Source of the DNA: Bryum argenteum
Taxonomy: Eukaryota > Streptophyta > Bryopsida > Bryales > Bryaceae
Direction of reading: 5' to 3'
DNA: 64,000 nucleotides
NCBI GenBank assembly: GCA_037043015.1
Contig: CM073322.1
Coordinates: forward strand, 18,053,601 to 18,117,600
The notes beneath the pieces are model-generated. The model saw only the letters and a list, made by a program, of their open reading frames with translations. It did not search any database and had not been told where the DNA came from. This document shows, in pieces, positions 1 to 64,000 of the stretch. Both the position numbers and the translations under genes were made by a program. How positions within the stretch are numbered: the stretch's first letter is position 1; the number at the start of each line of letters is the position of its first letter.

Positions 1-30
1 TTGTTGGAGCTTAACTTTCAGCTTTGCTTT

Positions 31-36
31 TATATA
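31..36 (+). promoter_or_regulatory. TATA box of the GARP factor gene
   Basis: A TATATA hexamer lies about 50 bases before the chosen start codon at 83, the expected spacing for a plant core promoter with a short leader. Upstream sequence is outside the window. Confidence 0.45.
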
Positions 37-82
37 CTCGCAAACACTCTTAGGTTACAAATCACTACTCTTGAACGTTAAT

Positions 83-988
83 ATGGCTTTGATGGCCGGC
101 GCTACACCTGGTGCTAGAAGTAACGTGCGCCCTTACGAGCGATCAAGCACAGACAAGCTGAAATGGACAGTAGAACTACATCAAAGCTTTGTACGAGCGG
201 TCATTAAGCTCGGCGGCAAACATAGTAAGTTGTTTACTCACTCTCTGTTACTTTCTTTTTCAATTTGCGATTATCTCAATCATCATCATTCTCTTAACTG
301 TTTTCACTCTTTTTTTGCAGAAGCGACACCGAGGAAGATATTGCAGCACATGAATACGACCGGAATCACCATCGCTCATATTAAAAGTCATCTTCAGGTT
401 TGATACCCAACTATCTGAACGCTTCCCTTTTTTCAAGTTCCATTGTCTTATATCTAACCCTTAATCAATTGAATGGCTATGATTGTCATGTGTGCACAGA
501 TGTATCGGATGGGCAAATCATTGACACATACAGGTGATCCAACACCAAATTCCATCGAATATGAAAGAAGTATGGAAGAAGCACGCGAAGTTCACATGGC
601 ATTAAAATTGCTCAAGAAAGGAATGATTTCGGGAGCTGCAGGAACAGAGAGCATAGAAGCTTTCAAGCAACCTAAGAAAGTTGAGGTGGTGCAGACTCGT
701 GATGAGTTTGTCCCTGTGATGGAGGAGCCACATGAAAGATGCAGAGATACACCTCGTTTGGAATCGTTTATCGGCGAATCTTCTTTGATTGAAAGAGTAG
801 CGGTAGAGGAGCTCATCGAGCTGGACCTCACCATGGCCACCCGGATGTCGAGTCCGATTAAGCTCCAGTTACCGTGCCCCTCTTCTCCCGAGGAAGCTAC
901 ATTGAGTCTCGGGCTCTCTTCAACAATCACTAGAGGGCAAGACAACCAGTGCAAAATCTTTCGCATCCGAATCACTCTCAAGCATTGA
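83..988 (+). CDS. GARP/G2-like (MYB-SHAQKYF-type) transcription factor
   Basis: Three exons, 83-224, 321-397 and 500-988, give 235 residues; both introns are GT-AG and the phases join exactly. The joined GARP domain runs from about residue 21 to 77, with KLKWTVELHQSF, then ATPRKILQHMN, then TIAHIKSHLQMYR, the helix-turn-helix signature of plant GARP DNA-binding proteins. Intron positions inside the domain match those common in the family. Downstream is an acidic tail with LSLGL near residue 216, an EAR-like repression motif (LxLxL), so a nuclear repressor role is plausible. There is no coiled coil of the PHR type. The first ATG in frame (83) is used. Family assignment is firm; the KANADI versus other G2-like subgroup is not decided. 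Confidence 0.85.
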
Positions 989-1909
989 AAGTACATCAAA
1001 CGTACATTGAAAGTACAACTGGTAATCTGTGCATGGTTTGTGGAGCCCCTCACGAATTAAATCACATACTTTCAGACTACAAACCTGTAGTATTGAAGGC
1101 TCTAAATTAGTGGAAACAATCCGCTATCTCAATTTACCTGGTAGATGTCTCGAATCTGCCACGGCTGCTTTCAATGTATACATTACAGTATATTTATCGT
1201 GAAAATGTAAATGACAACGGAGAAGCTATGATTGAGATCATCCAAGAGTATTGAGGTTTCTAGCAAGTCTGTAAAGCGGACTTATTGAAGTGGAGTCCCA
1301 TTGAAGGTGGAGTGCGAATCACACAACACCGAAAGTTTATAAAGAGGACTCACTGAAGTGGTGTTCTACCCAAAGTGGAATTCAAAGTTTTACACGAGCA
1401 GTGTAGATAGTAATTGGAAGTGAAAATAGTTGAACAACATTTGATGATGCACATTCAAGAATGTGTAATTGTGTATACCAGTAATCAGTGAGATACTTCT
1501 TTTTGGATCTCGTCGTACGGCACAAAGCAGTTGTAAGATGCACAGAGGTTTAACAAATTTGCATCTGCTCATTGATATCTAGAAATTGATTCAACAGTAT
1601 TTGTTGGTGACACCAATCTTGTAACGAATTTATTTTTATTTTTTATGTCCACGGACTTGATGAAGTAAAAATTATGCATTTTATATTAAAGCTAATTAGG
1701 GCCACCATATACCAGCCAGAGAAAATATTTTACTTTGTTACAATTAAATTAAAGTAAAAGAAAACGAATTGTGATTTTTAGTATAAAAATAAGAGTAAGC
1801 TTATATATATCTTACTTTTATCTCCACTAAAACATTTTTGTGTAAATTCAATCATCTCTTTTTCCGAATCTAACTCAAAGTTATCATTTAATTACATTGA
1901 TATTATACA
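989..1909. other. intergenic region between GARP and GH17 genes
   Basis: No gene or repeat recognised. It holds the 3' flank of the GARP gene and an AT-rich stretch with a run of TATATA at about 1801-1811, roughly 100 bases before the GH17 start, which probably serves as its TATA box. Confidence 0.4.
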
Positions 1910-3025
1910 ATGGCACTCCTTGTTAATCTCAAACTAATCTTTAAAAGTTTGATTTGTGCATTTTTACTACATACTACTGCCACAATGAATGCTACGAGTG
2001 CACCACTTGAAAGTCATAATCTTGGTATCAATTACGGAACTCTAGGAAACAATCTTCCGAACCCTCACAATGTCATCCCGAGAATTAAATCCATGAAGAT
2101 TGGAAAAGTCAAGATTTTTACCCCAGATCATACAATTCTAAGTGCTCTAGCACATAGTGGTTTGGAAGTTGTGGTTGGAGTATCAAATGACAACATAGAA
2201 AATATTGCTTCAAGCACGGATGCAGCTGATAGATGGGTTCAAGATAACATCGCTGCACATTATCCTAAAACAAATATTGAAACTATTGTGGTGGGAAACG
2301 AAGTATTTCGACAATCGAATTTGCAACCCATATGGGGATCGGTCGTTCCAACCATGCAGAACATCCATGCCTCAATCGATAAACGAGGTTGGTCAAATAT
2401 GATGAAAATTTCAACAACTGTTACTCTTGAGGTCTTACAAGCGCCTTATCCACCATTTTCACTGCCTTCGAGAGCAACTTTTCGACAAGATCTTCTTGCG
2501 TCCGTCATTTTACCATTGCTACGATTTTTACAATCAACAAATGGTTATCTATTCATGAATGTGCACCCAATCTACACTTATTGGCAGAACTATCCACGAG
2601 TATCTTTGAACTACGCACTTCTTGAAGATTCATCACATACATCAGATAATGGCCATGTCTATACAAATATATTGGATGCACAACTTGATGCAATGAACTC
2701 GGCTATGAGTGAACATGGATTTGAGAATGTACGCATTGCTATTAGCGAAACCGGATGGCCAACCAAAGGTGATGAAAATCAAATGTGTGCACCAAACATT
2801 ACCAATGCCCAGACATACAATCAAAGATTGGTGGGAAAAATATTATCTAGTGGGACACCTATGCATCCAAGTAGATTCATTCCAACTTTCATCTTTTCTC
2901 TCTTCAATGAAAATGAAAAAACGGGAGCAATGTCAGAGAAAAATTGGGGTCTTTTGAATGCTCATGGAGAATCTATGTATAAAATTGATTTGACTGGCAA
3001 GACCATATACTATGACAATAATTAA
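1910..3025 (+). CDS. Glycoside hydrolase family 17 beta-1,3-glucanase
   Basis: Intronless frame of 371 residues with a hydrophobic N-terminal signal peptide (about residues 1-30) followed by the GH17 start motif NLGINYGTLGNNLP. Family GH17 hydrolyses beta-1,3-glucans such as callose in the wall or apoplast. The proton-donor region reads VVGNEVFRQ (about residue 127) and the nucleophile region ISETGWPTKGD (about residue 280), both catalytic glutamates present; FIFSLFNENEK and the closing WGLLNAHG motif follow. Length matches a single-domain enzyme: no C-terminal X8/CBM43 domain and no GPI-anchor signal. The start is the first ATG, 100 bases after a TATA-rich stretch. It looks intact. Confidence 0.93.
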   Translation: MALLVNLKLIFKSLICAFLLHTTATMNATSAPLESHNLGINYGTLGNNLPNPHNVIPRIKSMKIGKVKIFTPDHTILSALAHSGLEVVVGVSNDNIENIASSTDAADRWVQDNIAAHYPKTNIETIVVGNEVFRQSNLQPIWGSVVPTMQNIHASIDKRGWSNMMKISTTVTLEVLQAPYPPFSLPSRATFRQDLLASVILPLLRFLQSTNGYLFMNVHPIYTYWQNYPRVSLNYALLEDSSHTSDNGHVYTNILDAQLDAMNSAMSEHGFENVRIAISETGWPTKGDENQMCAPNITNAQTYNQRLVGKILSSGTPMHPSRFIPTFIFSLFNENEKTGAMSEKNWGLLNAHGESMYKIDLTGKTIYYDNN

Positions 3026-3944
3026 TAAGGTAACTTGCTTGGAATCCACACAACACCAAAAATTACAAAGTAGGCTAATCAAGATTCCTTCTTTATCATC
3101 TATGAACGCCAATGTACTTTTCTAATTTGTTGAAGGAGAAGAAATGCCTGCAATATCACATAAATTCCTTTAAAGATTAACAAACGGGATTTATCTTACT
3201 CTAGATTCTCATGGTCTTCTGTCATACTAGAGAACAACCGGTAGTGACATATTGTAAACTCTAACCGTTCTTTGTTCAAGCAATTATCAACCTGTTCTTT
3301 AACGTTGAATGTAAAATCGGTCCATTCGTGGCAGAATTGAATTCAAGTGGAGGCTGATTTTGCAATTCCAATTTTCAAATTGACTTTACCTGCAATTACG
3401 ATTTATCATTTACAAACGTGTACATCTTTTAAGGATGATCTTGTATTAAGCTCTGCTCTTGGCTGGTTCGATGCGGATTGCGATGAGTTCTTTCATGGGC
3501 CCATGTATCCGCTCCCAATAATCCTGAACACAAGGGAAGCTAATTATGAACCCATTACCACATCCCTCTAACAAATTAAATATGACATTTGAAAGCTGAC
3601 TGACCATGAGACAATTGAACTAAATTCACCCAGAGGCACTAGAATGTACATAAACAGATCAAAAGTAGAATAAAGACAAAATTCAGAGAAATTGTGAGCT
3701 AGCACTAGATGATGGAATGTCATGAAAGTCAATGAATCTGCTCTATAGTGTAATACCTCTACGCCGTTGAATGTCTTGAAGCTCATATCGATCAGCAAAC
3801 ACGCCAGGGGCAGCCTCTCTAGCAATCTCAATCGACAGGAGTCGGACATTCTCACAACCTCACTAGATATGGTCACAACAGATAATAGTGTGCGATGAGG
3901 ACCGCTACACTCGATCAAGCTTCCTCTGGTAATCTTGTAGGAAC
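3026..3944. other. unassigned region, possible gene relic
   Basis: An open stretch on the minus strand at 3568-3918 (116 codons) has no family I recognise, and the plus strand around 3347-3571 is also unremarkable. No repeats stand out. It may be a host gene remnant cut by the MITE that starts at 3945, but this is not supported by any recognised motif. Confidence 0.25.
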
Positions 3945-4201
3945 AACCCCAATTCCGTTAAAATGGCGTTATGCCGCTAAAATGACACACCTAAACTTTC
4001 TGAACTGCAGTTCAGAAACCATGTGATATTACAGAATTTTAAGATGATATTATGGAAAATGAGTGACAATGTATATAGAGGAGTGATATTATCAGAAAAA
4101 TTGTGATATTACAGAATACACCATTCCATGTGAGCACATATGTAAGATTTGGAGTGACAAAATGGCACATGGCATAGTGCCATTTTAACGGAATTGAGGT
4201 T
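3945..4201. mobile_element. MITE with 30-bp terminal inverted repeats
   Basis: The left end AACCCCAATTCCGTTAAAAT and the right end form an inverted repeat of about 30 bp with only a few mismatches, enclosing 257 bp. GAAC occurs on both flanks (3941-3944 and 4202-4205), a possible 4-bp target duplication. The interior is AT-rich with repeats of GTGATATTACAGAAT and has no coding capacity. Superfamily undecided. Confidence 0.7.
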
Positions 4202-6083
4202 GAACCAATTAAAGCCCTTCAGATTTGTCTTTCCCTGTTGCATAGATTGTGGACTCTTGCTTGGAATGATCAAAATTCGTTGCAGACTCACTTCCAGTAT
4301 GAGCTTGAGCGCGGGAGTTGGAGCCCTCAGAAATTAATTACCACCTGCAGCACAATTTGGGAGAAAATTACGAAAAGCTTACAGTATACAATGAGACATT
4401 CGAATGGATTTTGATATTTAGAGATATGGAGCTAAAGATCTGGACAGGGTCAGTTCCATACCAGGATTCCGATGAATGGTGTAGCTCTAACCAAATTGGA
4501 GCCCTTCTGTGATCGCCAGGACGAAGTGCCTCAAGGTACCAAATAATTATCGCATAAGATCCAGAGAGTGGCCTCAAAACTGTTAAAACTCCTTAAAACT
4601 GCCTTCCATTGATGCAAGAATTAAAATTTTAGTTTTTGAGAGGGTTTGAAGCATGTTACCATAGGATCTAGTATCTAACTTGTGAATGTATACATGCGCC
4701 AAATTTTTTAATCAAAAATCTCTCGGTTGGTGCGGTTCGAAGCTGAAGAGAGCATAATAAAATTTCTATCTTTGCAGAAAGAAGCTTAGGTGTTTAGTGA
4801 TAAAAAAAAGCCAATTTTAGAAGGATGTTTGATATGAGGCTCTTGAGATTTTTGTTCTTGTGTGAGTAAGGTACATGTCTACATAGTTTGCACCGTCATA
4901 GGACCTATAAAATTGAGAGAAGTGCTTGATTTCGCACATGTAGAAATGCAGGAATTCAAATATACAAGGTTGTTTTCAAGAACCACAAAATTAAATAATA
5001 CTAATTATAATATAACAAAAATCAATGCGTGTAAAATTATTTGAAGTTGATTCATTTGGTGAATATTAAAATAATACTGTTTTGACCAAAGGTAGTGGTC
5101 TCTCTATTCAACTTATGCTACCCTTCCCTCCATCAATGTTGAGACTCATGGCCCCAATGGCTAGTTGACTTTATCAAACTCCAAATTTCATGGTCAAGAA
5201 AGGTAATAATACCTTTACTCACGGTTATGAAATCCATACTTTATAACATATCTAAGTTTTTCTTCAAACTCTTCGGGCCTTTACGAGTTAATGTGGTTGT
5301 TGCATTCAAATTTTGTTTGAAACAAACTAGTTCTCATGGTGTCCTACCTACAAATAAATGCAACAATGGAGAGTAGAAACTTATTAGGATGTTTTCAAGA
5401 GTAGAACGTTTTTCTTACTTTAGTAATAACCTTTTTTATGTTGATTCCAAATCAAGTTTTATATAACTTTGTCCCTAGTACTTCAATGTAACTCAAAAAG
5501 GTTATGCATAGAACACCAGTTAAGTAATTTTACTTTGTGAAAATTTGCCATCAATTTTGATTATTGCTCTCTTAGAGTGGTACTAATTACTATCAATCAT
5601 TTGTTACACAGTACTAAACGTAGGACAATTGATAAACCTCATGGAAGAAGCACTCATGCAAAAGGGCAAGGGAATTGTGGACGAAAAATTGGACATATAG
5701 CATAAGAGTCCAAACACAAAAAACAACATGCATTTCATCACATGAAAATATTAATATGAAATGGAAGGGAATGAATAGAAAAATTGTTTTACATGTAAGT
5801 GTCAATGGTTTTATTGGTTTAAATAATAAATGTGCAAGAATTTTTGCACAGTGGGCATCCCACAAGGGACAATCTTTACAAGCTTGAATTATTCAAATAT
5901 AACAAGCTTGACAACTGAACCTGGACGTTCGGCTATGCTAGTCTGATCATGGGGACAATTCCCCTTGAGAAGGGATTTTGAGGAGGATCATCTCAGTATT
6001 AATTGCTTGTAAATACTCTTAGAACAGAGTCTGTCGTTCTGAGTAGTAATTTCTAACAATCCCCGCTTGTGCGTATGAAGGGT

Positions 6084-6368
6084 TTATGAGTTTTTAGCCC
6101 ATGAAGAAGCGTATTCTTTGAAGCTTGGGATTTTTGGGAGCGACAAGTTGGCTTCATTCAGCAAGGCCTTTTTCTTCTCCCGAGCAATCCTTGCTTCCTC
6201 CAGTAATTTTGAAAGCGGAATTGGCAAGTCCACTTGGACAAGGCCTCGCTTCTTACTTGCCTCAATGTATGGCCCATTGGAGAGTTTAGTGTTGATAGTC
6301 ATTTTCACCTTCTTCTTTGAATTTACCTCCTTCACATGCCCCATTTTAGTCTCCTTACCCTGCCTCAT
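6084..6368 (-). CDS. small conserved basic ORF of block R, copy 1
   Basis: A 94-codon frame that I do not recognise. It is lysine-rich, with the order GKETKMGHVKEVNSK, then KLSNGPYIEASKK, then a proline/leucine segment LPIPLSKLLEEARIAREKKK and an end SLPKIPSFKEYASS. The same frame stays open in copies at 19012, 29543 and 40848. Upstream on the minus strand a TATAAA box lies at 6518-6523, about 150 bases before the ATG, and an AATAAA signal lies downstream near 5825. Conservation of frame plus promoter and poly(A) signals suggest a real small gene or a transposon-borne one. No function is inferred. Confidence 0.45.
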   Translation of the reverse strand: MRQGKETKMGHVKEVNSKKKVKMTINTKLSNGPYIEASKKRGLVQVDLPIPLSKLLEEARIAREKKKALLNEANLSLPKIPSFKEYASSWAKNS

Positions 6369-6517
6369 GTTAATCAATGCTCAATCCTCAATGTGGAGAT
6401 GGTTGGATTTGGGAAAAGGGGGCTTTGGATGGTGTAAAAACTGATATGGAAGAAGGGGTCTGAGAGCTCCGAGCGCAAAGGGAGCAGGAATAGTGAATGT
6501 GAGGTACGGTTCCTGCC

Positions 6518-6523
6518 TTTATA
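6518..6523 (-). promoter_or_regulatory. TATA box of the small block-R ORF
   Basis: TATAAA on the minus strand, about 150 bases before the ATG of the small ORF. Equivalent boxes sit at about 19459-19465, 25912-25919, 29986-29992 and 41453-41459, always 150-175 bases before the same ORF. Confidence 0.5.
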
Positions 6524-6709
6524 CTCTCGCGATCCCTAGTAACGCGGAGGGCTTAACGCATTAAGTGGCAGTTAAGTGGAACTTAAGTGGAGCAAGCCGG
6601 AGGCAGGGTCGGAGCAGCTCGGTGGCGGTGCACCAAAGCACCTACCGTCAGTGTCCTGCCTGCACAGACGCGAGTACGACCTCCAACAACATAAAATTAC
6701 CATGATTAA

Positions 6710-6968
6710 CCCCTGAGCGCCCCCTCCAAAAAGCCCGAAAATCAAGGTGTGCAGACCGTGCCCAAGCTTATTGGGTGCCAATTCTGCAGAAGTTGATTAA
6801 TTTCAATTTCACCGTTGAGAAACATGAAGAACAGGGATGCGAAGGTGTGGGAAAAATTGGGATGGATTTCACCGCACGGATCTGGTTTCTATAATGGTCA
6901 AACAATGGTTGACTTCTGACTGGCGGAATTTCTGGCGGACACATTTAGTCCGCAGGGGCGCTCAGGGG
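6710..6968. mobile_element. piggyBac-type MITE
   Basis: A 259-bp element with perfect terminal inverted repeats CCCCTGAGCGCCCC and GGGGCGCTCAGGGG, flanked on both sides by TTAA (6706-6709 and 6969-6972). TTAA targets and CCC-starting termini are hallmarks of the piggyBac superfamily. The termini resemble those at 42148 and 59279, which bracket the piggyBac transposase of this window, so that element could have mobilised it. No coding capacity. Confidence 0.75.
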
Positions 6969-7159
6969 TTAAGTGAATCTCACAACCTTTACAAAGTTGT
7001 TACCAATCTTCGAGTGATAGAGAGAAGAACTTCTTACCGGGTGTAAATACCGCGTTTAAGTAAGAGCCCTGTCTATCCGCCAGCACTGTATGCAGAGAAA
7101 AACCTGCACATCGTGCTTGCAGGTGCTAGCAATTGATATCATACAAGCATCTTTTTTGC

Positions 7160-10100
7160 CCACGAAGTGTCGTGCTTGGGGAACAATTGAGCAAAGTGTG
7201 CTCCAATGTGAGCAATATTTTGTCCGAGTATTGCGAAAAGGTGCCCCTCCCACTCTGTATACGTCCCATCCCTGCCATTGCCACCTTCTAGTACTTGATT
7301 CTGCATACACCGAACGAAGAGGTAAACGATATCAGTGCAACTGCGTTTGAGTACCTATGACCGAAGTACTTGATACGATGATGCAGTTTAGATTCGTATT
7401 TAACTATCCGTGTAACTAGGTCTCTGCTCGAAGGAAGTCTGCCTTCGTAATTTGCAGGGACTGAGGAGCAGTGACACTGATATGAAAGAGAAAATGCAGA
7501 GAGACATGCGCAAAATAACGAACCTGTGCTTTCTCACTTTGAGGAAGAGCGGGAGGTGAGTTCCCACCCCAACTTTTGGTACCAAAAGTCATTGCATGAT
7601 GCATGCAACGCCAGACAAGGAGGAGCAAGTCAGCAACATCGGCACCATCAATGATCTCTATGATCTCGATGGTGGAAGCCAAAGGTTGGGGAAGCCATCC
7701 AGCATCTGCTACCAGATTTATCAGCCTTATAACTTGCATACGATCAAGCTTTTCCTCCCTCAAAACTCTGGGAGGTGGAAGGCCTGGGGCACGTCGAGTG
7801 CGCTACGCACTATGCCAACGAGAGATGCTGTCAACGAGAAGAACACGGATGAACATCACACATCGAACCACTTCATCACTGTTCTTGTACTTGACCACGA
7901 GCTCCAGCATCTGAAACAGAAGCGGGTTGCGACCAAAACATTCCGTCAAAAAGATGTGCCGTGGCGTGGCAACCTGCTTTGGAAGAACCTCCTCGTATTG
8001 CTCCATTGTCATCGCCAGTTCATGTGGGGTTCCCAACCGGTCTATCATCTGTGAGGCCAATACGAAGGCAGGATGTGGAGACCAAACATCCGTGTCTTCT
8101 GCAGCTCGCAAAACTGCACTCCCTACACTTCGACGTAGAATGTCACCCAATTCCATGACTGTAGTATCCACCAGCTCTTGCTTTTCAGCATCGTCCTTTG
8201 ATACCTGAAACGCAGGTCTTGTTCCGTCTTCTCTACGACGAATGGAGCCAAACTTCGTGTCCCTACCCAGAGAAGGTAGGCCAGCTGATTTTATCCGCCG
8301 ATTCTCTTCCGCGAGAGAGAATTTCGGTGATGCGAGCGAGCTGTTGCTTTCTTTTAGAGCAGGAACTAACAGAAGACTGAAGCTTCCATTATTGTCTAGT
8401 CTTCCGAGAACCAGAGTGGACGTCCCCCGTCCATTTGCAGTTCCACTTCGTCTCTGGATCTTCCAATCCAAGGACCGATCGCTTCGCTCGAATGAAAAGT
8501 CCAGTAGACTGCTAACCATAACCGTGAAAGATGCGAAGGACAACGAAGCCTGTTGCACGATTACTCGTTTCAGATGCTCTAAAACTTGCATTCGCAGCCA
8601 CTTCCGCGAGTCCTCAGCTTCGAAGTTCTCATCTACCAGTTGGAAGAATATGCCCAGGAGACCCTTAAGTCGAACCACAACTGCTTGAGAATGTGTGTCG
8701 CTGCCCGGCGAAAGGGATTGCAGGATGTGTAACACCACCAGGTGAAGCTCCCAGGAATTTTGTCTGTGTAGAAGTGGCACCAGGTGTAGCCATTGAGAGT
8801 CCCATTACCTTCCTTAGAAGCATCCAGACCACTTTCCATGACACTCCTCCTGATGCATCCGATGATTGCTCAATCAAGCGATTGTTCTGGTGGGCCTGCC
8901 AAAACGCAGGATCCAGGAATTGCTTTACTGCTAGGGCCGTCCGGAATGCCTACAGATCAATCAAAATTCGGTTACACGTTTCCTACTAGTTCAAAAGAAA
9001 CTTGGAAATGCAATGAAACAGAAATAAATGCGCGTATCCACATGTTATGGTAACTGAAAACTCAGTCATCTGCTAGCAGCAGAGATGAAAACAAAAAGAT
9101 GAATTTCATCTCGGTCGGTAGAGCTACCTCATCATCATCGGACTTGTTGATTGCAGCCACACACAACTGGGACCAAAGCTCAAAAACTTGGACACCTCGG
9201 CCTTGCCCAGCAACCATCTTCATAACCTCCATCACGAGGAAAAGCTTTATCACTGATTCCGCATCCAGTTGTCCATTCTCACTACGACTGGCGACAGTTT
9301 CCTCAGCCAAAAGCTGCGCTACCCCATTATGGCCACTCGAAAGAATAGTTATTCTACACACCCCAACAAATGGATCTCCCTTCCACCACCTACTGAGTCC
9401 ACTAATGGGCTCCATTGCAGCCTGCAAGTCACCGAACGGACTGACTAAGAATTTTGAAGGCACCGACTGTCCTGGAGAGAATGACTCTGAGCCGCCAGTC
9501 AGGAACTCTGACCATAGCATCCTCAGATTCGTCTTGAGGTTATCGATAAATACAGAGTAGCCTGTGTATTCACTCTCTGTGGTAAAAGACAACGGCTCTG
9601 CACCAACGGTCTGCTCAGTACCTGAACCACAAGTGCGCACATTTGAGAAGTGATATTGTTAATACGTCATGACTTGGAGAACAATCAAATAAGCCCCAAG
9701 CTTAGTATTCGTAGGCCAAAAGGAAAGATAGGGCTTTTCACCTAAAACGCGTGGAAGAATACGCAAGGAAAGATCCATGTGCAACCTTTGAAGCAGAGAA
9801 GCAACCTATTTCCAGCTTGTCCTTCTTTGTAACCAATCGATACAACAAGACGACGAGGCTTGTCCCGACGGGCGCTAATTCACATATCCTCCGACTAAGA
9901 ATTGCAGATAACCACACAGAAAGTCTTGTAGGTTCCTCATGATTGACACCCTGCACTTCAATCAAGGGCTAGCGTTGATACAACAGTGGTGAAAGGTACG
10001 CCAATAAAAGAAAAGAAAGGATTGTAATCACTGAAATATCCTGACTAGAAGAATATGAGCAAGAACCTTACCTCTAACATGAACCATAGGGGAGTGAGCG

Positions 10101-11828
10101 GACTTCCCATGTCAATCACATCCACAAACAAACTGCCGTAGTATTCTGACAGATTCTCGGTAAGGCCAAGGTGCGGTATCCAGTGGCGAGAGCGCGTTGC
10201 CAGAAACTTGGGACAAAAAGTGGCAATAACTAGGCACATATTCCACATTTCCATCACTCTTTTCTTCTCGTGAGGTTGTCTTCTCTCACCTCCCACTGAC
10301 CCAAATTCCATAATATAGAATAATCGTCCCAACTCGTCAGCAACTTGCTCTGACCCTCTGCATCAAAACATTTCATTCATCAGCTGGTTAGTCGTAAATA
10401 ACAGAAAATACTCTGCACATTCTTGCCAAGCTCCACAGTTGGCATTTTTGTTATTGCTCAAACTTGAACTTCAAAGTTTTTCCCAAGACTGTTTCTGGTG
10501 ATATGAATCTTCGGTTCTGTAACTATTCGATCACTTCTAGGCCCTTCGAGCGTTATAACTTTCACTAATCGGGCACTCACCTTAATGCAGCGTATTCCAA
10601 GATGCCGATCCTTCGAACATATAATGAAAGAGCAACCATGCCATTGGCACGACAACTGACTACATTCTCCCAGAGATCACAAATAACAGGCCCAAGGAAC
10701 AAGCTGGGGCTGGCGGCTGTGAGGTGAGCAATAAGCCAGTCGAGGGGGCTTCGATGAGTGGAGGAATTGTTTTGCATAACCTCCCGAACGAGCCAGTTAT
10801 GGAGCCAGAGAGACTCCACTCCACCTTTGTCACTTTTATTACTGAATGGAGACACCTGATCCCTGCTTTTGCACAAGCAATGACTGATGAGATGCACCAG
10901 AGCATGGCACTGCCGTCTTCCAATCCAGATCCCCACGATTTGTGCCATGCGAATCCCTGCCTTGCCACTGTCTGCTCGCCTAACAGCTTCCTCCAATGAC
11001 TCCTCATTGCCTGCATCTGGTTTCGTACCATCACTTGTACTCACGTCATTCGCATGTGGAGGTGAAATTGCTACCCCAGAAGTGTCCATTTCTGTGCCAT
11101 CTTCATCTGCATACAAGATAGAACAACCGTTACAACCACAGTTCCGCTCATCCTTGAACAAAACTGGGGTTGCCTTCTGTTCTTTCAAACCCCCACTTTT
11201 CATTGAAATTCAAAAAAGGCGAATATCATCTTGAACAAGTTTGGCTAATGCACCCATACTATACTCATTTCTTGATGAAAACGCACTCTTTCATCACATG
11301 CAAATAGAGAGATCTCTCTCTGAACTCCAGACACGTGACGTCTTGAACCTTAAGCCCTAACCCTAATTCAAAGACTCATGTGCATGCAACAGCTAACACT
11401 ATTCATTCAATGCTGATTTTTGGAGATTTGTAGAGAGGGATTTGAAACTCCCTTCTGCAAGAGATGGCTCACTATCGGCTTTCCTTTTGCCCAATTGCGA
11501 AACCGCGGGCTCTCCATTACCAGCCTCATCTCCACCCAATCTAGAATATCAAAACCAGGAAGGGTTCATTGGTATCAAAGGCGATTGGCGACACAGTCTA
11601 GAGAATCGAAACAAGGAGTAATTCATTGAGATCAAGGGCAATGGCGACCAAAAGCGAGAAGAGTGGAGTAGGGTACCTGTCCTCCTGGTAGTGGAAGTGG
11701 CGGAGAAGAGAGAGCGCCCACTGCAGGTTCTCGAAGGACGTGGTGGGGGAGGGGTCGTGGTGGAGAACGTGAAGGCGACGGTCGCACTCGGCCTGCACGG
11801 CATCTACACTGCCCTGATCGCACATCAT
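7160..11828 (-). pseudogene. INTS5: INTS5 pseudogene, full-length duplicate of the gene at 30834-35554
   Basis: All eight exons of the intact copy can be matched: 11677-11828, 11452-11540, 10581-11106, 10072-10357, 9742-9950, 9128-9621, 7524-8949 and 7160-7300, very similar to the intact copy. Lesions seen by comparing the two: an extra C at about 8801-8803 shifts exon 7; TAC to TAG at 7803-7805 ends exon 7 early; 14 bases are missing near 9800 in exon 5; the donor after exon 2 reads GG instead of GT (11450-11451); the normal stop codon is lost (near 7160). About 65 bases just beyond the stop are deleted. Exon sizes otherwise agree base for base, so it arose by DNA duplication, not retroposition. 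It is unlikely to make a working Integrator subunit. Confidence 0.88.
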
Positions 11829-12137
11829 CGCTGCAAGAAAGCGTTCTTGTGCATTGCGATTGTGACAACACTTGCTAATCCCTGAACCCTGCCTGCAATT
11901 GCAATGGAGAATTGTAATAATGCCGTTCAAGCCAGTGCCCACATTGCAATTGCGAAGGCAAGGGGGCGGATCGGCATAGCTCAGGTAGGATTGCGAGGTG
12001 ATTGCAACACCAGTTGAGGCTGCAAGATCGTGTTCTGTATTGGTGCAGTACGGGAATCAGTGGGATATGCGCTTGAGCACAGCACCATGATCCAATCAAT
12101 TCAAATCATATTTAGAGTGAACCTGCCTATTTCCATA

Positions 12138-12283
12138 AGTCATTGCATGATGCATGCAACGCCAGACAAGGAGGAGCAAGTCAGCAACATCGGCACCATC
12201 AATGATCTCTATGATCTCGATGGTGGAAGCCAAAGGTTGGGGAAGCCATCCAGCCTCTGCTACCAGATTTATCAGCCTTATTA
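12138..12283 (-). pseudogene. INTS5 exon 7 fragment
   Basis: 146 bases that match the 3' part of INTS5 exon 7 (compare 7588-7733). The junction with the INTS5 promoter-like sequence at 11829-12118 is abrupt: the copy jumps from 5' flank directly into exon 7, a breakpoint of the duplication process. Too short to code for anything useful. Confidence 0.8.
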
Positions 12284-12725
12284 AGTTGTTCAGCAGCTAC
12301 GGATGCTGCAATTAAGACGAACACTCACTAAGGGCAGCAATTGCAGTAAAACGAGCGACAGACTCATAAATTGCAGAATTACCTGCTCATACCATCCAGC
12401 CCAGCACTCCTGGACGGTTTTTCGGCTCGTTAACAAACCTAGCTTGTTGCCATCGGTCGGTGAACGGAAGAGAGATAGCATCTTTTTCAGTATCTTGACA
12501 TGACACGAAGAAATCCGGCATGGGGATGTGCACCACGCTGTGACTATCGAAAGAAATGCGGCTGCATACGCATACACCATCTCACAGTTGATCAGTTTCA
12601 AAGAATTCCGGGACTCAGAACACACATAAATGAAGAATGAACAGAGACAGCTTTCTCCCATTCTTTAATGGATGACTGACATGTGAAAGCGTCACAACAC
12701 TTTCTATACATCTGCATGAGCTCTA
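12284..12725. repeat. block S, copy 1
   Basis: A 440-bp block that always follows an INTS5 fragment and precedes block R. Copies: 12284-12725, about 17785-18040 (partial), 21456-21785 and 26400-26765. Open minus-strand stretches in it contain a shared motif SLPFTDRW or its frame variants, but I recognise no family. Within the 17.8-kb copy a short segment with CATACACATACACCA is repeated three times. Confidence 0.6.
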
Positions 12726-14370
12726 CTCACTTCCAGTATGAGCTTGAGCGGGGGAGTTGGAGCCCTCAGAAATTAATTACAACCTGCAGCACAATTTCGG
12801 AGAAAATTACAAAAAGCTTAGAGTACGCAATGAGACATTCGAATGGGTTTTGAACTTTAGAGATATGGAGGTAAAGATCTGGACATGGTTAGTTCCATAC
12901 CAGGATTCCGATGTATGGTGTAGCTCTAACCAGATTGGAGCCCTTCTGTGATCGCCAGGACGAAGTTTCTCAAGGTACCAGACAATTATCGCAGAAGATC
13001 TAAAGAGTGGCCTCATTACTGTTAAAACTCCTTAAAGCTGCCTTCCATTGATGCTAGAATTAAGATTTTAGTTTTTGAAAGGGTTTGAAGCATGTTACCA
13101 TAGAATCTAGTATCTAACTTGTGAATGTATACATGTCCCAAATATTAGAATCAAAATTCTCTCGGTCGGTGGGGTCATAATGTTTAAAGCTGAAGAGAAC
13201 ATTATAAATTTTCTATCTTTGCCAAGAGAAGCTGAGGTGTTTAGTGATCAAAAAAACCCGATTTTAGAAGGATGTTTGATATGAGGCTCTTGAGATTTTT
13301 GTTCTCGAGTAGGTACATGGCTACAAAGTATGCACCCTCGTATGACCTATAAAATTAAGAGAAGTGCTTGGATTCGCACATGTACGTATGCGGGAATTCA
13401 AATATACAAGCTTGTTTTCAAGAACAACAAAATCAAATAATAATAATAAAACAAAAATCAATGCACGTAAAATTATTTGAAGTTGATTGGTGAATATTAA
13501 AATAATATTTTTTTGGACCAAAGTTAGTGGTCTGTCCGTTCATCTTATGCTACCCTTCCCTCCATCAATGTTGAGGCTCGTGGCCCCAGTGCCTAGTTGA
13601 CTTTATCAAACTCCAACTTTCATAGTCAAATAAAGGTAATAATACTTTTACTTAGGGTTATGGAATCCATACTTTATAACATATCTAAGTTTTTCTTCAA
13701 ACTCTTCGGGCCTTTACGAGTTAATGTGGTCGTTGCATTCAATTTTTTTTTAATCAACCTAGTTTTCATGTTGTCTTACCAACGAATAGATGCAACACAG
13801 TGGAGACAAGAAACTTATTAGAATGTTTTCAAGAGTAGAATTTTTACCTACTTTAGTTATATCCTTTCTTATGTTGATTTCAAATCAAGTTTAATATGAC
13901 TTCATAGCAACTTCTAAGTAACTTAAAATGGTAATGCATGGAACACCAAGTATGTAATTTTACGTTGTGTAGATCTCCCAGCAATCTTGATTATTGCTCT
14001 CGTAGAGTGGTCCTAAATACTATCAATCATTTGTTACATAGTAATGGCCGAAAAATTGGACAAATAGCATACGAGTCCAAACACAAAATACAACGTGCAT
14101 TTCATCACATGAAAGTATAAATATGAAATGGATGGGAATGAATAACAAATTTGTTTTAAATGTAAGTGTCTTTGTTTTTATTGCTTTGATACATGTGCAA
14201 GAATTTCTGCACAGTGGGCATCCCACAAAGGGACAGATCTTTACAAGCTTGAAATTATTAAAATGTAACAAGCTTGACAACTGAATTCCAACGTTCAGCT
14301 ATGCTAGTCTGAAGTTCCCTTGAGAGGGGAATTGGGGGGATCATCTCAGTATTAATCAATTGTATATAGT
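12726..14370. repeat. block R, copy 2 (lacks the small ORF)
   Basis: Closely follows copy 1 from the shared 190-bp start (12757-12951) to about 14370, where similarity stops just before the region that would contain the small ORF. It shares with copy 1 the same 1-kb internal deletion relative to copies 4 and 5, so copies 1 and 2 descend from one shortened parent. Confidence 0.65.
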
Positions 14371-14719
14371 ATTATTGAATGCCATACTCTACACCGATTC
14401 GAGTGATGGTCTTACCACTCTGAGACGATCCAATGGGTGAAAAATCACGTAATTGACATACAGAATTCACAGTAATGGTCAACGCCTGCGAATAGCCAGG
14501 GCTACAGTCTGCTTATGCTTAATATGGTGCAACACAGAATCCATTCTTTAAGAGCCATTTTTCCTTTTTTATCGAACCAATCAATGTATTATCAATTGAA
14601 AAAATACATCTATTTCATAGCAGAACCTCTGCCTGGAGAGTCAACTGCAGTCTTTCAGAGCCATTTGATTCGCTCAGTCGGCCAATCTCCACTTGCACTG
14701 ACTTAGTAGTTGCTTGTAG

Positions 14720-14910
14720 ATCGATACTCTGTATTAAATGTATTGAACTGGAGACTCTGTGCCTGCTTGAAGTGGAGTTCTTGGAAGATGCCTCACGAGA
14801 AAATGGAGAAGTACTTGGAATAGGTCTCTGAAGAACCTCGGAGACTTTTACGGTCAGTTTTGCCTCTCTCCTCGATCTGTTGCTTGGGATGATCAAAATG
14901 GTGAAACTGA
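14720..14910 (+). pseudogene. decayed 5' end of a C2-domain gene (copy of 16800-16960)
   Basis: Sequence around an ATG followed by MPHEKMEK resembles the leader and first exon of the C2 gene at 16900, including the preceding TAGATCGATACTC motif. The frame stops after a few codons and the following splice site is altered. It is a broken partial duplicate. Confidence 0.45.
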
Positions 14911-16890
14911 TTGCTAGACCGAAGTTGGCCTTTGAGGCTACAGCCGTTGCATCTGGATATGATTCGCCTCGTGACTGAGAACGAGCAGAGTCTCCAGTTG
15001 GGTTGGGCGGAAGACGCAGGGGACCACCACCACCTCCCATGGCTAGACTAGGGACAGGAGGGCCTTCACCCCTGTGAATAGCAGTTTTTTCTTTGATTAA
15101 GTACAGTTTTTAGCGCACCAGTGTAATTTCGGCGAGGATTCTCAGGCACATATCTGTTCAGCTAGAGAAGACAGTTCTTTTGAAGAATTCGCTCTTGAAT
15201 TTCTCCCTTAATTGAATTCTTGGCCCTTGATTTTGCACGTTCTTTCTACACATCAGTCGCCCACTTGAAGCAACTATTTTGTGAGACCGTCCGGAGGCAG
15301 CTTCAGTTGTATAAACTGTAGCCAGCAGCAGTAGCTGCCAAGCTCGAGAATCAACATTCGATGGGGGAAACGAGTCGACTTGTGCACATCAGACTTGACA
15401 GTGAATGTATGTGGTTGAGCTCGCTACTGGCACCTTTCAACATGCGAGAAACCAGGGATTGAAGAGCACCTTACCGACCACCAGAACCTCCACCCAGTGT
15501 CGTCCGAGAACAACCATATTCAGAAGCTCTTGTTGTTGATCTGAACTACGTTGATATTAATGGGTGTCATGCGTGCCCCTGCAATCCCTTGCCATCAATG
15601 CGCGGGATGACTTAGCAAGACTCGAGCTCGCAAAGCTCTGAAGACGATGACAATGCTCCTGAGATGCATGTGGTAATGACGTACGAGGATGCGGAGTTTT
15701 ACGACGAATCTGGAGAGATGGAAGATGCCTGGGCAAGACGTTGCAGTTGGTGCGCCGGGAAATGGATCGCTTCGTAGCCGAGTTCGTCGAAGACCTCAGT
15801 TGGGTAGGGTGTAAGTAAGAGGTAGGGGACCACGACCTCGCATGGCTAGAGAGGGCCACGCTCTGCGACAACAGAAAGGTTCCGCATGTTTCTTTGCTTT
15901 GATACAATCCTTAGTGCATTAGCAAGGATTTTCACACTCAGATTTGCGCTTGCAGAAAAAATACTGTTCTGTTGAAGTATCAGCTCTTAACACTCTTCCC
16001 CAATTGATATCATGGCAAGCCAATTTGCACCTATACATCAATTGCCCACTTGACGCAACCACTTGGAGAGACTGATCAAAAGCAGCTTCGGAATGTTTGG
16101 GCAAAGTCGAATCAGAGTGAGAGAGCGAATAAATTTTAGATAAATAAACACATTTCGATGGCTCGAAACTCATTGCCAAACTCCAGGTTCCACTCAAGTA
16201 TTCCTTCATATTATCATTTTCACGAATACGAGAGTGTTAGTTGTCAGTTGTTATACTTCTTGAACATGATTTCAGAGTTCTTGAGTAAATTTAGTCCTTC
16301 GGAGAACATTCTTTGGAATCTTAGGTGGCCACGACTGTATCGCATGCCGCTATTGTAGTAAGCAGTATGAATGCCTTAGTGCGCCTGCATAGCTGTACGC
16401 GAACATTCTACCATTTAACAGGCTGCTCACTACAGTACCGTCATCTGAAACACTACCATTCACCTCCAGATTGTGCCATTTGCCATTGCTCACATTGCTC
16501 ACTCAGCCGGCACTTATTTAGAACTTTGATGGAACTAGTGATTCTTTTTCCACTTGCAAACGAGCTCCTGGAACTTGCGGCAGATCGTGCAGTCACTAAG
16601 TTGGTTTCTCCACCCATGCCAAAGTGTGGGGGAATCTGAAGGCATGATCATTTAGTTTCCAAATCTTAGTTACATTCCATCATTTCTTAGTAGGTCCTCG
16701 CTTCTTAGTTGGTCTCTGTGGTAAATGGGAGTGTGGTACAATCGGTAAGGGTTTCCACCGTTTCGAGGCCGCGTCAGGAGGGATTACAGCGTTCAGCATT
16801 TGATTTTCTAAAAATGTAGCTTGTAGATCGATACTCATCTATTCAATGTAGAGAAGTGAGCTCCTCAATCTGGAGATTTTGTGCCTGAGG
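14911..16890. other. no gene recognised
   Basis: Open stretches on the minus strand (14615-15040, 15557-15907) are serine-rich and match no family I know. Two sites (near 15000 and 15850) share an ATGGCTAGA context, so parts are duplicated, but nothing can be assigned. Confidence 0.3.
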
Positions 16891-16899
16891 TGTTGAAAG

Positions 16900-17770
16900 A
16901 TGCCTCACGGAAAGTTGGAGGTGTATGTGGAAGGCGCGGTGGATATCAGCATTTCAGGTCAGTTTCGATTCTCTCCTCTGCTGCTTGGTTATTATAAGTG
17001 TAACTATTTAAGAAGCATCTGGTCAAGTACCCCTAAGAAATCGCACCCTGTGACTTGAAGATTTATGCACACGTTAGGTGATGACTGCGAAGTGAAATAC
17101 CACAAGAACAATATCTGCTTGTGAACGATTGATAAGTATGCTGATCAAGAGGTTTCTGAGGTTCTTTATTCCTTACATTCTTGAGGTTCAGAAGCCAATG
17201 TGCTATCACACGGAAAGAAAACAAGCAGATGGAAAGAGCGTTAGGATCAGTCATAGGTTTTAATGATTGGTTATCGTTACGGTTACGAGTGAGAAGGACT
17301 GGTTGCGCTTGCAGGAAAAGGAAGTCCTTACTGTATCTTGACGACGGGCTCTCAAGAACAAAGCACACCTCTTGTTGCAGGTTCTCTCTTTTCACTCCGT
17401 ATGACACGTGATCGTGTCATATTACTTCACAATAATGCTTTCTACTCAAAACTACAATCCCTGGAAGTCTTAAGCAATCTGCCTTGCAGAGGGTGGCAGT
17501 CGTCCATGCTTCAACGAAAAGTTTGAGTTCCGAATCGATCGCCTAACAAAGCAGCTGAACGTGGAAATCTGCGAGGACGATGTCCTTCTCGGTCATTGCA
17601 GGTGAGAATCATCCCTCAACTTCCTCATCGAAGATACTGGTATCGACGAATACATCCGTCTATGAGTTGAAGAGCAAAAAAGACTCAAAACATGACTTAG
17701 ATGTATTTCGACCTCGTGAATGGTCCGGACAAAGAATGCTGATGGGATTCCAATGTATGGTTGCTTCACG
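16900..17770 (+). pseudogene. C2-domain protein gene, 5' exons, probably truncated
   Basis: Three exons join in phase: 16900-16957, 17315-17380 and 17490-17601. They encode MPHGKLEVYVEGA, then GKGSPYCILTTGSQEQ, then RPCFNEKFEFRI and LNVEICEDD, the beta strands of a plant C2 domain (compare the MPxGxLEVxxxxA, DPYxxLTxxxQ and NPxWNExFxF pattern). C2 domains bind membrane phospholipids, often with calcium; here SPYC replaces the usual DPYV. After exon 3 the next recognisable piece (VYELKSKKDS, near 17660) follows without a usable intron and in another frame, and at about 17785 sequence passes into block S. The gene therefore looks cut off and not funct­ional. Confidence 0.6.
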
Positions 17771-17784
17771 TGGAAAGCTTAAGA

Positions 17785-18040
17785 ACTTTCACTGCATACA
17801 CATACACCACGTTCACTGCATACACATACACCACGTTGTGACTAGCGAAAGAAGAGCGTTCACTGCATACACATACACCATCCCACAATTGACCAGTTTC
17901 AACGAACATTACCCGATTCCGGGACTCGTAACACACACAAATGAAGAATGGACAGAGACATTCCATGCTGTAATGGATGAATGACATGTGAAAGCGTCAC
18001 AACACTTTCCCTACATCTATCCTGACTGCATGCACCATAA
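17785..18040. repeat. block S, partial copy
   Basis: Matches the end of block S (compare 12590-12725), with a local triplication of a 15-20 bp CATACACATACACCA unit at about 17797-17880. It abuts the C2 gene remnant on its left. Confidence 0.55.
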
Positions 18041-18227
18041 GTAAGTGGAACGGAAGTAAATTACCGGATAGCGAGCTTGTAAAGAAAGAGCCACTGCAGG
18101 CTGAAGTGAGCCAATACTTCTATCACCGGCGATGTTTGATCAGCAACGCCACTTGAACATCCACAGTCGAATTAGCGGATAGGAAGGCAGGTCATCCTAC
18201 ATTTACATCCCCATGAATCCGCTCCAG

Positions 18228-19500
18228 TTCGTTTTTGCATTCAAAAAGTTTTCAGAAACAACCCAGTTCTCATGGAGTCCTACCTACGAATAGATGCAAC
18301 GCAATGGAGACTAGAAAACTTATAAGAACCGTTCTCAAGAGTTGAACATTTTTCCTTCTTCTATTATAACCTTTCTTATGTAAATTTCAAATCATGTTCA
18401 AGATAACTTTGTCTCTACTTCACACTAACTCAAAAAGGTAACGCATAGAATAACAAGTAAGTAATTTTACTTTGTCAAAATCTGCCATCTTAATAACTGC
18501 TCTCTTAGAGAGGTACTAACTAATTTCAATCATTTGTTACAAATATAGGACAGTTGATTACCCTCGTGGAAGAAGCATTTGTGTAAAAGGGCAGGAGAAT
18601 TGTGGACGAACAATAGGACAAGTAGCATAGAAGTCCAAACACAAACTACAACATGCATTTCATCACATGAAAATATTAATATGAAATGGATGAAAAGGAA
18701 TATTGTGTAAGTGTGTAATGTTTTTACTGCTTCAAATAATACATGAGCGAGAATTTTTGCATAGTGGGCATCCCACAAAGGGACAGATCTTTACAAGCTT
18801 GAATCACTAAAATGTCACAAGCTTGACAACTGAATCTCAACGTTCAGCTATGCTAGTCTGTTCATCGGGACAATTCCCCTTGAGAAGGGAATTGGGGGGA
18901 TCATCTCTGTATTACTCAACTGTAAATACTCTTAGAACAGAGTCTGAGTGTCGTTCTGAGCAGTAAATTCTAACAATCCCTGCTTGTGCATACGAAGGGC
19001 ACATTAATACTTCATGAGTTTCTAACATAAGAAGAAGCAAATTCTTCGAAGCTTGGGATCTTTGGGAGCGACAAGGCCGTTTCCATTTGCAAGGCCTTTT
19101 TCTTCTCCCGAGCAATCCTTGCTTGATCCAGTAATTTTGAAAGCGGAATTGGCAAGTCCACTTGGACAAGGCCTCGCTTCTTACTTGCCTCAATGTATGG
19201 CCCATTGGAGAGTTTAGAGTTGATAGTCATTTTCACCTTCCTCTTTGAATTTACCTCCTTCACATGCCCCATTTTAGTCTCCTTACCCTGCTTCATTATA
19301 GTCAATGCAGGATCCTCAGTATGAAGATGGTTGAATTTGGGAAAGGGGGCTTTGGATGGTGTAGAAACTGGAATATGGAAGAAGGGGGCTCTGAGAGCTC
19401 CGGGAAGGAAGGGAAGAGGAATAATAAATAAATGTAAGGTACGGGATTTATGCCTGCCTTATATACTCTCCCGATCCCTGAAAACGCGGCGGGCTTTACG
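18228..19500. repeat. block R, copy 3 (5' truncated)
   Basis: Begins inside the unit (equivalent to about 5300 in copy 1) and runs to the small-ORF promoter. The small ORF at 19012-19296 and its TATATAA box at about 19459-19465 are retained. Confidence 0.65.
19012..19296 (-). CDS. small conserved basic ORF of block R, copy 3
   Basis: 94 codons, the same frame as at 6084-6368 with about a dozen conservative changes (for example EFASSYVRNS for EYASSWAKNS). TATATAA lies about 165 bases before the ATG. Function unknown. Confidence 0.45.
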   Translation of the reverse strand: MKQGKETKMGHVKEVNSKRKVKMTINSKLSNGPYIEASKKRGLVQVDLPIPLSKLLDQARIAREKKKALQMETALSLPKIPSFEEFASSYVRNS

Positions 19501-19526
19501 CAGTTTCACCGATCCACTCGCACGGT

Positions 19527-19903
19527 GCTCAGAAGGCCTTCGCACATGAGGCGTTGAGCCGACGTTGACGCCCAAAACGCCGACGGTGGAGGCTCACCGC
19601 AGGCTTCGGGAAAACCTTGCGCCAGCCAGCGCCCGTCAGCGCCTGGTCTCTGCGGCACCCTGCCCAAACGCTGCAGCACCTGCCCCACCCACAAACAAAA
19701 AACAAAAGTGACCCATCTAATTCATTTTTTAAAAATAAAAATAAAAATTTTAAAAAAGCCGAGGCGGGTCAGCCCTGCTGGCTGCCCGCGTCTCGCGGCG
19801 GTCAGGGGCGGCGCTTGGCTGGCCGGTCGGCACCTGGCCCAGAATAGGCTGCCAGGCGCTGCCGCCGGCGCCAGCCCCCTGCCATGTGCGAAGGCTAAGA
19901 GTG
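19527..19903. mobile_element. short GC-rich TIR element, MULE-like
   Basis: 377 bp flanked by the 10-bp direct repeat CTCGCACGGT (19517-19526 and 19904-19913). The ends share an inverted CCTTCGCACATG motif, and the 5' 180 bp is nearly the same as the left end of the larger element at 36714. Target duplication length fits the Mutator superfamily. The interior is GC-rich with an A/T-rich patch and no credible gene. Confidence 0.6.
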
Positions 19904-19929
19904 CTCGCACGGTTCTCACAGTGCTCGGT

Positions 19930-19975
19930 GACGGGAAGACGTGGGTTCGAACTCCCACAGCGCCACGGTACACAG
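19930..19975 (+). other. tRNA-like T-arm (B-box) relic
   Basis: GTGGGTTCGAACTCCCAC forms a 5-bp stem with a TTCGAAC loop, followed by AGCGCCA, like a tRNA 3' half. Related motifs occur at about 20578-20605, 26013-26040 and 30130-30160. No matching D- or anticodon arm was found, so these are not called tRNA genes; a tRNA-derived repeat is more likely. Confidence 0.35.
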
Positions 19976-19977
19976 TC

Positions 19978-20270
19978 TCTCCACATTCGCCAGCCACTTC
20001 CGCGAGTATCCAGCTCTGAGGTTCTCATCTACCAGTTGGTCGAATATGCCCACGAGACCCTTGAGTCGAACCACGCACAACTGCTTAAGAATGAATGGGT
20101 GTCGCTGCCCGACGAAAGGGATTGCAGGATGTGTAACACTACCAGGTGAAGCTCCCAGGAATTTTTTCTGTATAGAGCTGGCAACAGGTGTAGCCATTGA
20201 GAGTCCACTACCTCCCTTAGAAGCATCCAGACCACTTTCCATGATGCTCCTCCTGATGCATCCGATGAAC
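19978..20270 (-). pseudogene. INTS5 exon 7 (5' part) fragment
   Basis: Matches the beginning of INTS5 exon 7 (WKVVWMLLR, SWELHLVVLHILQSL, VVRLKGL are all recognisable) but with frameshifts and an altered middle. Isolated from the other INTS5 exons by about 500 bp of unrelated sequence. Confidence 0.75.
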
Positions 20271-20640
20271 AATAATTCCCGAACCGGAATTCGTCTTTCC
20301 ATTTCCAGTGAGGTTTTATTAGCTTGGTTTTGGGAGGTGTGGCATACATTCACAAGTGATTGGGAGCTGATCATCCCTTCATGTACAGACTCGATAAATG
20401 TGTGTGATTGCATGCGAGGCAATTCATTAAATGATTATCGCATGAGATCTGACCCCACGTCCGTGCCGGGGCCGGGTAGACTAACCCCGCACTCTTGGAG
20501 TCTGAAGATGGTTATAGAGCTAAGTGGCGGTAGATCAACGATATGAATGATGCTTAACTCTCGTCACGGTCCTGACTACGGAGAGGCGTGTTCGAACTCC
20601 TGCAGCATCAGCAAACCATGATTTACGTAAACTCACGGCC
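20271..20640. other. no gene recognised
   Basis: Between two INTS5 fragments; nothing coding. Contains a tRNA-like T-arm relic near 20590. Confidence 0.3.
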
Positions 20641-20747
20641 TCTACTAAGTTGCTCCCCACCTTCGAGTCTCAATGTTCTGGTTCATATTGAGCTCCAACA
20701 CATGATGATTCCGTAACAGAGAGAAGTATTTGTTAACGGGTATAAAT

Positions 20748-21455
20748 AAGAGCCCTGTCGATCCGCCAGCATGTATGCAGGAAAAATCCTGCACTTCGTG
20801 TTTACAGGTGCTAGCAATTGATATCATACAAGCATATGTGGGCAATCGATGACTCTTCAGCATGAGATGAGATCGCAATCACTGCGGCTTTTCTGCCTAC
20901 AAAGTGTCATGCTTGGGGTACACTTCAGCAAAGTGTGCTCCGATGTGAGCAATATTTTGTCGGAGTATTGCGAAAAGGTGCCCCTCCTACTCTGTATCCG
21001 TCCCATCCCTGCCAATGCCACCTTCTAGTACTCAATTCTGCATATCAAGAAGTAAGAGGTAAACGATATCAGTGCAACCGCGTTTGAGTACCTATGACCG
21101 AAGTACTTGATACGATAATGCAGCTTAGATTCGTATTTGAATATCCGTATAACTAGGTGTCTGATCGAAGCAAGTGTGCCTTCGTAATTTTCAGATAGGA
21201 CCATTGGAACTGATATGAAAGTGAAAATGCAGGGGGACATGCGGAAGATGACTAACCAGTGCTTTCTCACCTGAGGAAGAGTGGGAGGTGAGTTTCCACC
21301 CCAACTTTTGGTACCAAAAGTCATTGCATGATGCATGCAACGCCAGACATGGAGGAGCAAGTCAGCAACATCGGCACCATCAATGATCTATATGATCTCG
21401 ATGGTGGAAGCCATAGGTTGCATTGGGCAAGGCATCCAGCATCTGCTACCAAATT
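20748..21455 (-). pseudogene. INTS5 3' end fragment (end of exon 7 plus last exon)
   Basis: Contains the end of exon 7 (VWRCMHHAMTFG, SWGGNSPPTLPQ) at about 21250-21450 and the last exon with its 3' flank at about 20760-21040, in the order and spacing of the intact gene. Several indels break the frame. It joins block S at about 21456. Confidence 0.75.
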
Positions 21456-21785
21456 TATCAGCCTTATGAAGTTGTTCAGCAGCTACGGATGCAGCAAATA
21501 TGATCAACACTCACTAAGGGTAGCAATTGAAGTGAAACGAGCGACAAATTCATATTAATCTACTGGACAACCGGCTGAAACCATCCAGCCTAACACTCCT
21601 GGTCGAGTTTTCGGCTCGATCTGTAACAAACCTAGCTTGTTGCCATCGGTCGGTGAACGGAAGAGAGATAACATCTTCTTCAGTATCTTGACATGACACG
21701 AAGAAATCCGGCATGGGGTTGTGCACCACGCTGTGACTAGCGAAAGAAAAGCGGCTGCATACGCATACACCATCTCACAATTAAG
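21456..21785. repeat. block S, copy 3
   Basis: Same block as 12284-12725, between an INTS5 fragment on the left and block R copy 4 on the right; the module order is preserved. Confidence 0.55.
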
Positions 21786-24700
21786 AAATCGGATCTAGTA
21801 TCTTACTTAGTGAATGTACTACATTTGCCAAATCTTGGAGTCAAATTTCTCATGTTTGGTGGGTTCATAATGTTCATAGTTGAAGAGGACATTATAAATT
21901 TTCCCCTCTTTGCGTAAAGGAACTAGGGTGTTTAGTGAGTCAAAAAGACCATTTTTAAAAGAAAATTTGATATGAGGCTTTTGAGATTTATGTTCTTGAG
22001 TAAGGTACATGTCCACATGGTTTGTACCTCACAAGACCTAAAAAACCGAGACAAATGCTCGATTAACACATGGAGGTATGCAGAAATTCAAATAGATAAG
22101 CTTGTTTTAAATTAATTTTTTCTTAAAAACAAACATGTGAATTGAGTTACTTGAATTTGATTGATGAATATTGAAATAATATTGTTCTATAATTCATTCA
22201 AAAGTTCCAAGAAGTATTAATTATATTATTTAGCTCTTAGATTAGTTCACTATATCATGAACTGCGAATTCACTCAAGAGACTCTATACACAACCGTACA
22301 CTTTCAACATATCCAAACATTATTCTTTCTCAAAAGAATAATGCTCCTTCCATCCGGGCATTATTATTATACTGTAGGTTCTCTCAATCTACTAAGAAAG
22401 GTAGATTTGATAGAACCATCTAAACAATTATAATGGGATTAAGAAAGTATGAATTATTTTTTATGCACGTTTGCACTTTGCAAGCCTCATAAATCATTGT
22501 CTACATCTTTAATGCTTGTATCATTCGTAACTTTAAGAGATAATCCATAACTACGGAACTATAAATAGCATTGTATAATAGGGGCCAAAAAATTTCAAAT
22601 TTGGTGAGATGTTCAAAAATTGCATCCACACTCAAAAATGATGAATTTTGAGAACCATAAAGTGCATTGTAATCATATCCAAGTGTACTACTATACTCCA
22701 TCAAAACAGAAATTCATAGTGGTGTAAAGAGCTTCAACACCAAGAGCCCAATCAACCATTTTATGGTCGATCCCGAAATTTTGAGGAGTTGTACGGGGAT
22801 AAAAATTCATTTTGTTTTGTTTTTATTTTTAACATTCCAAAAGTCAGGTGAGTTGGGAATGACATCCAATTTACTAAACCTTGTTTGGATTCATAAATTG
22901 TTCACAATAAGCCTCCAAACACAAACAAGGCAAGGTTTTCTTAGTGTAAAAAAACTTTACTATATAGGGGAACTAGTAAGATCCCTCACAGTTTTCTCAT
23001 GGGCTTATGGCCTCTCTCCATTTTATCATAGAATATGTGATATTAGCCATTTATATTGATTTCAAATTACTAATAATAAGAAGTACATTTCATATTGATT
23101 TTCAAAGTTTTACTCTTTTCAACTAATTATAAAACAAATTCTATCCATTTTAATAAATTCAGCTTTATAGATTTAATTGAGGGTTTAAGGTCTTTATGCT
23201 ATCTTTGGAGCGCTACACCAAAAGGATTATAAAATCCATATTTTAGAATACATCCAAGTTTTCTTCAAACCCCTCGGGCCTTTAAGGGTTAGTAGGTACA
23301 AAGGAAAGTTTATTGGTCATTTGAACTAATTAAGAGATTCCTCTAAGCCCAATATATATATGATTCAATAGGCATGGGCTCGGGTCTCCCAAGAACTTTA
23401 GATACTCAAACAAACTTGCAAGTGAAAATGAACATCGTATTTGAAGCAATAAATGAAAGTAGTGAATAACAAGCAATGCACATAGAATTCCTAACATGTT
23501 GAGTATTATCAAATTAAAAAAGTGATAGTTTGCCATTTCATTGTAAAACACTCCGGTGTGATTTCAACACACTTTACAAGTTTCAAAATTGGTTCTTTTA
23601 TAGTACACATGCACATTTCAAACTTTTCAAAATCACTTCATGGAGGAACTTGAATTATTTTTTAACCCTACTAAACAACCACAGTCATACTCCCTCTATC
23701 TCTGAAAAACACCATGATTTGCCAAACAATGATTGGCTTTTCTTCAATGGTATAGATTACCCATTGATATATAGCTAAATATGGTTTGGATGGTATGGAT
23801 TACTCATTTATATCAAATCTTGGCTTTTTTGTGGGATGATCATTTGAAGCAAATCAAGGTGTTTTCCAAGGATATTAGGGGTATCACTATTTAGTATATA
23901 TGATATACGGATCTTACTACTGTAATAAAGCATAACGGTTATCGAATCTCGAAGTTTACATGGCACAAATCGACTTCACACTTCAATATATGCACTAAAA
24001 TTTCCTTCAACAAACTATTAATTTGTTCTGAGCAGAATCTCAGAAGGTTGTTTTTTGCATTCAAAAAGTTTTCTAAAACAACCCAGTTCTCATGGTGTCC
24101 TATGGATAGATGCAACACAATGGAGACTAGAAATTTATTTGAACGTTCTCAAGAGCAGAATGTTCATCCTACTTCTGTTATAACCTTTGTTATGTAGATT
24201 TCAAATCAAGTCTACTATAACTTTGTCTCTACTTCACACTAACTTAAAAAGGTAACGCAGAGAACATTAAGTAAGTAATTTTCCTTATCGAAATCTGCCA
24301 TCTGGATAATTGCTCTCTTAGAGTGGTACTAATTAATATCAATCATTTGTTACATAGTACTAAATGTAAATGTAGGACGACTGATTACCCTCGTACAAGA
24401 AGCACACATGAAAAGGGCAAGCGAAAATTGGACAAATAGCAGAGGAGCCCAGACACAAAATATGACATCCATTTCATCACATGAAAATGTTAATATGAAA
24501 TGGATGGGCATGAATAGTGTGTAAGTGTGTCATGTTTTTATTGCTTCAAATAATACATGTGCAAGAATTTTTGCACAGTGGGCATCCCACAAAGAGACAG
24601 ATCTTTACAAGCTTGAAATCATTTAAATGTAACAATCAAGCTTGACAACTGAATCTCAACGTTCAGCTATGCTAGTCTGATCATGGGGAAAATTCCCCTT

Positions 24701-24937
24701 GAGAAGGGATTTTGAGGGGGATCATCTCAGTATTAATCAACTGTAAATACTCTTAGAACAGAGTCTGTCGTTCTGAGTAGTAATTTCTAACAATCCCTGC
24801 TTGTGCATATGAAGGGCGTTGTATTACTACTTTATGAGTTTTTAGCACAAGAAGAAGCGAATTGTTCGAAGCTTGGGATCTTTGGGAGCGACAAGGCCGT
24901 TTCCTTTTGCAAGGCCTTCTGTTTCTCCCGAGCAATC
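21786..24937. repeat. block R, copy 4 (left part, long form)
   Basis: Long-form copy with the middle section that copies 1 and 2 lack. It is more diverged than copy 5. It contains a decayed Stowaway-like MITE near 22345-22447 and is split by a MITE at 24938. Confidence 0.6.
22345..22447. mobile_element. degenerate Stowaway-like MITE
   Basis: About 100 bp matching the outline of the intact element at 60076-60177 (CTCCTTCCATCC start, a central GTAGGTTCTCTCAATCTAC with its inverted partner). A half copy is seen near 27690-27770. Confidence 0.5.
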
Positions 24938-25560
24938 GGGTGATGGTCTGGTTGGGGTACCCAAAAAGGTTGTCCCATGAACAATTGCACTCTATGCTGG
25001 TGTGACAAACATATCCATTTTTAAACTGTAATACAATAAGACTTCATTAGATGTGGTTTTAGTTGTCTATACTTATAATGTATCAAGAAAAAAAATTAAA
25101 AATTAAAAAAAATATTTTGAAGTAATTTTATTTGATTTTTTAGTTGAAAAAGTAAGTCATGTCCCAATAACCTAAAATCCATAGAATCAAGCAAATGGAA
25201 TATCAACCATTTTTATTTTAATATAATTTTTGAATATGACCTACATCTTCTTGTATAGAATACAAAATAATTTATTTAATAATAAAAAAATTAATTCATT
25301 GTGCATTATAATGCCTGCAAATCCCCAAATTCAACACTTTTTCCCTCATCTATGAATGGATCCAAAAAAAATAAAAAATCTAAAAGAAAATCTATAGGCA
25401 TATATACTTTGATTTCAGTGAGGTGCATGATATTTTATTTTCTATTTTAGGGTCTTTTTACTTGATTAAAATGACTAAATTAGACAAATTTTGGAGGCTT
25501 TCAATAAAAATAACCTAATTAGTGTGTCCAAAAAGTGATACCCCAAGCTTACCATTGCCC
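24938..25560. mobile_element. 623-bp MITE inserted in block R copy 4
   Basis: Ends GGGTGATGG and CCATTGCCC belong to an imperfect inverted repeat of about 26 bp that includes TTGGGGTA near both termini. AATC is duplicated on both sides (24934-24937, 25561-25564), and removing the insert plus one AATC restores the sequence seen in copies 1, 3 and 5. The interior is very AT-rich and non-coding. It interrupts the small block-R ORF. Confidence 0.75.
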
Positions 25561-25743
25561 AATCCTTGCTTCCTCTAATAATTTTGAAAGTGGAATTGGC
25601 AAGTCCACTTGGACAAGGCCTGGCTTCTTACTTGCCTCAATGTATGGCCCATTGGAGAGTTTAGAGTTGATAGTCATTTTCACCTTCCTCTTTGAGTTTA
25701 CCTCCTTCACATGCCCCATTTTAGTCTCCTTTCCCGGCCTCAT
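25561..25743 (-). pseudogene. small block-R ORF, copy 4, cut by a MITE
   Basis: The first 60 codons are kept (GKETKMGHVKEVNSK, KLSNGPYIEASKK, LPIPLSKLLEEARI), after which the frame runs into the MITE; its remaining 3' part lies at about 24830-24937. The insertion is a clean disruption. Confidence 0.6.
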
Positions 25744-25980
25744 TTTAGTCAATGCACAATGCTCAACCCTCAATATGGAGATGGGTGAATTTGGCAAAGG
25801 GGGCTTCGGACTGTGTAGAAACCGGAATATGGAAGAAGGGGGCTCTGAGAGCTCCGAGCGCAAAGGGAAGTGGAATAATGAAAAAATGTGAGGTACGGGA
25901 TTTATGCCTGCCTTATATACTCTCTCGACCCCAACAAACGCGCCGTAAGTGGCGGACTAAGTGGCAGTTACAATTAACGA
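25561..25980. repeat. block R, copy 4 (right part)
   Basis: Continuation of the block after the MITE, with the 5' part of the small ORF (ATG at 25743) and its TATATAA box at about 25912-25919. Confidence 0.6.
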
Positions 25981-26089
25981 TACGACGTACCACCCTCGTC
26001 ACGGTCTCGACTTCGGAGACGCGCATTCGAACTCCTGCAACAGCAGCAAATCATGATTTCTGGAAGCTCACAGACTCTACCAAGTTGCT

Positions 26090-26400
26090 CCCCACCTTCT
26101 CAATGTTCACCGTCTCAATGTTCTGGTTCATATTGAGCTCCAGCACATGATGAATTCTTAACAGAGAGATGTATTTCTTACCAGCACGTGTGCAGGAATA
26201 TAAGAGCCCTGTTCATCCGCCAGCACGTATGCAGGAAAATCCTGCACTTCGTGCTTACAGGTGCTAGCACTTGATATCATACAAGCATTTGTGAGCAGTC
26301 GATGACTATTTAGCATGAGTTGAGAACGCAATCACTCCTACTTCCTTTTCGCCTACAAAGTGTCATGCTTGGGGTACACTTGAGCAAAGTGTGCTCCAAG
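26090..26400 (-). pseudogene. INTS5 3' end and 3' flank fragment
   Basis: Matches the 3' flank and the last codons of INTS5 (HFAQVYPKHDTL near 26360-26400). It is fused in frame to block S sequence, making a chimeric open stretch of about 109 codons on the minus strand (26353-26682). Confidence 0.65.
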
Positions 26401-26765
26401 CGCGACAATCTCATAATCTGCTGCATAATGGGCTGGAAACCATCCAGCCCAACACTCGTGGACAAGTTTTCGGCTCTGTAGCGAACCATGTTGCCATCGG
26501 TCGGTGAACGGAAGAGAGATAGCATCTATTACAACATCTTGACATGACTCGAACAAATCCGGCATGGGGATGTGCACCACGCTGTGACTAGCGAAAGAAA
26601 AGCGGCTGCACACACATACACCATCCCACATTCGATCAGCTTCAACGAACATCACCCGATTCCCGGGACTCATCACACACATAAATGAAGATTGGACAGA
26701 GACAGCTCTCTCCCATTCTGTAATGGATGACTGACATCACAACACTTTCTCCACACCTATGCAGA
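26400..26765. repeat. block S, copy 4
   Basis: Same block as 12284-12725, again between an INTS5 tail and block R. Confidence 0.55.
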
Positions 26766-29700
26766 CTCACATCCAGTATGAGCTTGAGCGGAGCCCCGAG
26801 AAATTAATTTCCACTTGCAGCACAATTTGGGAGAAAATCACGAAAAGCTTAGAGTATACAATGCGACATTCGAATGGATTTTGAAATTTAGAGATATGGA
26901 GCTAATGATCTGGACAGGGTCAGTTCCATACCAGGATTCCGATGAATGGTGTAGCTCTAACCAAATTGGAGCCCTTCTGAGATCGCCAGGACGAAGTTTC
27001 TCAAGGTACCAGATAATTATCGCAGAAGATCTAACTTTAGATCAAAACTGTTAAAACTCCTTGAAACTGCCTTCCTTTGATGCAAGAATTAAAATTTTAG
27101 TTTTTGAGAGGATTTGAAGCATGTTACCATAGGATCTAGTATCTCACTTGTGAATGTGTACAAGAGCCAAATTTTAGAATCAAAGTTCTCTCGGTTGGTG
27201 GGGTCATGATGTTCAAAGCTGAAGAGAACATTATAAATTTTCTATCTTTGCATAAAGATGCTGAGGTGTTTAGTGATCCAAAAAAAGCCAAGTTTAGAAG
27301 GATGTTTGATATGAGGCCCTTGAGATTTTTGTTCTTGAGTTAGGTACATGTCCACATATTTCGCACCCTCATAGGACCTATAAAATTGTGGGAAGTGCTT
27401 GGTTTTGCACATAAAGGTATGTAGGAATTCAAATATACAAGGTTGTTTTCAAGAACAAAAAATTTAAACAATAATAATAATAAAATAATATCAATGTGTG
27501 TAAAATTATTTGAAGTTGATCGGTGAATATTAAAATAATACTGTTTTGAACAAAGGTAGTGGTCTATCCATTCATCTTATGCTACCCTTCCCCCATCAAC
27601 GTTGAAGCCCATGGTGTCAATGGCTAGTTGACTTTATCAAACTACAAATTTCATAGTCAAAAAAGGTAATGATACCTTTACTCATACATAGAAATGAGCA
27701 GGATGTGACATAGAGGTAGATTTAAGAGCACCCAATCAATAATTATAATGAGCTAGAGGGAGTATAAAATACTTTTTATGTACCTCCGTACATTGCAAGC
27801 CTCATAAATCAGTGTCTACAACTTTCATGCTTGTACCATAAATAATAGTGAGTGGTTATTATGATACTATGAATAATTAATGATAAGTGAATCTATTTTA
27901 TAACATATATTCCTAAGGGGTTATGTGCTCTTAACTCCGTACAACATCGACATACTTGGTCAAAGTCTGCCGCCTCAAGTTGTTTTTGGGTGCCCAAGTT
28001 GTGTAAAAAACTTAGATGTTCTGATCAATACATTGAGAGAATCTAAAACTTTTATAAAGCATCTCATATGAGTGCTCTTCAAGATTCTCCACTTGAAATT
28101 GCTAGGGTTGTTGTTGAAAAGTCTATGAAATCAAGTATTGATCTGCTCATTTTAGGAGAAAGATAAAGGTTGGTATCCCCTTGGGGCATCTTGGAGTTAA
28201 AAAAGTGGATATACTGATGAATATACCTCCCTATCTAATTGCTACTAAAAATAATTTACAGAATCATTTATTTTTGAACCCTACTAAGTAACCACAATCA
28301 TGCTCCCTCTATCTTTAAAAAACACCATGATTTGCCAAATTGTAAAACTCCACAAAATTTCCTTCATACTAACTTTTAAAGTGTTCTTAATAGAATCCCA
28401 GAAATGTTTTAACACCTAAGAGCCCAATCAATCATTTATGGTAGATCCCCAAATTTGAGGAGTTGTAAGCAGATAAAAAAGTAGGTTTTTTTGCAAATGA
28501 CAAAAAAATAGATTTTTCTTCGAATGTTAAAAAGATATGTAATTTAAGCCTATGATATTGGTTTTCAAATATTAATGATGGAAAGTACATGTTTTATTGA
28601 TTTTCAAAGTTTTACTCTTTCGATTAATCATGAAACAAATATTACTATATCTTAGAAAATTTTATAGTACAGGTCTAATTGAGGGTACAAGGTCTTTATA
28701 ATATCTTCAGAGCACTACACCATAAGGGTTATGGAATCCATACTTTATAACACATCTAAGTTTTTCTTCAAACTCTTTGGGCCTTTACAGGTTAAGGTGG
28801 TTGCTCAATTCAAATAAATTTGAAACACCTAGTTCTCATGGTGTCGTACCAACAAATAGAAATAGATGCAACGCAATGGAGACTAAAAATTTATTAGAAT
28901 GTTTTCAAGAGTAGAACTTTTTTCCTACTTTGGTTATAACCTTTCTTATGTTGATTTCAAATCAAGTTTAATATAACTTCGTCTCAACTTGTAAGTAACT
29001 TTAAAAGGTAATGCATGGAACACCAAGTATGTAATTTTACTTTGAATGTGTAGATCCGCCATCAATCTTGATTATTGCTCCCTTAGAGTGGTACAAATTA
29101 CTATCAATCATTTTTTACATAGTAATGGACGAAAAATTTGACAAATAGCATAGGAGTCCAAAAAATAAATACAACATGCATTTCATCACATGAAAGCATT
29201 AATATGAAATGGACGGCAATGAATAGAAAATTTGATTTATATGGAAGTGTCACTGTTTTTATTGATATAATACATGTGCAAGAATTTTTGCACAGTGGGC
29301 ATCCCACAAAGGGATAGATCTTTGCAAGCTTGAAATTATGAACATGTAACAAGCCTTATCGACTGAATCTCCAAGTTCAGCTATGCTAGTCTGTTCATGC
29401 GAAAAATTCCCCTTGAGAAGGGAATTTGAGGGGGATCATCTCAGTATTAAACAATTGTAAATACTCTTACAACAGAGTCTGCCGTTCTGAGTAGTAATTT
29501 CTAACAATCCCTGCTTGTGCATACGAAGGGCGTTGTATTACTTTATGAGTTTCGACCATATGAAGAAGCGAATTCTTCGAAGCTTGGGATTCTTGGAAGC
29601 GACAAGGCCATTTCCTTTTGCAAGGCCTTTTTCTTTTCCCGAGCAATCCTTGCTTCCTCCAATAATTTTGAAAGTGAAATTGGCAAGTCCACTTGGACAA

Positions 29701-30040
29701 GGCCTGGCTTCTTACTTGCCTCAATGTATGGCCCATTGGAGAGTTTAGTGTTGATAGTCATTTTCACCTTCCTCTTTGAATTTACCTCCTTCACATGCCC
29801 CGTTTTAATCTCCTTACCCTTCCCCATTTTAGTCAATGCAGGATCCTCAATGTGAAGATGCCTGAATTCGGGAAAGGGGCCTTAGGATGGTGTAAAATTT
29901 AAAATATGGAAGAAGGGGGCTCTGAGAGCTGCGAGCGCGAAGGGAGCAGGAATAATAAATGTGGGCTACGGGATTTATTCCTGCCTTATATACTCTCTCG
30001 ATCCCTAGTAACGGGGAGGGCTTAACGGGCATTAAGTGCA
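26766..30040. repeat. block R, copy 5 (longest and best preserved)
   Basis: The fullest copy, about 3.3 kb. It starts with the shared 190-bp stretch, includes the 1-kb section lost from copies 1 and 2 (27690-28725), and ends with the small ORF and its promoter. Use it as the reference for the repeat. Confidence 0.7.
29543..29827 (-). CDS. small conserved basic ORF of block R, copy 5
   Basis: 94 codons, same order of motifs as at 6084-6368 (GKEIKTGHVKEVNSK, KLSNGPYIEASKK, LPISLSKLLEEARIAREKKK, SFEEFASSYGRNS). TATATAA box at about 29986-29992, and an AATAAA downstream near 29263. Function unknown. Confidence 0.5.
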   Translation of the reverse strand: MGKGKEIKTGHVKEVNSKRKVKMTINTKLSNGPYIEASKKPGLVQVDLPISLSKLLEEARIAREKKKALQKEMALSLPRIPSFEEFASSYGRNS

Positions 30041-30384
30041 GCAAGGCGGAGGATCAGGTCCACCGTGGTCGCACAAACGATCCCCTTGCACGGTGCTTGC
30101 AATCTTGAGTGATGTAATCTTGAGGAGGAAGACGTGTGTTCGAACTCCCGCAGCGCCACGTTACATAGTCACTTGTAATTGCTTTCCTCCAGGTTCATAC
30201 TTGCAATCAATAAAAACACTGACAATTGACAATAGACCATGACGAAGCTGGGTTCGATATGCCTCACACGTACATTCAATGGTACCGTGGTACCATGGTA
30301 CCGCATGTCTATCATACTGTTAATCTCTTAAATACTAAATAGTTCATGGCACTAGACCAAAACCACTGCTGAATGTTATCGTTC

Positions 30385-30515
30385 GTGGCATGGAAAAGAA
30401 TGTACCCTTGGTGATCGAAGTATGGTCCAAGCAGCTGCCTGCCCTTTCTTTGTGCCCAAAGTAAATCGCTTCACCCAGAGACTCTTGTGCTTGAAGCGAA
30501 ATCCAACCTGATGTT
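30385..30515 (+). pseudogene. possible lambda-class glutathione S-transferase fragment
   Basis: A short plus-strand frame reads TLGDRSMVQAAACPFF then VPKVNRF, resembling the C-terminal helix region of lambda GSTs (LGxFSxVDxAxxPFFxRVxxF). It ends at a stop soon after and no other GST exon is nearby. The match is short, so this is tentative. Confidence 0.3.
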
Positions 30516-30833
30516 ACGCAATCAATTTGAAAATTTAGACAATTAATCATGATGTAAGTAAACTCACGGTCACTACCAAGTTGCATCCTTGAGATCTTTG
30601 AGTCTAATGGTTCTGGTTCGTATTGCGCTCCGGAAAATGATGATTTCGTAACAGACGGAAGCATTTCTTACCGGGTATAAATGAGAGTCCTCTCCATCCG
30701 CCAGCATGTACGCAGGAAAAACCTGCACTTCGTGCTTACAGGTGCTAGCAATTTATATCATACAAGCATTTGTGAGAAGTCGATGACTCTTCAGCATGAG
30801 TTGAGAACGCAATCACTCCTGCTTCTTTTCTGC

Positions 30834-33800
30834 CTACAAAGTGTCATGCTTGGGGTACACTTGAGCGAAGTGTGCTCCAATGTGAGCAATATTTTGTCGG
30901 AGTATTGCGAAAAGGTGCCCCTCCCACTCTGTATACGTCCCATCCCTGCCACTGCCACCTTCTATTACTTGATTCTGCAATACCACGAACGAAGAGGTAA
31001 ACGATATCAGTGCAACTGCGTTTGAGTACCTATGACCGAAGTACTTGTTACGATAATGCAGTTTGCATTCTTATTTGAAAATCCGTGTAACTTGGTTCCT
31101 GTCGAAGGATGTGTACCTTCATAATTTGCAGAGAGGAGCAGTTACACTGATATGAAAGAGAAAATGCGGAGAGACATGCGCAAAATAACGAACCTGTGCT
31201 TTCTCGCTTTGAGGAAGAGCGGGAGGTGAGTTTCCACCCCAACTTCTGGAACCAAAAGTTAATGCATGATGCATGCAACGCCAGACAAGGAGGAGCAAGT
31301 CAGCAACATCGGCACCATCAATGATCTCTATGATCTCGATGGTGGAAGCCAAAGGTTGGGGAAGCCATCCAGCATCTGCTACCAGATTTATCAGCCTTAT
31401 AACTTGCATACGATCAAGCTTTTCCTCCCTCAAAACTCTGGGAGGTGGAAGGCCTGGGGCACGTCGAGTGCGGTACGCACTGTGCCAACGAGAGATGCTG
31501 TCAACGAGAAGAACACGGATGAACTCCACACATCGAACCACTTCATCACTGTTCCTGTACTTGACCACGAGCTCCAGCATCTCAAACAGAAGCGGGTTGC
31601 GACCAAAACATTCTGTCAAAAAAATGTGCCGTGGCGTGGCAACCTGCTTTGGAAGAACCTCCTCGTATTGCTCCATTGTCATCGCCAGTTCATGTGGGGT
31701 TCCCAACCGGTCTATCATCTGTGAGGCCAATACGAAGGCAGGATGTGGAGACCAAACATCCGTGTCTTCTGCAGCTCGCAAAACTGCACTCCCTACACTT
31801 CGACGTAGAATGTCACCCAATTCCATGACTGTAGTATCCACCAGCTCTTGCTTTTCAGCATCGTCCTTTGATACCTGAAACGCAGGTCTTGTTACGTCTT
31901 CTCTACGACGAATGGAGCCAAACTTCGTGTCCCTACCCAGAGAAGGTAGGCCAGCTGATTTTATCCGCCGATTCTCTTCCGCGAGAGAGAATTTCGGTGA
32001 TGCGAGCGAGCTGTTGCTTTCTTTTAGAGCAGGAACTGACAGAAGACTGAAGCTGCCATTATGGTCTAGTCTTCCGGGAACCAGAGTGGACGTCCCCCGT
32101 CCATTTGCAGTTCCACTTCGTCTCTGGATCTTCTTGTCCAAGGACCGATCGCTTCGCTCGAATGAAAAGTCCAGTAGACTGCTAACCATAACCGTGAAAG
32201 ATGCGAAGGAAGACGAAGCCTGTTGCACGATTACTCGTTTCAGATGCTCTAAAACTTGCATTCGCAGCCACTTCCGCGAGTCCTCAGCTTCGAAGTTCTC
32301 ATCTACCAGCTGGAAGAATATGCCCAGGAGACCCTTGAGTCGAACCACAACTGCTTGAGAATGGGTGTCGCTGCCCGCCGAAAGGGATTGCAGGATGTGT
32401 AACACCACCAGGTGTAGCTCCCACGAATTTTTTCTGTGTAGAAGTGGCACCAGGTGTAGCCATTGAGAGTCCATTACCTTCCTTAACAGCATCCAGACCA
32501 CTTTCCATGATACTCCTTCTGATGCATCCGATGATTGCTCAATCGAACGATTGTTCTGGTGGGCCTGCCAAAACGCAGGATCCAGGAATTGCTTTACTGC
32601 TAGGGCCGTCCGGAATGCCTGCAGATCAATCAGAATTCGGTTACACGTTTCCTACTAGTTCAAAAGAAACTAGGAAATGCAATGAAACAGAAATAAATGC
32701 ACGTATCCACATGTTATGGTAACTGAAAACTCAGTCATCTGCTAGCAGCAGAGATGAAAACAAAAAGATGAATTTCATCTCGGTCGGTAGAGCTACCTCA
32801 TCATCATCGGACTTGTTGATTGCAGCCACACACAACTGGGACCAAAGCTCAAAAACTTGGACACCTCGGCCTTGCCCAGCAACCATCTTCATGACCTCCA
32901 TCACGAGGAAAAGCTTTATCACTGATTCCGCATCCAGTTGTCCATTCTCACTACGACTGGCGACAGTTTCCTCAGCCAAAAGCTGCGCTACCCCATTATG
33001 GCCACTCGAAAGTATAGTTATTCTACACACCCCAACAAATGGATCTCCCTTCCACCACCTACTGAGTCCACTAATGGGCTCCATTGCAGCCTGCAAGTCA
33101 CCGAACGGACTGACTAAGAATTTTGAAGGCACCGACTGTCCTGGAGAGAATGACTCTGAGCCGCCAGTCAGGAACTCTGACCATAGCTTCCTCAGATTCG
33201 TCTTGAGGTTATCGATAAATACAGAGTAGCCTGTGTATTCACTCTCTGTGGTAAAAGACAACGGCTCTGCACCAACGGTCTGCTCAGTACCTGAACCACA
33301 AGTGCGCACATTTGAGAAGAAGACTAAACAGCATGATTCAAAAGTATACCTCACAAGTGATGTTGTTAATACGTCATGACTTGGAGAACAGTCAAATAAG
33401 CCCCAAGCTCAATATTCGTAGGCCAAAAGGGAAGATAGGCCTTTATACCTAAAACGCGTGGAAGAATACGCAAGGAAAGATCCATGTGCAACCTTTGAAG
33501 CAGAGAAGTAGCAACTTCCAACAACCCTTTTTCCAGCTTGTCCTTCTTTGTAACCAATCGATACAACAAGACGACGAGGCTTGTCCCGACGGGCGCTAAT
33601 TCACATATCCTCCGACTAAGAATTGCAGATAACCACACAGAAAGTCTTGTAGGTTCCTCGTGATTGACACCCTGCACTTCCAGAACCCTCTTTCAATCAA
33701 GGACTAGCGTTATTACAACAGTGATGAAAGGTACGCCAGTACAAGAAAAGGATTGTAATCACTGAAATATCCTGACTTGAAGAATATGAGCAAGAACATT

Positions 33801-35554
33801 ACCTCTAACATGAACCATAGGGGAGTGAGCGGACTTCCCATGTCAATCACATCCACAAACAAACTGCCGTAGTATTCTAGCAGATTCTCGGTAAGCCCAA
33901 GCCGCGGTATCCAGTGGCGAGAGCAAGCAGCCAGAAACTTGGGACAGAAAGTGGCAATAACTAGGCACATATTCCACATTTCCATCACTCTTTTCTTCTC
34001 GTGAGGTTGTCTTCTCTCACCTCCCACTGACCCAAATTCCATAATATAGAATAATCGTCCCAACTCGACAGCAACTTGCTCTGACGCTCTGCATCAAAAC
34101 AATTCATTCATCAGCTGGTTAGTCGTAAATAACAGAAAATGATTTGCACATTCTTGCCAAGCTCCACAGTTGGCATTTTCGTTATTGCTCAAACTTGAAC
34201 TTCAAAGTTTTTCCCAAGACTGTTTCTGGTGATATGAATCTTCGGTTCTGTAACTATTCGATCACTTCTAGGCCCTTCGAGCGTTATAACTTTCACTAAT
34301 CGGGCACTCACCTTAATGCAGCGTATTCCAAGATGCCGATCCTTCGAACATATAATGAAAGAGCAACCATGCCATTGGCACGACAACTGACTACATTCTC
34401 CCAGAGATCATGAATAACAGGCCCAAGGAACAAGTTGGGGCTGGCGGCTGCGAGGTGAGCAATAAGCCAGTCGAGGGGGCTTCGATGAGTGGAGGAATTG
34501 TTTTGCATAACCTCCCGAACGAGCCAGTTATGGAGCCAGAGAGACTCCACTCCACCTTTGTCACTTTTATTACTGAATGGAGACACCTGATCCCTGCTTT
34601 TGCACAAGCAATGACTGATGAGATGCACCAGAGCATGGCACTGCCGTCTTCCAATCCAGATCCCCACGATTTGTGCCATGCGAATCCCTGCCTTGCCACT
34701 GTCTGCTCGCCTTACAGCTTCCTCCAATGACTCCACATTGCCTGCATCTGGTTTCGTACCATCACTTGTACTCACGTCATTCGCATGTGGAGGTGAAATT
34801 GCTACCCCAGAAGTGTCCATTTCTGTGCCATCTTCATCTGCATACAAGATACAACAACCGTTACAACCACAGTTCCACTCATCCTGGAACAAAACTGGGG
34901 TTGCCTTCTGTTCTTTCAAACCCCAACTTTTCATTGGAATCCAAAAAAGCCTAATCTCAAACAAGTTTGGCTATTGCACCCACACTATACTCATTTCTTG
35001 ATGAAAACGCACTCTTTCATCACATGCAAATAGAGAGATCTCTCTCTGAACTCCAGACACGTGACGTCTTGAACCCTAAACCCTAACCCTAATTCAAAGA
35101 CTCAAGTGCATGCAACAGCTAACACTATTCATTCAATGCTGATTTTTGGAGATTTGTAGAGAGGGATTTGAAACTACCTTCTGCAAGAGAAGGCTCACTA
35201 TCGGCTTTCCTTTTGCCCAATTGCGAAACCGCGGGCTCTCCATTCCCAGCCTCATCTCCACCCAATCTAGAATATCAAAACCAGGAAGGGTTCATTGGTA
35301 TCAAAGGCGATTGGCGACACAGTCTAGAGAATCGAAACAAGGAGTAATTCATTGAGATCAAGGGCAATGGCGACAAAAAGCGAGAAGAGTGGAGTAGGGT
35401 ACCGGTCCTCCTGGTGGTGGAAGTGGCGGAGAAGAGAGAGCGCCCACTGCAGGTACTCGAAGGACGTGGTAGGGGAGGGGTCGTGGTTGAGAACGTGAAG
35501 CCGACGGTCGCACTCGGCCTGCACGGCATCAACACTGCCCTGATCGCCCATCAT
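30834..35554 (-). CDS. INTS5: Integrator complex subunit 5
   Basis: Eight exons in transcription order: 35403-35554, 35178-35266, 34312-34837, 33803-34088, 33449-33671, 32797-33290, 31194-32618, 30834-30974. All introns are GT-AG, phases agree throughout, and the total is 3336 nt, 1111 residues (human INTS5 is about 1020). Recognition rests on conserved helical-repeat segments: SPLDWLIAHL early on; FGRNPLLFEMLELVVKY and the following RVLLVDSISRWHSA; then LINLVADAGWLPQPL with DVADLLLLVWRCMHH; and the final HLFAILRQNIAHIGAHF, each in the order seen in INTS5. Integrator is the nuclear complex that cleaves and terminates snRNA and other Pol II transcripts; INTS5 is a scaffold of its backbone. An acidic linker follows exon 2. 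Intron 2 holds a telomere-box run (near 35075). This is the only intact copy in the window. Confidence 0.88.
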
Positions 35555-35836
35555 CGCTGCAAGAGAGCGTTCTTGTGCATTGCGATTGTGACAACACTAG
35601 CGAAAACCTGAACCCTGCCTGCAATTGCAATGGAGAATTGTAATAAATGCCGTTCATGCCAGTGCCCACATTGCAATTGCGAAGGCAAGGGGGCGGATCG
35701 GCGTAGCTCACGTAGGATTGCGAGGCGATTGCAATACCAGTTGAGGCTGCAAGATCGTGTTCTGCATGGGTGCAGTACGGGAATCAGTGGGACATGCGCT
35801 TGAGCACAGCACCATGATCCAATCACTTTGAACAAA

Positions 35837-36204
35837 GATAGATAGATAGATAGATAGAAACTCCGGTCCCTTTCTAAGGGGCCGGCGTGAATGAAGTGTC
35901 CGTTCGTAATGCTAATATCCCGATGGCCACCGGACAAGGGAAAATTAGAACAATACTACTTCCCCCTCTCGAGGGTGGACACTATAACTACGCTAGTTTC
36001 TAGCCTAGTTACTAATGCCTTAAAGATACTTGACATAGTATCCCCCCAAAAGGCTTTGAGGTACCCTTACAACAAGGTCCGAAGACCCCCCACAATAGTT
36101 GGGTGGACTATAGTGGTGAGCACCACCCCGGCATGGGGAATAGAACCCACGACCTCCTCATTGGGGGCCTAAGCCCTAACCACCAAGCCAAGGCTTGTGG
36201 AGCC
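35837..36204 (-). mobile_element. tRNA-derived SINE, copy 1
   Basis: On the minus strand a Pol III A-box-like GGCTTGGTGGTTAGGG starts near the 5' end, a B-box-like GGGTTCTATTCCC follows about 40 bases later, and the 3' end is a (TATC)n tail. A 14-bp target duplication flanks it, TCACTTTGAACAAA at 35823-35836 and TCACTTTGAATAAA at 36205-36218. The paralogous site near 12100 lacks it, so it inserted after the INTS5 duplication. Confidence 0.88.
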
Positions 36205-36274
36205 TCACTTTGAATAAAATGTAAAGTGAACCTGCCTATTTCCGGAAATATTAGCCCTTAGATGATCATCCCTA

Positions 36275-36629
36275 GATAGATAGAAACTCCGATCCTTTCT
36301 AAGGGGCTGGCGTGAATGAAGTGTCCGTTCGTAATGCTAATATTCCGATGGCCACCGGACAAGGGGAAATCAGACCAATACTACTTCCCCCTCTCAAGGG
36401 TGGACACTATAACTATGTTAGTTTCTAGTCTAGTTACTAGTGCCTTGAAGATACATGACATAGTATCCCCCCAAAGGGCTTTGAGGTACCCATACAACAA
36501 GGTCCAAGGACCTCCCAGAATAGTTGGGTAGACTACAGTGGTGAGCACCACGCCAACATGGGGAATAGAACCCACGACCTCCTCATTGAGGGCCTAATCC
36601 CTAACCACCAAGCCAAGGCTTGTGGTGCC
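36275..36629 (-). mobile_element. tRNA-derived SINE, copy 2
   Basis: Same family and orientation as copy 1, with a perfect 12-bp target duplication TGATCATCCCTA (36263-36274 and 36630-36641). The two copies differ at many positions and have different target sites, so they are separate insertions, not a tandem duplication. Confidence 0.88.
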
Positions 36630-36691
36630 TGATCATCCCTACCTGTAGGGTACAGATTTTGTAATTGAAAATTTCTACGAACTTTGTTTAT

Positions 36692-36707
36692 TGGCTCTGT
36701 CATCATG
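36692..36707 (+). repeat. outer inverted repeat, left arm
   Basis: TGGCTCTGTCATCATG is repeated exactly in inverted orientation at 40583-40598, with weaker similarity extending about 12 bp further out on both sides. The pair encloses the two TIR elements at 36714 and 38351. Confidence 0.55.
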
Positions 36708-37000
36708 CGAAAAGGCCTTCGCACATGAGGCGTTAGGCCGACGGTGACGCCCGAAACGCCGACGGTGAGCCTCCACCGCAGGCTTCCGGAAAACCTTGCG
36801 CCAGCCAAGGCCCGTCAGCGCCTGGCCTCTGCGGCACCCTGCCCATACGCTACAGCACCTGCCCCACAAACAAAAAACAAAAGTGACCCATCTACTTGGG
36901 TCACTCCCACTTATCCCCCACACCCCATGACCCCACCTACACTTACCCTCACCCCTTTGACCCCACCTCTTCTCTCTTCTTTTCTTCACTATTGTCCCCA

Positions 37001-37178
37001 CTCCTTTGTATTTTCCCCATCACTTCGTATTTTCCCCATCACTTCGTATTTTCCCCATCACTTCGTATTTTCCCCATCACTTCGTATTTTCCCCATCACT
37101 TCGTATTTTCCCCATCACTTCGTATTTTCCCCATCACTTCGTATTTTCCCCATTCCTTCATATTTTCCCCATCCCCTT
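37001..37178. repeat. 19-bp minisatellite, about 9 units
   Basis: Unit CACTTCGTATTTTCCCCAT repeated head to tail, most copies identical, with diverged units at both ends. It produces long artefactual open frames in several frames. There are no unique spacers, so it is not a CRISPR array. Confidence 0.9.
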
Positions 37179-37339
37179 ACCGACCAATTTTTCTTGTGAT
37201 TCCATCATTTCTATTATATGTATATTAGCTATTCCAAGATTTATAAAAAATGTTTTTCCTCCCTTCTTATCTAAATTTTCACTATTATTCAAAGTTGACT
37301 TGAACCACTCTAAAGTAATATTTTTTTATTTATTTCAAA

Positions 37340-37990
37340 CTTTTATGCAAAATTTAAAAAATTAATAAGTATTAATAAATTTCTAAAAGAGTAGAATAAA
37401 TAAAAGAATTGTTAAATGATAAATTTTTAATTTTTAACCATCTTTGTTGATTATTTAATAATTCAAAACGAGTCATGTTTTCTAGTGGATTTTCAATTAA
37501 CCAACTCTGATATAAATATAGTAAATACTTGTGGGCATTTTGATTGAACACCAATTTTTTCAATACGCTTAAAATTTTCAAAACTATTTTTTTCAATAAA
37601 AGGTAATTGATTCCACCAATTTATGGAAAAATCACTTATGGAATCTTGACCATACCCTCGATGAAGAAAAAATTGTTTAATTTTTTGACTTCAACTAGAT
37701 TTTTCTTGTTCTCTTCTTGCTCCATGAGTAACATATAATCTACTTAGCATTTCTTCATCTATAACTAAGTTTTGACATGAAAAAATAAAGTGATGATTCC
37801 AAAATAATAAACCAGTACGGTCCCAAAGAAGGCGTCCTCTAATACATAACGTAGGTTTATTAGATAATCGAGATTCTATTCTATATTCTGTAAAAATTAG
37901 GAAAAGCCTAAAATTTCAAACTTTCCTTCTAATAAAATATTTTCTAACTGAAATTATAATTCTTGTACATTTCTTTGTCTTGTACGGGAT
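37340..37990 (-). pseudogene. ycf2: plastid ycf2 fragment in the nucleus (NUPT)
   Basis: On the minus strand, segments in order read RGRLLWDRTGLLFWN, then EEMLSRLYVTHGARREQEKS, then QLPFIEKNSFENFKRIEKIG, then LYQSWLIENPLENMTRFELL and FIYSTLLEIY. This is the C-terminal region of plastid Ycf2. The frame contains at least two in-frame stops (for example near 37690 and 37350) and small shifts, as expected for decayed plastid DNA in the nucleus. The AT-richness differs sharply from the GC-rich flanks, marking the insert. Confidence 0.88.
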
Positions 37991-38610
37991 AAAACCCTTT
38001 CAATAAGGAAGTTGTTATTTTATTTTTTGTCAACCATTAAATTATTGTTTTTTTTGAAAAATCAAAATTATGTGTAAGTTTTGATTCATTAGGTTATTTA
38101 TCCAAGGCTGGGGTAAGGGGGGTTGGGGGGTTGGGGGGTCGTGGAGAGTAAGGGAGTAAAGGGGGGCTGGGATAAGATGGGGGGGCTGGTGGCGGGGGTT
38201 GGAATGGCCGCCCAGCAGCTAGCTGCCGGCCCCTGCCGCAGCAGCTGCCGCCAGCCTCGGCCAGACCCCTTCCAAAAATAGGGGGCCCTGGTCAGGCTCT
38301 GGTTGAGCTCCAAGGCCTCATGTGCGAGGGCCAAGATTCTTTGTTCAAAAGTCCAGCAACGATTTGTTCAAAAGTCCAATGACCTATCTCCTTCCGCATT
38401 CACACTTACGTTTTTTTCGAGTTTTTTCATTATGCATTCAAACTAGCAATTCTTCCACACGCTATGCCATGTGCCGATTGGAACGGCAGCGAACGCGGAG
38501 AGTGAATACATCACCTGGTGTGGGAGTGCGGACCCACAAGAAACGACGACAACGAACGCTGAACGAGCTCGTTGGTTTAGGGTTTTAGCGCTTCGCCTCC
38601 ACCCTTCGCG

Positions 38611-39204
38611 ATGGCTCGTACGAAGAAGAAATCGCGAGGGAAGAAGCCCAAGCAGGTAGGTTTTCACGTATAATCTCTAATTTTCTTATTAGTTTCGCGC
38701 TTCGCCATCGTTTTTTTGACGGAGTTTTGCGTGCAGCCCAAAAATGATGTTGAGGAAGTGGAGATGGAGGTGGCGGATGACAATGGAGCTAGTGCCAGTG
38801 CAGCACCGTGGGAGCCCACCAAGGTGTGGGTGCCGGGAGTCAACGAGATGGGCGAAGACGAGGAGTTACAATTCGACCCCACGGCCTACAACTGCCTCCA
38901 CTCTCCTTCAAGCTTGGTTGGCCATGCCTCAGGTAAAGGCTCGCGACAGCATTTATTTTTCATTCCTTTCAACAACTCACAGGTGTATTGACCTTGACCT
39001 TGATCCTGTAGCTTCCACATTATGCGTGACGAATTGGGAGTTTTACAAAGAGAGTTTCCTCTCACTCTGCAATGCGTCGCCGGTACTCAAGTTGAATTTT
39101 GCCTCTTCTAAACCTTCTAACCCTAAACCCTAAATTTCAGCAGATTAGCCCCTATGCAGAACTTTACGAATTTTGCACTTTTGAAGATTAGTGAGATTTT
39201 CTGA
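38611..39204 (+). pseudogene. GRWD1/Rrb1-like WD-repeat protein, captured 5' end
   Basis: Exons 38611-38655, 38737-38932, 39012-39090 and about 39141-39204. The reading is MARTKKKSRGKKPKQ, an acidic stretch, then KVWVPGVNEMGEDEELQFDP with TAYNCLH, then GWPCL, FHIMRDELGVLQREFPLTL and QCVAGTQ, in the order of plant GRWD1 (a ribosome-biogenesis and histone-binding factor). A length change near 38903-38907 shifts the frame between CLH and GWPCL. The copy stops before the WD repeats. It lies inside the TIR element, so it is a captured fragment rather than the functional locus. Confidence 0.85.
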
Positions 39205-39249
39205 TCAGAGAATCCTAGAAGAACTCATTTAAGATGGTGGCATTGTGAA

Positions 39250-39373
39250 CAGACGCCATCACGCCATCGATGACTTTCACGTACATCGTTCTCCACAAAT
39301 CGTCAATAGTCCCTCCCGGTCAGAATCGTGCACAAAGCCGGCGGGCTGCTTCGACTTCCGGGAGCTCCGGCAT
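39250..39373 (-). pseudogene. formamidopyrimidine-DNA glycosylase (FPG/MutM) first-exon fragment
   Basis: From an ATG at 39373 on the minus strand it reads MPELPEVEAARRL, the invariant Fpg N-terminus with catalytic Pro2 and Glu3, then loses frame and later shows KVIDGV, a conserved piece of plant FPG. The rest of the enzyme is absent. Captured by the TIR element in the opposite orientation to the GRWD1 piece. Confidence 0.8.
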
Positions 39374-39423
39374 CTTGCTAGCTTCAGCTTCTTTATCTGC
39401 CGTCACTAAAACACACACAAACA

Positions 39424-39477
39424 CAAAACAAAACAAAACAAAACAAAACAAAACAAAACAAAACAAAACAAAACAAA
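39424..39477. repeat. (AAAAC)n microsatellite
   Basis: About ten tandem copies of AAAAC, upstream of the FPG fragment as that gene reads. Confidence 0.95.
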
Positions 39478-39820
39478 AAATTAAAAAATTAAAAAAAAAA
39501 ATCTAATAAAACGGCCACCACCACCACAACCGGTTCTTTAACATACCAATCGTCGTCACAAAGGTCGGACCTTTACACAAAACCCAATACAAAATACCAT
39601 ATCATCATTGCTATGAGAGCGTTTCATCATTAAAGAACGGTTCTTTACAGGAAAAAAACGATTGAAGACTCTGAAGCTACAGCAACACAATGAAGAGCAC
39701 ACTATTCATGTAACAGGCAAACAACCTAGAATTTTGTGCAATTGACCTGGAGCTGTATCTAATTTATCGAATCCAACACAATCCGGATTAATCCACTTGA
39801 ATGAATTTGAAATGCCTCAC

Positions 39821-40106
39821 CTCACGAGAAGAACCAAGCCCACGCACAAGTCGCAGCAATGCATACTGCCCAGCAGTAGCATAGCCTTCGAACACACCAT
39901 CATCGTCTTTTGCTCCAAGCACCTGTGAAAATTTGGTTACATTTTAAAACTTCATAAACCCTAAACCCTGCCTAAACCCCAAAACCCCAAAACTAGAGCT
40001 GTACCTCAGCGATTCCACTTCGTCCGCTACTAGCAGCGTACTCCTCCGGCTTCTCTCGCAACTCACGCACAAGCGCAAAAGCCGCACCCTCCCGCACCCG
40101 CCATGT
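39821..40106 (-). pseudogene. DNA polymerase V / MYBBP1A-like fragment, two exons
   Basis: Exon at about 40005-40106 reads VREGAAFALVRELREKPEEY; after a GT-AG intron (39923-40004, with telomere-box repeats) exon 39821-39922 reads VLGAKDDDGVFEGYATAGQY and then ALLRLVRGLGSSRE. The pattern KxxDDG, then Y-x-LRRLVRG-x-SSRE is the N-terminal signature of Pol5/MYBBP1A nucleolar proteins. The second exon is exactly 34 codons. Only this part is present, inside the TIR element. Confidence 0.65.
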
Positions 40107-40466
40107 TCATAGATGAAAGGTTCCAGTAGATTTGCATTCCCACCGGAGTGAGACTCTGATTGGCATTGTTGGTGCCATAAACCACATCCTCTACACCGCC
40201 CGCCCCTACCATGGCTGCAATCATCTATGCTTAAAAGAGGTCTTCACCGCCCACCCTCGCCACTAAGGTGGCGCCTCACCGCCCGCGAAGTCTCACTGCC
40301 CTCCAACAAGCTCGCTCAGCGTTCGCCGCGTTCGTCGTCGCCGTTCCTCGTGGGTCCGCGCTCCCAGTCCAGGGGGCTGTGTTCACTCTCCGCGTTCGCT
40401 GCCGTTCCAATCGGCGCAGGGCACAACGTGTGGAAGGATTGCTAGTGTGAATGCAGAATTAAAAAA

Positions 40467-40471
<5 letters not shown>

Positions 40472-40500
<29 letters not shown>
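40472..40500. repeat. poly(A) run in the right TIR
   Basis: About 30 A residues, absent from the left TIR. It is the main difference between the two arms. Confidence 0.9.
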
Positions 40501-40501
<1 letters not shown>

Positions 40502-40582
40502 GTGTGTAAGTGTGAATGCTGAAGGAGATAGGTCATTGGACTTTTGAGCAAATCGTTGCTGGACCCAATACAAAGACTCCGT

Positions 40583-40598
40583 CATGATGACAGAGCCA
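40583..40598 (-). repeat. outer inverted repeat, right arm
   Basis: Exact inverted partner of 36692-36707. Confidence 0.55.
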
Positions 40599-40847
40599 GT
40601 ATACAAAACAAGGAGACGAGGGGACAAGAAAACAAGTTAAAGAAACGAGGGAAAAGAAGAATGTCAAACAATGAGGAACATGAAACGGAAACGAGGGAAC
40701 AAAAGAATGGGGGATTAGGAACGAGGCAATGGGGGACGAATAACCAAAAATGATGGAATGGAGGCTATGCTAGTCTGTTCAAAGTTGTGGCTCTAAATAT
40801 TACTTCTTAGAATTCCTGCTTGTATAGATGAAGAGGATTGTATCAAT

Positions 40848-41285
40848 CTATGAGTTTTTAACATCAGGAGAAGCGTATTCTTTGAAGCTTGGGATTTTTG
40901 GGAGCGACAAGCAAGCAATCCTTGCTTGCTCCCGAGCAATCCTTGCCTCCTTCAGAGCAATCCATGCCTTCTCCAATAATTGAGACATTGGAACTCCCGA
41001 GTCTAGTTGGACAAGGTCTAGCTTTTTACTAGCCTCAATGTATGGCCCATTGGAGAGTTTAGTATTGATAGTCATCTTTCGCTTGGTCTCTGAATTTACC
41101 TCCTTACCATGCCCCATTCTGGTTTCTTTACCCTGCCTCATTTTAGTCTCCTTACCCTGCCTCATTTTAGTCTCCTTACTGTGCCTCATTTTGGTCTCTT
41201 TACCGTGCCCCATTTTAATCTCCTTACCCCGCCCAATTTTAGTCTTCTTACCATGCCTCATTTTAGTCTCTTCACCCTGATTCAT
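40848..41285 (-). CDS. small block-R ORF, diverged and expanded copy
   Basis: 145 codons from the ATG. The C-terminal half follows the family (KLSNGPYIEASKK, SLPKIPSFKEYAS), while the N-terminal half has grown by tandem repetition of an 8-residue unit around KETKMRQG (about seven units). The frame stays open through repeat growth, and a TATATAA box remains at about 41453-41459. Outside the block-R array, so this copy moved or is ancestral. Function unknown. Confidence 0.5.
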   Translation of the reverse strand: MNQGEETKMRHGKKTKIGRGKEIKMGHGKETKMRHSKETKMRQGKETKMRQGKETRMGHGKEVNSETKRKMTINTKLSNGPYIEASKKLDLVQLDSGVPMSQLLEKAWIALKEARIAREQARIACLSLPKIPSFKEYASPDVKNS

Positions 41286-41467
41286 TTTAGTCAATTCTCA
41301 ATCCTCAATTTGGAGATGGTTGAATTTAGGAAAGGAGGCTTTGAATGGTGTAATAATTCGAATATGCAAGAAGAGAGCTCTGAAAGCTCCAAGAAGACAA
41401 GCATAGCAATAAGAATATGAATAATGAATACGGTATAGGTGGTCTCCCTGCCTTATATACGCTCTAA

Positions 41468-41580
41468 ATGTGCTATTAACGTAAAAGCGATTAATAATGT
41501 AAAAGCCATTAATAATGTAAAAGCCATTAATAATGTAAAAGCGATTAATAATGTAAAAGCGACTATTAACTATTAAAAGT
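41468..41580. repeat. 18-bp tandem repeat upstream of the small ORF
   Basis: About six units of an 18-mer AATGTAAAAGCCATTAAT with G/C variants, just upstream of the ORF promoter as read on the minus strand. Confidence 0.85.
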
Positions 41581-41802
41581 ACTTGAAGTCGGAAATTTCG
41601 AAGCTACTGTGTTGAAAATGCCCTTATCATTTCAATTCTTGACTTTCTAAGACTTATTATAAACATGTGCCACAACATCCCAAATTCTAATGCACAAGAG
41701 AGTATACAACCTTCATGTTGTATGGGAAGTTGAACAATTTACTTTGCTAGAGAATAATTGGTGGGTTATGTTGGAATAATAGAACTTGTAGAGAATTATC
41801 CA

Positions 41803-41805
<3 letters not shown>

Positions 41806-41880
<75 letters not shown>
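41806..41880. repeat. (AT)n microsatellite
   Basis: About 37 uninterrupted AT units. Confidence 0.97.
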
Positions 41881-41882
<2 letters not shown>

Positions 41883-42217
41883 ATTACAAGTTGCATACTC
41901 TCTTGGAACAAAATTCTTGGAAATAAGTCTTAGACAAGAATCATGTTTTCATTTTGGGACAAGTCCTTACTTGTGTCCTCCGGACAAGGACATCAAAAAG
42001 GTTAGATTTAAATTTATAAAATGTGTAAAAAATCCAGAGTAGGTACAAATATAAATTACAAAGTAGAGGATTTTTGGTGATGTTGAAATTATGGGATAAG
42101 CAATCAATATGCAAGTTCCTTGCTTCTCGGTTCTCCATGTTGTTTAACCCCTAAACGCCCAAGGGGGGGTAAAGCTCCAAAAAACTTGTAAAAACGCTGA
42201 TTTTTTCAAAACTGCGT

Positions 42218-42248
<31 letters not shown>

Positions 42249-42451
42249 AAAAATAGATAATCCAACCGTAGGATCTTCTTTGGAGCATAGCAATTGGTAT
42301 GTTTACCAATTTGCATGCCATTTGGAGCTATGGATTCCAAGATCCATGCAAAAAAAGGGTGAAAAACGCCCCCAAAAAAGGGGTGAGCTTAAACCCGGCC
42401 AGGGAGCTGGACACGGAGCCTCGTGGGCAGGGCGAGGTCGCTCGGGCACGG

Positions 42452-43493
42452 TGTCGTGATGTGGGCCGTTTAGTAGTTGTGATTATTTATTTAGTGGTGT
42501 TTAGTACTAATTTATATGTGGTTAATGTGAGATTGATTTTATGTTGTGGCTAGGGTTTAGTTGAGATCATGATTAGCCTTTGTTTATGTTGATGTTAAGG
42601 TTGAGAACCGACGTTTGGTTGTTAGGTAGAGTAGATATTTAGTTAGATATTTAGTTGGATAAGGTGGTGCAAAGGAGGCGGCTTGCTATTGGACCCACCA
42701 GGAAGGCTTAAAGTCAACCATGTGGAGGCTTACCATTGGACCGACCAAGGAAGGCTTAAAGTCAACCATGTGGAGGCTTACCATTGGACCGACCAAGGAA
42801 GGCTTAAAGTCAACCATGTGGAGGCTTACCATTGGACCGACCAAGGAAGGCTTAAAGTCAACCATGTGGAGGCTTACCATTGGACCGACCAAAGAAGGCT
42901 TCAAATCAACCATGTGGAAACTTCTCATTGGACCGATCTTGCAAAAATCCTCTTTGTGTAACCTAATATGTGGTGGTTTCTTATTGGTTAGAGCTTGGTG
43001 TAGATTAGTATAAATTGGCTAGGAGTTTGGAGTTGGGCATGAACAACAAGTGATTAGTGGGTGTGTGTGAGTTGGAGTGGGATTTTGAGTGTCTCTAAGT
43101 ATTCTTCAATAATAGAGGTTTAGAAGGTGTTGAGTTTGGTTGGAGGGGTGAGGAGATGCACAAAGCATCTAGCTTGTATCTTCTCTCATGAGCTATCAAG
43201 AGAGCAAAACTTTTCATCTTACGTTTTGTGCCGTATCTTTTGCTTGGAGAGGTTTCATGAGGAGAGATTTTATGAGGTGTTAGAAGGCAAGATATTCTAC
43301 TTGTGAGAGGTGGTTTCATGCAAGGAGCTATTTGGAGCAAGGAGAAATGAAGGCTTGAAGTGGCCGGGAGGTTGTAAAAGTGTTGAATAGGTTGAAGTGA
43401 ATAGGTTGATAGAAGATTCACCTCCATAAGTCACACTAACTACCGTACCAAGAAGCCCCGCGCTTACCCGGATGCACAACAATCTTTATGACA
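42452..43493 (+). repeat. 5' long terminal repeat
   Basis: 1042 bp, TG...CA. It contains five tandem units of about 48 bp at 42702-42940 (each with AAAGTCAACCATGTGGAGGC), which give rise to spurious repetitive open frames on both strands. Confidence 0.95.
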
Positions 43494-43558
43494 TATTTTT
43501 GGTGAACCCGACGTGAATATCCGGGCGGTAGTTGTGTGTTTGTGGTGGATGTGAAGTG

Positions 43559-44400
43559 TGGAAGATGGAAGGAGCCAGTCAAGGGAACGCGACGTTTGGA
43601 GTCAACATGGAGCAAACCATGCGGATGTTTGAAGTTTTCCAACTCCACATGGAGCGACGACAAGGAATGCAACAACGAGAAGCTTTGGTAAGCAAAGCAT
43701 TACATTCCGTTGTTGATAAAGAAGATCAATTTGATGGTCGTGAAAGCTTTGAACTTGCTTCCATTCCCGAGATTCGAGAGAGGATCAAGGGATTGAAGGA
43801 GACCCATCAAGATTCGTGGGAAACATTCTCCCAAGCTTTGAAGGAAGAGTTTTTCATGGAGGACTCGGAGAGGGTAACCAAGAGGTCATTCCTAGAGTGG
43901 ATAACGCGCCCCAACAAGGGCTTAGGAGCAAGTGAGCTCTTGCGTGAATTTGAGCGGCAATATGGACAATTGTCGACAATTGAAAGAACGACCGTGGATG
44001 TCGAGAAAATCGAGTTATTCATTCAAGCGGCGGACCCAAAGTTGCAAGAGAAGCTTGAACCACTTTTGGAGGATCGAGAAGCGGAGCGCGGATTGAAGAC
44101 GGATTGGAAGGAGGTTGTAGGTGCGGTTTCACTACTTGCGAAGCGACAACGAAGAAGGGACAAAAGTGTGGTATGTGATGTCAAACTACCATCTTCAAGC
44201 AAATCAACTAATGCTTTTTCAAAGGTTGATGGCTCAACGATGGATGAGTTAATTAAGGGAATTCAAGAATTGAAGATTAAGATGGCCAAACTTGAAGAGA
44301 AGAGTCATCCATCGGAAGGAGCATTGAAGGGGACTTTAGGGTCAAAGTCGGCACCAACGGGGGAGAGGCTTGCCTTTGAGGTGTATGTGGTGTGATAGTT
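43559..44400 (+). other. gag region of the LTR element
   Basis: Coding region for the capsid-type protein: helical segments such as EDQFDGRESFELASIPEIRE and a retrotransposon gag core around WETFSQALKEEFF. A cysteine-histidine knuckle (C-x2-C-x4-H-x4-C) is visible around its end. Confidence 0.8.
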
Positions 44401-45199
44401 TTGCACACTCGCGAAGAGATTGTGAGGAGTTTATCAAGCTTTGGACAACAAGATTGTTGTTTTCAAAGAAGGAAGATTCACTTGAAGGATGGTACGGAGC
44501 CGTTGGAGACAAACTTCGGTCGAGGAGGTATGAAGGCATTGGTCTATAGCGTGACGAAGGAGGCAAAGACATATGGAGTGAGCATCGACGCGCCGGAGCA
44601 AGTAAGTATGTTGTGGCCAAGTGCTAAGAAGTTTGCGGAGAATGGGAAGATCAATGAAGAAGTTCTCATTCATGCTGGAAAATCCATTCGGGAAACTACC
44701 GGTTGGGACGATCCGGTGGATGCCTTGTCGGTTCATGCATATATTGCAAGAGTCCAACATGAGGCGATAATGGAGGAGAAGCGGAAGCGAGACGACGTAC
44801 ATGAAGGGGCATCAAAGAGGACAACAAGGGCGGACAAGACGCGACAAACGGTGCCAATTCGTGAGGAGTCCATGCATGATGCAATTCCTTCTTCAAAAGA
44901 CAAGGGAAAAGGCGCTGTCTTACAAATTGCAATCCGACATTGAAGCGGCCACGGATTTGAGAAAAGTTTTGGAGGATCGTATTTTGAGCGGAAAGGTGGA
45001 GTTTACCTTGGGGGAAGTTCTAGGCATTGCGAAGCGAGAGTTTCATGAAGTCATCATTGATATCATCAAAAGGAAGAGGCAAACTACGGGTGAGTCTATT
45101 CCATCTAATGTTCGTGTGGGCGAGAGTGGCAAAAGATGATGATGACCAACCTATAGGACATGTTTCTCAACTTGCAAATGCATTGGAGGAGAGCGAAGA

Positions 45200-48100
45200 C
45201 CGAACACCAAGTCATTATGCTAACAATCATTGGGCGAGGGCAACTACGGAGACTTTGGTGAAGTTGGGAGCTCTTGAAGAGCCGATTGTGGCATTAATTG
45301 ATCATGGGTCGGAGATCAATTTGATGTCAAAGGAGTTGCACGAAAAAGGAAATTGGCCCATAGATTTGGACCATGGATGGTTGATACGTGCGGCGAACAA
45401 TTCAAGGGGTGATTTGTATGGAGCATGTCCAAATGTGAAGGTCACAATTGGAGATGTTGGAGATGAACAACATTTCTTTGTTCAAGAGAGGTCGACATAT
45501 CCCATCATTCTTGGACAACCATACATCACCGCTACACGGATGGAAACGAAGGTGATGGACAACGGATCGGCGTACGCAAGGATTAGAAGCCGTGATGGGA
45601 AGAAGGCTATTCAATTCTTGACGGTTTGTGCCAACCACGAGAGAAATCGGATTGGTTTAAGGGAGCGTCCATTACCAAAGGTGCACAAGGAGTTTCGAGA
45701 CTTTGAAGACCGAAGGGATTTTCACCACATGCCATTCTAAGGCGGGATTGGGATGGTAAAAAGATTGATAGCTTCCCGCATGGAAGGAGACCACAAGAAG
45801 CCATTTCTACGGGGGTTGTTGGTTTGTCTAGGGATGGTTCTATTTGATTTAAAAACATCAAAAACTTAGAGCGAGTAGAGAGGCGTCGTGTCCAAAGTGT
45901 AGAGCACAAGTTGAAAGAGGATGGAGTGCTTGACGGAGGTGAGTATATCTCGGGAGTCTTTGAAGAAGTATGTTTGGGTGATACCATGAGTGAATTACAA
46001 TTGTTGTTGTATTCGGGTGTTGGAAAAGATGATAAGGTTGTGAGAGTTTACTCCAAGGAGTTTTATGACGAGGTGAAGAAATTCACGGATAGTTATGAGG
46101 TACGGGTGGAGACCAAGTACAAAACCGTGGCGAAGAAGGTTAGACCGGTGGCTTTGCCACTACCATTAGATTGTGAGAAGAAGGTTGATAAGGCATCTAT
46201 GCAACCAAATTTGAGAGATCCAAGGAAGATAGGCCACGAATTCGTTAACAAGGCGGCGTTGGATGGATTGAAGGTTGGCAATGAAGACTTTTTGACCAAG
46301 ATGGAGGAGGAGTCTTTTCGAAAGATGCTCTTACGGCATGGGAAGGCATTTGCATTTGAGCCGTACGAAATTGGGTGTGTTGATCCAAGTGTAGTAGCGC
46401 CAATGGTAATCTTTACCATTTCGCATACAACATGGAATTTACGACCGATTCCCGTGCCTAAAGCTCATTTGCCAAAGCTTGTGGAGTTGTTGAACGAGAA
46501 GATCAAGATGGGAATTTTGGAGCCGTCTATTGCACCATATTCTAATCGGTGCTTTACGGTGCCAAAGAAAAATGGAGCATTAAGGTTTATTCAAGACATG
46601 CAACCGGTGAACAAGGTAACTATTCGGAACATGGGATCAAGTCCAATTGTTGATGAGTATGCGGAGGCATTTGCAGGAAGATCAATTTATTCGATGGGAG
46701 ATCTTTATTCGGGATACGACCAATTCCAGTTGGCGGTGGAGAGTAGAGATTTGACTACGATGCGGACGCCATTAGGTTTGGTGAGGATGTGCACATTACC
46801 GCAAGGAGCTACTAATTCCGTGGCACACATGATGAATGGAATGAAGAAGGTCTTGAGGGATTTTATTCCGGAAAAGACTATGCCATTTCTTGATGACGTG
46901 CCTATCAAAGGATGTGCGGAAGAGGACAAAGATGAGACGTTGGATTTGAAGGGGTGCCGGAAGTTTGTTGCGAATCACATTGCCGATTGTGACAAGATCT
47001 TGACAAGATTAGAGGAGATTCATCTAACTTTATCGGGGTGAAATCAATGTTTGGAGTTGAAGAGATTACGGTGGTAGGGCATATGTGTGGAGCATATGGT
47101 CGCATGCCATCCATGGAGAAGGTGGATGCCATTCAAAAGATGAAGGAGTGCGCAAACACGACGGAGGTACGAAGATTTTTGGGAGCATGCATCTTTTATC
47201 ATATTTGGATACCACATTTTGCACATGTGGCGGATCCATTATATCTTTTGTTGAGGAAGGAACAAAAGTTTCAATGGAGGGTGGAGCAAAGCAAGTCCAT
47301 GAAGAAATTGAAGAAGCTTCTTTCATCTCCACCAACATTGAAGAAGGTTGACTACGACTCGGGAAGACCGGTGGTGATTACGGTGGATGCAAGCCCAATA
47401 GGGATTGGATGGGCAATTGGCCAAGATGATGGTAAAGGAAATAGATTTGTAGTACGATTTGGTGCAAAGGTTTTGAACTCTCGCCAACGGGCCTATACAC
47501 AAGTGAAGAGGGAGCTTTGGGGAATTGTTACGGCTATGAAGCATGAGAAGGAGTATTTGATTGGTGCATCGGTGGTTGTCGAAACGGATTGTCTACCACT
47601 ACTTGGAATGATTTCAAGTTGTTCTACACCGGATATTGCTATGTTAAGGTGGATAGCCTACATCAAGTCAATGAATCCAGAGTTCAAGCACATTGCGGGG
47701 AAGGACAATGCGGTGGCGGATATGTTGTCGATGGCAAGGTACGAGGATGAAGAGCACATGGTGGACGAAGATGAAGATGTTGGAACCAATTTTTATACCA
47801 TGGCGTTAGTGAAGAAAGAAGGATTGTGCTTGGCTACACCACTTGAGGCGTTTGTGGAAGACTTGTATGAAGGAGAATGGCTAAATAATGGGAGATACTT
47901 GAGTTCCTTGAAGAAGCAAGAGACTTGGAGTGATCAAGAATTCAAGAGGATTCGAAGAAAGGTTTATGGTTACTTTCTTCGAAATGGATTTTTGTGGAAG
48001 CATCCGAAGCTAAGGGGTGGAGTTCCACAAAGAGTTGTATGTGGAATTGAAACTCAAGAACGAATCATCAAGGAGTTTCATGAAGGTTGGTGGGCCGGTC

Positions 48101-49215
48101 ATCGTGGAGTTTGGGCAACATTTGCCAAAGTGAAGGAGAGATATTGGTGGAAGGGCATTTATAAAGATGTGGCGGACTTTGTAAGATCTTGCGAGACTTG
48201 CCAAGTCTATTCAAGTATTCGTCATAGAGATGAGTTACATCCAACCTATCCACTAACGATGCATTACAAGTGGGTTGTGGACTTGGTTGCTATGCCTATG
48301 GGAATAGGACAAAAGAAATATTTTGTGCTTGCTCGGGAGGATTTGTCTAACCAAGTGGAAGGAAGGGCGCTTCGAACGAAGACAACCGAAGGAGTATGTC
48401 GATTTCTTTTGGAGGATGTAATTTGCCGTTACGGTTGTGTAGGGAAGATTACGGCGGATAGAGGTGAATTGGACGCGAAGGAAGCACGAGAGTTCTTTGG
48501 CAAGTTGGGTATTAAACTTGCATTGACAACGGCATATAATCCGGAGGCTAATGGTAAAAGTGAGCGGGGGCATTCGCCAATTGTGAAAGCATTGGTTAAA
48601 GCATGTGATGGTAAGATGCTTGAGTGGCCTCGATTACTACCATTTGCATTGTGGGCGGATCGAACCACTCATAGCACCGTTACGGGATATATGCCGGCGG
48701 AGTTGATGTTTGGACAAAAACCAATTATGCCAATTGAAGAGGTGGTTCCAACTTGGATTATTTTGCCATGGGAGGATGGTCTTACAAGGGAGGACTTGTT
48801 GGCATTAAGGATTCGACAACTTGAAAGGAGGACTGAGGACATTGAGGAAGCTATCAAGCGGTTGAAGAAAGCAAGATTGAAGAACAAAAAGAGGTTTGAC
48901 CGAAAGCATCGGTTGCGGCCTAAAGCTATTGAAGAGGATGATTGGGTGTTGGTTTACGATAGTAGTTTGGACAACCAACATAGTACGACCAAGAAATTCT
49001 CCAAGAGATGGTTTGGGCCGTATGTTGTCAAATTGGTTCACGACAATGCTACCTATTCTTTGCGAGAGTTGGACGGTACAACCTTGAAGCTACCGATAGC
49101 GGGAAAACGAATCAAGTTGTTTAAAAGGCGTGGTGATAATTTTAAAGATGCAGGTGAAGACGCCGAGATGGAGCTTGATGAAGATGAAAACCAAGTTGAC
49201 TACATCGAACATTGA
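45200..49215 (+). other. pol region of the LTR element (PR, RT, RNase H, INT)
   Basis: Approximate parts: aspartic-protease domain 45200-45650; reverse transcriptase 46440-46950 with LRFIQDMQPVNKVTIRN, YSGYDQFQLAVE and a FLDD box; RNase H 47360-47760 with VVITVDASPIGIGWAIGQ; integrase 48060-48960 with HHCC region, VDLVAMPMG and NPEANGKSERGH; GPY/F-like end near 49010. The order with integrase last places it in Ty3/gypsy. The FLDDVPIKG box differs from the YIDD/YVDD usual in plant chromoviruses, so the lineage is worth placing. Confidence 0.88.
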
Positions 49216-49285
49216 TGTAGGCCCACATCATTTATTCAACCAAATTTGCACATTCCAAGAGATGTGCAAGTTTAGAAGGGGTGGA

Positions 49286-50329
49286 TGTCGTGATGTGGGC
49301 CGTTTAGTAGTTGTGATTATTTATTTAGTGGTGTTTAGTACTAATTTATATGTGGTTAATGTGAGATTGATTTTATGTTGTGGCTAGGGTTTAGTTGAGA
49401 TCATGATTAGCCTTTGTTTATGTTGATGTTAAGGTTGAGAACCGACGTTTGGTTGTTAGGTAGAGTAGATATTTAGTTAGATATTTAGTTGGATAAGGTG
49501 GTGCAAAGGAGGCGGCTTGCTATTGGACCCACCAAGGAAGGCTTAAAGTCAACCATGTGGAGGCTTACCATTGGACCGACCAAGGAAGGCTTAAAGTCAA
49601 CCATGTGGAGGCTTACCATTGGACCGACCAAGGAAGGCTTAAAGTCAACCATGTGGAGGCTTACCATTGGACCGACCAAGGAAGGCTTAAAGTCAACCAT
49701 GTGGAGGCTTACCATTGGACCGACCAAAGAAGGCTTCAAATCAACCATGTGGAAACTTCTCATTGGACCGATCTTGCAAAAATCCTCTTTGTGTAACCTA
49801 ATATGTGGTGGTTTCTTATTGGTTAGAGCTTGGGTGTAGATTAGTATAAATTGGCTAGGAGTTTGGAGTTGGGCATGAACAACAAGTGATTAGTGGGTGT
49901 GTGTGAGTTGGAGTGGGATTTTGAGTGTCTCTAAGTATTCTTCAATAATAGAGGTTTAGAAGGTGTTGAGTTTGGTTGGAGGGGTGAGGAGATGCACAAA
50001 GCATCTAGCTTGTATCTTCTCTCATGAGCTATCAAGAGAGCAAAACTTTTCATCTTACGTTTTGTGCCGTATCTTTTGCTTGGAGAGGTTTCATGAGGAG
50101 AGATTTTATGAGGTGTTAGAAGGCAAGATATTCTACTTGTGAGAGGTGGTTTCATGCAAGGAGCTATTTGGAGCAAGGAGAAATGAAGGCTTGAAGTGGC
50201 CGGGAGGTTGTAAAAGTGTTGAATAGGTTGAAGTGAATAGGTTGATAGAAGATTCACCTCCATAAGTCACACTAACTACCGTACCAAGAAGCCCCGCGCT
50301 TACCCGGATGCACAACAATCTTTATGACA
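49286..50329 (+). repeat. 3' long terminal repeat
   Basis: 1044 bp, almost identical to the 5' repeat, including the five 48-bp tandem units (49524-49760). Confidence 0.95.
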
Positions 50330-50821
50330 ACGGGGACGCGTTTGGACGATACATCCAACACTGTTCACTACAATTCAGTTACCGTAAACCTTGACAGGTG
50401 GGCCTCGTAGTTTCGGCTGCTCGTTTTGTTGCCGCGATTATTGTATCGTGCTGCTGCCCTCCTCAACTTTCCCATCGGTGGAATGTCGACCCTGCCATGG
50501 GTCACTCCGAATACTCCCAGAGGACTAACGTTGTTAAGTTTCGCATGTGAGTGTTGACAAGCTGTAACGTATCGCCGGTTACCTTCACATACTGCATTGT
50601 GAAGCTCTTCATCATCGGCATGCATCGAGCTCCGTTGAGTCGATGAACATGTTTCGTAAATCCAACGTCTTCAGCACTTTGTCTGGTACCAAGCACAGAG
50701 AGTGATCGATTTACTCCACCATTTAAAACTAGTGCATGGTTACAGCAGATATTGATTTTTACACTGTGATGACTTTTCGAAGATGGGTTGATTGAAATTG
50801 AAGTCTTACAGCAGAGATTGA

Positions 50822-51175
50822 TTAATCCACTCGTGTCACTACAAGAAAACCAAGAAATTTTCCAATTTTTTCATGTATTTGCTTTTGTTTCCTAGTTTTG
50901 TCGTAGTGTAATTGAATGGGAGATGGGTTGATTGAAGGCTTACAGTTGTGAGATAAGATTTTAAGAATGCTTGTCCGGCGCATGATCGCTTGTTGTCCAT
51001 AATCCACGATACAAAGATGTTGGAGAGAAGCTTGAACAGAAGGTATCCATCGAATGACGTAAAAAGGGTCGCTCAGCCAGAAATCTGTTCGTCTTCGCTC
51101 AGCTTCAGGGACGGTCCTCGATCTAGAGCGAAAAAGAGAATGACGAAGCTTTGATGCCTTGGTTGCAGCTAGCAT
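50822..51175 (-). other. unrecognised ORF inside the MULE
   Basis: 117 codons with an arginine-rich start; I recognise no family. It could be a captured exon. Another open stretch at 51690-51765 (minus) reads HPKFVMVDEGRGKEYARNPD in one frame and looks genic, but I cannot place it. Confidence 0.3.
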
Positions 51176-51429
51176 CTAGGAGACAAGATGAAATTGAAGT
51201 GACTGCACATGAAAAGAGAATCGGCAGTCTTTCAGATCTCGAATCCTTTTCATTCAACGAGATTTATAGGCTTGCACTTTTCGAAATATTTATGCAAAGT
51301 TAAGACTTCCAGGTCAAGTGAAAACTTTCTGTCTTCTATCTATCAAGGTACTAGGGGTATATACTATCTACTACTTAATCAGCCCTACTGATATCAGGTC
51401 TTACAACGGAAAACTAAACGATCACCGCA

Positions 51430-51720
51430 TGTACAATGATGAAATAATGGAATTGGCTAGGTCGATCTTGTGGGGCTTGTCAGCAACAATTTCTCTTTAG
51501 AGGTGAAAAATCGGATCCGCTAAGTCGATATTGTGGAGCTTGTGAGTAGAAATCTTTGTATAAAGACGAAAAGTGGAATTGGCTGGGTCGATCTTGTACG
51601 TGGAGTTTATCAGCGGAAATTTCTGGACAGAGGTGAAAAACGGAATTGGTTGGGTCGATCTTGTGGAGCTTGTCAGCAGCAAAGATGAAAGATGGGGCGA
51701 GATCAGTCTTCGATCTTGTA
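51430..51720. repeat. four-unit subterminal tandem repeat of the MULE
   Basis: About four units of 63-70 bp, each with GGNTCGATCTTGTGGAGCTT-like cores, next to the right inverted repeat. Subterminal repeats are common transposase-binding regions in MULEs. Confidence 0.7.
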
Positions 51721-52045
51721 GAGCTTGTCGGGGTTACGAGCGTATTCCTTGCCGCGTCCTTCATCCACCATGACGAACTTGGGGTGCGCAGCGCTAGCTC
51801 AAGTGCTGCCCATCGGAGCTGCGATGGGAAAGTTGAGGAGAGCAGCAGCAGGATACAATGATCGCGGTTGCGAAACGAGCACCCGAAACTGCGACGCCCA
51901 CCTGTCGAGGTTTAGGGTAACTGTAATCGTTATGAACAGTGTGGGATGTATCATCCAAATGCGCCCCCTGCCCGAGCGACCTCGCCCTGCCCACGAGGCT
52001 CCGTGACCAGCTCGCTGGCCGGGTTTAAGCTCACCCCCAAAAAAG

Positions 52046-52490
52046 GAGGGGCAGCAAGCATCACCCCACTTTAGGGGTGTAATACTTATTTTGAGAGCCT
52101 CGGATAGAAATAATTCCTTCTAAAGAAAGGAAGGTAAGAGAACATAGAAGAAGAATCCGAAAACGGATAGTGAAAATAAAATTTTAAATAGCGGCAATCC
52201 ACCTTGCAAGGCAAGGTGGTGAAATTGTGGCCAAAAGGAGGGCAGCCCTATAGAAGGAAAAGAAATTAGACTCCGAAAGATCATTGTTTTTGCTCAAAGA
52301 GGTGTTGGCCCGTAAGAAACTACATGTTTTAGCCCAAATATCTCAAAATCTACCAAACGAATGTTGCTAAATCTTGGCGGGTTGACTAATTGGACGGCTA
52401 TGAATTCAAATTTACTATTAGATTTCAGAAATTAGACTCCCAAAGATAATTTACATTGAATTCAAGCTAGAGGGTTTGAGAGTGACACAT
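52046..52490. other. 3' flank of the piggyBac transposase gene
   Basis: AT-rich, with no coding capacity or repeats recognised. Confidence 0.35.
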
Positions 52491-54790
52491 CTACTTGGCG
52501 CGTGCATAATGGGCCTTGCGATAGCATTCACCCAAGTGAAACCACGCATTGTCACAATCTCAGCACATGAGATTAGTGCGAGGCGTCTTGGCCTTGCACT
52601 GGCGACAGATGTGGCGGGTTCCGGGGAACTTCTCCAACGAATGCACGTCCGGTTTGGCGTTGTAAACCGACACCACTCCACCACGACGTATCTCCAAATT
52701 CTCCATGAGGGAGAACCCGAGTTCAGTGACAAATTCCAAATGGGACTTAGGCCTTGCCCCGAACTTCGTGCTCAAATCACGATGCACGATGTAGGAGTTC
52801 GTCATCAACAAGTCCATCAAAAACATGAAGATCCAGTGCCACCACTTATGGCTCTTGGTCAACACGCTGTAAACACCTCGGAGTTGATCATTCACATCAA
52901 CTCCACGCATCTGATGCGTATACTCCAAATGAATGGGTGAGGTGGTACGTGAACCGTCCGGCCATTAGTGTACCATGGCACCGTGAGGGGGAACTCCGGG
53001 TCCGGCGAGAGCGGCTCTGCATGGGTAGATAGCAAAAGAACGGGTTTTTTATCAACCCAGACCAATGCACACAACTCACCGGTGGAGTGCATACGCCAAT
53101 CCATCGCGCCTTGCGGCTCCTTTGCCCACCGTCGCTTGTCGATCAAAGCTGTTGGCAATCCGATACGATTGGCGCGCACCGTACCCGTGCCGTACGTCCC
53201 CAACTCCAACATGTCCACCAAAAGCCGTGGCGAGGTGAAGAAGTTGTCGGTGACCGCGACGTGGCCTCGCCCATGTAGCCCCTCCATCAAATCCATGACG
53301 ACCTCATAACCTGTCCTCGCCTCCCCCGGCTTCGCCCGCGCCAAGTTCTTCTTCAAGTCGGCACCGGTGTACATCTGGAATTTGTACAAATACAATAAAC
53401 CTCTTAGAACAACTTGGATTTCACTTAGAACAACGTCTAACAAACTTAAAACAACTTGGCTACCCTATTAGAACAATTTGGATTTCACTTATCTAGAACA
53501 ACTTGTAAGAAACTTAGAACAACTTGGCTACCCACTTAGAACAATTTGGATTTCACTTAGAACAACTTCTAACAAACTTAGAACAACTTGGCTACCCTAT
53601 TAGAACAATTTGGATTTCACTTAGAACAACTTCTAACAAACTTAGAACAACTTGGCTACCCACTTAGAACAATTTGGATTTCACTTAGAACAACTTCTAA
53701 CAAACTTAGAACAACTTGGCTACCCACTTAGAACAATTTGGATTTCACTTAGAACAACTTCTAACAAACTTAGAACAACTTGGCTACCCACTTAGAACAA
53801 TTTGGATTTCACTTAGAACAACTTCTAACAAACTTAGAACAACTTGGCTACCCTATTAGAACAATTTGGATTTCACTTATCTAGAACAACTTGTAAGAAA
53901 CTTAGAACAACTTGGCTACCCACTTAGAACAATTTGGATTTCACTTAGAAGAAATTGTGAAAAAATTTAGAACAATTTGAATAACAATCTAAATAGAACT
54001 TTGCCCTAGTTCTAGCAACAATTACCTGAAAATTGTACAAGTACTTTGACACCGCGTCCGCCGCCGCCCACACCTTGAAATCAAACTTCACGGGCTTATT
54101 TGGCATATATTGTTTCATGCCATGGCCGTATATCCCTTTGTACCTCACCATCATTTCGTCTATGGTAACGACTTGACCTAAATTCCAATTCGCCATGCAA
54201 TGGTCCCGAAGCTCATCTAACAACCACCGGAGTTTGACTAATTTGTCAAATTTGGGATGGTCGCGTTCCGTGGGTGCCTCCGAATCGTTCACGATATGCA
54301 AACACTTGCTAATGGCCTCAAATCTATTCCTAGACATGCAACCCGCAATTTTGCTACAATAAAAAAACCGCTCTCTTTTCCGATAAGCCCTTCTATGAGG
54401 CAAAACCTTCAACTCCATCAATATGCAAATCCCGAGCCACGCCTCTAACTCAACCCTCCCTAACCTCCACCATGCACTTGGTCCCCTCGGGCGGTTTGTG
54501 GAGGGGTCAATCGAGGCGGCATACCTATTAGTCTCCCTACAAATTTTTAATAGAGTCCGTTTGGTGAAAAACAAGTGGAAAACGTCCTTCACACTAGGAA
54601 GATCCTTTGGCACATGTGTCGGGCCCGGCATCCGCCCATTGAAATTACCCTCACCATGGTTATACTTGGGCCTTGCTTTCAACCAAAAAGCATCATCGTA
54701 ACACTCTTTCAATGTAGGGGGCTCGTCCCAATTTCGGAGCCCCCTCACCCGCTGGAACTTACGCTCTTCCATTTGGCGTAAATTTTCCAC
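52491..54790 (-). pseudogene. piggyBac-type DDD transposase, degraded
   Basis: Two coding blocks joined by a phase-0 GT-AG intron (54025 down to 53375). The catalytic aspartates are visible: TIDEMMVRYKG followed by KQYMPNKPVKFDFKVW (block 1), then HVAVTDNFFTSPRLLVDM and HQMRGVDVNDQLRG (block 2), the piggyBac DDD/DDDD pattern of an RNase H-like transposase. The C-terminal cysteine-rich zinc domain follows (CRQCKAKTP, then CDNAWFHLGECYRKAHY). Lesions: a single-base frame shift near 52925 before the last catalytic motif, and a TGA at 52560-52562 inside the zinc domain. The frame is open 5' of 54790 to about 54970, with no certain ATG, so a 5' exon may be missing. piggyBac is rarely reported from land plants. 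Confidence 0.9.
53397..53985. repeat. minisatellite filling the transposase intron
   Basis: About nine repeats of a 64-bp higher-order unit built from three 21-22 bp submonomers, each starting CTTAGAACAA. Almost all of the 651-nt intron is made of it. Confidence 0.9.
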
Positions 54791-55256
54791 TAAAGGGACG
54801 TTGTGGGGCTGTGGAGCTGCTGGAGTTGGTTGATGTTGACGCTGGCTGTCACCACTATCTTCGTATTCACGACGCTGTACACCTTCTGCTGAGTCCGACG
54901 TGCCGTTGAAAAGATCTGTTGGGTGGTCTCTGCGGCTCCCCTTGCCAGACTCTCCTCTATTTTCGCGGCATCAAGCTGCGCACCCAGCCATGGGCTCCCG
55001 CCCTTCCCCCATGTTCTGATCTGAAGACAAAACCCACAGAAGATATCCCGGCAGATGATTCAAGTTCCATATCCACAAAATAATTCAATATCTATTACAC
55101 ACATCTCAGGCAAACCTTTCGCAAGTTTTTTACATCGCTAATTGTGACGCTACAGTACTATGCTAGAGAATCTTGTTCAAAATGGTTGCCATGTCAGATC
55201 GCTTGAATTTCTAAACTTGCTCACCGCGGATATATGAGTTGAGAAGAGGAGAAAGG

Positions 55257-55280
55257 GACGAGGCAACATATATTGTTCAA

Positions 55281-55321
<41 letters not shown>

Positions 55322-55777
55322 AGAAGAAGAAGAAGCATATACTGTTTTGCAGTTGAATGCCTAACATGTAATAATGCAAGCGTCTCAATTGCAAAAGAAA
55401 GCAGTGGGGCTCTTGGAATTGGATTTAGGTTTGTTCATGCTCCTTCACCGATCTTAGATCTTCCCAACAAATATTGTTTGTTGACTCTGATCTATTGTTT
55501 GCACCTTTTGTGACTACATGCGGTTTTCTTGGTCTGCTTCACATGGATATGTTTCACCAGCGTTTGGAGCAGGTAATATCTTGTACTGAGCATTGTCTTC
55601 GGATTCGAGATTTTTATGAATAAATTCAGGTTTTATGCTAACTTTTTGAATGCAGGAGCATGGAGCGCAAGTGATTACTACTACCCCAACTGTGCCTTAC
55701 ATTTTTGAGTACTCAGAAAAGAAAAGAAAAAAGAAAAAAGAAAAAAAAACGAAAAAAAAAAAAAAACGACGAGGCAA
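55257..55777. mobile_element. 501-bp insert with 10-bp direct flanking repeats
   Basis: GACGAGGCAA occurs at 55257-55266 and 55768-55777 and brackets a segment with poly(A) at both edges (55281-55319 and 55724-55767) and a GUF1 gene fragment between. No terminal inverted repeats were found. The direct repeats look like a target duplication, or like repair of a staggered break with filler DNA. Confidence 0.45.
55353..55720 (+). pseudogene. GUF1/LepA (elongation factor 4) gene fragment
   Basis: Three exons with introns kept: 55353-55428 (LTCNNASVSIAKESSGALGI), 55518-55572 (CGFLGLLHMDMFHQRLEQ) and 55656-55720 (EHGAQVITTTPTVPYIFEY). The order and residues match the EF-G-like domain IV/LepA-specific part of GUF1, the organellar ribosome back-translocase. 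The acceptor before the second exon reads AC where AG is needed, and the fragment ends in an A-rich tract. A captured, non-functional piece. Confidence 0.88.
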
Positions 55778-55859
55778 TACCTGCAAGCGCATGATCTACT
55801 CCGTCGCAGCTGGCAATCCGGCCAGTCGCAGCTGCGCACCGAGCCATGGGCTCCCGCCC

Positions 55860-56045
55860 TCTCCCGCGCCAGTAGCTCTCCCGTCCCCTCCCGCGCCAGT
55901 AGCTCTCCCGTCCCCTCCCGTGCCAGCAGCTCTCTCGCCTTCTCCCGCGAGTCGCCCCTCCCGCGTGCGCCCTCTCCCGCGAGTCGCCCCTCCCGCGTGC
56001 GCCCTCTCCCGCGAGTCGCCCCTACCGCGTGCGCCCCTCTCGGAG
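55860..56045. repeat. GC-rich tandem repeats
   Basis: Short units such as GCGCCAGTAGCTCTCCCGTC and GCGAGTCGCCCCTCCCGCGT, two to three copies each. A neighbouring 30-bp stretch around AGCCATGGGCTCCCGCCC (about 55830) is also found near 54990, next to the transposase gene. Confidence 0.7.
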
Positions 56046-56792
56046 TCGTGCAGCAGCATTGGCCACCGATGGCTCAGAACAGGGATCGCCGAAGGCGCTT
56101 CGATCGCAAGCCTCTCCGCTTCTGTACGAGCCGCTTGCGCTTAGGGTTTTCTCCCAATCCTCATTTCCAGGTTCAGTAGCAATCCCAATTCTTCCAATAT
56201 TATCGTTTAGCAAGAAGAGATCTAATTCTTTCTCGCTTTCGCTTTCAGATCCGGAGGAGGAGTTAGAAATCAAGTCAAACTCGGAGGGCGAGATAGTATT
56301 CACTTCCTCCTCTTCTGTTTCGCAATGTGCGTGGATGGTATGAATCTCCTCAAATGGTACGTTTTGCATTTCTCCCAATACATCAACTGAATACATTAAT
56401 CTGTGAGTATTATCACATACAAAACTTCGGATGGTTGTGCCACAAATCCACTCATCAGCATCTAGATCAGTATCGTCTATCGTTTCTTCTCCTACTTGTC
56501 GCAAGAATCTTACTTCCACAGGGTCCGTGATGACGGTGGGCAGTAACTTCTCTAGCTTCAAAGCTTTGTTGATGATTCCGGCATTAGGAGCCCTGTCTGT
56601 GGCTTGCAGCTCCGATGAAGGTACCCGATGTGCTCTTGGTGCCTCCCGTAGAGGACCTCCACCCTGTATCCTCATCGGCAGTCTCCCTCCCCACGGTGGA
56701 TGATGCTGCTGCACGACTCTCCACGGTGGATGCTGCGGTTGTTGGACTCCCTTGCTTGCTGATCTGCTCTCATGTGACCTGCAACACATCAT
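56022..56792 (-). other. unrecognised acidic ORF
   Basis: 256 codons on the minus strand with an acidic serine-rich section (SSSGSESESEKELDLFLLND). I recognise no family. It lies upstream of the piggyBac transposase on the same strand, and piggyBac proteins often have an acidic N-terminus, so it could be a 5' exon, but no splice link was shown. Confidence 0.3.
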
Positions 56793-56821
56793 TCAATATC
56801 GAAGATCAGAAATTTAATCTC

Positions 56822-57778
56822 TTGGCGCGAAAGAGAAGCCTCGTAGTGAAGGTAGTGGACGAAGTGAAAAGCCCTCGCAAAGTGGTGACGATACAGACGA
56901 AGGCTCTACCAAGGGAGGCAGACTCTCGAGAGATGGATCCATGAAAGGAGGTAACTCAAGAGAAGGTTCATTCGCTGAGGACTCTACGAAGCCTGTGGAA
57001 CTTCCGGTTGATGATGTTGCTGCTGTTACTACCAGCACAAGCTCGTGGAGGCAGTCCAAGAAGGTGAAAGTCAAACTGCGTCGTAAGTGGCCAAGAGTTC
57101 TAAATGAGAGCGTGACTTCCTCTGATCAGATGTTTCTTGCAATAGTGGAGCTTTCGGACATTGGTCCACCTTTTATTGTCCCTTGATCTTTCAGTTTTGA
57201 AATGCAAACAATCATCATAGTGACTTACGGAGGATTGTTTTTTTCATTGTACAGGTTTGTGATGCTCAGTTCACCGAGATCATTCCGTGTCTGGACATTA
57301 GCATGAATAAGAAGCTAAAGCTGAAGCTCAATCACTCAGTCATGGAGCACTACGAGAGGCACTGTCCTCTAGCTGACCACAAACTTAATTGTGTTATTCC
57401 TCCTCCTTCTAATTACAAGGTACCAGATACTTTTACTTTCATGATGTAGTTCATTTTGTGTCGTTCAGGTTCTACTCTTCTTGTTTAGTATCTACTAAAT
57501 TCATTTTTAATGCCACCGAGCTGCGAGGATCGGAGCATTTGTGAACTTACAGCGAGCTCGGAGTCTATCTTTGAATGATCATTTCATAAATGCGCAAGTG
57601 CCTATCAAGTGGCCAAGAAGCAGGGATGAAGTTTGGCAATCTAACGTGCCTCAGACTTTTTTGGCCACTTAAACTCCGACCAACACTGGATGGTTGTGGT
57701 TGGTCGGAAAGTGAATTTCTAGGTGGTGGCACGCACTTTTGAAATGGTGGTGACAAGTACATTTTGTCACTCACAAAG
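56822..57778 (+). pseudogene. QUA2-type (PMT/DUF248) methyltransferase relic
   Basis: A serine/glycine/acidic linker (about 56822-57186), then exon 57255-57419 with FTEIIPCLD and MEHYERHCPL, then CVIPPPSNYK; then 57598-57778 with VPIKWPRSRDEVWQSNVPQ and GGGTHF, followed by GGDKYILSL. This order is typical of the plant Golgi methyltransferases of the QUASIMODO2 family that modify pectin. The acceptor before 57598 is lost (AA for AG), a frame shift and stops follow the NVPQ segment, and the SAM-binding core is absent. A dead fragment. Confidence 0.8.
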
Positions 57779-57978
57779 GTATATCTGTATCCAGCAGGTT
57801 TTGTAGGGTACGCTAGATGTCACATGACCATTTCAGTTATTTTCGATTCATTTCCTGATTGCCGCCGTAGGAAGGAATGAACTTCAAAAAGCTAAGAGAT
57901 GTGGATCCTTCACATTTAGATCACCTTAATTGACTTTTCACTACACCTTCAACAGAAGCTGACCATGTCGACAGCAGT

Positions 57979-58773
57979 CTATGGTTGGATAATTCCCTCC
58001 TTTTGAGTGGTCCAGCTACGAGATCCGTCAGTGCAACTTCCGAGTAGTGCAGATTTTTCGGGTATGAATTGCTGTACCTTGTGGAAGCTGACACGGTTGC
58101 CGTCGTCGATCTTGAAGGCTGCTTCCGGCGGATCAATGTGGCTACTGGACTTTGAGGCTCCAGTCGGGAGGTGGAGTTGACCACCTGCTTCCTCCGATCG
58201 GGTGCCAACCGTGTAGCGTGCTTCCGACTGGATTCCTCCTGGCCGCCAGGAGAGGAGCTGGATCCCAGTGACGGAGTTAGTGATCTCATAGGCTGGCTCC
58301 TTCTTGTCCAGCTCGACGCTGATTGGTGTGATCTTGCCTTCTCCATCCTCTTCAGATGATGCTGAAGAGCATCTTGGCTTCTTCCTTTTCCCACCTTGAA
58401 CTCTAAGCCGCTTCTTGTGCCCATGGCTAGAGGGCCAGATTTGCCTAATTAGGGAATAGAGAAGGGGTGAAATCCCACCCTTATCACCCTCTTCCACTCT
58501 CTCCCTCCACCCACAAATCCCACTAAGGTGGTGGTAAAAGAGGTGTCTCAAACCCTCATGTGTGTCCCTCTTCTCAACTTTGTTAGAGCATGGCAAAGCA
58601 AGAAGTATGTTTCTATCTAAGAGGTTCTTGAGGAGTTGGATCTCTCCTTCACCCAAGCCCTTCTCCTCTCTCCCCCATCTCTCTATCTCCCTCCTAGCAT
58701 TCTCCAATAACTCAATGTTTGGTGCCATTGTAGGTGGCAATTGTTCTAATTTATGCAAGAAATATTGGCCCAA
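57979..58773 (-). other. unrecognised ORF of 264 codons
   Basis: Starts MGQYFLHKLEQLPPTMAPN; a helical first half (ENARREIERWGREEKGLGEG) and a basic then serine-rich middle (KKRLRVQGGKRKKPR). A second frame (57921-58424) overlaps it. I recognise no domain. It may be a gene of a mobile element or a chance frame. Confidence 0.25.
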
Positions 58774-59284
58774 TGAAATGCCAAAGTTGGTGGAAATGGT
58801 GGAAAGGGCTGTTGGATTAGGTATAAGGTGAAATTCAAATGTTCAAATTGAGGCCATGTAAGTAGTGGCCTCTAATTGCAATTAGGGTGGTTGATATGGT
58901 GGCTGGGCCACCAAAGAGGTGGCAGCCCTCATGATGGCCACTAATCCCAACACTTTGCCACTTTCTTTTGCTCAAGTAACCTCCCTCCCAAAATTCTTTA
59001 CCATTGTTTCTTTTGGGCTTTCTTCCCTGCCTGCCCAATTTCAAGCAAATTTTTACATTCCAATGCAAAACTTTCATGCAAAATGTCAAATGCTCCCTCT
59101 CACAACTTGAAAAATGCAATTTTTAGTATTTACTCAACTGCCCAGCAGAATAAACCCGACGAGGAGGCGGGTAAAAAAAACCCCGGATGAAAAAATGATC
59201 GGATGAAAGCACGGCAGCGGTTCAAAGATGATGGTGTACATCCAGAATGTCGAAAAACAACACTCTGGGGGCTTAAGGGTTAAG

Positions 59285-59700
59285 ATTTATAGCATGTCCT
59301 CTGTTTCCGTCTTTTTTATTCTTGTGTTTTTTAAGATTTGTAGCATGTCCTCGGTTCCCTTGTTTCATTGTTCCCAGTTCCCCGTCCTATATTATGGTTC
59401 CTTATTCTCCATTTTTTTCTTACTAGTTCCCTACCTCCAAAGTCTAGTTCATGGTTCCGATCTTTTGTTCCCATTTTCCCATCCTCCAACTTCCCTTATT
59501 AGTTTCCATCATTTGTTCCCGGTTCCCAACATTCATTCCTAGTTCTCATTATTTTTTCCTCATTCCCATACTTTGTACCTAGCTCCTATTCTTTGTTAGC
59601 TGTTCCTAATTCCCTTCATCCCCTTTCACTTCTTATTTGCACCCATATTCATGTTTCATATTTCTTGTCCCTTTGCCTCCTTGTTATATTCTTATAAAGT
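59285..59700. other. pyrimidine-rich low-complexity tract
   Basis: Long T/C-rich stretch with recurring GTTCCC and TTCCC words, and no credible gene. It resembles the complement of the purine-rich tract at 40605-40745. Confidence 0.6.
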
Positions 59701-60075
59701 CTTAATTACAATCAAATACCACTTATGGAAACTCTTCAAAATCTTTAAAACCCTTCATACCATGTATACATGACCAAATGATGATGACCATGACTATGAC
59801 CATGCATCGCCAAGTACATACAAAAAAATTGCAAATTGCGTTCTTTTATATGTAGAGATCTTTCTTTATTTCAACCCTTTCATTTGACTTATTTTCAAAA
59901 ATCTATTGGATATCCACTAGAAAAAAACCATGTTTTTTAAGACTATTAGCTATGGCTGTTCACAACTATTTGAGTCAAATGATTGGTTTTTAACAACAAA
60001 TAGTCATAACAAACTAAACACCATACCTTTCTTGTAGTGATCTCTGCTTATTGAGGATCATAGCAAAAGAATGTA

Positions 60076-60177
60076 CTCCCTCCGTCTCATTCTTATTGTT
60101 CAATAGGTTCTCTCAAATCTACCTTGAGAGGTACATTTGAAAGAACCTACTGGACAATAAGAATGAGACAGAGGGAG
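60076..60177. mobile_element. Stowaway MITE (Tc1/mariner type)
   Basis: 102 bp that fold almost entirely into one hairpin: the left half starts CTCCCTCCGTCTCATTCTTA and the right half ends with its inverted form; TA on both sides is the target duplication. CTCCCTCCGT is the canonical plant Stowaway end. Confidence 0.95.
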
Positions 60178-60262
60178 TAACTTTCAGTTAGGTTAATTAA
60201 CTTTAAGTTAGTTAATTAACTTCCAGTATGTTTATTTATCTCGTCATCAGCCTTGCCTCGTC

Positions 60263-60561
60263 ACTAAGGGCGGGACAGTGGAGGGGTTGCGCCTCCACTG
60301 CCCGCCCACACTGGCTGCCCGGCTGAAATTCGTATGAATGTGATTTTTGGATTTTTGGAGGCCCTACAATATTTATTTTCAGATTTTGAGTTCAGAATTG
60401 GGATCTGCGACCCCAAATTACCCTTGGAGGTGTTCCATGGCAGCATTGATGTCATCAACAACAAAAATTTAGGGGGCAAATTTACTCCCAAATGATTTTA
60501 TGCGGGCAGGGTTTTGTGGGCGGGCAGGGAGGCGCAACCCCTCCACTGTCCAGCCCTTAGT
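60263..60561. mobile_element. MITE with about 50-bp terminal inverted repeats
   Basis: Ends ACTAAGGGCGGGACAGTGGA and its inverted form (one or two mismatches), continuing through GGGGTTGCGCCTCC. GTC flanks both sides (60260-60262, 60562-60564), a 3-bp duplication. With one more base the ends read CACTA, so either a CACTA-type or PIF/Harbinger-type MITE. Confidence 0.8.
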
Positions 60562-60599
60562 GTCGAGGTCAGCCTTGATGTGCTTTACCCTCCGAGAGA

Positions 60600-60620
60600 T
60601 GAAAGGGTTTAGGGTTTAAG
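60600..60620 (+). promoter_or_regulatory. telomere-box motif upstream of PUS7
   Basis: GGGTTTAGGGTTTAAG, the telo-box common in promoters of plant translation and RNA-processing genes, lies about 140 bases before the PUS7 start codon. Confidence 0.5.
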
Positions 60621-60745
60621 ACCTCAACAGCGAATATTTTGTCTCCATGATCGCCTTGTCTCATTCCCAGAGACAAAGATTCTCGCGAGCTTTGCGAAGG
60701 CCATTGCAATCGTCATGTGCAGAATTACATAATTCGATATAAGTA

Positions 60746-63700
60746 ATGCCATTGCCGCGATGCAAAATCTCTAGCCTCGCACGCCTCGCTTTACACCACT
60801 TGCCTCGGGGCATTGCACTCGGAGCTGGAGAACCTCGCTTGTTTGCAAGAGCAGCTGCTCAATTGAAAGAGCACGACACCCCAGTTGCAGCTTCCAACTC
60901 TAGGACGAAGTGGCGCACTCGACGAACCCACGCAGTTTTTGGTACGTTCCAACCGCACTAGTAACCGAACATTGTCATATGTGCAAGTGCCAGATTGCTG
61001 AATTTTACTCTTTTGGCAGAAATGTCTACTGAAGAGGCCGTCGGCATTTTGAATTATGCGAATTCTCTTCCCGGATTCCGAGGTATCCTGAAACAGAGGT
61101 CAGTATCCTGCTCTCGAGAATTGGTTTGCTTACATTCTTTTGGGCATCCCCATTTGATACCAAAGCCTGTGTGATCAGATTTTCAGATTTCATTGTAAAT
61201 GAAGTGGATCTCGCTGGTAATGTCACTCATCTTACGAATTTGGAGGCCCCTTCACAGGTAATTGATGATGGCACTCCTTGAGATGTGTTTGTTACAAGGT
61301 GGAGTACCTTTGGTGAACAAATGTGATTAGGTTTGCCAATGAATAAGTATATTACAAGATTGCACATATGTATATATAACCCCTTGAAGGAAGAGAGTGT
61401 GGTCAGTTTCCGATTTTGATGAACTTGCACATCATCTCTTGTTGATATGAAACATGAAAATTGTAAACCTACGCTTTCAATGATTGTGAGAGTTATAGTT
61501 TCGATATGAACATTTTCGTGACCACTTGCAAGGGAATGTGTTATTTGACACGATGGAATGAACACCTTTTGTGACAAATCAAAAGCCGGGTTGCAAGCTT
61601 TTGTCCTTAAAGAGTTAAGCAAAGTTACAAATAATGTGATCATCTTAAGCAGGAGGGAGTACAGTTAGTTAAAGCTTCGGATGAAGAAACTGTCGTCGAG
61701 GCGAAGGAGGAAGAGGAGAGGAAGGTGGAATCATTGAGTGATGAATACTCTGCAGATGTGCTAGCCTTCAAGGAAATCGCCGGTGACAGCAACGCAGAAG
61801 TGTTGAAAGAGCTTCTTCTCCGAATTGCAAATTGTAAGGGAGATCCAGTCGCCCCTGTTTTACTGGCGCCTGATGACAACAAAAATCACCGCGGAGTATG
61901 TCACAATTTCAAAACCTCAGCTTTAAATCAGGGTTAAAGGTTCGAGAGCAAGTGACACATCTGTTACTATTAGCATTCCTTCGGTTTTGAAAGGCAGGAG
62001 TTGGTTCGTTTCATTGATGTGGTTATGTTTTTCTCTGTAGACAATTCATGCTTTCTTCAAGACTCAGTTAACGTTCATAACGTCAGACACTGTGGATGGG
62101 CCGACATCAACGGAGAAGTGTATTCGGCTCCGACATCAAAGTGGGAATCATGGAGGAGGAAACAACCGGTTTCAGAAACGAGGGAGAGAGCAAGGTGGCC
62201 GGGGTCGAGGTGGTCGGGGTTGGGATAGGGATAGTAAGCGGCACAAATCAAATGAAGGTGACTCTGATCAACCTTACGATGCTCGAGGATCCGATGGTTG
62301 GCCTAGCGATCGTCCTAAATTCCTACAGTTTGTTCTCCACGCCTTTACTCCTACTTTATTTTGTCAAGTCCTTCAATAATGGCTTATGTAATTCATGTCT
62401 GTGTGCGCTCATAATGCTCGCCTTATCCAACTCGTGCTTGGTTCGAAAATCAGGTTTCTTCTTTATAAGGAGAATAAGGATACTCAAGATGCTTTGACCG
62501 TCATAGGCAGAATGCTTCATGTTCAGGTACTTACCTGTCAGTTTTATCCATTTTCCTTCCCTACCTGTTAATTAATGGTGGTTTGGACTATTGAGGAGTG
62601 TCTGATCGGTTGAATCTGATCCTTTTCTAATATTGGCAGCCGAAGAATTTTGGATTTTCTGGGACGAAGGACAAAAGAGCTATTACAACACAGCAGGTCT
62701 CAATTGATACCAAGATCCCTTTACTAGCACATTTGTTCAATAAGCAATCAGCATGGTTCTAATCTAGTACATTCATGTTCAGGTGACTGTATTCAAGCAG
62801 TCAGCTGCAAAAGTGGCAGCTCTAAACCAGAGACTATTTGGTATCAAAGTTGGAAATTTCAGGTGCACTTTGCAATGGCTTTGACCAATTAATCTTTCTG
62901 TAGGATCTGTGGGATGGCGGGTTACTAGTTTGCCGAATGTTCATGACTGGTTGCTTGTTCTTTGCAGCTATGTGGATAAAGCACTGGTTCTAGGAATGTT
63001 GTGCGGCAATCGATTCACTATAACATTGCGGTTAGACGACTTTAGCTTTTGGCTTCCTGGTATTCTGATTGCTGCACCTGAGTTCAGATCAATCTGTGGT
63101 CGCATCCAAAGTATCAAACTTTCTACCTGCACAGCCTCACGGGTTTGTTTTGGTGCTTTTCGACAGAGGGGTAGTGGCAGAGAGTGACAAAACTATCGAG
63201 AATGCCGTAAAAGCTCTTGGAGAGAGTGGATTCATCAACTACTTCGGCCTACAAGTAGGGTATACTGGCACTTAGTTTTTATGACACTTGTGGCCGAGAA
63301 CTAGTTTCATAATTGACTCGTTTTATGATTCTCATCTGCAGCGATTCGGAAATGGCTCTATACCCACACACGCTGTGGGAGCTGCTTTACTTAGAGGAGA
63401 ATGGAAAGCAGCAGCCGGCCTTATATTAAGCCCTCGAGAAGGAGATATCCTACCCTCATAAGTTTTGTGCTCTTTTCCTGACATGTTCATGCTTGAAGTC
63501 CGGGTGCTCATTGATCATAGTGAGCATTGCAAATTTCTTTGACTTCCGAAGCACATCAGGAAGAGGTAAAGGAAGCACGGGAATATTTCAAGAATACTCA
63601 AAATGTTGATGGGGCCTTGCAACGGTTTCCCCGTTACTTGACTGCGGAGCGTGCCCTTGTAAGTGCTTTCTGGTCATTGTTACAGACTCTTAATAATTCG

Positions 63701-63855
63701 ATTTGTGCCTCTTACAATACAGTGGTCTGAAGGAATTCACCACGAGCTGATGTCATTGGTTGTCACGGGTTTGACAGTTAACTTGCTTAAAGCGCGATTC
63801 CAAAAACTATTTGCAAGCTATCAGCACCATTCCCAGAGCCTTACGACTGATGTAT
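60746..63855 (+). CDS. PUS7: TruD/PUS7-type tRNA pseudouridine synthase, partial (3' end outside window)
   Basis: Thirteen exons: 60746-60941, 61020-61098, 61179-61257, 61653-61895, 62041-62327, 62454-62526, 62640-62696, 62783-62862, 62968-63030, 63167-63254, 63342-63444, 63555-63658, 63778-63855; 510 codons so far, phases consistent throughout. The basic N-terminus (about 65 residues) could be an organelle transit peptide. PUS7 motifs follow: LPGFRGILKQR, SDFIVNEVDL, an RGG-rich insert (residues about 220-240), FGFSGTKDKRAITTQQ with the catalytic Asp of TruD enzymes, LCGNRFTITLR, GFINYFGLQRFG, and KNYLQAISTIPRALRLMY. The enzyme isomerises uridine to pseudouridine in tRNA and mRNA. The intron 63445-63554 starts ATATCC and ends AC, as in U12-type introns; only this splice keeps the frame. 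More exons lie beyond 64000. Confidence 0.92.
63445..63554 (+). other. U12-type AT-AC intron in PUS7
   Basis: 5' splice site ATATCCTACC, branch-like TTCTTTGAC at 63535-63543 (A at 63542, 12 bases before the intron end) and terminal AC. All three match minor-spliceosome introns, and the join gives PREG-DQEEVKEAREYF, as expected for PUS7. Confidence 0.75.
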
Positions 63856-64000
63856 GTATCACTTCCTTTCGACACTCATACCTTTGTACTCCTGATTGTT
63901 ATGCTGTATGCTTTCTTAGAGAAAGCACTATTGGAATACTCTTTTGTCTGGTGGGAGTTAGCAACTGCTTTACGCAAGTACCACTCTAACAAGACATCTT

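Follow-up and report, generated by a model that had tools for sequence, protein, structure and literature searches.

In the window, the whole stretch of 64,000 nucleotides of Bryum argenteum DNA analysed here, a unit spanning roughly 36691-40599 encloses fragments of three nuclear genes between two inverted arms. Its parts are as follows (C, contig; + and -, strand):

36687..36707, +, outermost left 5' end, a 21/21 match to the family end
36687-36690, +, TTTA, a target-like tetranucleotide directly before the left element start
from 36691, +, left element start TTGGCTCTGTCATCATG (0 mismatches), from which the left half runs rightward
~36708..38336, no strand given, nested dispersed repeat splitting the left arm (borders approximate)
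38337..38575, +, remaining left arm, the subterminal 5' region (87% alike to the right arm and 85% to the ends of L010 and L012)
38574..39251, +, GRWD1 5' fragment, 91% to C4:5022296-5022975, in sense to the left 5' end
39250..39771, -, FPG upstream region and first exon, 84-90% to C8:17730757-17731217, in sense to the right 5' end
39759..40278, -, POL5/MYBBP1A-like fragment with part of an intron, exon 2, an intron and exon 1
40303..40599, -, right arm and right 5' end, from which the right half runs leftward (inner limit approximate)

The left arm (38351-38559) and the right arm (40328-40564) align over 237 columns with 78% identity (E 6e-58), and in a multiple alignment the two are 87% alike over 238 columns. 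The alignment bears out the inverted repeats of more than 200 bp that the original prediction had placed around the gene pieces; its coordinates, 38351..40564, capture the arms but are too narrow as limits of the unit. Within the window, TTGGCTCTGTCATCATG has two matches at up to two mismatches, starting at 36691 (+) and 40599 (-), where shuffled sequence gives a mean of 0.03. The right 5' end matches the pattern with one mismatch and was placed by the alignment of family ends: family-wide likeness of the right arm runs to ~40601, and the element motif stops at 40599. The target tetranucleotides of the window copy are TTTA on the left and TATA (40600-40603) on the right, where other copies have TTTN. 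On the right side, positions 39893-40598 are 87% alike to locus L010, and a tree unites both window arms with the L010 and L012 ends in one clade (support 0.959), in which the left arm forms the longest branch and the internal order is unsettled. Without the nested repeat the unit is ~2.3 kb long.

The repeat that splits the left arm (36708-38336) has at least 85 matching stretches across the genome, 40 of 268 candidates having been scored. It includes a plastid piece at 37313-38105 that is 88% alike to C12:77002-77836. C12 (114,600 bases) is the plastid contig, with a long ycf2-like frame beside trnD-like sequence recognised by eye, and the gene name given to the fragment, ycf2-like, was likewise recognised by eye; the GC content of C12 is 21% in the stretch examined. 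Plastid DNA seems to have been taken up and amplified by a transposable element. The left flank of the unit is itself a common repeat, which stops 42-56 bases short of the junction (40 of 1557 candidates scored).

A search of the genome (258.8 Mb in 25 contigs) with positions 38351-40564 gave at least 76 matches, with 40 of 54 candidates scored, and located a parent for each of the three fragments that had been predicted as 5' pieces of GRWD1 (+), FPG (first exon, -) and POL5 (-). The GRWD1 fragment comprises upstream sequence or 5' UTR, exon 1, an intron, exon 2, a further intron and more exon sequence; its parent on C4, the sole match to this stretch among the matches listed for the 40 of 54 scored candidates, encodes an N-terminus that, spliced by hand, carries PF12265. 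The FPG parent on C8 has the domain PF01149, and part of the FPG piece is also 90% alike to C8:17724795-17725015. For POL5, positions 39784-40278 are 89% alike to the parent gene on C2 (C2:3819309-3819804), where PF04931 lies in a neighbouring exon; positions 39759-39820 match the POL5-related locus L015, and related POL5 pieces are present at L010, L012, L014 and L015. The claim that all pieces contain introns holds for GRWD1 and POL5 but not for FPG, which is represented by a first exon plus upstream region, and with introns retained in the former two the proposed copying from genomic DNA in a mobile-element context is confirmed. Each parent is on a contig of its own, and a side-by-side arrangement of the three, which would have spoken against the original prediction, was not found in this search. 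The predicted 3'-to-3' meeting of GRWD1 and FPG corresponds to a tail-to-tail joint at ~39250, where the two matches overlap by 2 bases; the FPG match and the match to L015 on the POL5 side overlap by 13 bases, so both joints lie at short shared stretches. With 9-16% divergence between fragments and parents, capture did not take place recently.

The arms are two outward-facing 5' ends of one dispersed and usually asymmetric family. Elsewhere in the genome the arm end is found by 44 similarity matches and by 37 + 7 pattern matches, partly at the same places. Terminal inverted repeats were rejected as a family trait: scanning 0.3-4.3 kb upstream in 19 other copies revealed no inverted partner, 17 of the 19 scoring no higher than the shuffle maximum and two (c52 and c12) one point above it; c56, one of the 19, does have an outward partner, immediately past the upstream stretch examined. 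A different far end, together with the adjacent ~2 kb, is common to three copies (c26, c28 and c52), and a 197-base query of this far (3') end finds 39 places. Our tally accordingly comprises 47 ends of the first kind (5'), including the left end in the window, and 39 of the second kind (3'); it is a lower bound, as 5' ends such as C3:16122878 and C1:42351807 are missing from it. For 30 of the 47 5' ends an unlike 3' partner lies on the same strand within 20 kb on the expected side; a same-strand 3' end on the outer side occurs in none of the 47, and an opposite-strand 3' end within 20 kb in five. A 3' partner within 20 kb is lacking for 17 of the 47 5' ends, and a 5' partner for nine of the 39 3' ends. 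Paired members measure 2,945-16,949 bases (mid-rank ~5.4 kb), and some of the longest hold other insertions, such as the Gypsy-type frames in c10 and c27. In two places on C10 3' ends stand back to back ~0.7 kb apart (3618894(-)/3619605(+) and 2927383(-)/2928101(+)). Loci L016-L024, considered as family members with inverted arms, were rejected, having only a subterminal stretch in common with the arms. Those from L017 to L023 fall into two groups of long repeats, with 96-99% identity inside each group over 2.5-5 kb, and include sequence akin to the inner portion of the arm.

A Pfam search of the genome for the Helitron Rep domain (PF14214) gave 110 matches. Rep domains lie inside three of the 30 paired members (at C1:13145357 in the member C1:13141458-13157611, at C1:15924265 in C1:15920179-15936573 and at C10:3614824 in C10:3603897-3618894), where random placement would give 0.1, and all three are on the strand that makes TTGGCTCTGTC (TTGG) the 5' end. 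The same relation is seen where Rep domains adjoin unpaired 3' ends, at C1:42337022 and C3:14785468. The Rep matches at C10:900503 and C10:905783 are a misfit: they lie between 3' and 5' ends 36 kb apart and on the strand opposite to that expected.

Read in the direction of Rep, the 5' end is TTGGCTCTGTCATCATGACAGAG, which forms a hairpin. The 5' terminus, TT|GGCTCTGTCATCATGACAGAG, gives hairpin z values of -4.68 and -3.75 in two variants, and the hairpin carries GGCTCTGTC, a motif that returns inverted 25 nt from the 3' end. Exceptions among the 20 5' rows listed are c49, which is not in register, and c10, c51, c56, c57 and the right end in the window, which are altered in or beside the stem. 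The 3' end has GACAGAGCC followed by 25 nt to the terminus, with single changes in some copies; its stem, ACGGT-CCT-ACCGT, is a weak hairpin (-3.7 kcal/mol, z -1.25), as good a structure being found in 24 of 200 shuffles. TTTN precedes the 5' end in 24 of 25 copies (TTTA in 15, TTTG in 6, TTTT in 2 and TTTC in 1; the remaining copy has GTTA), these 25 being the 27 rows minus n1, a duplicate, and m4b. The window copy contains no 3' end, with no match at three mismatches and none of the 39 listed 3' ends within it: it is a derivative and not a complete member.

Canonical Helitron1 elements begin with TC, end in CTRR and insert between A and T; that class was rejected here, the ends being TTGG... 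and ...CTTGT(T) and the target T-rich. By its termini and Rep domain the family is most likely of Helitron2 type. Two published accounts of Helitron2 describe an inverted motif that lies 0-2 nt from the 5' end in a hairpin and recurs ~20-30 nt from the 3' end, a T-rich tetranucleotide before the 5' end, and copies with both ends that lack a target duplication (PMC3627910, PMC5148889). The termini reported here agree with these features. A hairpin at the 3' end is a further Helitron2 trait, for which the weak stem described above is a candidate, and autonomous members would encode a Rep/helicase protein of the Helitron2 clade, to which the Rep domain in three paired members may belong.

The original prediction was right in seeing 5' capture of three unrelated nuclear genes, but it attributed this to a Pack-MULE, a Mutator-type element bounded by long terminal inverted repeats and carrying pieces of all three, and that attribution is not supported. 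Long inverted arms, intron-bearing pieces and their origin from 5' gene ends would all suit such an element, and yet the usual member of the family has unlike ends (30 of the 47 5' ends have a different partner), a 9-bp target duplication with at most one mismatch occurs in none of the 23 complete copies, and three members contain a Helitron Rep domain; we therefore regard it as very improbable. Duplications were sought in copies with both ends, and those of 10 and 11 bp are likewise absent from all 23 at this threshold. For 8 bp, flank likeness with at most one mismatch is seen in four of 23 copies, compared with 8% of crossed pairs. The flanks also bear on the idea that the unit is a retroposon mobilised by a LINE, with the end at ~40599 as its 3' tail. 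When reversed, this end does resemble a stem-loop with an A-rich edge (AAYAAA), and the first flank tests gave p values of 0.0003 and 0.003. The signal, however, came from two copies with repetitive flanks: m3, whose flank is self-repeating, and c12, whose flank is by eye a run of similar short motifs. With these two included, own-flank likeness exceeds cross-flank likeness at p 0.007 (23 copies), and without them p is 0.53 (21 copies); n1 (whose flanks equal those of c53), c28 (which lies in a run of A), and m4b and m10d (partner unsure) were left out of the flank tests. We dropped the LINE/SINE reading because the signal vanishes without m3 and c12 and Rep is found on the opposite strand; the retained introns speak against this reading as well, and its probability is close to negligible.

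Several members carry host gene sequence. In a six-frame Pfam search of L028, L026 and part of L012, hits were obtained in six of nine frames in the Rep sense and in none of nine antisense frames. Above the curated cut-off are EPSP synthase in L028, Ras and Roc in L026, and POL5 and UNC-50 in L012, with two frames in L028, one in L026 and two in L012 having at least one such hit; below it are Ras and Roc in L028, UNC-50 in L026 and a second POL5 stretch in L012. A P450 fragment in c12, above the cut-off, is on the same (Rep-sense) strand, and L061 gave no Pfam hit in six frames. Wherever a captured gene could be recognised, it follows the 5' end and is in sense to it. L012 also contains, at ~4099-4357 and inside the POL5-bearing element, a short repeat whose inverted ends measure 29 bp, and an edge resembling it is visible by eye at ~6650 of L011.

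It is the POL5 parent locus, L011 (C2:3815000-3824900), that suggests how such genes may have been acquired. Upstream of POL5 it holds degraded pieces of the 5' end at 8342-8444 (73-82% identity in the longer hits, E 3e-6 to 7e-4) and a piece of the arm at 6680-6729 (92-94%), in the same order and on the same strand as in the elements. The spacing is 1.6 + 1.9 kb, compared with 0.2 kb + 14 bases in the window, and the wider spacing could stem from later insertions. This layout is the one expected if the copying of an upstream insertion overran its 3' end into POL5. Rolling-circle copying from a 5' end would, in such a case, run past the 3' terminator into the downstream gene and yield one-ended copies with arbitrary 3' limits. 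For Helraiser, an experimental study reports that bypass of the 3' end transduces flanking sequence and that some transposition occurs without the right end (PMC4778049). A search of the 4-9 kb examined ahead of the other two parents, GRWD1 and FPG, revealed no comparable relic of a 5' end.

From the left 5' end the unit leads into GRWD1 and from the right one into POL5 and then FPG, the two halves meeting tail to tail at ~39250. The locus is most likely a non-autonomous derivative of Helitron2 type, in which the genes were captured by overrun and two one-ended copies were joined at their tails. Observed elements of this explanation are the ends, the family, the parents, the sense orientation, the three members with Rep and the layout of the POL5 locus. 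Two one-ended copies in opposite orientation may have come to abut through nearby insertion, microhomology joining or recombination, and the inverted repeat would then be a by-product of their fusion. Alternatively, the unit might move as a whole in the manner of a TIR element, copying that starts at one 5' end being stopped at the inverted other. The inverted 5' end indeed shows GACAGAGCC and a near-edge hairpin, like a true 3' end, and a second outward 5' pair exists at C9:2884828-2887788, so that two outward pairs within 4 kb are observed where random placement predicts 0.008. Among the candidates scored (40 of 54 for the window unit and 40 of 73 for the C9 pair), however, neither interior was found a second time with an arm on each side. 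The interior of the C9 pair holds a high-copy repeat and a stretch that is 91% alike to C9:10772088-10772886. Its arms are 95% alike to each other and equally 95% alike to C2:8097560, hence no closer mutually than to that position, and their likeness stops on both sides at the element edge of AAYAAA type, as it would after two separate insertions.

Given two pairs against 0.008, independent insertion suffices only if elements cluster locally. C4 contains three more pairs, one facing outward with 17.5 kb between its ends, one facing inward and one with both ends on the same strand, and together with the close pairs of 3' ends on C10 these indicate that the elements cluster anyway. Because of this clustering we prefer the joining of two one-ended copies to a single mobile unit with two 5' ends, which we consider quite unlikely for this locus. 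The more general proposal, that an inverted Helitron2 5' end can, by virtue of the shared end motif, serve as a substitute terminator and that a segment with two 5' ends can then move as a TIR-like, gene-bearing unit, appears unlikely too; if it were true, some annotated Pack-MULEs or foldback elements could be misread Helitron2 derivatives. Among the papers listed by a loosely worded literature search none was on point for Helitrons with two 5' ends, which is no proof of absence.

The nearest known systems are Helitron2/Helentron elements, namely Helitron-1_CRe and CRe-1, CRe-2 and CRe-3 of Chlamydomonas and FoHeli of Fusarium. They have in common with the present family the 5' hairpin motif and its inverted 3' repeat, the T-rich tetranucleotide, two-ended copies without duplication, and the occurrence of one-ended copies (PMC3627910, PMC5148889). 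In the present family, by contrast, several members carry host gene fragments in sense, and the window copy lacks a 3' end, having a 5' end on either side instead. The one-ended CRe copies are truncated at the 5' end, keep the 3' end and are flanked by 7-19-bp duplications (PMC3627910), whereas here 17 of 47 5' ends lack a 3' partner within 20 kb and nine of 39 3' ends lack a 5' partner. The serial gene pieces and a capture route by bypass of the 3' end recall the gene-capturing Helitron1 elements of maize and bats (PMC4778049; see also PMC3288121); in contrast to those, the family lacks TC...CTRR ends and has a T-rich target instead of an A-T dinucleotide.

Our evidence suggests that gene pieces are shuffled, in sense, by a Helitron2-type family of a plant, and the layout of the POL5 parent locus fits capture by overrun of the 3' end. 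Pack-MULEs are chimeras of 5' gene fragments flanked by long inverted repeats, and in this respect the window locus is alike; unlike Pack-MULEs, the usual member of its family has different ends and no 9-bp duplication. Paired Helitron2 5' ends can thus mimic Mutator terminal inverted repeats, and annotation by inverted arms alone can therefore misname the superfamily.

Other mobile sequence surrounds the unit. A 227-base repeat occurs twice to its left, at 36273-36487 and 35836-36062, and is also inserted in the c26 element and found near L049. To its right, frames of a Gypsy-type LTR element occupy 43532-49215 (+), with reverse transcriptase, RNase H and integrase domains from 45911 on, and a frame with a DDE_Tnp_1_7 transposase domain lies at 53945-54790 (-).
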